Below, piece after piece: positions 1 to 48,437 of a DNA stretch of 48,437 nucleotides. The position numbers and the translations under genes were made by a program. Origin of the DNA: SAR202 cluster bacterium (GTDB lineage: Bacteria > Chloroflexota > Dehalococcoidia > Lucifugimonadales > VGZY01); assembly GCA_016872355.1 (NCBI GenBank), contig VGZY01000014.1, forward strand, positions 1-48,437, written 5' to 3'. The notes under the pieces were generated by a model. That model had not been told where the DNA came from and ran no database searches. It saw only the letters and a list, made by a program, of their open reading frames with translations. Numbering within the stretch: the stretch's first letter is position 1; the number at the start of each line of letters is the position of its first letter.

Positions 1-64
1 AGGATCGAAAGCCGGCTCCAGATCACCCTTGGAGATCGAGACTGATTCAACCAAAACCAGTCGT

Positions 65-109
65 ACTGACAAAATCACTGAGCAGTAAGACTGACAAAGT
101 CATTGAGCA
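65..109. repeat. Direct repeat, two 20-bp copies, period 25
   Basis: ACTGACAAAATCACTGAGCA at 65-84 recurs with two changes at 90-109. The pair lies downstream of the archease stop codon, in a stretch (1-140) where I see no gene. Its role is unknown; it could be a remnant of a longer tandem array cut by the window edge. Confidence 0.6.
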
Positions 110-140
110 TTGACAATCCTGGGGGTGAGGGACAGTCAGG

Positions 141-557
141 TCAAATGTCCAGTACAACGCGTATCTGCCATTCGCGGCGGTCTTGCCTCACCGACAGCCC
201 GTGGTACGTTGCGGCCTTCACCGCCGGGCGCAGGCGGTGCCGCTGGGAGTCGGCGGACTCGCCCCGGCACTCGGCGGTGAGGGACGCGCCTTCGGGCGCC
301 ACCTTTACGGAGTAGGCGACCGGAAGGAAGTCGTGGGCTTCGTAGTGGAACAGGAGCTCGTTGAGCCAGTCTACAACCAGGGTTTCGCGGTCCGTGGAGG
401 TGACGGCTATATGGCGAGAATGCATCTCCCGGACGGTGGAAAGGTCAGCGATTAGGTTGAACATGCCGACGGCGGCCTGGGCGAGCGCCTGCTCGAACGT
501 TGCGCCGCGCGCTGCTACGCCAATGTCGGCAGTGTGCTCGAAGTAGTCGTAGGTCAT
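141..557 (-). CDS. Archease
   Basis: This 138-residue protein has the archease pattern: it opens with YDYFEHTADIGVAARG, continues with an alpha/beta core containing LVVDWLNELLFHYEAHDFLP, and ends in a strand that finishes with Asp-Ile. Known archeases activate the RNA ligase RtcB by promoting guanylylation and bind metal through conserved Asp residues, including the one in HTADIG and the C-terminal Asp, both present here. No rtcB is visible, so the partner must be elsewhere. The region before the ATG is a repeat with no good Shine-Dalgarno site, so translation may be weak or start unusually. It is codirectional with the upstream stress-protein gene. The family call is firm; the role in this organism is inferred. 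Confidence 0.9.
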   Translation of the reverse strand: MTYDYFEHTADIGVAARGATFEQALAQAAVGMFNLIADLSTVREMHSRHIAVTSTDRETLVVDWLNELLFHYEAHDFLPVAYSVKVAPEGASLTAECRGESADSQRHRLRPAVKAATYHGLSVRQDRREWQIRVVLDI

Positions 558-560
558 GGA

Positions 561-656
561 AGAGAATTATGAATTATGAAGGATGAATGGTGAAGGTTCG
601 ATCCGAAAGGTCCCCTTCCTCATTTCATACTTCATAATTCATCCTTCATAATTCTC
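561..656. repeat. AT-rich degenerate tandem repeat with inverted partner (type A)
   Basis: Left arm 561-595 stutters on GAATTATGAA / GGATGAATG units. Right arm 621-656 is approximately its reverse complement (ATTTCATACTTCATAATTC). The gap between the arms is short, so a long hairpin can form. It fills the whole gap between the stress-protein stop codon (655-657, at the edge of the right arm) and the archease ATG (555-557). A second copy lies at 8052-8140 and a single arm near 24563-24595. Confidence 0.75.
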
Positions 657-1566
657 ACTTTGCCGGTCGGTACACCAGCACCGGCACCGCGCTGGCGTGG
701 ACTACCTTCTCCGTCACGCTGCCCATTACCCAGCGGCCTATGCCGGAGCGGCCGTGCGTGGCGATGGCGATCATCGAGTTCGGGCGGTTCCTGGCGTGCT
801 CTACAATCGCATTGGCGGGCTCTCCGTGGAGCACTTTCCAGCCGGTCGCGACCCCCTCGGAGTGCATGCGCATCGCGATCTCCGTGAAGTACGCGCTGGC
901 TTCTCGTTCTGACTTGTCCAGTATGTCTTGTGGGTGCGATACCATCTCCGGCCCCAGGTACAGCTGCGAGAGCTTTGGTATGGAAAGCACCAGTGTCGCC
1001 CGTGCTTTCAATCCCATCGCGACCTCATGGACCAGCGGTAGAACGGTCTCTGCCATCTCGGAAGTGTCAAGCGCGACGATGATCTCCTCAACAAAACCCA
1101 GCGCGGTCTTTGCAGGGTCAAGCTTCGGTACCAGGAGCAGTGGCGAGCGAGAGTTCTGTACGAGGTGGCTTGCTACGCTGCCCATGAGCACGCCGTCGCC
1201 TGACCTGCCGTGCGCGGACACCGCAATCAGGTCCGGCCTCACGTCGCCTCCGTATTCGACGATGACGGACGACGGGTCACCCATCGCGACGGCGCTGTCC
1301 GCCTGGATGCCGGCATCCTTCATTTTGCCTACCTGCTGCAGCAAGTAATGTTGGGCCGCCTGGTACGACCGCGACTGGATGCGCTCAAGGTACTGCTGCT
1401 GCTCGGCCTCGCTCTTAAGCTTGCCGGCAACAGCTCGAGACCCGCCGATCACGTGCAGGAGCATCACGCGGGCGCTCAAACTGGCCGCGATGGCGTATAC
1501 GTATGGAATGACGGCCTCGGCCTGCGGGGAGCCGTCGAGCGGCACAAGGATGCTTTTGATCGGCAT
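655..1566 (-). CDS. Tandem universal stress protein (two UspA domains)
   Basis: The 303 residues form two UspA domains, roughly 1-150 and 160-303. Each begins with a hydrophobic strand and Asp (SILVPLDGS; EIIVALDTS) and each ends with the ATP-binding G-x2-G-x9-G-S pattern (HGRSGDGVLMGSVA; HGRSGIGRWVMGSV). Usp proteins of this type bind ATP and act in stress survival; the ligand here is inferred from the motif. The start is well set: AGGAG lies eight bases before the ATG on the minus strand. Its stop codon touches the type A repeat, and archease follows on the same strand. Confidence 0.92.
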   Translation of the reverse strand: MPIKSILVPLDGSPQAEAVIPYVYAIAASLSARVMLLHVIGGSRAVAGKLKSEAEQQQYLERIQSRSYQAAQHYLLQQVGKMKDAGIQADSAVAMGDPSSVIVEYGGDVRPDLIAVSAHGRSGDGVLMGSVASHLVQNSRSPLLLVPKLDPAKTALGFVEEIIVALDTSEMAETVLPLVHEVAMGLKARATLVLSIPKLSQLYLGPEMVSHPQDILDKSEREASAYFTEIAMRMHSEGVATGWKVLHGEPANAIVEHARNRPNSMIAIATHGRSGIGRWVMGSVTEKVVHASAVPVLVYRPAK

Positions 1567-1788
1567 TGGCCTGCTCCTGCGAGAGGGTTGTGACCCAATT
1601 CTGGATGCGCCGGCGCGACATTGTCAAGGCGCTTGCCAAGCGCCTCAGCGAGAGGTTTCGACGGCCACAAATCCACTAGTGCGACGAAATCGACTATGCT
1701 ATACTGCCGTAAGCTTTGAGGATGGGTATTTGCGCCCATTCCTCCGGATACGTTTACCCGGCCAACGGGCCTTCCAGGACAGTCAAGA

Positions 1789-2997
1789 ATGATCGAGCTT
1801 ATCAAGGGCGGAAGTGTAACCTCCGCGAAGGGCTTTATCGCCGGCGGCACATACGCAGGCCTCAAGCGCAGCGGCGAGGACGTGCTGGACCTGGGCCTTC
1901 TATATTCAGAAGTGCTGGCCAACGTCGCGGCTACTTTCACGACCAATATGGTGAAATCTCCCTCCGTGGTGCTGAGCCAGAGGCGCGTCGCAAAAGGCAA
2001 AGCCCGCGCCGTCGTCGCCAATAGCGGATGCGCCAACGCGTGCGTGGGTGAGCAGGGGCTCAAGGACGCTGAGGAGTTCACAGCCTTGGCGGCCAAGCAC
2101 GTAGGCATCCAGCCGGAAGAAGTATTGATCTGCTCGACAGGCCTCATCGGCGTGGAGCTTCCGATGGCGCTCATCCGCCACAACATCGGGAATATCCACC
2201 TGAGTGAGCACGGCGGCCACAAGTTCGCCCGCGCAATTATGACCACCGACTCTCATCCGAAAGAAATGGCCATCTCCGTGGACCTTTCGGGTCGCAAGGT
2301 GACGCTCGGCGGCGCAGCCAAGGGTGTGGGCATGATCCATCCCAACATGGCGACCATGCTGTGCTTTATCGCCACGGACGCGCCCGTCGGGCTGGAGTTC
2401 CTTCGCAAGGCCACCAAAGAGGCGATAGAGACCTCATTTAATCAGATCGACGTCGACGGCGACACCAGCACGAACGACACATGCATCGTGATGGCGAACG
2501 GCAAGGCCGGTGGCCAGCCCGTAGAGGCGAACCCCGCGGACGCGAAGGCGTTCCAGGAGGCCCTCACCTACATCTGCATCAGCCTTGCCAAGGAGCTCGC
2601 GCGCGACGGCGAGGGCGCTCAGCGCCTTCTTGAGGTCGTCGTTGACGGCGCCAAGACCGTTGCGGACGCCCGCAAGGCGGCGCGCGAGGTCTGTGGCTCC
2701 AACCTTGTAAAGTCGATGGTGCACGGTCGCGACCCTAACTGGGGCCGCATAATGATGGCGCTCGGGAAGAGCGGCATCGATTTCGATGAGAGCAAAGTGG
2801 ATATATTCATCAACGATATCCACATAGTCCACGACGGTGTGTCCATCCCGTACATGAAAGAAGCCGTTATCTCGGCTATGAGCGTCCCGGACGTGCAGTT
2901 CCGGTTGAGCCTTCACGCCGGCGAGGCCTCCGGCACTGCTTGGGGCTGCGACCTGACCGAGGAGTACGTTACCTTTAACTCGGCGTACGCCACATAA
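1789..2997 (+). CDS. argJ: Glutamate N-acetyltransferase / amino-acid acetyltransferase ArgJ
   Basis: This 402-residue protein matches ArgJ throughout. The autoproteolytic site is visible in GMIHPNMATMLCF near residue 188, where the Thr after Ala becomes the nucleophile of the beta chain. ArgJ moves the acetyl group from N-acetylornithine to glutamate, and bifunctional forms also use acetyl-CoA, so the cyclic acetyl route to ornithine is implied. Other family landmarks include ANSGCANACVG near residues 75-85 and the DTSTNDT stretch near 224-230. It is the first gene of a plus-strand series with argB, UPF0182, argD and argG. A TATACT hexamer at 1700-1705 might be part of its promoter, but no good -35 is seen. 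The start ATG has AGGA upstream at wider than usual spacing. Confidence 0.95.
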   Translation: MIELIKGGSVTSAKGFIAGGTYAGLKRSGEDVLDLGLLYSEVLANVAATFTTNMVKSPSVVLSQRRVAKGKARAVVANSGCANACVGEQGLKDAEEFTALAAKHVGIQPEEVLICSTGLIGVELPMALIRHNIGNIHLSEHGGHKFARAIMTTDSHPKEMAISVDLSGRKVTLGGAAKGVGMIHPNMATMLCFIATDAPVGLEFLRKATKEAIETSFNQIDVDGDTSTNDTCIVMANGKAGGQPVEANPADAKAFQEALTYICISLAKELARDGEGAQRLLEVVVDGAKTVADARKAAREVCGSNLVKSMVHGRDPNWGRIMMALGKSGIDFDESKVDIFINDIHIVHDGVSIPYMKEAVISAMSVPDVQFRLSLHAGEASGTAWGCDLTEEYVTFNSAYAT

Positions 2998-3079
2998 GGG
3001 CCCTGGATTGACCCACCCACACATCATCCCTCACAACCGTTCCGCCCGCTTTCTCCGACGAAACACCGTCGCTTAAGCA

Positions 3080-3112
3080 GCGCGCGCCTCGCAACAAGGC
3101 GGCGGCGCGCGC
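3080..3112. other. GC-rich hairpin between argJ and argB
   Basis: GCGCGCGCC at 3080-3088 is repeated inverted as GGCGCGCGC at 3104-3112, giving a nine-bp perfect stem around a 15-nt loop in the 163-bp argJ-argB gap. There is no T tract after it, so it is not a classic terminator. It might protect or attenuate the operon message; that is inference. Confidence 0.5.
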
Positions 3113-3160
3113 CGTCATTAACCTCACAGGACCAGGGGACCACCCTCCCCGGACTCGCGT

Positions 3161-4054
3161 ATGGAATCCAATACATTGAACATTAACCCTTTTCCTATCA
3201 ATCATGAAGGCACGACCCAGGGTATGACGCAACCTAATCCCGGCCAGGACGTTAATCCTAAGAAGGGGACGGCAGCCACAGGCAGCCTGCTGGTGAAGAT
3301 CGGCGGCAGCACCCTCGGCAGCCACGACACGACGCTTGTTGATATCATCGCCCTGCAAAAACGCGGCGTTATCCCGGTGGTGGTGCACGGCGGCGGCAAG
3401 GTCATTTCCGAGTGGATGGAAAAGCAGGGTGTACGCCCGCGGTTCGTTAACGGCCTCAGGGTGACAGATCCCCAGAGCATGGACATCGTGACCGCAGTCC
3501 TGACAGGCCTCATCAACAAGCAGCTGGTGGCGACAATCAATGCCATGGGCGGTAAGGCCGTGGGCCTTTCCGGTGCGGACGGCGGTATGATGGAGGCCGA
3601 AATAATGGACCGTGAGCTCGGCCTTGTCGGCAACGTCACTAAGGTGAACGCCGACCCCATCCTGGCAGTGATGGAGCGCGGTTTTATGCCGGTTATCGCG
3701 CCGGTGGCCGTCAAGGCGGGCGCCGTTCCCGGTGCCCCGGTCACGCTCCTGAATATCAACGCGGACACGGCGGCCGGCCAGATAGCAGTCGCCCTCCGGT
3801 CCGAGAAGCTCGTCTTCATGACCGACGTGGAAGGCGTTAAGGACTCCTCTAATCGAGTCATCTCGCGCCTGACGGAGCGCCAGGCAAAAGAGCTCGTGGA
3901 CTCGAAAGTGATCGCCGGGGGAATGATCCCCAAGATCGGAGCGTGCCTGCTCGCGCTCCACGGCGGCAGGTCGACTCACATCGTGGACGGGCGCAAGCCC
4001 AATGCGCTGATGGACGTGCTGAACGGCGCGGCCATCGGCACCAGAGTGGGGTAG
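3161..4054 (+). CDS. argB: Acetylglutamate kinase ArgB
   Basis: ArgB phosphorylates N-acetylglutamate, the second acetylated step of ornithine synthesis. The kinase core begins near residue 42 with LLVKIGGSTLGSHD, then VVVHGGGKVISEWM and the substrate-binding stretch FVNGLRVTDPQSMD. NINADTAAGQIAVAL and KLVFMTDVEGV form the nucleotide-binding C-terminal half, followed by GGMIPKIGACL. The first 40 residues are an extension unlike the rest; an in-frame ATG at 3224 with a better purine run before it is an alternative start. No N-terminal helix typical of arginine-sensitive hexameric enzymes is obvious, so feedback control is uncertain. It is followed 10 bp later by the UPF0182 gene. Confidence 0.95.
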   Translation: MESNTLNINPFPINHEGTTQGMTQPNPGQDVNPKKGTAATGSLLVKIGGSTLGSHDTTLVDIIALQKRGVIPVVVHGGGKVISEWMEKQGVRPRFVNGLRVTDPQSMDIVTAVLTGLINKQLVATINAMGGKAVGLSGADGGMMEAEIMDRELGLVGNVTKVNADPILAVMERGFMPVIAPVAVKAGAVPGAPVTLLNINADTAAGQIAVALRSEKLVFMTDVEGVKDSSNRVISRLTERQAKELVDSKVIAGGMIPKIGACLLALHGGRSTHIVDGRKPNALMDVLNGAAIGTRVG

Positions 4055-4064
4055 GTGAGCATAG

Positions 4065-6839
4065 ATGTCGTTTGATATTCCGCGCCGCCCAAACATGCCG
4101 TTCGACCTGACCGGCGCGATGACACCCGAGCTGCGCAGCCGGATCAAGTGGATCGTTATCATCTCCGCGGTGATTGCGACGTTCGCGTTCGCGAACTTCC
4201 TGCGCGGCGTGTTCACTGACCTCTTCTGGTTCGAAGAGGTTGGGTACCGGGATGTCTACCTTAAGATCCTGACGACGAAGGCAGCCCTTTTCATAGGTGC
4301 GGGCGCGGTTTTCGCACTCCTGTGCGGCACAAGCATTTACTTCGCCCTGCGGATTTCGCAGTGCCCCGAGCTCGTGCCCATGCCCGCAGGCACCAAAGAG
4401 TTCCTGCGCCGCCTCATCCTCTGGGGCGCCATTGTCATCGTTCTCGTTCTGAGCGGGGTCTTCGGCTCTATCGCGGCCACCCAGTGGGCACTCGTGATGC
4501 GGTACGGCGCCGCAGTGCCGTTTGGCATAACCGAGCCGATCTTCAGTCGCGACGCCGGTTTCTACGTATTCACGCTCCCTCTCTACGACATGGTCCAGAC
4601 CTGGCTCCTCGCGGCCGGCATCGCCGTGCTCATATCCACACTCTTCGCGTACTTCGTCAGCTACAACTTCCGCGGCGTCGGTTTTCCCCTGAACCCTGCT
4701 TTCAAGGTCCATATCTCCACCATCGGCGCGTCAATCATGTTTGCGCTGGCGGTAGGACACTGGATCGACAGGATGAACATAGTTCTCTCGGCAAAGGGTT
4801 CAATCTTCGGCGCCTCTTATACGGATGTTCATGCCTCGGAGCCCGCGTTCCTCATTCTGACATTTATCGCCATCGCATGCGGCATTCTAATGCTGGTGAA
4901 CGCCTACGTACGCGGCCTGCGGCTGCTGGGCGGTGCGCTCGCGCTGTGGGCAGTCGCGGCCATTGCGCTCGGCTCAGGGTGGCCGAACGCGATGCAGCGC
5001 ATTTCTGTGAACCCGAACGAGTTCGCTCTTGAGCGCCAGTACATCCGGAACAATATCGAATTCACGCGCCTGGGTTATGGACTGGACAATATCCAGAGCC
5101 TCCAGTACCCGGCCGTGCCCGGCATGACGCGCGACCTCATAGACCAGAACCCGGAATCGATCGAGAACATCCGCCTATGGGACAACGGCCCGCTGTCCAA
5201 TGTCTACAAGCAGATCCAGCAGATCAGGCCTTACTACACCTTCAACGAGGCAGACATCGACCGCTACATGATCGGCGGGGAGCTGAGGCAGGTGATGCTC
5301 GCGGCGCGCGAGGTTGAGCAGAGCCAGCTCGGCCCTGCAGCCCAGACTTGGGTCAACACCAAGCTGCGCTATACGCACGGCTTCGGTATTGCAATGAGCC
5401 CCGTTACTGAGTTCACGCCCGAAGGCCGCCCGCTTTTCTACGCTAAAGATATCCCGAACGACGGCATCATAAGGATTTCCGCCCCCGGCGCGGCTCAGCC
5501 GGAGCAGCTAATAACCAACCCGCGCATCTACTACGGAGAGATGACGGACGAGTACGTATTCGTGGACACGAATACCCCTGAGCTGGACTATCAGCTGGAA
5601 GGCTCTGAAGCCAAGGACTTCTACTACGACGGCGCCGGCGGAGTGCCGATTAACTCGTTCATCCGCCGCCTCGCGTACGCGTGGCAGTTCAGCGATATGG
5701 CGATCCTGCTTACGAACGAGTTCAAGGCGGAAAGCAAGATTATGTACCGCCGCACGGTCCGCGACCGCGCCCATGCGATCGCCCCGTTCCTGAGAATGGA
5801 CGAAGACCCGTACATCGTCGCAGCGGATGGAAAGCTCTTCTGGATGCTGGACGCCTACACAACGAGCAGCCACTTCCCTTACTCGGAACAAGTCGGCACG
5901 GGGATCAATTCCTACAACTACATTCGCAACAGTGTGAAAGTGACCGTGGATGCCTTTGACGGCACAGTCCAGTTCTATATCGTCGACCAGAATGACCCCG
6001 TTGCAGCCACGTACGCGAATATCTTCCCGACACTCTTCAAGCCAATCGACGCAATGCCGGATTCGCTAAGGTCGCACATCCGTTACGCCAATAACATCTT
6101 TAGTGTGCAGGCGGAGAAGTTCCTGCGTTACCATATGACCGACCCGCAGGACTTTTACAACCGCGAGGACCTGTGGCGTCTGGCACGAGAGAAGGTGGGA
6201 ATCTCCGGGCAGCTCGAGCAGGTTGAGCCTTACTACGCCATCATGAAGCTGCCGGGCGAGACAGTTCCCGAGTTCGTGCTCCTGACGCCGTACACGCGCA
6301 ATGATCCGCCGATCATGGCCGGCTGGCTGGCGGCCCGGAGTGACGGCGATAACTACGGCGAGCTTCAGGCGCTGATCTTCCCGCGCGACAGGCAGGTGGA
6401 CGGCCCCGAGCAGGTTGAGGCGAAGATCGATAACGACCCGTTCATTTCCGAATGGTTCACGCTGCGGTGCCAGGGCGGCTCAACCTGCATACGCGGCAAC
6501 CTGCTCGTAATACCGGTGATTCACGAAGACACTTACGGCCTGCTGTACGCGGAGCCCGTGTACCTGCAGGCTGCCGGCATCGAGTTCCCGGAACTGAAGC
6601 AGGTGGTGCTGGCGTCCGGCGAACGGGTGGTCATGAGGGAATCCGTGCCAGTCGGCATAGACGCGCTCGTTGGCGCGTCGGTCCAGCCGCCTCCGCCTCC
6701 GGTAACGGAGCCCGGCGACCTGGACGCGATTCGCGAGAGCCTACGGAATATGAAGAACGCCGTCCAGGGGCTGCTTGACAGCATCCTGGATCTCGAAGAG
6801 ACGCTCGAAGGCCTCGAGCAAACCCCGGGAGGACAATAG
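4065..6839 (+). CDS. UPF0182 family large membrane protein
   Basis: The 924 residues fit UPF0182: about seven hydrophobic segments lie in the first third (near residues 29-50, 68-90, 112-138, 165-190, 215-235, 255-280 and 285-302). A long, presumably extracytoplasmic, domain follows with family blocks such as YPAVPGMTRDLIDQNPESI and RIYYGEMTDEYVFVDT. The tail has a proline run (QPPPPPVTEPG) and a predicted coiled coil rich in Leu and Glu. The molecular function of UPF0182 is not established. Its place inside an arginine gene series, 10 bp after argB and with its TAG stop overlapping the ATG of the aminotransferase, indicates cotranscription but not a role in arginine synthesis. Confidence 0.92.
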   Translation: MSFDIPRRPNMPFDLTGAMTPELRSRIKWIVIISAVIATFAFANFLRGVFTDLFWFEEVGYRDVYLKILTTKAALFIGAGAVFALLCGTSIYFALRISQCPELVPMPAGTKEFLRRLILWGAIVIVLVLSGVFGSIAATQWALVMRYGAAVPFGITEPIFSRDAGFYVFTLPLYDMVQTWLLAAGIAVLISTLFAYFVSYNFRGVGFPLNPAFKVHISTIGASIMFALAVGHWIDRMNIVLSAKGSIFGASYTDVHASEPAFLILTFIAIACGILMLVNAYVRGLRLLGGALALWAVAAIALGSGWPNAMQRISVNPNEFALERQYIRNNIEFTRLGYGLDNIQSLQYPAVPGMTRDLIDQNPESIENIRLWDNGPLSNVYKQIQQIRPYYTFNEADIDRYMIGGELRQVMLAAREVEQSQLGPAAQTWVNTKLRYTHGFGIAMSPVTEFTPEGRPLFYAKDIPNDGIIRISAPGAAQPEQLITNPRIYYGEMTDEYVFVDTNTPELDYQLEGSEAKDFYYDGAGGVPINSFIRRLAYAWQFSDMAILLTNEFKAESKIMYRRTVRDRAHAIAPFLRMDEDPYIVAADGKLFWMLDAYTTSSHFPYSEQVGTGINSYNYIRNSVKVTVDAFDGTVQFYIVDQNDPVAATYANIFPTLFKPIDAMPDSLRSHIRYANNIFSVQAEKFLRYHMTDPQDFYNREDLWRLAREKVGISGQLEQVEPYYAIMKLPGETVPEFVLLTPYTRNDPPIMAGWLAARSDGDNYGELQALIFPRDRQVDGPEQVEAKIDNDPFISEWFTLRCQGGSTCIRGNLLVIPVIHEDTYGLLYAEPVYLQAAGIEFPELKQVVLASGERVVMRESVPVGIDALVGASVQPPPPPVTEPGDLDAIRESLRNMKNAVQGLLDSILDLEETLEGLEQTPGGQ

Positions 6840-8042
6840 ATGACAACAGACTGGAAGGAAGTTGAAAAGAAGTACTACATGCAGGTCGTCCGGCGCCAGC
6901 CGATCGTGATCGTGCGAGGCGAAGGGACCAGGGTCTGGGACGACGCCGGCAAGGAGTACCTGGACTTCACCGGCGGGTGGGCCGTCGTCAATGTCGGCCA
7001 CGCCAACCCTGTAGTCGCCGAGGCGATAGCGAAGCAGGCGAAGGCGCTTCTCCAGACCTCCAACCAGTTCTACACGATCCCGCAGCTCGAGTTGGCCCGA
7101 ATACTCGTTGATAACAGCTGCATGGACCGCATCTTCATCGCAAACAGCGGCGCCGAGGCCAATGAGGGCATGATCAAGCTTGCCCGAAAGTACGGCATCA
7201 CGAAGAAGAACGGCGCGCACGAGATCATCACAATGGACCACTCCTTCCACGGGCGAACGCTCGTGACGATGGCCGCCTCCGGAAAGCCCCTGGACAGCTT
7301 CCTACCGGCCCCAATGGGGTTCAAGGTGGTTGAGTATAACAACCTGGACGCCATCAAGCGCGCGACGACCGAGAAGACAGCTGCCGTGATGATGGAGCCT
7401 GTGCAGGGAGAGGGCGGCGTAAACGTTCCGTCGAAGGAGTACATGAAGGCCGTGCGGAAGTGGTGCACGGACAACGGCATGCTCCTGATCTTCGACGAGG
7501 TGCAGTCCGGCATCGGCCGGCTTGGGACGCTGTTCGGCTACCAGGCGTTCGACGTCGAGCCGGACGCGATGTCCCTTGCCAAAGGCCTCGGCGGCGGCGC
7601 GCCCATCGGCGCGTTCCTGACGAAGGAGTTCTGCAACGTTCTTGCGCCGGGCGACCACGGCTCCACCTTCGGCGGCAACCCGCTCGCTAGCGCAGCGGCG
7701 TACGCGGCGGTGAAGTACGCCATCGATAACAACGTTCCCGCGAACGCCGTCAAGATGGGCGAGCGGCTCAGGGCCGGCCTGGGCAAGCTGAAGACGAAGC
7801 ATAGCTTCATCAAGGAAGTCCGCGGCGTGGGCCTGCTGAACGCCGTGGAGTTCAATATCGAGATCTCGGCGGCGACGCTGACGGCGGCGAATGGCCTGGG
7901 CCTGCTGCTGAACGCCCCGAGGCCGAACATCGTCCGCTGGATGCCACCGCTGACGGTAAACGCCGCGGAGGTGGACAAGGCGGTGGGGCTGTTCGAGAAG
8001 GCGATCGTTGAGGGCGCGAAGACGGCAACGGCGAAGAAGTAA
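6840..8042 (+). CDS. argD: Acetylornithine aminotransferase-like class III transaminase
   Basis: This 400-residue PLP enzyme of fold type I shows the family signature: AEANEGMIKLARKYG, the PLP-stacking region HSFHGRT, the acidic LIFDEVQSGIGRLG, and the Schiff-base lysine in SLAKGLGGGAPIGAF. GEGGVNVPSKEYM and HGSTFGGNPLA complete the pattern. Placed between argB and argG it most likely converts N-acetylglutamate semialdehyde to N-acetylornithine. A broader acyl-diamine or GABA-type substrate cannot be excluded from motifs alone. The ATG overlaps the UPF0182 stop by one base (TAGATG is read as TAG then ATG), and a strong GGGAGGA lies just upstream inside the previous gene. A type A repeat follows the stop codon. 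Confidence 0.9.
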   Translation: MTTDWKEVEKKYYMQVVRRQPIVIVRGEGTRVWDDAGKEYLDFTGGWAVVNVGHANPVVAEAIAKQAKALLQTSNQFYTIPQLELARILVDNSCMDRIFIANSGAEANEGMIKLARKYGITKKNGAHEIITMDHSFHGRTLVTMAASGKPLDSFLPAPMGFKVVEYNNLDAIKRATTEKTAAVMMEPVQGEGGVNVPSKEYMKAVRKWCTDNGMLLIFDEVQSGIGRLGTLFGYQAFDVEPDAMSLAKGLGGGAPIGAFLTKEFCNVLAPGDHGSTFGGNPLASAAAYAAVKYAIDNNVPANAVKMGERLRAGLGKLKTKHSFIKEVRGVGLLNAVEFNIEISAATLTAANGLGLLLNAPRPNIVRWMPPLTVNAAEVDKAVGLFEKAIVEGAKTATAKK

Positions 8043-8051
8043 GAGAAGGCG

Positions 8052-8140
8052 AATTATGAATGATGAATTATGAAGTATGAAGTGGGGATCGAAGGCATTC
8101 GGATCGATCCTTCATCATTCATACTTCATAATTCATACTT
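8052..8140. repeat. AT-rich degenerate tandem repeat with inverted partner (type A)
   Basis: Left arm 8052-8083 (GAATTATGAATGATGAATT and on) is matched by an inverted right arm at about 8110-8140 (TTCATACTTCATAATTCAT). The middle holds a small GATCGA / TCGATC palindrome. The element fills the argD-argG gap, starting 10 bp after the argD stop and ending just before the argG ribosome site. Confidence 0.75.
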
Positions 8141-8158
8141 TTCTTCAAGAGGTACTCT

Positions 8159-9427
8159 GTGAACTGGCGCGAGTTGAAAGATAAGAATGTAAAGCTCCTT
8201 GGCGGCGCGGTGTCCGGCGGGCTGGATAGCTGCACGGTCACGCACTGGCTAACGTCAAAGGGGTTCGAGGTCTCCGGCTTCACGGTGGACCTGGGCCAGC
8301 CGGACGAGGAGAGCCTGGACGGCATCAAGGACCGCATGCTCGGCTCCGGCGCGGTGGAGGCGATGATCGTGGACGGCAAGCAGGCGCTTGCCGAGGCCGG
8401 TCTCAGGGTCATCCAGGCACAGGCGCGGTACGAGGGCGAGTACTGGAACACGACGGGAATCGCGCGGCCGATCACGGTGGGCGCGATCCTGCCGGAGCTG
8501 AAGAGGCGCGGCATCCCCGTGCTGTTCCATGGCGCGACCGGCCGAGGCAACGACCAGGTGCGCTTCCAGCTCACGATGAACATGCTCGCGCCCAAGATGG
8601 ACGTCTACGCCCCGTGGCGAGACCCCGAGTACGTGGCGCAGTTCCCCGGCCGCAAGCAGATGATCGAGTACTGCCACAAGAACAACATCCCCATCAGGCC
8701 GTCCAGCCAGTCGCGCTACTCTACGGACGCCAACTTCCTGGGGCTCACGCACGAGGCGGGCGACCTTGAAGAGGTCACGATCTCGCCGACGTTCGTCGAT
8801 CCGGGCATGGGCGTGTGGCCGTGGGACGGCGAGGACAAGTACGAGACGGTGACCGTCCGCTGGGAGGAGGGCACGCCGGTCTCGATTAACGGCAACGCGA
8901 TGGGCCTCGTTGAGATATTCCAGGCCGCCAACAGGATCGGCGGGAAGCACGGCGTGGGCATCGGCACGCACGTCGTCGAGAACCGGTTCGTGGGGATAAA
9001 GTCGCGCGGCATCTACGAGGCACCGGGCATGGAGCTGCTGGGCCGCTCCTACGAGTTCCTGCTGCAGTTCATCCTGGACCGCCGCGCGCGGGAGCTGCAC
9101 GCGTACCTATCCTCGATCATCAGCCGGCAGATATACCAGGGCTACTGGCTGGACCTGACCACGACCGCCGCGCTGGCCGCGCTGGAGCCGATCAACCGGC
9201 TCGCGACGGGCACGATCACTGTGCGCCTCTACCGGGGCACGGTCGGCTTCGACACGGCGGACGACACGCTAGAGGCGATGCCGCACTCGCTGTACACGGA
9301 CGACTCGTCGATGGAGGCCATCGGCTCCTACGGCCACGCGGACGCGGAAGGCTTCCTGAAGGTGCTCCAGGTCTCCGCGCGCAACGTGGGCGTGCGGCAG
9401 TTCCCGGCGCTGGGGCGGGAAGAGTAG
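8159..9427 (+). CDS. argG: Argininosuccinate synthase ArgG
   Basis: ArgG joins citrulline and aspartate using ATP. The N-terminal P-loop of the PP-loop ATPase superfamily is plain in GGAVSGGLDSCTVTHWL near residues 15-31, and GATGRGNDQVRFQLT and PSSQSRYSTDANFLG are family blocks. Length is 422 residues, near that of the longer bacterial form. The start is GTG at 8159 with AAGAGG seven bases upstream; the next in-frame ATG is inside the conserved core and too late. It closes the arginine gene series. argF and argH are not in view. Confidence 0.95.
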   Translation: MNWRELKDKNVKLLGGAVSGGLDSCTVTHWLTSKGFEVSGFTVDLGQPDEESLDGIKDRMLGSGAVEAMIVDGKQALAEAGLRVIQAQARYEGEYWNTTGIARPITVGAILPELKRRGIPVLFHGATGRGNDQVRFQLTMNMLAPKMDVYAPWRDPEYVAQFPGRKQMIEYCHKNNIPIRPSSQSRYSTDANFLGLTHEAGDLEEVTISPTFVDPGMGVWPWDGEDKYETVTVRWEEGTPVSINGNAMGLVEIFQAANRIGGKHGVGIGTHVVENRFVGIKSRGIYEAPGMELLGRSYEFLLQFILDRRARELHAYLSSIISRQIYQGYWLDLTTTAALAALEPINRLATGTITVRLYRGTVGFDTADDTLEAMPHSLYTDDSSMEAIGSYGHADAEGFLKVLQVSARNVGVRQFPALGREE

Positions 9428-9431
9428 GAGT

Positions 9432-9580
9432 TTAACCGCAGATTACGCAGATTACGCAGATTATTTTGTCTGGCGTGCGGGGTTGTCTGGAGGTGGTTAT
9501 GGCACAGTGGCATGACCACTTGAGGGCAATATCGGACACCAGAAAAAGAAATCTGCGTAATCTGCGTAATCTGCGGTTAA
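9432..9580. repeat. Perfect 31-bp inverted repeat made of 9-10-nt tandem units (type B)
   Basis: The left arm 9432-9462 begins TTAACCGCAGATTACGCAG and stutters on the unit ATTACGCAG. The right arm 9550-9580 is its exact reverse complement. The 87-bp spacer contains a second near-palindrome (GTGGTTATG with CATGACCAC, about 9492-9523). It starts four bases after the argG stop and ends 16 bp before the next gene's ATG. A decayed copy of the head (GGTTAACCGCAGATTAC) lies at 29030-29046. Confidence 0.85.
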
Positions 9581-9596
9581 CTTCTTAGAGGTCTTC

Positions 9597-10772
9597 ATGA
9601 CGCAATACGATGTCATAGTCATCGGCGGCGGGGCGGCGGGGATGATGTGCGCCGTGGAGGCCGGGAAGCGCGGGCGGCGCGTGCTGGTGATCGAGCACGC
9701 TGAGAAGGTGGGGAAGAAGATTCTCATCTCCGGCGGCGGCCGCTGCAACTTCACGAACCTCAACGCCGAGCCCGAGAAGTTCCTCTCGCAGAACCCCCAT
9801 TTTTCCGTATCCGCCCTCACCCGCTACACGCAGCACGACTTCATCGACCTCGTCAAAAAGCACCGCATCCGCTACCACGATAAGCACCTGGGCCAGCTAT
9901 TCTGCGACACCGCGTCGTCCGAGATCGTCCAGATGCTGCTCGCCGATTGCGCCGCCGTGGGGGTGGAGCTCCGAGTGGAGTGCAAGGTTGAGCGCATCGA
10001 CCGGCGGGACGGGTACGCGGTAGAGACCTCGATGGGGCGGTTCGAGGGGGAGTCGCTGGTGATCGCGACGGGCGGGCCTTCGATACCGAAGATGGGCGCG
10101 ACGGGGTTTGCGTACGACGTCGCGCGGCAGTTCGGGCTGCGGGTGACGGAGACGCGGCCGGCGCTGGTGCCGTTCACCCTCCATCCGAAGGACCTCGATG
10201 TGTTCGGCAAGCTGTCCGGGGTGTCGTTCATGGCGACGGCGACGTGCGACGGCGTGACGTGGCGGGAGAGCGTCCTGTTCACGCACCGCGGCCTCAGCGG
10301 GCCGGCGGTGCTGCAGATATCGTCGCACTGGCGTGAGGGCAAGCAGGTGGTCATCGACATGCTCCCCGACCTGGATCTCCGCGACCACCTAGGCAGGATG
10401 AAGGCCGCGCGCCCGAAGGCCGAGCTGAAGACGCTCATGGCCGAGCTGCTCCCCAAGAGGATCGCCGAGACGATGTGCGACGTGTACCTGGAGAACCGCC
10501 AGATAGGGCAGGCCTCCAACCGCGAGCTGGACTCGGCGGCGGCTGCGTTCAAGCAGTGGACGCTCACCCCGGCGGGCACGGAGGGGTACCGCACGGCGGA
10601 GGTAACGCTGGGCGGCGTGGACACGGCGGAGCTGTCGTCCAAGACGATGGAGGCGCGCAAGGTGCCGGGGCTGTTCTTCGTGGGCGAGTGCGTGGACGTG
10701 ACCGGCCCGCTGGGCGGCTACAACTTCCAGTGGGCGTGGTCGTCAGGCTGGGTGGCGGGGCAGTCGGTCTAG
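9597..10772 (+). CDS. HI0933/BaiN-like NAD(P)/FAD-dependent oxidoreductase
   Basis: This 391-residue flavoprotein opens with a Rossmann dinucleotide motif IGGGAAGMMCAVEAGKRG and the family-specific KKILISGGGRCNFTN. FTHRGLSGPAVLQISSHW occurs in the middle, and the C-terminal FAD-binding block is FFVGECVDVTGPLGGYN followed by WAWSSGW. HI0933-family members are flavin reductases of mostly unknown physiological substrate; some gut members reduce bile acids, but nothing here supports that use. AGAGG six bases before the ATG supports the start. It is separated from argG by the type B repeat and is probably transcribed in the same direction by read-through or its own promoter. Confidence 0.9.
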   Translation: MTQYDVIVIGGGAAGMMCAVEAGKRGRRVLVIEHAEKVGKKILISGGGRCNFTNLNAEPEKFLSQNPHFSVSALTRYTQHDFIDLVKKHRIRYHDKHLGQLFCDTASSEIVQMLLADCAAVGVELRVECKVERIDRRDGYAVETSMGRFEGESLVIATGGPSIPKMGATGFAYDVARQFGLRVTETRPALVPFTLHPKDLDVFGKLSGVSFMATATCDGVTWRESVLFTHRGLSGPAVLQISSHWREGKQVVIDMLPDLDLRDHLGRMKAARPKAELKTLMAELLPKRIAETMCDVYLENRQIGQASNRELDSAAAAFKQWTLTPAGTEGYRTAEVTLGGVDTAELSSKTMEARKVPGLFFVGECVDVTGPLGGYNFQWAWSSGWVAGQSV

Positions 10773-10778
10773 GAAGAA

Positions 10779-10814
10779 GATTAAGCGCAGAGGACGCAGA
10801 GGGAAGACGCAGAG
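10779..10814 (+). repeat. Left arm of a perfect 36-bp inverted repeat (type C unit)
   Basis: The arm begins GATTAAGCGCAGAGGACG and contains three CGCAGAGG-like units. It starts seven bases after the flavoprotein stop codon. Its exact reverse complement lies at 12048-12083, so the two arms bracket the AT-richer gene at 10938-11897. Confidence 0.9.
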
Positions 10815-10855
10815 GGGGAAGAAAGAAACTCAAGTCTATCAATCAAAGTGCCCTC

Positions 10856-10884
10856 TTGATTTCCTGTTGCACAACACGCATTAT
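10856..10884 (+). promoter_or_regulatory. Possible promoter of the zinc-ribbon/NDT-like gene
   Basis: TTGATT (10856-10861) and CATTAT (10879-10884) are separated by 17 bp, directly inside the left inverted-repeat arm and upstream of the AT-richer gene. Match to the sigma-70 consensus is moderate at both boxes. Confidence 0.35.
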
Positions 10885-10937
10885 GCTTACATATGTTCTA
10901 TTTCTCGCCGATCCTATGGACCGTTTTGGGGGTTAGA

Positions 10938-11897
10938 ATGCCGAATCAGATCTGTCCTCTGTGCGTCAAGCAGGCGTCTGTAATAGTGCCGAGCGACGGT
11001 ATGTTTATGCGATTTGTGGAGTGCTCGACCTGTGGTAGATACGCAATTGATATGCAATTGGCAGATAGTGGGTTTGATGAAGCGAACGATAAACGGCATG
11101 TCCTTTCCTACCTAACGCGAGGTGAATCTGATGCGGGTCGATTTCTGAAAATAAAGGTCGACAACTTTAAGGCTATGATAGGGTCTGTTCCGGACGAAAC
11201 ACCGCTCGAAAAACTGGACCGCGTTCTTCTGTTGTATAGCAAGACCCAGAAGTGGGCCGATCAATACGTGGAGTTGGATTTCAATGCTAACTATCCATTG
11301 GTGTTGGCTCGCGACAAAGAAGAGTTTCAGGCGCTCAAGGAGAACCTTGTTCAGCAGAAATTACTTCAGGCGACTTCCGATCGATTAGCCCGTGATTGGC
11401 GAATCAGGCTTACTCCCGATGGATGGAAACGGGCGAAAGAGATTGCCAAACTTCAGGGGGACTCTGACCAAGCCTTCGTCGCAATGTGGTTCCATGATTC
11501 CGTGTCACAGGCCTGGACCGATGGGATCAAGGTGGCTTTGGAGGCGACCGAGTATAAGCCGCTTAGAATCGATCAAGTCCAACACAATGACAAAATAGAT
11601 GACAGAATAGTTGCTGAGATTCGTCGAAGCAGTCTCTTGGTCGCCGATGTTACGGGGCAGCGGCCTGGAGTATATTTTGAGGCTGGTTTCGCCAAGGGAC
11701 TAAACATGGACGTTATCTGGACTTGCCGCGAAACTGACATCGGTACTGTTCATTTTGATACTCGTCAATTCAATCACATTGTGTGGAGAGAGCCAACCGA
11801 CCTGAAATTGCAACTGGCTGACAGGATCGCCGCGACGATCCCTGGTCGGAGAATTGATGAGGCTAGGCTGGGACGCCCGACCACGCCTAGACCATAG
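10938..11897 (+). CDS. Zinc-ribbon protein with C-terminal nucleoside deoxyribosyltransferase/TIR-like domain
   Basis: The 319-residue protein has Cys pairs CPLC (6-9) and CSTC (29-32), a likely treble-clef zinc site. A middle region of no clear family follows. The C-terminal domain runs from about 177: AFVAMWFHDS, then a strand-turn YKPLRID, KIDDRIVAEIRRSSLLVADV, and PGVYFEAGFAKGLNMDVIW. That order, with the glutamate in YFEAGFA, resembles the nucleoside 2-deoxyribosyltransferase fold, which is related to TIR domains. Base composition is visibly AT-richer than all neighbours, suggesting transfer. I prefer the ATG at 10938 (G run five bases upstream) over 10893. A nucleotide- or NAD-acting, possibly defensive, role is inference; no partner effector is adjacent. 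Confidence 0.72.
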   Translation: MPNQICPLCVKQASVIVPSDGMFMRFVECSTCGRYAIDMQLADSGFDEANDKRHVLSYLTRGESDAGRFLKIKVDNFKAMIGSVPDETPLEKLDRVLLLYSKTQKWADQYVELDFNANYPLVLARDKEEFQALKENLVQQKLLQATSDRLARDWRIRLTPDGWKRAKEIAKLQGDSDQAFVAMWFHDSVSQAWTDGIKVALEATEYKPLRIDQVQHNDKIDDRIVAEIRRSSLLVADVTGQRPGVYFEAGFAKGLNMDVIWTCRETDIGTVHFDTRQFNHIVWREPTDLKLQLADRIAATIPGRRIDEARLGRPTTPRP

Positions 11898-11979
11898 ATA
11901 CGATGGAAAGTGAGGCGCTTCGCAGGTGTGATTGCCGTCACAGGCGGTAAGCGTCGCCCCGCCCGGCCCAGCCCCAAGA

Positions 11980-12087
11980 TCACCCTCTCTGTCGCGCAGG
12001 GCCGCGACATCTCCCACATCGAGGGGGAGAAACAAGAACCGCCCCTGCTCTGCGTCTTCCCTCTGCGTCCTCTGCGCTTAATCCCCC
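11980..12087 (+). repeat. Composite repeat: double hairpin (type H) followed by type C tandem units
   Basis: The H part (11980-12033) reads TCACCCTCTCTGTCGCG, then its partner CGCGACA (7-bp stem), then TCTCCC / GGGGGAGA (second stem) and GAAAC. The C part (12041-12087) contains the right arm of the 36-bp inverted repeat at 12048-12083. The same H-then-C order occurs at 28066-28166 and 44053-44170. It fills the upstream region of the D-aminoacylase gene. Confidence 0.8.
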
Positions 12088-12131
12088 TCTTCGCTGCTAC
12101 AATGTCCGCATCTTTTTCGGGAGTTCTTTTG

Positions 12132-13760
12132 ATGGCTACGTTCGATACCCTCATTCTTAATGGCACGATTGTGGACGGCACCGGGAAGCCCGGGTACCGG
12201 GGGGATGTGGGTATCAGGGGGAAGAGGATTGAGGCGGTGGGGGAGCTGGGGAAGGCGGAGGCGAGGGAGCGCATCGATGCGAAGGGGCATGTGGTTGCTC
12301 CGGGGTTTATCGATATTCACACGCACTCGGATGTGACGGTGCTGGACGATCCGGGCGCGGAGAGCATGGTGTACCAGGGTGTGACGACGCAGGTGGTGGG
12401 CAACTGCTCGTACTCGGCGTTCCCGTGCGGCGTGGCCACGCCGCAGGCGCTGAAGGAGATCATGGGGACGACGATGTCGTCGGTGGTGGAGTGGGACTGG
12501 CGGACGATGGACGAGTGGGCGAACCGCATCGACTCCAACGGCGTGTCGATCAACGTGGCGGCGCTGGTGGGCAACGCGGCGCTGCGCGTGGGCGTGGGCG
12601 CGCTGATGGATAGGCCGGCGACGGCGGAGGAGCTCAAGGGGCAGCAGCGGCTGGCGATAGAGTGCGTGGAGCAGGGCGCGTTCGGGATGTCCACCGGGCT
12701 GACGCTGATGCCCTCGATGTACGCGGACGTGGCCGAGGTGGCGGCCGTCTGCAAGGCGATACAGCCGTACGGGGCGATCTACGCGACGCACGCGCGGGTG
12801 CTGCCGGGGCTGCTGGTCAAGATGATCGAGGAGGCGGCGGAGGTCGGCAGGCGGTCGGGCATCGGCGTGCAGTTCTCACACCTGGCGATCAACGACTTCC
12901 GCTTCTTCGGCACCGGGCAGAGGATGATCGACGTGTTCGATCGCTCTCGGGCCGAGGGGATCGACATCACGTACGACATGTACCCCTACACGGCGGCGGG
13001 CATCGACCTGCACCAGACCGCGCCGATCTGGCTCAAGGAGGGCGGCCTGCATCCGCTGCTGGTCAGGCTCGCGGACAAGAAGGCGCGCAAGAAGGCGATC
13101 GACGAGATGAACTCCGGGCTGGACGGCGGGCCGGTGACGGACTGGAAGACGGTCGTGATCACGATGACGGCGACCGAGAAGAACCGCTGGACGGTGGGGA
13201 AGTCCATCGAGCAGGTTTCCCAGCAGACCGGAGAGGCGCCATCCGAGGCGGTGCTGCGCCTGCTGGGCGAGGAGAAGGACGAGATATCCGCGACGTGGCA
13301 CAACCGCAACGAGATAGACATGCGCTATTTCATGTCGCAGACGATGGGCATGATCGGCTCGGACGGCAACGCGGTGTCGCCGGACGGCCTGTACGGCAAG
13401 TCGATGCCGCACCCGCGCTTCTACGGCACGTACCCGCGCATCCTGGGCCGCTACGTGCGCGAGGTGCCGGTGCTTACGCTGGAGACGGCGGTGCGCAAGA
13501 TGTCCGGCTTCCCGGCGGACAGGATGGGCATCAAGGACCGCGGCTACATCGAGAAGGGGAAGGCAGCGGACATCGTGGTGTTCAACCCGGACACGGTTCT
13601 GGACCGCGCGACGTTCGAGGCGCCGCACCAGTACCCGGTGGGGATGCCGCACGTGTTTGTGAACGGGAAGGCGGTAATCAAGGGCGGGAAGCATACGGGC
13701 GCGCGGTCGGGGCGGGTGTTGAGGAGGGGGGGAGAAGGGCGAATAGTGAATTGGGGATAG
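12132..13760 (+). CDS. N-acyl-D-amino-acid deacylase (D-aminoacylase) family amidohydrolase
   Basis: The 542-residue protein is an amidohydrolase-superfamily hydrolase of the D-aminoacylase type, expected to remove acyl groups from N-acyl-D-amino acids with one or two zinc ions. It has a small N-terminal strand domain (FDTLILNGTIVDGTGKPG), the metal site GFIDIHTHSDVTVLD, the family Cys in TQVVGNCSYSAFP, THARV and FSHLAIND for further metal ligands, and SDGNAVSPDG with the catalytic Asp. The strand domain closes at the C-terminus (KGKAADIVVFNPDTV). The ATG at 12132 has GGGAG nine bases upstream; a longer open frame begins at 11910, but its first 74 codons run through repeat DNA and are rejected. 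The stop codon lies inside a short repeat. Confidence 0.9.
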   Translation: MATFDTLILNGTIVDGTGKPGYRGDVGIRGKRIEAVGELGKAEARERIDAKGHVVAPGFIDIHTHSDVTVLDDPGAESMVYQGVTTQVVGNCSYSAFPCGVATPQALKEIMGTTMSSVVEWDWRTMDEWANRIDSNGVSINVAALVGNAALRVGVGALMDRPATAEELKGQQRLAIECVEQGAFGMSTGLTLMPSMYADVAEVAAVCKAIQPYGAIYATHARVLPGLLVKMIEEAAEVGRRSGIGVQFSHLAINDFRFFGTGQRMIDVFDRSRAEGIDITYDMYPYTAAGIDLHQTAPIWLKEGGLHPLLVRLADKKARKKAIDEMNSGLDGGPVTDWKTVVITMTATEKNRWTVGKSIEQVSQQTGEAPSEAVLRLLGEEKDEISATWHNRNEIDMRYFMSQTMGMIGSDGNAVSPDGLYGKSMPHPRFYGTYPRILGRYVREVPVLTLETAVRKMSGFPADRMGIKDRGYIEKGKAADIVVFNPDTVLDRATFEAPHQYPVGMPHVFVNGKAVIKGGKHTGARSGRVLRRGGEGRIVNWG

Positions 13761-13776
13761 TGAGTTGAACAGCCGG
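13739..13776 (+). repeat. Degenerate tandem repeat with AACAGCCGG tail (type G)
   Basis: Units GAATAGTGAATTGGGG and GATAGTGA are followed by GTTGAACAGCCGG. The repeat includes the TAG stop codon of the D-aminoacylase gene. A related head without the tail occurs at 33231-33270. A degenerate H-like stretch follows at 13788-13815. Confidence 0.6.
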
Positions 13777-13935
13777 AACAGCCGACACCCTCGTTGTCGC
13801 GCAAAGCCGTGTGCAATCGGGGGCATGCGGTGTCCGGCCCTATAGGCGATCGCGCCGTTACCTGGGATGGTCCAAGACCTGGCCCAGGGTGCCGGCCCTG
13901 TTCGCAGCGGGCGATTTCGAGGCGGCGAATCGGCT

Positions 13936-13974
13936 AAATCGAAGAGGAGACCAGTCGGGGTCTCCTCTCGATTT
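13936..13974 (-). terminator. Strong hairpin terminator for the small minus-strand gene
   Basis: AAATCGA-A-GAGGAGACC (13936-13952) pairs with GGTCTCCTCTCGATTT (13959-13974), a roughly 16-bp stem with one bulged A and a six-base loop. It lies 20 bp past the stop of the 35-residue gene on the minus strand. The flanking A/T of the stem base serves as the weak tail. Confidence 0.75.
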
Positions 13975-13992
13975 CGACCGGACATCGCCGAA

Positions 13993-14100
13993 CTACTTCT
14001 TCTTGGCGGGGGCGGCAGAGGGCTTGGAGGGCGCTGCCGGCTTGGCAGGAGCGGCGGACTTGCCGGGGGCGGCCGATGCGGGCTTGGGAGGGACAGCCAT
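13993..14100 (-). CDS. Small Ala/Pro/Lys-rich basic protein (35 residues)
   Basis: Translation from ATG at 14100 to TAG at 13993-13995 gives 35 residues, almost all Ala, Pro, Lys and Ser, opening MAVPPKPASAAPGK and closing APAKKK. It would be disordered and positively charged, like the tails of HU- or H1-like DNA-binding proteins or of ribosomal proteins. I do not recognise a family. AAAGGAG lies 10 bases before the ATG, a strong hairpin terminator follows, and a promoter-like pair lies upstream, so the unit is complete. The open frames on the plus strand here are longer but have no such signals. Function is unknown. Confidence 0.7.
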   Translation of the reverse strand: MAVPPKPASAAPGKSAAPAKPAAPSKPSAAPAKKK

Positions 14101-14167
14101 GGTTCTTTGACTCCTTTCCGCCTTAAGGGCGATTTTCGTACCGTCTGGGACGAACCGATTAAAGGAG
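14101..14167 (-). promoter_or_regulatory. Structured 5' leader that could mask the ribosome site
   Basis: On the minus strand, CTCCTTT (14167-14161) is complementary to the Shine-Dalgarno AAAGGAG (14117-14111). Between them are two small hairpins, CGTC/GACG and CGCC/GGCG. The arrangement would allow the ribosome site to be sequestered or freed. This is seen by eye; no folding was computed. Confidence 0.4.
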
Positions 14168-14280
14168 CGACCCGATATGGGGCCAGATAATCGCAGGGCA
14201 ATCAGCTTGTTCTTGGTCCGCGATCATGGTATATCTCATGCAATCGGCGATTGCGTATACCTGCAAAGCTTTGCCTGCAT

Positions 14281-14309
14281 CTTACAGCACTCATTGCGGA
14301 CATTGTCAA
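14281..14309 (-). promoter_or_regulatory. Possible promoter of the small basic protein gene
   Basis: On the minus strand TTGACA (14309-14304) and TGTAAG (14286-14281) are 17 bp apart, giving a leader of about 170 nt. Just downstream are two perfect palindromes, GCAAAGCTTTGC (14263-14274) and GCAATCGGCGATTGC (14240-14254), which could be operators. Apart from these I see nothing coding in 14168-14408. Confidence 0.45.
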
Positions 14310-14408
14310 TACTTAATTTAAGAGAGTGTAAGGCATTTGCACCAAACTGTCGATTTGCGACATCGGCGATTGTAATGCCTTCCGAACTCCCCTACAGAGG
14401 CCTGCCAC

Positions 14409-15371
14409 ATGAAATTTGAAGCTCCGCTGAAGCTTGGCCTTTCACAAGAGCTGATCAACTTCTGGCAGAAGATGTTCCCCGGCTCACAGGATGTCACCAT
14501 CGAAGCGCTCCTGGGAGACGAGCTGGACTACAACCGGGGCGTCTTCTACATTGCGCGCAAGGGGAACAAGCTGGCAGGCACCTGCCACGTCACAGTGCCC
14601 CTGAACATCCCTTACCTGGGCGGATTCGGCGAGGTGGCCACTGAGCTGGAGTTCCGCAGGGAGGGCATAGCCACAGAGCTTTCCAGGCAGGCGCTCGAAG
14701 AGTTCAAGGCCCTGGGCGGTCAGGCAATGTTTCTCGGCACCAGTGAGCCCGGCCCGGCGCGGATGTACCGCCGTCTTGGGTGGCACCGCCTCGCAGGCAG
14801 CAACGTCATGGCGAATATCACCACAGGCGCATCGCCTGAGGAGTACATGGTGGACTACTTCCGCCGCACCGGCAAGTTCACCGTGCAGGCCGGCGGCCCG
14901 CCGCACCGCGTGCCGATGATCCCCCTTATCCTTACTCCTCATAACGTTCAGGTGCTGGATTCCAACGTGCCGCTGTACTCCACGCCGTACAACCTGCAAC
15001 GGTCCTGCATGGGCCTGTACCCGCGCTACAATGCGGTCACGAAGAACGGCTTCGGCGCCTGGTTCGCCGCAGTCACAGAAGACCACCGGATCGTTGGGCT
15101 GTCCAGTGTCCGGACCGACAAGCCCAACTCGTGCCGCGTGGACGGCTTCACTCATTACCGCTTCGCTGAAGCGTGGAAGCCGCTGATAGACGCCGCGCTG
15201 GCCTGGGGCAAGGAGAACGGCGCCACGACGGGCTACGCCGTGCTGTCGGTGGAGGACGAACAGAAGCACCAGATGTACCAGTCAGAGGGATTCGCCCGCT
15301 GGGAGCCTGGGGAAGACCTTGAGTTCGACAACCGCAAGGTGGAATCGATAAAGATGGGGAAGACCATATGA
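14409..15371 (+). CDS. GNAT family N-acetyltransferase, probably two GNAT modules
   Basis: The 320 residues contain an N-terminal GNAT domain: VFYIARKGNKLAGTCHV as the central strands, then LEFRREGIATELSRQAL, which carries the acetyl-CoA pyrophosphate-binding loop, and MYRRLGWHRL near residue 125. The C-terminal half (GAWFAAVTEDHRIVGLSSV and YAVLSVEDEQKHQMYQSEGF) looks like a second, more divergent GNAT module. The substrate is unknown. Its TGA stop overlaps the ATG of the next reading frame (ATGA at 15368-15371), so it is translationally coupled to the GH-like gene and probably belongs to that unit. Confidence 0.82.
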   Translation: MKFEAPLKLGLSQELINFWQKMFPGSQDVTIEALLGDELDYNRGVFYIARKGNKLAGTCHVTVPLNIPYLGGFGEVATELEFRREGIATELSRQALEEFKALGGQAMFLGTSEPGPARMYRRLGWHRLAGSNVMANITTGASPEEYMVDYFRRTGKFTVQAGGPPHRVPMIPLILTPHNVQVLDSNVPLYSTPYNLQRSCMGLYPRYNAVTKNGFGAWFAAVTEDHRIVGLSSVRTDKPNSCRVDGFTHYRFAEAWKPLIDAALAWGKENGATTGYAVLSVEDEQKHQMYQSEGFARWEPGEDLEFDNRKVESIKMGKTI

Positions 15372-15412
15372 GACAGCGCCGCACTATCTACTTCAACGAC
15401 GCGCGCCACTAA
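15368..15412 (+). other. Short coupled reading frame ending in TAA, in frame with the GH-like gene
   Basis: From the ATG overlapping the GNAT stop, 14 codons (MRQRRTIYFNDARH) lead to TAA at 15410-15412. The frame then continues open (YLFNFDPP) into the ATG at 15437. The paralogue at 16858 begins MRQRRNIYFDDARHFYL and stops with TAG three codons later. Either each full-length gene has suffered a nonsense change, or this is a leader peptide with reinitiation. The homology of the codons between stop and ATG favours an interrupted gene. Confidence 0.65.
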
Positions 15413-15436
15413 TACCTTTTCAACTTCGACCCCCCG

Positions 15437-16831
15437 ATGAAAATGGAGGACGCCTGGCGGCCGGTGGACGAGGTGGTGGGCACGGCCGTGGACACGCTAA
15501 TCTACGGCGTGTGCCGCGACGACGGGATGTACTATGACACGAAGGTCGGCAAGATGTTCTGCGAGACCAGCAGGCCCGTGAAGTCCGCCCACTACTGGCG
15601 GGCCTACAAGTGCATGAAGAGCCTCGTAGACAGGGGGCTGGACCCGCTATCTCTCCTCGCGAACCGCGCGCACTCAAAGGGGATGGAGTTCTTAGCCAGC
15701 CTTCGCATGGCGAGCACCGAGGCCATCGACCCTCCGGGCGCAACGTTCCCGGCCAGCGGCGCAGGCCTCAGCGACGCCGGTTTCCGCGAGCAGCAGATGA
15801 AGGTCATAAGAGAGATGGCGAGCTACGACGTCGAGGGGGTGGAGCTGGACTTCGCCGCGTACCCCTCCGGCATGCAGCCCTTCCTCCCGCCGGGGCAGGA
15901 AAGCAAGTATGTGGATGTGCTGACGGAGCAAGTGCGCCAGGCCTCCCGGGCCGTCCGGGAGCGCAATGCCCGCCCGGGCCTTGTGGGCGCGCGCGTCTAT
16001 GTGACGGAGGAGATGAACCTCAGACACGGCATGGACGTGCGTGCGTGGCTCAAGGAAGGGCTTCTGGACTACGTTGTCCCGATGCTCTACATCTACGCCG
16101 ACTTCGATATCAACATGCCGATCGACTGGATCATCGGACCTGCGCACGAGGCGGATGTGTCCGTCTACGGCTTCATGCAGCACTATGCGCGATCAACGTT
16201 CAGCGGCGCGCCGATCAACGTGTACCCGACCACCGAAATGGCGCGGGCGGTCATAGCCAACCACTGGGACCGCGGCGTGGACGGGATCTACACCCACGCG
16301 CTCCACTGGCCGTTCGGCAGCTTGGAGTGTAGCATCCTGACGGAAATGGGAGACCCGGAAATCGTCAGGGAGGCGGACAAACGTTACTTCCTCAACAAGC
16401 GCACGGAAAAGGGCGCCGAGATGGGCTATCCCGCCCCGCTGCCGGTCACCCTTTCATCGGCCGCCCTGGGAACGCCGCACGAGATCCGGTTCCGGATCGC
16501 GGACGATGTCGAGGGCAACTCAAAACAGGTGAGGCTGGTCAAACTGAAGGTCCTGGTCACCAACTTGCTCGCGGCGGACACGATAAGATTCAAGCTCAGC
16601 GGGAAGCCGCTGGACGATGAGCACGTAACGAGTTACCACGGCGGTGGAGTATCGCTCCGCGACTTCCGCAGCACTATCCAGGAGTTCAATCTCGGGAGTG
16701 TCCGCCCGAAGAAGGGCGACAACGTCCTCACCGTCTCGCTCGACAGCCGCCCGGAAGACATGGCCGGCGATGCGACCGTGGAGGAGGTAGAGGTAATCAT
16801 CGAGTACACGCCATTCCCTTCGGGAATCTAG
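15437..16831 (+). CDS. Glycoside-hydrolase-like TIM-barrel protein, first of two tandem copies
   Basis: The open part gives 464 residues; with the upstream in-frame piece from 15368 the ancestral product was about 487. The middle resembles GH10-like/GHL10 barrels: VEGVELDFAAYPSG with an acidic pair at the end of a strand, EEMNLRHGMDVRAWLKEG, and LDYVVPMLYIYADFD. A separate beta-rich domain occupies the last 130 or so residues (EIRFRIADDVEGNSK onward). No signal peptide is seen, so it probably acts in the cytoplasm. Substrate and catalytic residues are not certain. It follows the GNAT gene, is followed 26 bp later by its paralogue, and faces three MFS genes. The TAA at codon 15 of the long form is discussed as a finding. 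Confidence 0.72.
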   Translation: MKMEDAWRPVDEVVGTAVDTLIYGVCRDDGMYYDTKVGKMFCETSRPVKSAHYWRAYKCMKSLVDRGLDPLSLLANRAHSKGMEFLASLRMASTEAIDPPGATFPASGAGLSDAGFREQQMKVIREMASYDVEGVELDFAAYPSGMQPFLPPGQESKYVDVLTEQVRQASRAVRERNARPGLVGARVYVTEEMNLRHGMDVRAWLKEGLLDYVVPMLYIYADFDINMPIDWIIGPAHEADVSVYGFMQHYARSTFSGAPINVYPTTEMARAVIANHWDRGVDGIYTHALHWPFGSLECSILTEMGDPEIVREADKRYFLNKRTEKGAEMGYPAPLPVTLSSAALGTPHEIRFRIADDVEGNSKQVRLVKLKVLVTNLLAADTIRFKLSGKPLDDEHVTSYHGGGVSLRDFRSTIQEFNLGSVRPKKGDNVLTVSLDSRPEDMAGDATVEEVEVIIEYTPFPSGI

Positions 16832-16857
16832 GACGGCATCTTGTATCCGGAGACACA

Positions 16858-18327
16858 ATGAGACAGCGCAGGAATATCTACTTCGACGACGCCCGCCACT
16901 TCTATCTGTAGAACTTTGAGCCGCCAATGCGCCTCAAGGACGCATGGGCGCCGGTGGACCAGCTTGCCGGCACGCCGATCAACACGTTCGTATACGGCGT
17001 GGCGAGGGACGACGGCCTCTTCTATCCCACGAAGGTGAGCATGCCCTTCGGCGACGATGTGAAGGAGTTCGGGAACTACGAGTGGCGGGCGCACAACGCC
17101 ATCAAGTCGCTGCAGGCTGACGGGCACGACCTGCCGCAGGTGCTGATCGACCGCGCGCACCACCATGGCATGGACTTCATCGCCAGCCTTCGGCTGGGCG
17201 GCTAGGGCGGAATGGACCCCGCCCTCAGCACCCGGGGCGGCGGGCCCGGCTGGGCAGACCAGCGCGTGCGCGACCATCTTTTCGGCATCGTGCGCGAGCT
17301 GCTGGTGGGCTACAACACCCAGGGAGTTGAGTTGGACTTTGCTGCGCCGCCGGGATGGTCCGCCTTCCACCTGCGCGCAGAAGACGTAACCCAGTACACT
17401 CCCGTCGTCACCGAGTGGGTCCGCAAGGCGACGGAGACGGCGCGGAACAGGGTTGGGCAGACCGCTCTGATCGGAGTCCGAGTCTATCCCACGGAAGAGA
17501 TCAACCTGGCGCACGGGGTAGATATCCGCACGTGGCTCAAGGAAGGTCTGGTAGACTATCTGTCCCCGCTCGTCTACGCACACAACCGCATCGACGCCGA
17601 CACTCCGGTGGAGTGGCTCGTGGAGCTCGCGCACAAGTACAACGCATCGGTCTACCCGATTCTTATGGCCTATTACACAAACGAGGCTCGCCAATACTAC
17701 ACGCGCGTCTTCGCCACGCCGGCAATGTACCACGCCGCCGCGGCGAGCTACTTTGACCGCGGTTGCGACGGAATGTACTCATGGTTCATGCGATGGCCGC
17801 TTGGCGACACCGAGCGCCGAACGCTCGCGGACATTGGTAATCCCGATATCCTGCGCGAGAGCACCAAGCACTACGTCGTTAACCGGAAGTCGGACTACAC
17901 GGACAAGCTGGGTTTCAAACGCCCGCTCCCTCTGGAGATCAACTGCGTGGATCCTGGCAAGAGGCACGCAATACCCTTCTACCTGGCCGACGACCCTGTT
18001 GAGAGCAAGGGACGTATCCATGAAATCCGCATCAGGATGCGGCTGCACAACATGGTCAGTGCGGACAGGATATCGCTGTTCCTTAACGGGCAGTCGCTGG
18101 CCGCCGAGCCCTGCGCGCACTACCGGGCTAGCAACATGTACCCGTACGACCGGTGGGCAGAGCTCACTTTGCACAGGGTGCAGCCGCGCAAGGGCCACAA
18201 CGTTCTGGAGATCTCCCACGACTTCCGCCCGGAACGATTGGGTTACGGCCTTGCGGTGGAGGACCTTGAAGTGCTGGTGAAGTACAACACGTTCAGGGAC
18301 GACTACGAGATGCCGAAAACGCACTAG
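16858..18327 (+). pseudogene. Glycoside-hydrolase-like TIM-barrel gene, second copy, with two in-frame TAG codons
   Basis: The full frame spans 490 codons, almost exactly the length of the first copy, and aligns with it along its length (ELDFAAPPGW; EEINLAHGVDIRTWLKEG; VDYLSPLVYAHNRID; C-terminal beta domain). Two TAG codons break it: codon 18 (16909-16911) and codon 116 (17203-17205, within SLRLGG*GGMDP). The pieces 16927-17205 and 17212-18327 are in the same frame. Everything else is intact, so this is a very recent pseudogene, a sequence error, or a gene with stop read-through or restarts at the ATGs just after each stop. GGAG lies seven bases before the ATG at 16858. Its last 35 bases overlap the convergent MFS gene. 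Confidence 0.7.
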
Positions 18328-19621
18328 TCGTTCCCCTGAACATGGGCATCATGACCGCCGTTGCCGCGCCTCGCAGCACCAGGGCTATGACAAACATTGT
18401 CATGATCTGGTGCGTGAAGATTGTGGGCACTCGAGGCGCCAGGTATGCGGCCAGTAATGCCCCGGCCAGGCTGCCGGTGGAGCCCATAACGCGGTAAAGG
18501 CTGACGGCGCGGGGCCGCTCCTCGTCGGAGGCATTTTCAAGGCAGAAGTTGTACAGGCAAAACCCCCACCCTGATGTTGTCAGGCCCGTAAACGCGTAGA
18601 CAGCACCGATCCACCAGGGGCTGGGATGGAGCATGATCAAGACGGGGAAGGCAGAGAGGACTGTGGCGCAGATGGCCATGACCTTCCAGTTGCCGTAGCG
18701 GTCTGCGAATCGGCCCCAGAACGGCATGGTGACGATTGCCGCGATGCTGGACGCAATGCCGAACGTGATATACCTACTCACGGATAGGCCGAGGTCGTTC
18801 AGGAGATACACGCCAAAGAACGGCGCCGCGAAGTACCCGCCGATATACGCCACGCACATGTATATGTAGAACATCCCCAATCGCGTGCGCGGCGTGACCA
18901 GGCTGAGTAGCTTCCACGGCGGTGGGTTGACCGCTACCTTCAAGTCCGGCCGAGGGTCCTCTACCGTCATGAACATCACTGCGGAGATTATCCGGGCCGC
19001 GGTGCCCAGCGCGAACAACGCGACAAATACTCCTGCGGCCATTCCTCCCGCACCGTCGCCCTCGAATCGACCTCCCTGGAAGAGCCCCGGGCCGTACGCC
19101 CCTGTGATCCCGATTACCACTGAAATGGCCGTTGTCATAGCTCCCCGCACTCCCATATAGCGCCCACGACGGTGCTGCGGGACGAGGTCTGACATCCAGC
19201 TCATCCATGCCGCCTCGGTGGCCAGCAGCGCCGTCATGGCAAGGCCGGTGAGGATGATGGACGCCCATACCTGCGAGCCGTTAGGCATGGCGGGTACAAA
19301 GCAGAGCATAGCCCAGGGAATCGCGCTCAGGAGGTTTGTCGCAACGACCATTCGCTTGCGGCCGCCCATGGCCCGTGTGATGCCAGGCGTGAAATTTTGA
19401 GTAACGATAGTGAACAGCTCGGCGGAGGCGGCAAAGAGGCTCATCTGCGAAGCTGTGGCGCCCAGCTTGATCGTGAAGACGTTGAAGAAGTTCGCCTGTA
19501 CGCCAGACGTCGCCGCCCACGAGCCTCCCTCGGCAAGAAACACCCTCGCGCCGCGTTTTCGACCGGGGAGATCGTACTCGCTGGGGTAAGGCGCGGACGC
19601 CTCTGGAATGCGGGTCTTCAC
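18293..19621 (-). CDS. MFS transporter, third gene of a paralogous triplet
   Basis: This 442-residue major facilitator has about 12 hydrophobic segments and the loop 2-3 type basic motif RAMGGRKRMVVATN, plus FADRYGNWKV in the second half, where the motif is repeated. It begins with a charged, Pro-rich head (YDLPGRKRGARVFLAEGG) shared with the other two copies. The GTG start overlaps the TGA stop of the upstream paralogue (GTGA). The cargo is unknown; its position facing the GH-like genes suggests uptake of the same compound class or its products. The 3' end overlaps the convergent GH-like gene by 35 bp. Confidence 0.85.
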   Translation of the reverse strand: MKTRIPEASAPYPSEYDLPGRKRGARVFLAEGGSWAATSGVQANFFNVFTIKLGATASQMSLFAASAELFTIVTQNFTPGITRAMGGRKRMVVATNLLSAIPWAMLCFVPAMPNGSQVWASIILTGLAMTALLATEAAWMSWMSDLVPQHRRGRYMGVRGAMTTAISVVIGITGAYGPGLFQGGRFEGDGAGGMAAGVFVALFALGTAARIISAVMFMTVEDPRPDLKVAVNPPPWKLLSLVTPRTRLGMFYIYMCVAYIGGYFAAPFFGVYLLNDLGLSVSRYITFGIASSIAAIVTMPFWGRFADRYGNWKVMAICATVLSAFPVLIMLHPSPWWIGAVYAFTGLTTSGWGFCLYNFCLENASDEERPRAVSLYRVMGSTGSLAGALLAAYLAPRVPTIFTHQIMTMFVIALVLRGAATAVMMPMFRGTTSAFSASRSRP

Positions 19622-20943
19622 TGTCCCGGTGACTCCCCTGAGGACTGCCTCTCCAACTCCGGTCCAGGCGACGCCTTCCCAGGGCGGAAGCGCGGCACCA
19701 GCGCGATAGTGGCGGCGCTGCGAAGGACCGTGGAAAGTACAAACATGGTCATAATCTGGTAGGCGAAAATCTGAGGCATGTGCAGGGCTATCGTCGCCGC
19801 CACGAGTGCTCCAAGCATCGCCCCCACTGCCGGGATAACCCGGTAGAGCGCAACCGCGCTGGACCTCTCTTCATCGGTGGAATGCTCCAGAACGAAGTTG
19901 TATTGGGCCATGCCCCAGCCGCCTTCGGCGAGTCCCAGCACAACGTACATGGCAAAGATGTACCAGGTCTCCTGCACCAGTATGAACAGGGTAGGCCAGA
20001 GAGAGAAGAAGACGGCGCCGGTCACGAGTACGAAGTAGTTGCCCTTGCGGTCCGCCAGCTTACCCCACAGCGGCATCACCGTCATTTGTGCTATGCCGCT
20101 GATTACGCCGGCGGCAACGAACTGCGTGTAAGACAGGCCCAGGTCGTTCAGTATGTAGATGCTGAAGAACGGACCGGCGAACGGCATGGCGAAGCGCATC
20201 GCCATCAGATAGCGATTCATCCCGCTCAGGTTCGTCTTGGCCGTAAGGTGTCTCAACATCTTCCAGGGTGGAGGCGCCGGTGAGAGACGCAGGCCCGGCC
20301 TTGGGTCGCGTGCGATTGCGAAAATCGCCGCGGAGACGAACCTCGAGACCAGCGCAAGCGCGAAGGCAGCGATGAAACCCCACTTTGCCGCGTCGCCAAG
20401 CCGGTCGAGCGCGAGCGCTCCCGTAAGCCCGAGGACGATATAGATGCCCATCTGGTAAGCACCGCGCCTGGCCATCCACCGACCGCGCATGTGGCGCGGG
20501 ACCAGGTCGGACATCCAGCTTCCCCACGCGGGGTCGCTGAGAAGGGCAAGCGGGAAGGCCAGGCCTAGCAGGGCAATGGCCGCCCACACTCGCGCGCCCG
20601 CGGGCAGGAATGGGACCACCATCAGCGCCGCGAACGGAATCGCGCCGAAGACGGTGGCGATTACCGTCATCCGTTTCCGTCCGCCCAGTATCCCTACAAG
20701 CCTGGGTGCGACAAGCTGGGTGAGCATGGAGAAAAGCTCTATCGTCGCCGCCAGAAACCCCATCTGCGAGCTGGATGCGCCCATCTTGAGCGCAAAGGCG
20801 TTGCAGAAGTTGTTATACACGCCGGTGGGTATCGAGCTCGGCACGACCTCGGCCATGAACAGCTTCGCGTCGCGCTCGCGGTCAGCCGGTCCAGTCTCGG
20901 CCGGAGCATCGGGCGCCTTGGCCGGAAAGCGTTTCGTTATCAT
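19618..20943 (-). CDS. MFS transporter, second gene of a paralogous triplet
   Basis: The 441 residues have the same layout as its neighbours: a charged head (PADRERDAKLFMAEV), about 12 membrane segments, the basic motif VGILGGRKRMTVIAT after the second segment, MSDLVPRHMRGRWMARRGAY in the first half, and KLADRKGNYFVLVTG in the second. ATG overlaps the upstream stop (ATGA), and the stop overlaps the next start (GTGA). The three genes must therefore be translated from one message, and they clearly arose by duplication. Substrate unknown. Confidence 0.85.
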   Translation of the reverse strand: MITKRFPAKAPDAPAETGPADRERDAKLFMAEVVPSSIPTGVYNNFCNAFALKMGASSSQMGFLAATIELFSMLTQLVAPRLVGILGGRKRMTVIATVFGAIPFAALMVVPFLPAGARVWAAIALLGLAFPLALLSDPAWGSWMSDLVPRHMRGRWMARRGAYQMGIYIVLGLTGALALDRLGDAAKWGFIAAFALALVSRFVSAAIFAIARDPRPGLRLSPAPPPWKMLRHLTAKTNLSGMNRYLMAMRFAMPFAGPFFSIYILNDLGLSYTQFVAAGVISGIAQMTVMPLWGKLADRKGNYFVLVTGAVFFSLWPTLFILVQETWYIFAMYVVLGLAEGGWGMAQYNFVLEHSTDEERSSAVALYRVIPAVGAMLGALVAATIALHMPQIFAYQIMTMFVLSTVLRSAATIALVPRFRPGKASPGPELERQSSGESPGQ

Positions 20944-22250
20944 GCAGCGAGCGCCTTCCCCCGGAACCGCGGGAGCAGGGCCAACGTGGCCGCGCCGCGC
21001 AGGGCAGAGGATATGATGAACATCGTCATTATCTGGTAGGTGAGGAGCTCAGGAACCCGCGGCGCGAGAATTGCGGCCACGAGTGAGCCCGTGACGGAGC
21101 CCACGGACACAACGATACGGTAGAAGGCGACTGAGCGGGGACGGTCCTCATCCGAGCAGTTCTCCAGGACGAAATTGTACTGGCACAGCGCCCAGCCTGC
21201 GCTTGCTAGACCCATCGCAATGTTGGCCACGAACACATACCAGATCGCGGGTACGGCGATGAAGACGATCGGCCACAGGGAAAAAGTCACACCACAGACC
21301 GCCAGCACAAAGTAGTTGCCCTTCCGGTCGGCCACGCGGCCCCAGAACTGCATCGCGACCATCTGGGCTAAGCTGTTGACAACGCCGGCGGCAACGTACG
21401 CGGTGTACGACATGCCAAGATCGTTCAGCATGTATATGCCGAAGAAAGGCGCCGCGAAGAATATCGCGAAGTGTATCGCCAGCATGTAGGCGTAGAAACG
21501 GCCCAGCCGTGGATTGCCTTTCACCATCGTCGCGAGCTTCCACGGCGGCGGCATCGGCGTCATCTTCAGGTCCGGCCGCGGGTCGGCAACTCTTGAGAAG
21601 ATAAATGCCGAAGCAACCCTGGCGACAAGGGCGGCGGCGAACGCGACAGCAAACCCCCATTTCACCGCTTCGCCCAGGCCGTCGAGGGTAAATGCGCCAA
21701 CAAGGCCGATGCCGACGTAGACCACCAGGGCTATCGTCCCTCGTCGGCCCATCCACCTGCCCCGGCGGCCGGGAGGCACAAGGTCCGACACCCAGCTCCC
21801 CCACGGCGCGTCGCCGATCAGGGCGACGGTGAGGGTAAGGCTGATCATAATCAGGGCGGCCCACACCCGGATGCCATCCGGAAGGAAAGGGACGGCTATA
21901 AGGCCGGCCCACGGGACTGCGGCCGCGAGAGTGGAGACGACTACCATGCGTTTCCTACCGCCGGTCGCCCGCGTCAGCCACGGGGCCACGAGCTGCGAGG
22001 CGATTGAGAACGCCTCGCTCATCGCGGCAAGGAGCGCCATATGGGAGCTTGTGGCGCCCATCTTGATAATGAACGGGTGGGTAAACTGCCCATGCACGGA
22101 TACGGGTGTGGAGCCCACGGCCGATTCGACAAGAAAGGCTCGTGCGCCTTCTTTGCGAGCAGGATGGTCGTAATCGGTGGCAGAAGGGGGAGCCGTTGGT
22201 TTAAGGGCCGGGGACGTGCCGGCGTTGTCTGCCGGCGTTTGCGTGGTCAT
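20940..22250 (-). CDS. MFS transporter, first gene of a paralogous triplet
   Basis: About 436 residues from the ATG at 22250 (a longer frame starts at 22313, but its extra 21 residues are unlike the paralogues). The protein shows DYDHPARKEGARAFLVES as the shared head, TRATGGRKRMVVVST after helix 2, WVSDLVPPGRRGRWMGRRGT, and RVADRKGNYFVLAVCG in the second half. It is divergently arranged from the isomerase/dehydrogenase pair, with about 130 bp between them for both promoters, which would suit shared control. No clear Shine-Dalgarno is seen at the start. Cargo is unknown. Confidence 0.83.
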   Translation of the reverse strand: MTTQTPADNAGTSPALKPTAPPSATDYDHPARKEGARAFLVESAVGSTPVSVHGQFTHPFIIKMGATSSHMALLAAMSEAFSIASQLVAPWLTRATGGRKRMVVVSTLAAAVPWAGLIAVPFLPDGIRVWAALIMISLTLTVALIGDAPWGSWVSDLVPPGRRGRWMGRRGTIALVVYVGIGLVGAFTLDGLGEAVKWGFAVAFAAALVARVASAFIFSRVADPRPDLKMTPMPPPWKLATMVKGNPRLGRFYAYMLAIHFAIFFAAPFFGIYMLNDLGMSYTAYVAAGVVNSLAQMVAMQFWGRVADRKGNYFVLAVCGVTFSLWPIVFIAVPAIWYVFVANIAMGLASAGWALCQYNFVLENCSDEDRPRSVAFYRIVVSVGSVTGSLVAAILAPRVPELLTYQIMTMFIISSALRGAATLALLPRFRGKALAA

Positions 22251-22383
22251 CTTGGGAGTGTATTCCTGAAATCGGACGCATGAAATGCCAGCCCAGAGTA
22301 CAGGCGGGGCCATGCCGTGTCAACGCTCGCCGAAAGTGGTAAATTGAGCGCGTCTCCATACCAGCAAGGGAAGGATTTTGCAT

Positions 22384-23346
22384 ATGGCCCTGACTCCCTA
22401 TCGCTACAAAATCGGAATGTTCCTTAACGAAGTGCGCACTTTCACACTGGACCAGGCGCTGGCGCTGGCCCAGGATACCGGGTGCGAGTACGTCTGGTAT
22501 ACGCTCCTCGCCGGCGAGCCGGACTTCGCTGAGGCAACCGACAAGCAGATTGCATCTGCGATGAACAGGCTCAAGGCGCACAAGCTCAAGCTGTGGATGA
22601 TCGGCACGGGCGTGACATTCAAGCAGGTCCACCTGACCGACCTTGACCTCGCCGGCATGCAGGACAACCCGCTCTTAAAGAAGGAGTTCGACGACCTGCT
22701 CAAGTGCATGGACGCCGCCGTGAAGACCGGGTGCAACACGGTGATGACCTACAGCTTCGCCTGGCCGGGCGAGTACACCGCCGCAAAGCCCACGTGGCCT
22801 ATGCGGTGGCTAACCCGCGGGGGTATCATCTCGGAGCTGGACATGGACAAGCTTACCAAGGCGTTCTCGCTGGTGGCAGAGGCGGCGGAGAAGCGCAACG
22901 TGGACGTCGTGGTAGGCATGATGCCCTGGAACTACACGAGCAACACGACGAACATGCGCGCGCTGATGGAGCGGGTGAAGTCGAAGAGGCTGAAGGTGAT
23001 GTGGGGGCCCGCCGACAACATCAACAGCGGCGAGATCGACGCGGTCTCGGCCAGCTTCCTGAATGTAAAGCCGTACATCAACTCCATCCACATCAAGGAC
23101 CTGAGGGTCGTGGACGGCTACCACAACAAGTTCGACTACTGCCCTATCGGCGACGGCCAGGTCGATTTCCCGAGCGTCCTGCGCAGCCTGCGTGACAACA
23201 ACATCCAGGCGATGCTTTCGATCTCAACGCACTTCCTCCCGCCCGGCGGCTCCAAGGAGGAGGCGATGCGGCTCAACATGTCGCGCATACAGGCGCTGAC
23301 GAAACAGATCGAGTCCGAGAAGACGGTGGGGGCCGCCCGTGGATAA
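22384..23346 (+). CDS. Sugar phosphate isomerase/epimerase family TIM barrel
   Basis: The 320-residue protein has the xylose-isomerase-like/AP endonuclease 2 barrel layout. KIGMFLNEVRTFTLDQALAL forms the first strand and helix, CEYVWYTLL the second strand, KLKLWMIGTGV the third, and TVMTYSFAWPGEYT a metal-side loop. VVVGMMPWNYTSNT and INSIHIKDLRVVDGYHNKFD carry likely metal ligands (His, Asp), and YCPIGDGQVDFPSVL is a typical late block. AAGGA eight bases before the ATG at 22384 fixes the start over TTG at 22378. It overlaps the next gene by eight bp, a common pairing of isomerase with Gfo/Idh/MocA dehydrogenase in catabolism of sugars, inositols or related polyols. Substrate not deducible. 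Confidence 0.82.
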   Translation: MALTPYRYKIGMFLNEVRTFTLDQALALAQDTGCEYVWYTLLAGEPDFAEATDKQIASAMNRLKAHKLKLWMIGTGVTFKQVHLTDLDLAGMQDNPLLKKEFDDLLKCMDAAVKTGCNTVMTYSFAWPGEYTAAKPTWPMRWLTRGGIISELDMDKLTKAFSLVAEAAEKRNVDVVVGMMPWNYTSNTTNMRALMERVKSKRLKVMWGPADNINSGEIDAVSASFLNVKPYINSIHIKDLRVVDGYHNKFDYCPIGDGQVDFPSVLRSLRDNNIQAMLSISTHFLPPGGSKEEAMRLNMSRIQALTKQIESEKTVGAARG

Positions 23347-24370
23347 TAAGGTGCTGCGGTGCGGCCTGATTGGCTGCGGGAAGATTGCGCGGATTCACAC
23401 GCCGAACATACTGGCGACGCCGGAGGTGCAGATCGTCGCGACGTGCTGCATCGTGGAGGCGGCGTCGAAAGACTACGCGGCGAAGTTCGGGGCCGAGTAC
23501 CACACGACGGACGTCGACAGGGTCCTGAAAGACCCCGAGATCGATGCGGTAATCATTTGCACGCGGCAGGACTCCCACCTGCGGCTGGCGATCGAGGCGG
23601 CGTCCGCGGGCAAGCACATCTTCATCGAAAAGCCGCTGACGGACACGATCGAGGAGGGGAAGCGGCTGCAGGAGGCGATACACAAGTCGGGCGTGAAGCT
23701 GATGAGCGGCTGGTGGTTCAAGTACTCGCCGATCACGAAGCGCCTGCGGGAGGTCATCCCTCACCCTTACTACAGCACCTTCATGTGCCGCCTGCCGTGG
23801 ACGGAGCAGTACATCGTCGACGACGAGAAGGGGCCGCTCCTCTACTGGGGCCTCCTGGGCACTGCCGGCTACAACCTCCACTGGCTGTGGCACGTGATGC
23901 GCTCGCAGCCGACGGAGGTGTACGCGATGGGCTACGGTGGGAAGGCGACGAACACTAGCTCGATACTCATCAGGTTCGAGAATGGGAGCTTCGGGAACTC
24001 TGTGTTCACGGACATGGGCCTGGGCGGCATCAACCCCACGAAGTGGTACGTTGAGGTGCAGGGCGGCCCGAAGAGCGCGGCAATCCACGGCTTCACCAAG
24101 CTTGCGTTCGAGGGGACGACCGAGCCGGGCATCCCGGAGAACCGCTACCACGACGGCTTCGACAAGCACTGGAAGCTACTGGCCGACATGTGCCTGAACG
24201 GCAAGGCGAGCACGATGGACGCGTGGGAGGCCTCGATACCTACGATCTTCACCGAAAAGGCGCTGGAGTCCATGCGCACCGGGAAGTCGGTGGCGGTGGA
24301 CTTCCGCAAGGAGATGTGGCTGCCGAACGGGAAGCTGCCGGAGAGCGTGGCGAAGTACGGGGACGTGTAG
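23339..24370 (+). CDS. Gfo/Idh/MocA family oxidoreductase
   Basis: This 343-residue protein begins with a Rossmann NAD(P)-binding motif, LRCGLIGCGKIARIHTPNI, and has the family signature HIFIEKPLTDTIEEGKRLQ, where the EKP lysine is the usual catalytic base. The C-terminal alpha/beta domain follows (LLGTAGYNLHWLWHVMRS; the GYNLHW stretch provides a His in the usual active-site position). Such enzymes oxidise or reduce sugars, polyols or related ring compounds. The GTG start at 23339 overlaps the isomerase gene by eight bp, so the two are cotranslated and likely act in sequence on one compound. A tandem repeat begins nine bases after the stop. Confidence 0.87.
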   Translation: MDNKVLRCGLIGCGKIARIHTPNILATPEVQIVATCCIVEAASKDYAAKFGAEYHTTDVDRVLKDPEIDAVIICTRQDSHLRLAIEAASAGKHIFIEKPLTDTIEEGKRLQEAIHKSGVKLMSGWWFKYSPITKRLREVIPHPYYSTFMCRLPWTEQYIVDDEKGPLLYWGLLGTAGYNLHWLWHVMRSQPTEVYAMGYGGKATNTSSILIRFENGSFGNSVFTDMGLGGINPTKWYVEVQGGPKSAAIHGFTKLAFEGTTEPGIPENRYHDGFDKHWKLLADMCLNGKASTMDAWEASIPTIFTEKALESMRTGKSVAVDFRKEMWLPNGKLPESVAKYGDV

Positions 24371-24379
24371 AGGGGGAGG

Positions 24380-24423
24380 CAAGTTACAGGTTACGAGTTA
24401 CAAGTTACGAGTTGAATAGCCGG
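24380..24423 (+). repeat. Degenerate tandem repeat with AATAGCCGG tail (type D)
   Basis: Units of AAGTTACAGG / TTACGAGTTAC / AAGTTACGAG end in GTTGAATAGCCGG. A close copy lies at 46386-46424, where the tail reads GTTGAACAGCCGG. It follows the dehydrogenase stop codon. A single type A arm is present further on at about 24563-24595. Confidence 0.7.
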
Positions 24424-24450
24424 CGAAACTGACATCTGCAAGATATCCAT

Positions 24451-24477
24451 GTGGACGGTGGGCCTACCACCGTCCAC
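24451..24477 (+). terminator. Perfect 11-bp hairpin after the isomerase/dehydrogenase pair
   Basis: GTGGACGGTGG (24451-24461) and CCACCGTCCAC (24467-24477) enclose a five-base loop. It has no T tract, so it may act as a terminator with Rho, or as a message-stabilising structure, between the dehydrogenase and the regulator gene. Confidence 0.5.
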
Positions 24478-24613
24478 GTGCGCTTCAGGCGAGGCTTAAG
24501 GGAAAGAACATGACGCAGCAAACACCTCGCCGGACCATGGTTACCCTGAGATCGTCCCTGCATATTCATACTTCATAATTCATCATTCATAAATTGCCCT
24601 CCATTCATTTGTC

Positions 24614-24642
24614 TTGACATCCTCGAATCGCCCTCCCATAAT
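24614..24642 (+). promoter_or_regulatory. Sigma-70-type promoter of the YtrA-ABC operon
   Basis: TTGACA (24614-24619) and CATAAT (24637-24642) are exactly 17 bp apart. The expected start point is near 24649, giving a leader of only about 24 nt before the regulator ATG at 24673, which has AGGA at 24663-24666. Confidence 0.8.
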
Positions 24643-24645
24643 ATC

Positions 24646-24658
24646 TACTATTCTAGTA
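24646..24658. promoter_or_regulatory. Palindromic operator candidate for the YtrA-type regulator
   Basis: TACTA-TTC-TAGTA is a perfect inverted repeat sitting on the predicted transcription start, four bases past the -10 box. YtrA-type GntR proteins usually repress their own operon, so binding here would block transcription. This is inferred from position and symmetry only. Confidence 0.6.
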
Positions 24659-24672
24659 CATTAGGACTTTAG

Positions 24673-25062
24673 ATGATAGAGTTGTACATCGACAGGCGGA
24701 GCGGGGTCAGTCCGTACCTGCAGATTGTGGAGCAGGTTAAGCGCGCCCTGCTGCTCGGTACGCTGCACGTCGGCGACCAGCTGCCCACGCTGAAGGAAGT
24801 TGTGGGGAAGCTGGCGATAAACCCGAATACGGTCCTCAAGGCCTACCGCGAGCTTGAGTACGAGGGACTTATCGAGACACGCCCCGGGCTGGGGACGTTC
24901 GTAATCCGCTCGCCCGCTGGGCCGCTGGACAGCCACGCCGGATTGCGCGCGTCGCTGTTGGACTGGCTCAAAGAGGCCCGCCAGGCCGGGCTGGACGAGG
25001 AGAGTATTGTGGCTCTGTTCGATTCGACCCGGCGAGAGAGCCGTGTTAAAGAGGGCATATGA
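24673..25062 (+). CDS. GntR family transcriptional regulator, YtrA subfamily
   Basis: The 129 residues hold a winged helix with the GntR pattern: YLQIVEQVKRALLLGTLHVG, then GDQLPTLKEVVGKLAINPNT for the helix-turn-helix, then LKAYRELEYEGLIETRPGLG for the wing. The short C-terminal tail (about 50 residues, no large effector domain) is typical of the YtrA subfamily. Such proteins control the ABC genes beside them. Its TGA overlaps the ATG of the ATPase gene (ATGA at 25059-25062). The ligand, if any, is unknown; many relatives respond to cell-wall-active compounds. Confidence 0.9.
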   Translation: MIELYIDRRSGVSPYLQIVEQVKRALLLGTLHVGDQLPTLKEVVGKLAINPNTVLKAYRELEYEGLIETRPGLGTFVIRSPAGPLDSHAGLRASLLDWLKEARQAGLDEESIVALFDSTRRESRVKEGI

Positions 25063-25964
25063 ACGAAGTTTTGCGGACTGAGAACCTGGGCAAGAAATAC
25101 GGCTCGCACTGGGCGCTGAAGGAGTGCACGTTCAGCCTCCGGCCCGGCCAGGTGACGGCGCTGGTGGGGCCGAACGGCGCGGGGAAGTCTACGATGCTAG
25201 AACTGGCTATTGGGCTGCTTGCGCCGACGGAGGGGACGGTCCAGGTGCTGGGGTCATCGCCCACACAGGAGGCGGAGCAGGTGCTGCCGCGAGTGGGGTT
25301 CGTCGCGCAGGAGCACCCGCTGTACAGGGGCTTCAGCGTGGAAGAGACCCTCAAGATGGGCAAGCTAATGAAGCAGCGGTGGGACGACGAGTTCGCGCGG
25401 CGCAGGATCGAGAAGCTGGGGCTGCCGATGAAGAAGAGGGTGGGCCGGCTATCCGGAGGGCAGCAGGCGCAGGTGGCGCTGACGCTCGCGGTGGCCAAGA
25501 GACCGGACCTCCTTCTCCTAGATGAGCCGATTGCAGCTTTCGACCCTCTTGCGCGCCGGGAATTCCTCCAGGCGCTGATGGAGACGGTGGCCGAGACGGG
25601 CGCGGCCGTGCTGCTGTCATCACACATCCTTGGCGACCTTGAGCGCGTGTGCGACTCCATGCTGCTGGTCTACGGCGGGCGAATGCAGATATTCGGCGAG
25701 GTGGACCAGATACTCGCCGGGCACCGCATCGTCATTGGTCCGGTGGGCGAGGAGGCGCTGGCGTCGAAGGTGCACGAGGTGATCCACCAGAGCAGGGCGG
25801 AGAAGCAGGTCTCCACTCTGGTGAAGCTGGACGGGCCGCTCGTCCTGGGCGACCGATGGGCGGTGCATGAGCCTTCGCTGGAGGACATCGTCCTGGGGTA
25901 CCTGGAGCGCGGCAACGACGTCGCTGCGCCGTCGAAGCGGCCGAAAGAGAAGGTGACCGCATGA
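25059..25964 (+). CDS. ABC transporter ATP-binding protein
   Basis: A 301-residue ABC ATPase with Walker A GPNGAGKSTMLE (near residues 39-50), Q-loop FVAQEHPLYRGF, signature RLSGGQQAQVAL, Walker B DLLLLDEPIAAFDPL and the H-loop in LLSSHILGDLE. The last 80 residues are an accessory domain as in multidrug or antimicrobial-peptide exporters. It is the middle gene of a coupled operon with regulator and permease, overlapping both by four bases, and would work at the inner membrane face with the permease. Confidence 0.93.
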   Translation: MNEVLRTENLGKKYGSHWALKECTFSLRPGQVTALVGPNGAGKSTMLELAIGLLAPTEGTVQVLGSSPTQEAEQVLPRVGFVAQEHPLYRGFSVEETLKMGKLMKQRWDDEFARRRIEKLGLPMKKRVGRLSGGQQAQVALTLAVAKRPDLLLLDEPIAAFDPLARREFLQALMETVAETGAAVLLSSHILGDLERVCDSMLLVYGGRMQIFGEVDQILAGHRIVIGPVGEEALASKVHEVIHQSRAEKQVSTLVKLDGPLVLGDRWAVHEPSLEDIVLGYLERGNDVAAPSKRPKEKVTA

Positions 25965-26953
25965 CGTGGGCAACGTGGCGGCAGTATCGCATTGAGCTTA
26001 TCATCGCGCTAGCGGTTATCGGCTGGCTGACGGCGTTCATCATACCGGCGGGGGCGTCGCTGGTGACGCGGTTCGAAGATTCCGGGCTGGCGGCGTGCCT
26101 CCGCTCGGACGGGCTGTCAGGGTGCGGGACGCTGGCGCAGCGGTTTATCGACAGCTACAGGGACTTCAGCACCGTCACAATGTGGCTGGAGTTCCTGCCG
26201 TCGGCGGCGGGCGTGCTGGCGGCCGCGCCGATCATCATGGAGATTGAGCAGCGGACCTACCGGATGGCCTGGACCCAGAGTGTGACGCGCGGGCGATGGA
26301 TCGCTACGAAGCTGGCGCTGGCATTAGTGGGAATAGCAGTGTTCTCAGCGGCGTATGCGGCGATGAAGGGGTGGTTCTACTCACCGCTGCTCCGCGTGGA
26401 CGAGCCGTTCAACCGCACGTTCGGCGCCACGAGCGTGGTCCCGTTCGCGTATGCGATCTTCTGCTTCGGCGTCGCGCTGGCGGCCGGCGTGCTGAGCCGC
26501 CGCACGATACCCGCCATGTTGGTCATGGTCATACTTTACTTCGTCGCGCGCGTGTTCGTGGGCGACGTGCTGCGGCCGGCGTTCACCGCGCCCCTGGAGG
26601 TGAGGCAGCCGATGTTCACCGGGGAGATGTTGAGCCCGCGGCCGGAGGTCATACCGGAGCGGTCGTGGATCGTCTCGATATCCATGGTCGACAAGTCCGG
26701 CCAGATCGTGGAGCAGGCGGAGATCGATCAGATCGACGCGACGTGCGGGCGGATGGAGAAGGGGATGACGGAGAAGGAGATTAGCGCGGCCTTTCTGGCC
26801 TGCCTAGGCGACAGGGAGTACACCCAGCGGTTCACGTACCACCCGCCGGACAGGCTGGTGAAGTTCCAGGCCATGGAGTCGGGGATATACGTCGGCGCGG
26901 CGGCGGCGCTGCTGGCGCTGGTCGTGGGCCTGGTCGTACGGAGAGCAAGGTAA
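25961..26953 (+). CDS. ABC transporter permease
   Basis: The 330 residues have about six hydrophobic segments: near 12-35, 75-95, 120-137, 162-182, 186-203 and a last one at about 306-325. A large outer loop lies between the last two and contains two Cys (ATCGRMEKG and FLACLGDRE). The closing block FTYHPPDRLVKFQAMESGIYVG resembles the end of a permease family common in Actinobacteria and Chloroflexota beside YtrA regulators. It would form the channel for the ATPase encoded upstream. The ATG overlaps the ATPase stop. A degenerate repeat (AACCGCAGAGAGTTACG, 26984-27001) follows the gene; no gene is seen between 26954 and 27122. Confidence 0.85.
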   Translation: MTWATWRQYRIELIIALAVIGWLTAFIIPAGASLVTRFEDSGLAACLRSDGLSGCGTLAQRFIDSYRDFSTVTMWLEFLPSAAGVLAAAPIIMEIEQRTYRMAWTQSVTRGRWIATKLALALVGIAVFSAAYAAMKGWFYSPLLRVDEPFNRTFGATSVVPFAYAIFCFGVALAAGVLSRRTIPAMLVMVILYFVARVFVGDVLRPAFTAPLEVRQPMFTGEMLSPRPEVIPERSWIVSISMVDKSGQIVEQAEIDQIDATCGRMEKGMTEKEISAAFLACLGDREYTQRFTYHPPDRLVKFQAMESGIYVGAAAALLALVVGLVVRRAR

Positions 26954-27122
26954 TGGGAGATTGGCCGCAGCGGGCATGGAGACTAACCGCAGAGAGTTAC
27001 GATGTCGAAGAGTTAAATGAGGTGGTTGCCACAGAAATGCACCACCACATGATTTCTCCGCCGAGCTGCGCTCATTCGCCGAAACGCTTTCATAAGCTTT
27101 GCGTCCACTGCGGCCATGTTCT

Positions 27123-28022
27123 TCACGTCTTGAACGCGGCGCATAGGGCAATGACGCGGGCAAAAGCGCGGTGTTCGTCGCCCGCGCCTTTGACGTCGTG
27201 GAAGACGACGGCGAGGAGAGTGGCGGTGTAAAGCCGGTAGAGGATTTCGACGCTCCGGGGCATGCGGTCCGGCCAGTCGCCAGGGGCGCCGTAGCCGGAC
27301 AGGAAGTCGTGGGTGAGGTAGCCGCACTCGTCGATGCGGGTGAGCTCCAGGGCGGGGTCGCCCATAAGGGCGTTGGACCAGTCTACGACGGCCTGTATGA
27401 CGCCGTTGAGGGTGAGGATGTTGGCGGGGCGGATGTCCATGTGGAGGAGGCGCTCCCGGCCCGGCCAGCGGAGCATGTCGGTCATTTCGGCCTTTGGGGG
27501 CATGGCGAGGCGGACGCCGAATATGCGCTCGACGGCGCGGAAGCGCATGTCGAGCAGGTGGGCAAGTGTAAGTTCAAGGGTGGGCTCAGTCTGAGCGACT
27601 CGCCTGCCGCGCGGCGGCCGTATCTCGTGTATCGCTCGAACGATCTCGCCGACCTCGACCCAGGCCGGCGGCGAACCGTCGTGCTCAATGTACTCCGACA
27701 CGATGAATCCGAAGTCCGTCTCCTCGTCCAGGTACGCGCCGAAGACCCGGTGGACGGGGACATCCGAGTTCTCGAACAGGCGGGAGACGGTACCCTCCTG
27801 CAGGAGCTGGTCGAAGGCGTCGATCTTGTCCTCAAGGTCGTTACTGACCCGGCGACGCTTGGGGACCTTGATTGCGACGTCGCCGAGCTGGGTGGAGGCG
27901 GCGCGGAAGACGTGACCATCCAAACCCTCTGCGAGGAAGCTGGCGCTTGCGACGCGCAGGTGTGGGAGGTGGTTGTCCAGGGCGGATTGGATGGCGGGGA
28001 GGATGTCGATGGGATAAGTCAT
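27123..28022 (-). CDS. Aminoglycoside phosphotransferase (APH)-like kinase
   Basis: The 299-residue protein has the APH/choline-kinase fold landmarks: an N-terminal lobe with VAIKVPKRRR (ATP-lysine), the catalytic loop LLHMDIRPANIL (H-x-D-x4-N), and the metal-binding aspartate in VVDWSNALMGDPALEL. This family phosphorylates small molecules such as antibiotics, homoserine, fructosamines or choline; nothing shows which one applies here. No Shine-Dalgarno is seen before the ATG. A composite repeat fills the space before it, and it heads away from the amidohydrolase gene on the same strand. Confidence 0.8.
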   Translation of the reverse strand: MTYPIDILPAIQSALDNHLPHLRVASASFLAEGLDGHVFRAASTQLGDVAIKVPKRRRVSNDLEDKIDAFDQLLQEGTVSRLFENSDVPVHRVFGAYLDEETDFGFIVSEYIEHDGSPPAWVEVGEIVRAIHEIRPPRGRRVAQTEPTLELTLAHLLDMRFRAVERIFGVRLAMPPKAEMTDMLRWPGRERLLHMDIRPANILTLNGVIQAVVDWSNALMGDPALELTRIDECGYLTHDFLSGYGAPGDWPDRMPRSVEILYRLYTATLLAVVFHDVKGAGDEHRAFARVIALCAAFKT

Positions 28023-28065
28023 GTGTGTGTGGTGCCTGGAAAGGCCTCAGAACCGAACGGGCGTA

Positions 28066-28166
28066 GCCCTCACCCCTCGCGCAAATCGAAGGGGAGAAAC
28101 AAGGCGCCTGTCCCCCTCTGCCTTAACTCTGCGTCTCCCCTCTGCGAGCTCTGCGCTTAATTCCTT
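28066..28166 (+). repeat. Composite repeat: degenerate type H followed by type C units
   Basis: CCCTCACCCCTCGCGCAAAT then CGAAGGGGAGAAAC forms a shortened H part (28066-28100). It is followed by CTCTGCGTCTCCCCTCTGCG and GCTCTGCGCTTAATT (28112-28163). It is the same order as at 11980-12087 and 44053-44170, and it ends at the stop codon side of the minus-strand amidohydrolase gene. Confidence 0.7.
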
Positions 28167-28169
28167 CCC

Positions 28170-29015
28170 TCACCGCCAGAAGAAGACGCGTTCGGCTGTG
28201 CCGCAGAGGACCTCCCTCCGCTGCGCTTCGGATAGAAAGTCCAGCCTGTCTCGAACGAGCGCGATCGAGTCCTCGTAGGTCTCGTGGACCAGCTGGTGAG
28301 GGGCGTCGCTACCCCACATGAGGCGCGATGTGCCGAAGGCGTCCACGAGGCTCTTGATGAGGGGCTTGAGGTCGTCGTGTGGTTTCGACTTCGCACCGAG
28401 GGCGTAGAAGGCGGAGACCTTCACAAAGACATTCGGGTACTTGGCCAGGCGGCACAACGCCTCGGTATCGGCGTCCGTGACGGGTCCGTCCGCGCCGACG
28501 CGCGCCATGTGGTCGATTACGACCGTTGTGTCCGGGTAGCGGGCGCACATGGCGGCGGTGTCATCCAGCCCTTGCGGGGATATCAGGAGGCAGACGGCCT
28601 GGCCGGTGTCCGCCGCCGCGGTAAACATGGCGGCGAATGCGGATGGGTTGTCCCAGCCCTTTGCGTAGTCCTTCTGCGGCACTATCCGGAACCCCGCGGC
28701 GCCTCTGTGCAGCGCCTCCTTTATCTGCGCGGCGACGTCCGGCGCCGCGTGGTCCAGTATCGGCGCGCCGCGGAAGACCGCAGGGAATCGCTCGATAGTG
28801 TCGAACAGGTACCGGTTGTCCGTCCCGTACTTGTTCGTCCCGACGATCAGGATGCGGCCTACGCGGGAAGGCCTCGCCCACCGCAGAAGCGTCTCCGGCG
28901 GGAAGTCTCGCGGCACGGCTGTAGCCGGGTCCATACCCTTGATGAAGGGGTAGCGGCCCGTGTCCGCCGTCCACACGTGCACGTGGGAATCGATGTACTC
29001 ACGCATCGAAGCCAT
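28170..29015 (-). CDS. Amidohydrolase family protein (amidohydrolase-2 / TIM-barrel lactonase or decarboxylase type)
   Basis: The 281-residue barrel starts with the metal motif YIDSHVHVWTAD (H-x-H), has AAGFRIVPQKD and TVVIDHMARVG with the later histidine, and ends with RLMWGSDAPHQLVHETY, where the aspartate is the usual catalytic or metal residue. This group contains lactonases such as LigI and decarboxylases; the substrate cannot be read from the sequence. GAGAGG seven bases before the ATG supports the start. It lies 35 bp downstream of the peroxiredoxin-NHL gene on the same strand, with a decayed type B repeat between them. Confidence 0.83.
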   Translation of the reverse strand: MASMREYIDSHVHVWTADTGRYPFIKGMDPATAVPRDFPPETLLRWARPSRVGRILIVGTNKYGTDNRYLFDTIERFPAVFRGAPILDHAAPDVAAQIKEALHRGAAGFRIVPQKDYAKGWDNPSAFAAMFTAAADTGQAVCLLISPQGLDDTAAMCARYPDTTVVIDHMARVGADGPVTDADTEALCRLAKYPNVFVKVSAFYALGAKSKPHDDLKPLIKSLVDAFGTSRLMWGSDAPHQLVHETYEDSIALVRDRLDFLSEAQRREVLCGTAERVFFWR

Positions 29016-29050
29016 GGGACCCTCTCGGAGGTTAACCGCAGATTACTTGC

Positions 29051-30544
29051 CTAGATCGTCGCCTTTTCGAGGCGGATGAACCGCCCGCCGATAAGCCACT
29101 CCGCTACCAGGATGTTGCCGTTCTTGTCCACCGCAATCCCGTGGGGACTGTTGAACTTGCCCGGCTGCAGCAGCCTGGACCGGACTGGGTGGCCGTGCTC
29201 GTCCTTGTTGTTCGGCCAGCCATCGGCCGTCGCCACGGACTCATTCGCGCCGATGTAGCAAACGAAGTTGTCATTGATATCCACGAGCGTGATCCGCGCC
29301 TTCAGCTCGGCGATGACCATCGTCTGGCCGTGGGTCACGATGCCGCTGGGGCTGGTCATGAACTCCTTGCCGAACACGCGGCGGAACTTGCCGTCAAGCC
29401 CGTAGACCTGCACGCGGCCGTTCGAGCGGTCCGCGATGTACAGCTCCGGGTACCCCTTGCGACGGTCGATGCAGATGGAGTGAGGCGTGTTGAACTTTCC
29501 TGCCGAGCCCTCTTCACCCGTGATCGTGCTCAGATACTTGCCGTCCTTGCTGAATCGGTGGACCATGCTCTGGCCGTAGCCGTCCGCGACCCACACATCG
29601 CCGTTCCCACCGAGCCGCTCCTCGTTCACGGCCACCCAGGTGGGCATGTAGTTGCCCTTCTCATACGCCGGAAGAGGCGGTGTCGGCAGCTTCAGCAGCG
29701 ATTGGCCGTCGAGAGTGGTCTTCACCGCCTGCCCGATCACCTGCGCCTGCACGGCCGGGTACTCGTAGCCAGACTTGGACATGCGCTTGCGGCCATTGTC
29801 CGCAATCCACAGCGCCTCCGCATCGCCCTCCTTCACGATCGTCATGCCGTGCGCATCGGCGAACCACCCTTGCCAGGAGCTCTTGAACACGCCGTTGCGG
29901 TCGAACCGCATCACGTTGCCGTCTTCCTGGTGGTAGGTAATAATGTCGCTCGTTTCGGATACGACGATGCCGTGGTGCGACCACCCCTTGCGTGCGCTCT
30001 CGGAGTCCGGCTGCTGCAGGAAGTTCTCCACCCATTCGTAGGTATGCTTTCCGGCGCCCACGCGAGGGTAGGGGCCGTGCTTGATGGCGTTGAGCACCTC
30101 GGCGACATGCCCGTCCGGCGTCACAATCGGCCATACCTTCTGCACCTTGCCGCCCTCGTCGATAAGGTACGTGATGCGCCGGATGCCCTGGCTGACCGCG
30201 CCCGTGTTCGCGTTCACCTTGTCGCCCCACACGCCGTACGCGTTGATGATCGACTTGTCGGTATCCGCCAGCAGCGGGAAGTTGAGGTTGAACTTCTGCG
30301 TGAACTTCTGGTGCGAGTCAACGTCGTCGGCGCTCACGCCCAGCACCACCGCGCCCGCGCGGCGAAGCTCGGCATCGGAGTCCCGGAAGCTGCACGCCTC
30401 CTTGGTGCACCCTGAGGTGTCGTCCTTGGGATAGAAGTACAGCACAACCTTCTTTCCCTTGAACTCGGACAGGGCAACCTTCTTGCCGTCGGTCTGGAGT
30501 ACGGAAAAGTCAGGGGCCTTCGCGCCAACGTTGGGCATAGCCAT
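29051..30544 (-). CDS. Peroxiredoxin (BCP/PrxQ type) fused to an NHL-repeat domain
   Basis: Residues 1 to about 155 are a peroxiredoxin: APDFSVLQTDGKKVALSEF, then YFYPKDDTSGCTKEACSF with the peroxidatic Cys and a second Cys five residues later as in PrxQ/BCP, and FPLLADTDKSIINAYGVWG. From about 165 to the end (497) there are NHL/beta-propeller repeats such as DVWVADGYGQSMVHRFSKDG, ELYIADRSNGRVQVYGLDGK and FNSPHGIAVDKNGNILVAEW. No signal peptide is visible. BCP proteins normally stop near 150 residues, so this is a genuine two-domain product in one uninterrupted frame. AAAGGAG nine bases before the ATG is a strong ribosome site. The propeller could bind a protein or a metabolite; its role is unknown. 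Confidence 0.9.
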   Translation of the reverse strand: MAMPNVGAKAPDFSVLQTDGKKVALSEFKGKKVVLYFYPKDDTSGCTKEACSFRDSDAELRRAGAVVLGVSADDVDSHQKFTQKFNLNFPLLADTDKSIINAYGVWGDKVNANTGAVSQGIRRITYLIDEGGKVQKVWPIVTPDGHVAEVLNAIKHGPYPRVGAGKHTYEWVENFLQQPDSESARKGWSHHGIVVSETSDIITYHQEDGNVMRFDRNGVFKSSWQGWFADAHGMTIVKEGDAEALWIADNGRKRMSKSGYEYPAVQAQVIGQAVKTTLDGQSLLKLPTPPLPAYEKGNYMPTWVAVNEERLGGNGDVWVADGYGQSMVHRFSKDGKYLSTITGEEGSAGKFNTPHSICIDRRKGYPELYIADRSNGRVQVYGLDGKFRRVFGKEFMTSPSGIVTHGQTMVIAELKARITLVDINDNFVCYIGANESVATADGWPNNKDEHGHPVRSRLLQPGKFNSPHGIAVDKNGNILVAEWLIGGRFIRLEKATI

Positions 30545-30976
30545 CAGTTCAGCTCCTTTCAGAAGGGCAATCTGGGTAAATGTACAGGAAAGGGGCGGAG
30601 TGAGGGAAGAGGGGCCGGATTAACCCGCATAGGGCACTGGGATACGGTGACGAATCTCATCGCAGAGGGCGCAAAGGACGCAAAGATAAGACATGGGGAA
30701 GGTTAGGTTTGTGATGGGAATGGGTTGGGCGTGTCTTGGGAGGGCAGAGGGCGAAGCCCTTGCTGGGGTTCGGGGCGAAGCCCTGAGGTTGTACTTTTCC
30801 CCCTTTCAGACTGTAGCGATTGAAGGGGGTCCGGGGGATGTCCGAGGAGCAGCCCATATGCGAGTGTCGAAAGAAGAGCAACGGTTATTAAATAATGAAG
30901 CCGAATGGGCGGTTTATGCGTAGTATATGTATCTTACGTGTTGGGAAGTGCGGAGCTTGTCCGATGGCAGGCGTCT
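30545..30976. repeat. Repeat-rich intergenic stretch, no gene seen
   Basis: This gap between divergent genes holds a type C-like element (ATCGCAGAGGGCGCAAAGG, 30659-30690). It also holds palindromic units AGGGCGAAGCCCT and CGGGGCGAAGCCCTG (30746-30786) and a CCCCCTTTCA / TGAAGGGGG inverted pair (30800-30827). Short open frames here are not credible genes. Confidence 0.6.
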
Positions 30977-33239
30977 ATGAAAGTACGGCGCCGCGTTCTG
31001 CTGGTCCTGTGCTCAATGCTTATGGCGCTGGTGGGGACGGCGTGCCCTCCGGAGGAGGGGGAACTGGAGGTGGGCGTCAAGTTCGACAAGCGGCCGAATG
31101 TCAATGAGCCGGTGGAGGTGACGGTCTCGGTCAAGGCGGTCGAGTCGACCTGGTGGCACGCGGCCGTCGTGGAAATAGCGTTGCCGCCGGGGGCGGTGTA
31201 TATCCGGGGCCTGACGAGCAGCAGGTTCGAGGCGCTTGAGGAGGGTAACGTCCACGAGTTCACTGCGCCGGTTGTGTTCCCGAAGGAGGGGATGTGGCGG
31301 GTGGACGCCTACGCGGGCCAGGTGTGGCGCCCGGAGGGCTATCCGGTCCCGACTTTCCAGGGGTCGGGGTCTGTGCTCACGGCCGGGAGCGACGAGGCGA
31401 AGGTGCCTACATACCGGCCCTACCTGTCGCCGGGATCGGAGATGAACTTGGTGAACGAGAAGGAGACGCCCAGGCTTATCGTCATACAGAGCTTGGCCGA
31501 CTTCGGGGAGATGGAGAGGGCGGGCATGTTGCGCAACGTCTCCCTGGCCAACTGGGACATGCGGCGGCACAAACTCTTTTCCAGGGCGGGCACCTTTTTG
31601 ACGGACGAGATACGAAATGAGCGCATCTACCTGATGCTGGTGGACGCCAAGCGGCCGACGACTGGGTACCGGTACTCGCTCGATACGTGGACGCTGGACG
31701 GCGGGGAGTTGGGCAACCTTGCGTTAAACATTTCCACCGGCGAGCCAAGGCCGGAGTGGCAGGTGCAGGACAGGGCGGTATCGGCGTACCAGATGGTGCC
31801 GCTGCTGATCAGGGACTTCGACCTGGACGGCGTGCTGCACATTGGGGTGAACATCAATGGGAAGGAGGCTGGGTCCGTGGCGCTGGCCCACGACGGGCTC
31901 CAGGGGATTACGCTGGCGTCTTCGCGGGCTTTGCCGGGGTTCGAGGAGAACTTTCCCCAGCCGTTGGTGTTCGGGCAGAACCCGCTTGTTCCTTCGCCGA
32001 CGCCCGCGCCGACCGCGACGAGCGTCCCGGGCTTTTCGCGTGAGCCGACGGAGATCAGCCTCAGCGACGCGGCTGACTTCACGCTCAGCGGAGGGCCGGG
32101 GGAGACGGTCTCGGGCAAGAGCATCGCCGTAGGGGACGTCAACGGAGACGGCGTGGGCGACCTAATAGTCGGCGCACCGTCCACGAGCTTCGACGGTAGA
32201 GCGAGGGCTGGGGCGGTGCACGTGCTTTTTGGGCCGGTCGAGGCGGGCGGCGTTATTGCGGAACGGTCGGACATAACGATCCGGGGGCGGGCTCAAGCGA
32301 CCAACTCGGGGCCATTGTAGCAATTGCCGATATCGACGAAGACGGCGCGGACGACCTGATCGTGAGCGCGCCGTGGGCCTTCGTGCCCTATCACAAACCT
32401 GACGACACGGCGTTCAAGGAATTCATGCAACGGAAGGCGACGCCGAGCGGCGAGGTGTACGTGTTCTATGGACCGCTGACCGCCGGTATTTACGACATGG
32501 CTGACGGCTCCTCGGCAGGGACTACGTTCACGGGACGCCTTGCAGGCGATCACCACTACGGCATCGCCGCCGGTGACCTGGACGCGGACGGGTCGGTTGA
32601 CATGGCCTTCGGCGTTCTTGGGATCACCGGAGACTGGGAAGAGAGCAGGACGGTCGTCAGGTTCGGCCCTCTTGCGGACGGGACGCACGACATTTCCGGC
32701 GCGACTGGAGATTCGGCGACGATTGTGTGGTCGGACGGCGCGGGATGGTCCGGCTACGGACTGGCGATCGGAGATATGAACGGGGACGTTTACGAAGACC
32801 TGGTGACGGCAGCGTCGCAAGGGGGGCCGGTGGCTACTATCGGGCGGGGCTCGTCTACGTGGTCCCCGGGCCTATCGGCGCGGGCGAGCCGGCCCTTTCT
32901 GAGGCTGCGACGACAACTGTCGCCGGAGCGTCGTGGCTGGACCAGGCCGGTCTGGCGGTGGCGATTGGGGACTACAACCGGGACGAGCTCAAGGACCTCG
33001 TTATTCTGTCGGGCGAAGGGGCCTACGTGCTTAACGGCCCTCTGAAGGCCGGCCGGTACAGTCTCCGGAAGTACTCGGATGTGGTATACCTCGGACTGCC
33101 GAAGAGCACCCGCGGCAGCGGCGGCGCCATGGGAGACATAAACGACGACGGCATCAGCGACCTCATCGTGGGCTCGCCTGTAGATACGGTGAACGGGAGC
33201 GTGAGCGCGGGGAGAGTGTATGTAATATTAGGCGAATAG
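30977..33239 (+). pseudogene. Lipoprotein with FG-GAP (integrin-like) propeller, broken by two one-base losses
   Basis: From ATG 30977 the product opens with a signal peptide (RRRVLLVLCSMLMALVGTAC, probable lipidation Cys). Next come a beta domain (VNEPVEVTVSVKAVES) and a PrcB_C-like stretch with RPTTGYRYSL. At least six FG-GAP repeats with Ca-binding Asp patterns follow, e.g. GDVNGDGVGDLIVGAP, ADIDEDGADDLIVSAP and GDINDDGISDLIVGSP. The frame shifts at a five-G run (32283-32287) and again at a six-G run (32821-32826). Adding one G at each restores one frame of about 754 codons with IRGAGSSDQLG and QGGAGGYYRAG at the joins. The visible pieces are to 32320, about 32290-32830, and about 32825-33239. 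It would be an outer-surface protein. A related gene follows. Confidence 0.75.
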
Positions 33240-33270
33240 TGAATTTGGAATCGCGAATCGTGAATTGGGG
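33231..33270 (+). repeat. Degenerate tandem repeat over the stop codon (type G, no tail)
   Basis: GGCGAATAGTGAATTTGG and TCGCGAATCGTGAATTGGGG run through the TAG stop (33237-33239) of the FG-GAP gene. The unit is like that at 13739-13776. Confidence 0.55.
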
Positions 33271-33301
33271 AGGGGCGGAGCCTGTCAGGGAGACTGTGAG
33301 T

Positions 33302-34375
33302 ATGAGTTTGTCGCAACGCGTTCTGCTGGTTGTGTTGCTGGCGCTGATGGCGCTGGGATGGGCGGCGTGCGGGCGGATGGGCATAGGTGAGGAGGGGGAC
33401 GGGTTGCGGCTGGAGCTGAGCGGTAGTCCAGACGTGAACGAGCCGTTCGAGGCGACGGTCTCATACAGGGCGACGGAGAGCATCGAGGGGCCGGTGGATG
33501 TGTGACTGGCGGTGCCCAGCAACGGCGCATTCATAAAGGGAGACATCAGGTGGCGCGGCGACAGGGTCCATGCCAGCCAGAAGGTTGAGTTCACCACGAC
33601 GCTGGCAATGCTGGAGAGCGGCGGATATACGATAGAGGCCTTCGTGCAGTATCCGAACCTTGAGCTCCGGGACTTTCCATTCACTATGGACGCCGTTTCG
33701 GAGCACTTTTACATCGAGCAGAACGGGCGAAGCGGCACGCGCAACAGAGGAGAGGACGATTGGGTGGGGGAGTTTGCCTCCATGCGGCTACCGGCGAGCG
33801 CCAGCGAAATCGCCAATACGTCCGACACGCCGGTCGTCCTGATCATACAAGACCCGGGCGATCTGGAGGAGCTGAAGCGGGCCTGGCTGTTGCCGGAGGA
33901 CTACGGCTTCTGGAACCATGTCCGGACCGTGGGCAACGACAGGGGATTCGCAGAGGGTCGGATATTCCTGCTTGTGGTGGACAGGAGGCGACCGACGACG
34001 GGCTACAGTCTCAACTCGGGGAGTATCGAGAACTATTCGGTCGGCAGCGGGTCGTGGGCCAGTGAGTACCCATACGTCGCCGCCTTTGTTTACGGGGCGC
34101 AGCCGCCAAGGTCGGGGTGGGAGGTGGAGGCGCGGGAGACATCGCCGTACTTCGTGGTCCCCATTGAACGCGGGACGTTCGGCCCCAACGGAGAGTTTGC
34201 GGTCTCCTTCTCAAGGACTCCTACGCCGTCGAGGACGTTTGCCTTACATCTGGACCGCACTACGAAGCGGGTTACGGTTGCAGACGACCTCGCGGGGGGA
34301 GAGAACACGTCGGTGGTGGAGGGCACGGATGTGATCAGGATTGCGCTGCCGGGGCTCACGGTGCCGAATCCTTAG
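33302..34375 (+). pseudogene. Lipoprotein paralogue with PrcB_C-like domain, one in-frame TGA
   Basis: ATG 33302 starts a signal peptide (SQRVLLVVLLALMALGWAAC) followed by NEPFEATVSYRATES, which matches the same block of the upstream gene. TGA at 33503-33505 (codon 68) interrupts the frame, which continues as LAVPSNGAFIKG, matching IALPPGAVYIRG in the paralogue. The stop aligns with an ordinary Glu there, so selenocysteine is unlikely. The rest (VVLIIQDPGDLEELKRAW; RRPTTGYSLNSGS) is well kept to the TAG at 34373-34375. It lacks the FG-GAP part, so it is 357 codons long. Translation could restart at GTG 33512, but that product would lack the export signal. Confidence 0.7.
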
Positions 34376-34513
34376 CGCCTGGGTCCAACATCGGTGGGGG
34401 ATCTGCGGGGCGTGGGCAACCGTGTGTTGGCAATGTCCGGCACCGTGTTACGGGTATTTCCGTGGGGTGGATTCGACACATGATTTGAATCTGCGTGTGT
34501 ATGTGGCGACACC

Positions 34514-34542
34514 TTGACAGCATGCCGGTCCGCCTCTAACAT
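34514..34542 (+). promoter_or_regulatory. Promoter of the tRNA pair
   Basis: TTGACA (34514-34519) and TAACAT (34537-34542) are 17 bp apart, with the first tRNA base only 10 bp past the -10 box. That places the transcription start almost at the mature 5' end. Confidence 0.8.
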
Positions 34543-34551
34543 TAGATATGC

Positions 34552-34627
34552 GCCACGGTAGCTCAGTTGGTAGAGCACGGCACTGAAAATGCCGGTGTCG
34601 TCAGTTCGATTCTGACCCGTGGCACCA
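34552..34627 (+). tRNA. tRNA-Phe (GAA)
   Basis: The acceptor stem GCCACGG pairs with CCGTGGC. The D arm is GCTC-AGTTGGTA-GAGC, the anticodon stem is CGGCA/TGCCG around CTGAAAA (anticodon GAA), and the T arm is GTCAG-TTCGATT-CTGAC. Discriminator A and CCA are encoded. It is first of two tRNA genes sharing a promoter and terminator. Confidence 0.96.
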
Positions 34628-34657
34628 CTGTCTAACAGTGTGCTAGACTAAACCTGC

Positions 34658-34732
34658 CCGGAAGTGGCTCAGCGGTAGAGCATCTCCTTGCCAAGGAGAA
34701 GGTCGCGGGTTCAAATCCCGTCTTCCGGTCCA
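34658..34732 (+). tRNA. tRNA-Gly (GCC)
   Basis: The acceptor CCGGAAG pairs with CTTCCGG. The anticodon stem is TCTCC/GGAGA around TTGCCAA (anticodon GCC), the T arm is GCGGG-TTCAAAT-CCCGT with an end wobble, the discriminator is T and CCA is encoded. It lies 30 bp after tRNA-Phe and 10 bp before a strong terminator. Confidence 0.95.
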
Positions 34733-34742
34733 CTGAAAACAC

Positions 34743-34775
34743 AAAATGCCCCGATTCGTCGGGGCATTTTCTTTT
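34743..34775 (+). terminator. Rho-independent terminator of the tRNA pair
   Basis: AAAATGCCCCGA and TCGGGGCATTTT enclose a TTCG tetraloop, followed by CTTTT. A textbook intrinsic terminator. Confidence 0.93.
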
Positions 34776-34828
34776 CAATCGCACCGTGCAGTAAGATAAT
34801 GGCCTTACATAAGCAGAAGCGGTGACCT

Positions 34829-35074
34829 ATGCAGAAGTCCAATACTAACGCTCTGCTGCTCGCAGAATCAGAGCATTCCCGCGGCAACTCCTTTTGCCCG
34901 GAGTGCTTCGAAGGCGCCTGGCCCAGGCGGCACGAGCGGTGCGCCGGCTTGGTCCACGCGGAGTACACCGATGAGTGCTGCGAAGGGTATTGGCTGCGAG
35001 AGCTATGCGACTCCTGCCAAATTGACCAGACCATCTGGCTCGCGCGGCTCTCACTTCTCGCGCCCTGCGCGTAG
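34829..35074 (+). CDS. Small Cys-rich hypothetical protein
   Basis: The 81-residue frame contains three Cys clusters: CPEC at 23-26, a single Cys at 39, and CCEGYWLRELCDSC near 50-63. This spacing would suit a small zinc-binding protein. I do not recognise a family, and the ribosome site is weak (GCGGTGA before ATG). It sits between the tRNA terminator and the AmmeMemoRadiSam gene. It could be spurious. Confidence 0.4.
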   Translation: MQKSNTNALLLAESEHSRGNSFCPECFEGAWPRRHERCAGLVHAEYTDECCEGYWLRELCDSCQIDQTIWLARLSLLAPCA

Positions 35075-35173
35075 CCTGCCCGCGCGCCCTGCCGGTGATA
35101 CGCCGGCGGCTTTCCGGCAAGCCGCGCCCTCATTCGACCCACGAGGTGTGACCCTACGACAACCGAGATTCAA

Positions 35174-36403
35174 GTGCCCGCGAAGCCGAAGCTGCGCCCC
35201 GTTGACCCCAAGTGGGTCCAGCACCGGGGGCAGCCGTATCTTTTTCTACGCGACCCCCTGAAACTCTCCGAAAAGACCGTCCTGGTGCCGCAGTACCTGG
35301 TGCCCCTCCTCGCTCTCTGCGACGGGACGCGCGACCTTACGGCTCTGCGCACCTCCCTTGCCCTCCGCGCCGGCATAGAGTTGCCGCCGAGCCAGGTGAG
35401 GAAGTTCATCGCAGAGCTCGGCGCCGCGTTTGTGCTGGACAGCGACAAGTACCGTCAGGCCGCGGCGGACGCCCTATAGAGCTTCCGCGCCCAGCGGCAC
35501 CGAAAGCTCTCCCACGCCGACGCAGTATATCCTTCCGACAAGCGCGCGCTGGCGGCGGCCCTGCAGCGGCACGGCACCGCACCGGCGCCTGAGCATGCAG
35601 ACACGCGCAGGCTTGCGGGGGTTATCTCCCCGCACATTGACTACGAGCGCGGCGGCAAGAGCTACGCACAGATGTGGAACAGGGGCGCGGCGGCGTTGAA
35701 GGACGTTGAGCTGGCGATTATCTTCGGCACCGACCACGCGGGCGGCCCCGGCAGGCTCACGCCCACGCGACAGAACTATGCGACGCCGCTGGGGACGCTG
35801 CCGACGGACAGGGATATCGTGGACGGGCTAGCGGATGTTCTCGGCCCTTCGGAAGCCTTCGCGGAGGAACTCCACCACATTAACGAGCACTCAATCGAGC
35901 TGGCCGCGGTATGGTTCCACTACGCCGCCGGAGGCCGGACGGTCCCTGTTGTGCCCATCCTGTGCGGCTCGTTCCACCAGTTCATCACCGGCGAGGCCGG
36001 TCCGGGCCAGGACAGGGCGATCGGCGCTGCGGTGGACTACCTGAGGGAGGCCACAAAGGGGAAGAATACGATAGTCATCGCCGCCGGCGACCTCGCCCAC
36101 GTGGGTCCGGCGTTCGGTGATCCCAACGCCCTCAACGCCGCGGCCAAAGCGGCGATCATGGACAAGGACTCCGCGTCCATTGAGGCGATTTGCGTCGGGG
36201 ATGCCGACAGGTTCTTCGAGATCTCGCGGGCGGAGGAAGACCAGAAAAAGATATGCGGTCTCCCGCCGATCTACATGGCCCTCCGCTATCTGAACGGCGC
36301 CGCAAGAGGCGAGTCCATGGGTTACGATCAGTGCCCGGCAGACCAGCAAGCGGGGTCGATTGTGTCTATTGTGGGCGCACTGTTGTGGGGGCGGGAGCGG
36401 TAG
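35174..36403 (+). pseudogene. AmmeMemoRadiSam system protein B (MEMO-like), one in-frame TAG
   Basis: From GTG 35174 the frame spans 410 codons. The N-terminal helical domain (PKLRPVDPKWVQHRGQPYLF) precedes the MEMO domain, which has family blocks AGVISPHIDYERGG, FGTDHAGGPG, HHINEHSIELAAVWFHYAA and VPILCGSFHQF. These include the His and Cys residues that line the MEMO pocket. TAG at 35477-35479 (codon 102, ADAL*SFRAQ) breaks the frame between the two domains; GAG to TAG is a single change, and Glu fits a helical linker. The downstream piece could start at ATG 35672 but would miss the first conserved block. Bacterial homologues accompany AMMECR1 and radical SAM genes, neither of which is in view. 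The true stop lies in a repeat. Confidence 0.75.
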
Positions 36404-36504
36404 TTGGTAGTTGGTAGTTGGTCAACAGCCAGATACAAAAAGACAGTGGCAGCGATTGATCGCCGCCCCTGTTACTTTCTGGCCAACCACTAACTACCAA
36501 CTAC
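36400..36504. repeat. Inverted tandem-repeat element spanning two convergent stop codons (type E)
   Basis: The left arm 36400-36421 is three GTAGTTG-type units. The right arm 36483-36504 is its inverted copy (CCAACCACTAACTACCAAC and on). The left arm contains the TAG of the MEMO-like gene (36401-36403), and the right arm contains the TAG of citrate synthase on the other strand (36501-36503). After the left arm comes TCAACAGCCAGA, like the tail of types D and G. The spacer is about 60 bp. Confidence 0.85.
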
Positions 36505-37796
36505 TGCCCCCGCTTCTCCATTGGCACGTAGCTGCGTGCCTCTGGGCCCGTGTATATCTGGCGCGGGCGCGCGATCTTCTGCTCCGGGTCCGTTATCATC
36601 TCCCGCCACTGCGCCAGCCAGCCCACCGTGCGGCCGATGGCGAAGAGCACCGGGAACATTGCCGTTGGGAACCCGATCGCCTGGTAGATGATGCCTGAAT
36701 AGAAGTCAACGTTCGGGTAAAGCTTGCGTTTGACGAAGTACTCGTCCTCCAGCGCGATGCGCTCCATCTCCAGCGCGATATCTATCAGCGGGTTGCGGCC
36801 GACCACCTGGAAGACCTGATCGGCTATCTGCTTGATGATCTTCGCGCGCGGGTCGTAGTTCTTGTAGACGCGGTGGCCGAAGCCCATCAACCGCTCTTCG
36901 CCGCTCTTGGCGCGCTTGATCGCCTCGGGGACCCTGTCCTTCGAGCCGATCTTCTGCAGCATCTTCACCACTTCCTCGTTCGCGCCGCCGTGAAGGGGGC
37001 CGTAGAGCGCGGCGCTCGCGGCGGCGATGGCGGAGAAGGGGTCTGCCTTGGAGCTGCCGACACTGCGCATAGCGTTCGCGCTGCAATTCTGCTCGTGGTC
37101 AGCATGCAGGATCAGAAGCACGTCCAGCGCGCGCTCTACCACCGGGTTCGGCTTGTACTCCACGTCCGCCATGGGGTGGAACAGCATATTAAGGAAGTTG
37201 CCGGGATAGGCGAGACGGTTGTCCGGATAGATGTACGGGAAACCCAGGCTGTGGCGGTAAGCAAACGCCGCAATTGTCGGCATCTTGGCGATGGCGCGAT
37301 AGGTCTGCATCTCCCGGGACACCGGGTCGCCCACCAGGCGCGCGTCGGGGTAGAAGGTGGAGAGCGCCCCCACGGTGCTGAGGAAGATGCCCATCGGGTG
37401 GCCGTCGTAGCGGAACCCCTCCATGAACTTCTTGATGTTCTCATGGAGCATCGTGTGCATGGTAATGTTCCGGGTCCACTTCGCAAGCTCGGTCTTGTTC
37501 GGCAGCTCCCCGTAGATCAGCAGGTACGCCGTCTCCAGGTAAGTGGACTTCTCAGCAAGCTGCTCTATGGGGTAGCCACGATAGCGGAGGATGCCGGCGT
37601 CCCCATCGATGTACGTGATCGCGCTGCGGCAGGAGGCAGTGTTGTTGAACGCCGGGTCGTAGCTCATCAGCCCGAAATCGTCGTCCGTAACCCTGATCTG
37701 CCGTAAGTCTGTCGCCCTGATCGCCCCTTCCTGTATCGGGATTTCGTAAGTTTTTCCCGTGCGGTTATCGACAACGGTCAGGGTATTGGATGGCAT
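36501..37796 (-). CDS. gltA: Citrate synthase
   Basis: This 431-residue enzyme condenses acetyl-CoA and oxaloacetate at the entry of the TCA cycle. Active-site blocks are clear: LLILHADHEQNCSANAMR, YGPLHGGANEEVVKML with the catalytic His, and GFGHRVYKNYDPRAKI with the following Asp. The beta-rich N-terminus (SNTLTVVDNRTGKTYEIP) is that of the larger type found in Gram-negative-like hexameric forms, whose NADH control cannot be judged here. GGAGG seven bases before the ATG fixes the start. It is convergent with the MEMO-like gene, with a shared repeat at the 3' ends. Confidence 0.95.
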   Translation of the reverse strand: MPSNTLTVVDNRTGKTYEIPIQEGAIRATDLRQIRVTDDDFGLMSYDPAFNNTASCRSAITYIDGDAGILRYRGYPIEQLAEKSTYLETAYLLIYGELPNKTELAKWTRNITMHTMLHENIKKFMEGFRYDGHPMGIFLSTVGALSTFYPDARLVGDPVSREMQTYRAIAKMPTIAAFAYRHSLGFPYIYPDNRLAYPGNFLNMLFHPMADVEYKPNPVVERALDVLLILHADHEQNCSANAMRSVGSSKADPFSAIAAASAALYGPLHGGANEEVVKMLQKIGSKDRVPEAIKRAKSGEERLMGFGHRVYKNYDPRAKIIKQIADQVFQVVGRNPLIDIALEMERIALEDEYFVKRKLYPNVDFYSGIIYQAIGFPTAMFPVLFAIGRTVGWLAQWREMITDPEQKIARPRQIYTGPEARSYVPMEKRGQ

Positions 37797-37884
37797 CAGT
37801 GCCTCCGTGGGACGCGGGCCTTAGATTAGGGGAAGTCTAGCACTGTAGCTACGTAGCGGCAAGTACAGTATTCCTGCTGAACGG

Positions 37885-38634
37885 CTATGTGGCCTTTTTG
37901 CCGCCGATCTCCCTTTCAAGCCACATGGCCAGCCGGCTGTAGCTGATGGCGTCCTCAGTAGTCAAAGGCATACGTATCTTCGTATCGTGGGCCGCGCTGT
38001 TACGTAGTTGTCGCATCTTGTGGAGCAGGGAGACGGCTGTTGGGTTGACCGCCCCCGCGTCCGACAGGCGTTTGATGTTCTCGAAGGCGTCGGTCTCTTC
38101 GCCCTTTTCAACTAGCCGCAGGCGCTTCACGGCGAGATCGAGCTCGTTTTCGACGGGCGCCCACGCGAGAGGTATGGCGGCGCGCGGCGAAGCCTGCGCG
38201 ACGGCCTTTATCTCCGGGTTAATGGTGATTGGCACATCGAACCCTGCACGCTCGGCGAACTCCACCAGGTCGCCCATGTAAGACCCGTTGCCGTTCTCTT
38301 CGGCCTCCTGCGCGGCCGCTTTCGTCTTTCGCTTCCGTTTGGCCGGTGGCTGTACTTCTATCTGCTCCTCGGGTTCTTCGACTTCGTCTTCCGGCGCCGG
38401 GTCCTTGTCTTCCGGCTCATGCACGTCCTGTATGAGCCTCCCTTTGCGGGCGGCCGGCCGGGGCTTCGTCCGCTTCACAATTGACGCAGGAGCGGCCTTG
38501 GTCTCCCGTTGCTCTTTCTTCTTGCTCTTATTCGAAAGGCCCCGCTTGGCGAGAGTGACGCGGACGAACGCGAGGAGGGCGAGGAACACTAGTATACCGG
38601 CAATGACAGCGAACTGTTGTGGCCCGAAGTCCAT
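37885..38634 (-). CDS. Membrane-anchored protein with HEPN-like C-terminal domain
   Basis: The 249 residues start with one membrane segment (FAVIAGILVFLALLAFVRV, about 8-26), then a long charged linker rich in Lys, Glu and Pro (about 30-115). A helical domain follows (WAPVENELDLAVKRLRLVE; AVSLLHKMRQLRNSAAHD). The R-x4-H pattern in RNSAAHD near residues 211-216 is the HEPN signature and may belong to the DUF4145-like branch. Many HEPN proteins are RNases or toxins, but others are only scaffolds, and no antitoxin or nucleotidyltransferase is adjacent. It lies upstream of citrate synthase on the same strand and is divergent from hsp20. Confidence 0.65.
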   Translation of the reverse strand: MDFGPQQFAVIAGILVFLALLAFVRVTLAKRGLSNKSKKKEQRETKAAPASIVKRTKPRPAARKGRLIQDVHEPEDKDPAPEDEVEEPEEQIEVQPPAKRKRKTKAAAQEAEENGNGSYMGDLVEFAERAGFDVPITINPEIKAVAQASPRAAIPLAWAPVENELDLAVKRLRLVEKGEETDAFENIKRLSDAGAVNPTAVSLLHKMRQLRNSAAHDTKIRMPLTTEDAISYSRLAMWLEREIGGKKAT

Positions 38635-38745
38635 ATTCTCTCAGACCGCCTGGCTGCGCGCGCGGCGCAAGGTTTAGAATCTGTCGCAAAGTTTCTCATG
38701 CGGGCATGTTCTTATTCAAGGTATGTCCAATGCCCCGCCAGTTGA

Positions 38746-38774
38746 TTGACGGCGGAGTGGCACAGACTTACACT
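38746..38774 (+). promoter_or_regulatory. Promoter of hsp20-lon
   Basis: TTGACG (38746-38751) and TACACT (38769-38774) are 17 bp apart, about 43 bp before the hsp20 ATG. No CIRCE-type inverted repeat is visible beside it. Confidence 0.65.
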
Positions 38775-38817
38775 CGCAATAGGCCTATGTTCGCGTCAGC
38801 TCTGGAGGGGCGTCTCT

Positions 38818-39225
38818 ATGCGGTACCGCAAGGTCTCTTACAGCTACAAAGTAGTGGTCCAGGACGCAGGGTCATACCCCATGCTCAGGCGCATGCACGC
38901 CTCCGGGTACACCCTCTCTCAGACCTGCTGGGTACCGGCAGCGGACGTGTACGAGACGGAGAGCTCCATTATCGTGACGGTGGAGCTCGCGGGCGTGAGC
39001 GAAGAGGACGCTGAGGTCACTCTCTACAACAATGCGCTCGTGGTCGAAGGCAACCGGACCCTGCCTCCGATGCCGGAGCAGGGGGCTTACCGGTCCGCCG
39101 GCATTCGCCAGGGGCAGTTCCGCGTGGAAATAGAGCTCTCGTCGCCGGTAGACCCGGACAGGGTTAATGCTGCGTACCAGAGCGGACTCCTGCAGATCAC
39201 CTTGCCAAGGGCAAGAAGAGGCTAA
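38818..39225 (+). CDS. Hsp20 family small heat-shock protein
   Basis: The 135 residues form an alpha-crystallin domain: WVPAADVYETESSIIVTVEL, then AGVSEEDAEVTLYNNALVVE, GQFRVEIELSSPVDPDRVNA and the closing GLLQITLPRAR, whose I-T-L is the usual C-terminal anchoring motif. It would hold unfolded proteins in solution as an oligomer. GGAGGGG seven bases before the ATG at 38818 fixes the start against a longer frame from 38746, which begins within the promoter. Lon follows after three bases, so the two stress genes form an operon. Confidence 0.92.
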   Translation: MRYRKVSYSYKVVVQDAGSYPMLRRMHASGYTLSQTCWVPAADVYETESSIIVTVELAGVSEEDAEVTLYNNALVVEGNRTLPPMPEQGAYRSAGIRQGQFRVEIELSSPVDPDRVNAAYQSGLLQITLPRARRG

Positions 39226-39228
39226 TTC

Positions 39229-41709
39229 ATGACATCAGAGCAGCAGTCGGTCCCCCTTGGCCCGCCGCCAATCCCAGACGTTCTCCCGGTGTTGCCCGTG
39301 CGCAACACCGTTGTTTTCCCAATGGCTGTCGTGCCGCTGATGGTTGGACAGCCGCGATCGATCCGGCTGATCGACGACGTAATGCGCAGCAAGGACCGCA
39401 TGATGGCCCTGGTGGCGCACGAGAAGGAGGCGCCCGCCCAGCCTTCGGTAGAGGAGCTGCCGAGCATCGGTACTGCCGTCGTCATCCTGCAGCTCGCAAG
39501 AGGCTCGGACGGCACTGTGGGGCTGATGATCCAGGGCGTGGAGCGCATCCGGGTCAACGAGTACGTGTCCAGCGAGCCGTACCCGAGTGCCCGAATTGAG
39601 CGCGCTCCCGCAATAGAGTCTTCCGGCGTGCAGGCTGAGGGGCTGGCGCGCGCGGTGGCAGACCTGTTCAAGGAGCTCGTGCGGCTCAGCGACGAGATGC
39701 CGGATGAGATGGTCCCCGTCATCGACGGTATGTCCGACGCCCACCAGATTGCCAACTTCGTCGCAGGGGCCACGCCCATCCAAACCTCTGTCCGCCAGGC
39801 AATCCTCGAAATGAACACCGTTGACGAGAAGCTTGAGAAGCTCGTCGACATTCTCCAGCACGAGCTCGCAGTCCGGCGGGTCAAGCAGAAGATCGCGACG
39901 GAATCGCAAAAGGAAATGAGCAAAGCCCAGCGAGAGTACGTGCTCCGCGAGCAGCTCAAGGCGATCCGCAAGGAGCTGGGCGAGGACGAGGGCGGCGAGC
40001 CGCAGATTGCGCAGCTTCGCAAGAAGATCGCAGAGGTGAAGATGCCACCCGAGGCGCGTCGCGAGGCCGAGCGCGAGCTATCACGGCTCTCGTCCATTCC
40101 TTCGGCATCCCCTGAGCACGGCATCATACAGACGTACCTGGACTGGATGGCCAACCTTCCATGGGGTAAGAAGACCGGCGGGGACATCGACATCAAGTTC
40201 GCCCGGCGCGTTCTGGATGAAGACCACTACGACCTTGAGAAGATCAAGGACAGGATTCTCGAGTACCTTGCGGTCAAAAAGCTGCGGCAGGACCGGCTGG
40301 CAGCCCAGGCGCCGCCTGCGGAAGGGCCGCAAACGGAAGCGCCGCACACGCTGACGCCCTCGGACGAGGTCGCACGCGAGCCGATCCTGTGCTTCGTCGG
40401 CCCCCAGGGCGTCGGCAAGACGAGCCTGGGACAGTCCATTGCCCGTGCGCTGGGCCGCAAGTTCATCCGTGTGTCGCTCGGCGGCGTGCACGACGAGGCG
40501 GAGATTCGCGGCCATCGCCGTACCTACATCGGCGCGCTGCCCGGCCGCGTCATCCAGAACCTCCGGCGCGCCGAGGCTATGGACCCGGTCTTCATGCTGG
40601 ACGAGATAGACAAGGTCTCCGCGGACTGGCGCGGCGACCCGTCGTCGGCGCTGCTTGAAGTGCTGGACCCCGCGCAGAACCACAGCTTCATGGACAACTA
40701 CCTGGGGGTGTCGTTCGACCTGTCGCAGGTGCTCTTCATTGCGACTGCGAACACGCTGGACACGATAGCCGCGCCTCTCCGTGACCGCATGGAGGTGCTG
40801 CAGCTCTCCGGGTACACGGACGAGGAGAAGACGTCCATCGCGGAGAAGTACCTTGTTCCCAAGCAGATGAAGGCGCACGCGCTGGGCGAGGACGAGATCA
40901 TGTTCCGGCGGGAGGCCATTCGCTCCATTATCCGGGGCTACACCCGCGAGGCCGGCGTGCGCAACCTGGACCGCGAGGTGGCTAACATCTGCCGCAAGGT
41001 CGCGCGAGACATCGCCGAAGGCGGCCAGGCAAAGACGACAATCGACACTGCTGCGGTTGTGAAGTACCTCGGACGCCCGCGCTTCGAGGACGAGGTCTCC
41101 GAGCGCACGGAGCGTCCTGGTGTGGCGACCGGCATGGCGTGGACACCCGTCGGCGGAGACATCCTGTTCGTCGAGGCGGCGCTGATGCCGGCTCACGAGG
41201 AGAAGCTCATCATAACCGGCATGCTCGGGGATGTCATGCGGGAGAGCGCGCAGGCGGCGCTATCGTACGTGCGATCCAGCGCCGCCGCCATTGGCGTGCG
41301 CCCGGAGGTCTTCGAAAACAAGGCCGTGCACGTCCACGTCCCGGCCGGCGCGATCCCCAAGGACGGACCATCCGCGGGCGTCACCATCGCGACGGCAGTG
41401 GCGTCCCTGGTCACGGGCCGGTGCGTCCGGAGCGACGTGGCGATGACCGGCGAGATCACGCTGCGCGGCAAGGTGCTCCCGGTGGGCGGCATCAAGGAAA
41501 AGGTCCTGGCGGCGCACCGCGCGGGGCTCAAGACGATCATCCTGCCCAAGCGCAACGAGCGCGACATCGACGACATTCCGCCGGAGCTGCGCGACACCCT
41601 GAAGGTCGTGCTTGCCGACACGGTAAGCGAGGTGCTGGATAACGCGCTGGAGGCCGCCAAAACGCGGACGCGGAAGTCGGCGGAGACAAAGGTGGAGGCG
41701 GCGGGGTGA
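39229..41709 (+). CDS. lon: ATP-dependent protease Lon
   Basis: The 826-residue protease has all Lon parts. The N-terminal substrate domain is [21 protein letters not shown] coiled region follows near 200-260 ([20 protein letters not shown]). The AAA module has Walker [10 protein letters not shown] (about 392-400) and Walker [11 protein letters not shown]. The C-terminal serine-lysine protease domain carries the Ser in [13 protein letters not shown] (near 712) and the Lys in [14 protein letters not shown] (near 756). A stretch near 360-380 ([17 protein letters not shown]) is a Pro-rich insertion just before the AAA P-loop. It degrades misfolded and regulatory proteins in the cytoplasm and is coupled to hsp20. 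Confidence 0.96.
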
Positions 41710-42281
41710 AGAGACATCTCTCACCCCGGCCCTCTCTCTTCCCGATGGTGCATACGGGATCTTCGACCGTGCACGGAGAGAGAGGGGGCAGGGCCAACAG
41801 CCGCCCAGCCATAGCCCTTACCCTTTGCGCAGGGCCGCAAAGGCCTGTCCCTCGGGGAGAGGAGGAAGAGCCACCCATCCACATCCACCCCGGTCACCTT
41901 CTCTGTCGCCCAAAGCGGCGACATCTCCCCCGTCACGAGGAGAAAGGAAAAGGGCGAAACCGTCTCTGTCCCGCAAAGCCGTGACATCTCCCCCTGAGGG
42001 GGAGAAACAAATCCGGGAAATGGAAGCCGGTGTCAGGATCGACGATCGGGCCTCCGGCCCGATAACTTGGGAGTCTGAGGGCCTTGCCCTCAGTGGGGTA
42101 CGGGGCGAAGCCCCGAGCCGGGGTCTGGGGCGGAGCCCAAGATTCTTCATTGATTCTTTCCCCTTCCGCCGAAGGCAGGAAGGGGACAGGGGATGGTCCG
42201 AAGCCTGCACAGGGCGCCTGCGTCGGGGAACAGGGCGAGCTCGCCAATGGACCGAGGGCCGGCCGCCGGCGTTACGGCACT
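41710..42281. repeat. Cluster of palindromic repeats, no gene seen
   Basis: After lon come a CCCTCTCTCTTCC / GGAGAGAGAGGG inverted pair (41730-41790) and two type H elements (41893-41947 and 41961-42008). The GGGGCGAAGCCCC-type palindromes follow (TGAGGGCCTTGCCCTCA at 42075-42091; 42100-42138). Open frames through this stretch are made of repeat sequence. Confidence 0.7.
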
Positions 42282-42512
42282 ATGGACAAACTCATCTGGA
42301 AGGTAGGCCACATCCTGTGCCGGCGCGGGCTGGTGGCGGAGGCATGCGAGCTGCGGTTCGTGTCGCTGGACGACGCGGCTGGGCGGGAGGCGCAGCGGGC
42401 GAGCGCGGCGCTGGTGGTGGACAGGCTGCGGAGGGAGCGGTCCATAGACGACGCGGTGTGCGCGGAACTGATGGCGACGCTGGCGTCGGGGCGGGATGAC
42501 GTGGCGGTGTAG
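42282..42512 (+). CDS. Small hypothetical protein (76 residues)
   Basis: The frame opens MDKLIWKVGHILCRRGLVAE and is mostly helical, with many Arg, Ala, Asp and Glu (AALVVDRLRRERSIDDAVCA). I do not recognise a family. The longer frame from 42084 runs through repeat DNA, so the ATG at 42282 is preferred, although its ribosome site is weak. A strong terminator follows at 42545-42580. Function unknown. Confidence 0.55.
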   Translation: MDKLIWKVGHILCRRGLVAEACELRFVSLDDAAGREAQRASAALVVDRLRRERSIDDAVCAELMATLASGRDDVAV

Positions 42513-42544
42513 GGAGCGAGTCGATATCTGCAGGAGCCTTAGTA

Positions 42545-42580
42545 AGCAGAGGGCGGTCGGAATCCCGGCCGCCCTCTGCT
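42545..42580. terminator. Terminator hairpin between convergent genes
   Basis: AGCAGAGGGCGG and CCGCCCTCTGCT form a 12-bp outer stem extended by a T-G wobble and CGG/CCG around a short loop, followed on the plus strand by GTTCTATTTC. It lies between the stop codons of the small gene and the GNAT gene and could serve both. Confidence 0.8.
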
Positions 42581-42583
42581 GTT

Positions 42584-43111
42584 CTATTTCAGGCGCTTGG
42601 TGAAGAATAGGCAGAGGCCGTCGTTGACGACCACTGTATCGCCGTAGATGGCGTGTTTGCCGTTCTGGTATAGGCCGCGGCCGTCCGGGATGTAGCCGCG
42701 CCTGACGTAGAGGCGGTGCGCGTCGCCGTAGCCGGGGTCCAGCCCGACGCCGATGCCCGCTACCGGAGAGCGCTCGGCGATTGCGTTCTCCGCAGCGTCC
42801 ATCAGGACGGCGCCGATGCCTTTGCGCCGATGGCTGGGAAGGACGTTGAAGTCGACGATCTCCGGAATGCCGGCGTCGCGGAAGGGCGGGTAGGGGGAGC
42901 GCCAGACGACGGTCAGGTAACCAACGGGCGTGTCGTTGAGGATGGCGACGAGGACGGACCGATCTCCGGTGGCGCTCTCGTTCCAGTAGCGCTGGAAGAG
43001 GGCTACGGTTTTGTTGCGAGGGTCGGTGGCGGAGAACGCTCGGGCGAGATCATCCACGTCGCGGCGCTGGAGGGGGCGGATTGTGGGAAAGTCGGGGCTG
43101 AGGACGTTCAA
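42584..43111 (-). CDS. GNAT family N-acetyltransferase
   Basis: From the TTG at 43111 the protein has 175 residues with one GNAT domain. It opens PTIRPLQRRDVDDLARAF, has SVLVAILNDTPVGYLTVVW as the central strands, and IVDFNVLPSHRRKGIGAVLM for the acetyl-CoA loop (R-x-x-G-x-G). HRLYVRRGYIPDGRG completes the domain. The TTG start overlaps the upstream TGA (TTGA) with GAAGGAG before it, which argues against the long in-frame N-terminal extension. It is coupled to the unknown protein gene upstream. Substrate unknown. Confidence 0.85.
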   Translation of the reverse strand: MNVLSPDFPTIRPLQRRDVDDLARAFSATDPRNKTVALFQRYWNESATGDRSVLVAILNDTPVGYLTVVWRSPYPPFRDAGIPEIVDFNVLPSHRRKGIGAVLMDAAENAIAERSPVAGIGVGLDPGYGDAHRLYVRRGYIPDGRGLYQNGKHAIYGDTVVVNDGLCLFFTKRLK

Positions 43112-43851
43112 TGGGACTCCTTCGCCCTTGCCCACACCCGCGCCTGCAGTTCCTGAGCTTGGGGGTGTTTGCGCTCGGCCAGGTACCGGGCGGCCTGGTG
43201 GGCGATGTCTACATCGCGGTTGTCGCACAGCCTCACGAGCGCGGCGTTCGTTTCTTCCGACACATAGGTCCTGAGGTTTATGAGTCCTCGCAGGCACTCC
43301 TGGACATCCTCAGATTCCGTGAGGTCGTGCAGCGTGGCAATGTGATTCCGGCGGATCACGTCCGGGTCGTCGCTGTCCGGGGCGAGCGCCGGGCTGAGCT
43401 CAGGGATCGCATCTACAAGGCGGTCGTGCTCTTCATGGGTCAGGAACATGGTGGTGAAGTCCTCGCGTGAGCACATCTCCAGCCACCTGGAGCCGTCTTT
43501 GCGATAGATCGTGAGGTCTTCCGGAAGGCCTAGCAGATACCAGTCGTCTATGCATTCGGCCACGGGCTTGAGGATTTCGGCGCACTCGCGGCTGTAGCGA
43601 TGCTTGAATATGGTCCTTGGACGGTAACCTTCTTCGGTGTGCACGTAGGTCTTCTCGTGAAACGGCTTCAGTTTGCCGAATAGCTCGAGTGTCGTGGTGG
43701 TCAACCTGAGCTCGTCGCCGCCGCAATGGGGGACGGCGCTGAAGGAGATGGTGGGGCAGACGTCGACGGCGTAGTCGAGGAGGCGGTAGTAGGGCTCGCC
43801 CACGAGGCGTTTGATGAACGTGTATTCGATGCGGTTGTGTTGGTCGGGCAT
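43108..43851 (-). CDS. Uncharacterised protein (247 residues)
   Basis: I do not recognise this protein. It is a soluble, mixed alpha/beta sequence rich in Asp, Glu, His and Cys. The first two thirds contain VCPTISFSAVPHCGGDELRL and CIDDWYLLGLPEDLTIYRKD, and the last third (DSDDPDVIRRNHIATLHDLT to the end) looks like a helical repeat region. Its coding character is supported by the TTGA coupling to the GNAT gene. The ATG at 43851 has no clear Shine-Dalgarno. A physical or metabolic link with the acetyltransferase is plausible but unproved. Confidence 0.7.
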   Translation of the reverse strand: MPDQHNRIEYTFIKRLVGEPYYRLLDYAVDVCPTISFSAVPHCGGDELRLTTTTLELFGKLKPFHEKTYVHTEEGYRPRTIFKHRYSRECAEILKPVAECIDDWYLLGLPEDLTIYRKDGSRWLEMCSREDFTTMFLTHEEHDRLVDAIPELSPALAPDSDDPDVIRRNHIATLHDLTESEDVQECLRGLINLRTYVSEETNAALVRLCDNRDVDIAHQAARYLAERKHPQAQELQARVWARAKESH

Positions 43852-43974
43852 GGCGGCGTGTGGTTTGGGTTGGGGTGTGAGGGATTGGATGCCAAAATAG
43901 GGGAAAGGGTGCGGTGAAGGGGCGGCCGCTGTGGGCAGTGAGCCGTGGGCCGGTCCGGGAGCCGGCAGCCTTAG

Positions 43975-44170
43975 CCCTCACCGTCGCCGAGAGCGGCGAC
44001 ACCTCTCCCTCGGGGAGAGGAGGAAGAGCCTCCCAGCCTATCACCACCCCAGTCACCCTCTCTGTCGCCCGGAGCGGCGACATCTCCCCCATCGAGGGGG
44101 AGAAACAGGATCCCAAATCCCCCTCTCCGTCTTACCTTTGCGTGCTTTGCGAACTCTGCGATTAATCTTC
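43975..44170 (+). repeat. Two type H double hairpins, the second joined to type C units
   Basis: The first H (43975-44020) has GTCGCC/GGCGAC and CCTCTCCC/GGGAGAGG. The second H (44053-44106) is the clearest copy: TGTCGCC/GGCGACA, then TCTCCCCC/GGGGGAGA. It is followed by C units CTTTGCGTGCTTTGCGAAC and TCTGCGATTAATC up to 44170, next to the tex stop codon. I see no gene between 43852 and 44175. Confidence 0.8.
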
Positions 44171-44175
44171 CTCTC

Positions 44176-46314
<2,139 letters not shown>

Positions 46315-46385
46315 GGCGTGCACCGTGAAAGGAGAGTTGAACGTATCCATCATGCGGCGGAGGAGGGGAGAGGTCAAGGGAAAAT

Positions 46386-46650
46386 TATGAGTTACAAGTT
46401 ACGAATTACGAGTTGAACAGCCGGGGATTACGCGCAGAGGTCGCGGAGGGCGGAGAGGGGATGTCCGAGGGCGGTGGGCGCGTGACGGCGTAGGATCGGA
46501 GCGCGAGGTTGGCTGGGGATGAGGGCGGCGTGCGTAGGGCCGGCGCCCCCGACCTCTCTCCCCCTAGCCCCCTCTCTCCAATTTCAGAGAGAGGGGGGAC
46601 CGATCCCTGAGGGCTTCGCCCTCAAACTCCCATCGCCCGGGTTGCGTACA
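46386..46650. repeat. Repeat-rich intergenic stretch, no gene seen (46378-46758)
   Basis: It holds a type D element with the AACAGCCGG tail (46386-46424), type C-like CGCGCAGAGGTCGCGGAGG (46431-46450), and an inverted pair CCCCTCTCTC / GAGAGAGGGG (about 46567-46600). A GAGGGCTTCGCCCTC palindrome (46609-46623) also lies here. The plus-strand open frame through it is repeat-derived. Confidence 0.65.
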
Positions 46651-46758
46651 GGCAAACCCGGCGAGCAGTACAGGCGCGATGAATCGCGCAGGCTACAGAA
46701 ATCAGCAGTCCCGAGTAAATTGGGGCGGGTTCGTGATTTGTTAACGGTGACGGGTTGC

Positions 46759-47013
46759 CTAGAAGAGGATCTGTACCTCTTTGACGGTGTCGCCATCGAC
46801 TACCTGGAGCTTGCCGCCTTTTACCTTTTGCTCCAGGAACCAGTCGTAGATACGGAGGGCGTTTCGTACGACCTCCGCGTTGGTGGAGGCGTCCGAGCGC
46901 TCGCGGATTCGCATGAGCCTCTCGTGGGCCTCGGGGGAGAAATCGAGCTGGAGGCGGAGCCGCTTGGCTGCCTCTCCCTCCGCTGTCACACCTCTTCTAA
47001 GCTTCGTCGTCAT
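46759..47013 (-). CDS. Ribbon-helix-helix (Arc/MetJ-like) protein
   Basis: The 84 residues contain a ribbon-helix-helix core: strand RLRLQLDFSPEAHERLMRIR, then a turn SDASTNAEVVRNALRIYDWF, with the usual N-A-E-V-V-R-N-A-L helix. A short tail (VVDGDTVKEVQILF) follows. Such proteins bind DNA as dimers, often as antitoxins or as regulators of small operons. AAAGGAG eight bases before the ATG is a strong ribosome site. It is last in a chain of small minus-strand genes, 43 bp after the previous one. Confidence 0.82.
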   Translation of the reverse strand: MTTKLRRGVTAEGEAAKRLRLQLDFSPEAHERLMRIRERSDASTNAEVVRNALRIYDWFLEQKVKGGKLQVVDGDTVKEVQILF

Positions 47014-47056
47014 GTTAATTACTCCTTTTCCGTCTCGGCAAGGAGTCCGAACTTAT

Positions 47057-47290
47057 TCAATTTAGCTCCTCACCTCGAACTTGCGGTGCTTGTGCCTCCG
47101 GCCAGGAGGCGAATTCTGTGATGTGCTCTACCTCTTCGATGCCGTCCCGCGCGGGCCGGGGTGGCGATATGACTCTCGTCCGCACCTTTATGGGCGCGAG
47201 GTCCGGTATTGTGTCGTATTCATCCGCAGGCAGGGTAGTGTCGAGCGTGTTCCTGGCCGCGTTTGAGTCGTTACCTTCTAGAATAATCAT
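47057..47290 (-). CDS. Small hypothetical protein (77 residues), coupled to its upstream gene
   Basis: The frame opens MIILEGNDSNAARNTLD and is acidic, with a Pro-rich middle (VISPPRPARDGIEEVEHITE). Its ATG overlaps the TGA of the frame at 47287-47493 (ATGA), a typical coupled pair, which is the main support. I do not recognise a family. It precedes the ribbon-helix-helix gene. Confidence 0.5.
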   Translation of the reverse strand: MIILEGNDSNAARNTLDTTLPADEYDTIPDLAPIKVRTRVISPPRPARDGIEEVEHITEFASWPEAQAPQVRGEELN

Positions 47291-47493
47291 AATCTGTCCC
47301 CGTCACTTGTGTCTGCGACGACGGCGCCCTGCGGCCAGGGCCTGATCTGCTCGATCGGAATATTCAGTTGTGACCCGGCAGGCCGGGGAGAGGTGCTGAT
47401 GAGCAGCACCGTAAGGGCTTTAAGGTCCTCTATTGTCTCGCAAGAGAAGACCTCAACGCTTATGATATTTGGAGTCGAATTCCTTCCGCACAT
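47287..47493 (-). CDS. Small hypothetical protein (68 residues)
   Basis: Starts MCGRNSTPNIISVEVFSC and contains TIEDLKALTVLLISTSPRPA. AGGAG lies 10 bases before the ATG. It overlaps the upstream small frame by 34 bp and the downstream gene by four. No family recognised; it may be a small soluble protein. Confidence 0.5.
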   Translation of the reverse strand: MCGRNSTPNIISVEVFSCETIEDLKALTVLLISTSPRPAGSQLNIPIEQIRPWPQGAVVADTSDGDRL

Positions 47494-47633
47494 GCTTTTG
47501 TTTCTCCTGAGAATCTGCCGCGTAACCGTATGGACGAGGTGTTGTGGCTGGCGTGATAAGCCATGACGGCGCCGGCCATACCGGGGCGGTTGAAACCCAT
47601 TCGAAACGTATTGGACTGTTTGCGCTGAGACAT
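47460..47633 (-). CDS. Small basic hypothetical peptide (57 residues)
   Basis: From ATG 47633, with GGGAGGG upstream on the minus strand, a 57-residue basic, Met- and Gly-containing product opens MSQRKQSNTFRMGFNRPGMA. A longer frame from 47762 runs through a GTACGGG tandem repeat and is rejected. No family recognised. It is first in the chain of small genes. Confidence 0.45.
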   Translation of the reverse strand: MSQRKQSNTFRMGFNRPGMAGAVMAYHASHNTSSIRLRGRFSGETKACAEGIRLQIS

Positions 47634-47699
47634 TGGGACCCTCCCAAGGATGAAATACGGCTCCATTATGGTCATTAGAAGCGCACGTGTCAAGACGGG

Positions 47700-48115
47700 A
47701 TGAGGGGGATTTTGGGGGGTACGGGGTACGGGGTACAGGGTACGGGGACAGCCGAACAGCATGCACCCTCACCCGACCGGCCAGGGCGCCGGTCGACCTC
47801 TCCCGTCGAGGGAGAGGTAAGAATGGGGCAGAACTGCCGTGGCCCTCATCCGCCGCGGCGGACCCAGAGCGGCAAAGGCCTCTGCCTCGGGGAGGAGGGA
47901 GACCCGCCTGACTTACCCAACCCCGGTCACCCTCTCTGTCCCGCAAAGCCGGGACATCTCCCCCATCGAGGGGGAGAAAGAAGATGGGGCAGGAATCATG
48001 GATAAGGATCGAATCTGAGCCGAAGGCTCAGCAGGGAGTCTGTGGGCTTCGCCCTCACCCCGATTCCATCGGGGCCTTCTCTCTGAAGTCGGAGAGATGG
48101 GGTTAGGTGAAGAAA
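47700..48115. repeat. Repeat-rich intergenic stretch, no gene seen (47634-48141)
   Basis: It begins with tandem TACGGGG units followed by ACAGCCGAACAGC (type F, 47714-47760). Next are a type H-like double hairpin (47765-47822), another H (47926-47980), and GGGCTTCGCCC-type palindromes. It ends with CCCCGATTCCATCGGGG and TCTCTC/GAGAGA stems (48014-48105). Confidence 0.7.
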
Positions 48116-48141
48116 GGTAGTCGCGGGGTCCGACAGGCTGC

Positions 48142-48437
48142 TTAGGGCTTGGCGCGGCGGCCGCCACGGCGTTGGGCGGCGTCCCTGGGGGTGGCGTTTT
48201 CAGGCTTCTTGCGGTTGTCGTATGCGGGAGCGGAGCGCTCTGTGGAGCGCTTTGCGCCCTGGCCGGACCCTTTGCCTATCGGTGAGCGCGGTAGCTCCGT
48301 GGGTATGGGCGGGCGGCCCTTCGCGCCGCCGGCAGGACGGCTGTAGGGCCGGTCCGGCGCGCCGCGGGAGGCGCTGTTGCGGCGGGGGCCGGGGCCCCCG
48401 CGGGAGGCGCCGCCTTGCGGGCGAGTGGAGCGACGGG
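48142..48437 (-). CDS. C-terminal Arg/Gly-rich tail of a protein running off the window
   Basis: On the minus strand an open frame with no start in the window ends at TAA (48142-48144). Its 97 visible residues are rich in Arg, Gly, Ser, Pro and Ala (GGASRGGPGPRRNSASRG; ending AAQRRGGRRAKP). Tails like this occur on DEAD-box RNA helicases and some pseudouridine synthases. Which protein it belongs to cannot be told from the tail. The plus-strand frame at 48149-48346 is its shadow. Confidence 0.6.
   Translation of the reverse strand, partial: RRSTRPQGGASRGGPGPRRNSASRGAPDRPYSRPAGGAKGRPPIPTELPRSPIGKGSGQGAKRSTERSAPAYDNRKKPENATPRDAAQRRGGRRAKP

Follow-up and report, generated by a model that had tools for sequence, protein, structure and literature searches.

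Two tandem glycosidase-like genes of a SAR202 cluster bacterium (contig VGZY01000014.1) are interrupted by in-frame stop codons, and these breaks probably reflect the recent, lineage-specific decay of a redundant and expanded GH156-related family. Decay is the best supported reading because lesions of several kinds interrupt 6 of the 21 paralogues, and do so in this genome alone, and because other dispensable genes are broken as well. The earlier note on the window, i.e. the whole stretch of 48,437 nucleotides analysed here, had listed decay, errors, read-through and reinitiation without choosing among them; decay is now favoured and the other three remain as rivals only.

The interrupted copies and their relationship to GH156

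The features of the window to which the text refers are, with coordinates and strand:

14409-15371, +, GNAT acetyltransferase gene upstream of copy 1, its TGA overlapping the copy 1 ATG
15368-16831, +, copy 1, GH156-related (beta/alpha)8 glycosidase-like gene with its frame broken by a TAA at codon 15
15368-15439, +, N-terminal block of copy 1, running to PPM and containing strand beta-1 and the invariant Asp-Ala-Arg motif
15410-15412, +, in-frame TAA of copy 1; homologues have Tyr (Phe or Thr in a few)
15437-15439, +, ATG of copy 1 for the conserved PPM Met, the nominal restart codon, with no Shine-Dalgarno sequence ahead
16858-18327, +, copy 2, tandem paralogue of copy 1 with two TAG interruptions
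16909-16911, +, first in-frame TAG of copy 2 (codon 18), where homologues carry Phe, Tyr or Trp
16927-16929, +, ATG of the conserved PPM motif in copy 2, with only 92 codons open until the next TAG
17203-17205, +, second in-frame TAG of copy 2, at codon 116; homologues have Tyr or Phe
17212-17214, +, ATG two codons past the second TAG of copy 2, beginning an open remainder of 371 aa

All three stops, and the ATGs near them at 15437, 16927 and 17212, are present in the sequence as first reported, and the alignment with homologues that the earlier note had proposed places the sense residues given above at each of the stops. Copy 1 reads MRQRRTIYFNDARH-TAA(15410)-YLFNFDPPM(15437) in the N-terminal block and copy 2 reads MRQRRNIYFDDARHFYL-TAG(16909)-NFEPPM(16927), followed later by LRLGG-TAG(17203)-GG-M(17212). 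The intact block in other genomes of the same order is IYFNDARHYYLFVFEPPM. The protein sequences of the two copies hardly differ ahead of the first stop (MRQRR[TN]IYF[ND]DARH), with silent differences in some of the codons. The same residue pattern is seen in relatives from Acidobacteriota, Poribacteria, Gemmatimonadota, Chloroflexota and other groups, and the closest homologues are 45-58% identical. Relative to intact homologues the frames of both copies are interrupted, as is characteristic of pseudogenes. The ATG at 15368 shares bases with the TGA of the GNAT gene (ATGA), an overlap which argues for 15368 as the true start of copy 1, and GGAG precedes the start of copy 2 at 16858. Three major-facilitator-superfamily transporter genes in tandem (window 18296-22313, -) adjoin both interrupted copies.

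An intact paralogue from the same genome (L004) was modelled with a pLDDT of 90.9. By far the best match of the model was the inverting GH156 exosialidase (Foldseek E 7e-32); superposition on 6s00_A gave a Z of 34 and an rmsd of 2.8 A over 442 residues, so that the fold is that of GH156, and the GH156 profile matched with an E of 7e-20. Strand beta-1 comprises residues 7-12 of the model with the invariant Asp at the strand end, and in the profile alignment this Asp of the NDARH motif falls on the catalytic base Asp14 of GH156. Asp14 acts as the general base in GH156, and every Asp14 mutant is inactive (PMC6811678). Arg129 of GH156 is also kept in the family. The acid catalyst His134 and the carboxylate-binding Arg202 are not kept; the residues aligned with them in the subfamily are a Gly next to a Tyr and the Ala in ELDFAA, respectively. 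The TAG at 17203 in copy 2 adjoins the position aligned with His134. Because these two positions are not conserved, the genes are, as judged from the alignment, GH156-related rather than GH156, and their substrate is probably not sialic acid.

Broken genes in the family and across the genome

The genome (3.07 Mb, 133 contigs) carries 21 separate loci of the family, six of which are broken. The broken paralogues outside the window are:

C6:25559-27028, third close paralogue, with a TGA at codon 18, the same codon as the first TAG of copy 2
C6 at 31.7 kb, paralogue with a TAG at a Glu/Asp position
C6 at 65.2 kb, paralogue with a TGA at a conserved Trp
C27, distant paralogue with a one-base frameshift right before PPM and a further TGA at Ser

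The lesions are of mixed type, comprising all three stop codons as well as a one-base frameshift. Two lesions each are found in copy 2 and in the C27 copy, one each in copy 1 and in the close C6 copy. At 108 conserved columns, the broken copies show 7, 15 and 15 changes and intact copies of the same genome 9 and 11, so that the breaks appear to be recent. Recent decay is likewise suggested by the remainder of each frame, which is open (apart from the second stop of copy 2) and has kept its conserved residues. Internal stops were absent from the roughly 75 family members read in the order's other genomes, a count that leaves out a match with one TAG that was not placed (G247:C12), and a hand calculation puts the probability that all six broken genes would lie in this one genome at about 6e-5. 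Neither the other genomes of the order nor the loci of other species share a stop with the window copies. Single breaks do occur in other phyla (L114, L118 and L120); the one in L120:1263-1370, a Gemmatimonadota member, is a TAA three codons ahead of the PPM ATG and thus in the same block as those of the window copies. In another locus of the family, L007 (C75:6428-7297), the N-terminal part is swapped in frame for unrelated pyruvyl-transferase-like sequence, a replacement which may represent a fusion, a recombination or a misassembly.

Breaks were also sought beyond the family, with a coding filter, an unfiltered genome-wide scan having returned mostly antisense artefacts. In 1.6 Mb of the genome, 29 raw in-frame stops were detected, about 18 of them convincing by eye, together with 10 frameshift-like breaks. 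In 0.8 Mb of the single-contig comparator G032 there were 4 raw stops, of which none was convincing, and frameshift-like breaks were absent. No stops were found in 75 matches to ABC and SDR domains. The family makes up about 5% of the codons under homology and accounts for some one third of the stops judged convincing, and the excess of breaks is due to both the genome and the family. Stops outside the family are spread all along their genes, unlike those clustered in the N-terminal block.

Several of these other genes are worth describing. The sole mutM/fpg (Fapy-DNA glycosylase) gene found has an in-frame TAG at a Glu codon (G000:C31, L260 stop 8503, -). Its loss would raise G:C to T:A mutations and could feed the decay; a G:C to T:A bias is not claimed, as a large share of such changes is expected from the codon paths alone. 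In a second copy of a UppS-like prenyltransferase gene, a TAG stands at a conserved Gln (L260:16483, +, C31), and a sugar isomerase-like TIM-barrel gene has two TAA codons, both at Tyr/Phe positions (L268:2988 and 3576, +, C39). In a gene resembling BNR-repeat sialidases by eye, a Tyr position is occupied by an in-frame TAA (L174:7014, -, C4). Two members of another many-copy family (ATRLAPPPxWALxQRxL) are apparently interrupted by stops as well (L088:13543, +, C2, and L270:6347, +, C45).

Breaks of this kind could also be base-call or consensus errors of the metagenome assembly, the genes being intact in the organism. The draft state of the genome, with its 133 contigs, the genome-wide excess of breaks over the single-contig comparator, the stop in the only mutM/fpg gene and the position of the C27 frameshift in a run of C are all consistent with such an origin. 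Errors would, however, fall randomly, whereas the breaks are several-fold enriched in the family and clustered in one block. Moreover, no broken gene was recognised as essential, the stop-carrying UppS copy being accompanied by an intact one (C2:66059-66709), and the observed rate would need an estimated 1 wrong base per 1000 or so. We therefore consider sequence error unlikely and retain decay as the preferred reading.

Clustering in the N-terminal block, reinitiation and read-through

Three of the four stops of the close subfamily lie inside one 4-codon window. With four stops placed randomly in five close copies and weighted by stop-prone codons, P is about 0.001-0.0025, a value which covers any 4-codon window but not the choice of the family, this 4-codon stretch having been noticed because of the cluster. 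The C27 frameshift fits the pattern and stands outside this calculation. Several of the breaks sit within a short run of codons immediately behind the residue presumed to be catalytic. The clustering may come in part from the run of aromatic codons in the block, Tyr and Trp codons each having two single-base steps to a stop, and early truncation is possibly the cheapest way of silencing a gene. Together, aromatic codons and early truncation do not fully explain the clustering. Three observations speak against decay: three or four breaks so close together are not expected if decay is random, the stops of the other broken genes are spread over the gene length, and the interrupted copies still have intact upstream starts and Shine-Dalgarno-like sequences. 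The repeated, independent breaks in the block, in four paralogues and in the Gemmatimonadota gene, might instead of loss reflect that a GH156-like protein in truncated, split or down-regulated form, produced via reinitiation or read-through, has been selected for, a reading that we hold to be doubtful.

One route to such a protein would be a leader peptide followed by termination and reinitiation at the PPM ATG, the product being either a split enzyme or a truncated protein under regulation. Only 5 to 8 codons indeed separate stop and ATG in the close copies, and only 2 at 17203, the C27 copy changes frame exactly at the PPM ATG, the Gemmatimonadota gene has its TAA close ahead of the same codon, and the upstream starts have been kept. 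Nonetheless, the PPM Met is conserved in most relatives, intact genes included, so that its presence behind the stops is incidental, and no clear Shine-Dalgarno sequence precedes it: purine-rich sequence of this type is absent before 15437, and only a weak GAG is found before 16927. A PPM-started product would be without strand beta-1 and the invariant Asp and would be expected to be inactive, and in copy 2 it would meet another stop after 92 codons. For these reasons the ATGs at 15437 and 16927, put forward previously as restart codons, appear mostly incidental. Nor are they the natural start of homologues, a possibility raised at the same time, since none was found to start at the downstream PPM ATG and nearly all reach the upstream start. 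Reinitiation is accordingly regarded as highly improbable.

Low-level read-through would be the second route, with the stops damping expression and allowing a little full-length enzyme to be made. At least seven of the genome's convincing stops stand in place of an aromatic residue that a near-cognate Tyr or Trp tRNA would restore, and the frame past the stop is well conserved. Against this, all three stop codons are used and their contexts differ, no homologue elsewhere in the order has the same stops, and copy 2 would need two events. No suppressor tRNA was present among the approximately 40 of 46 tRNAs read. The tRNA-Trp is ordinary, with a 5-bp anticodon stem; a 4-bp stem was considered and not found. 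A stimulating 3' RNA structure was not detected at the stops of either copy, the predicted folding being no better than that of shuffled sequences (z about 0.3 in both). An altered genetic code appears unlikely, since TAA, TAG and TGA also serve as normal gene terminators and the genome has two release-factor genes (PF00472). Read-through is hence quite improbable.

With decay as the favoured reading, the window copies would be recently inactivated members of a large, redundant glycosidase-like family in birth-and-death decay. Translation would start at 15368 and 16858 and end at the early stops, yielding peptides of 14 and 17 residues, and as a product of restart would contain neither strand beta-1 nor the Asp presumed to be catalytic, both loci would be functionally null. 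If this is correct, the genes illustrate birth-and-death turnover in a large and mostly unannotated GH156-related family, and they serve as a warning that gene callers start both copies too late and thereby give wrong N-termini. If the clustering is selected, one and the same site in an enzyme family would have been interrupted recurrently and convergently, and the genes would offer a direct case on which to test read-through or reinitiation among uncultured bacteria.

Comparison with known systems

In-frame stops under purifying selection have been reported to be common in bacteria (PMC7918605). Those stops, for which read-through is proposed, and the stops of the window copies both lie inside an otherwise conserved frame. 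In contrast to the stops analysed in that study, which were common to at least two genomes, the stops of the window copies occur in none of the other genomes examined. The GH156 exosialidase EnvSia156 (PDB 6rzd, 6s00 and 6s04; PMC6811678, PMC6254351) shares with the present family the (beta/alpha)8 barrel and the C-terminal domain over nearly the full length, but the identity is only about 19% and the window copies are broken. The family also matches the Pfam profile GHL10 (PF02638) weakly; copy 1 scores below the curated cut-off, which only one paralogue exceeds, and for the open part of copy 2 no GHL10 match was reported.

Pseudogenes occur in expanded bacterial gene families, where redundant paralogues carry mixed nonsense and frameshift lesions, some of them two. 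The family described here resembles such pseudogenes in its redundancy and in its mixed and double lesions, and differs from them by the clustering of its breaks in the N-terminal block.
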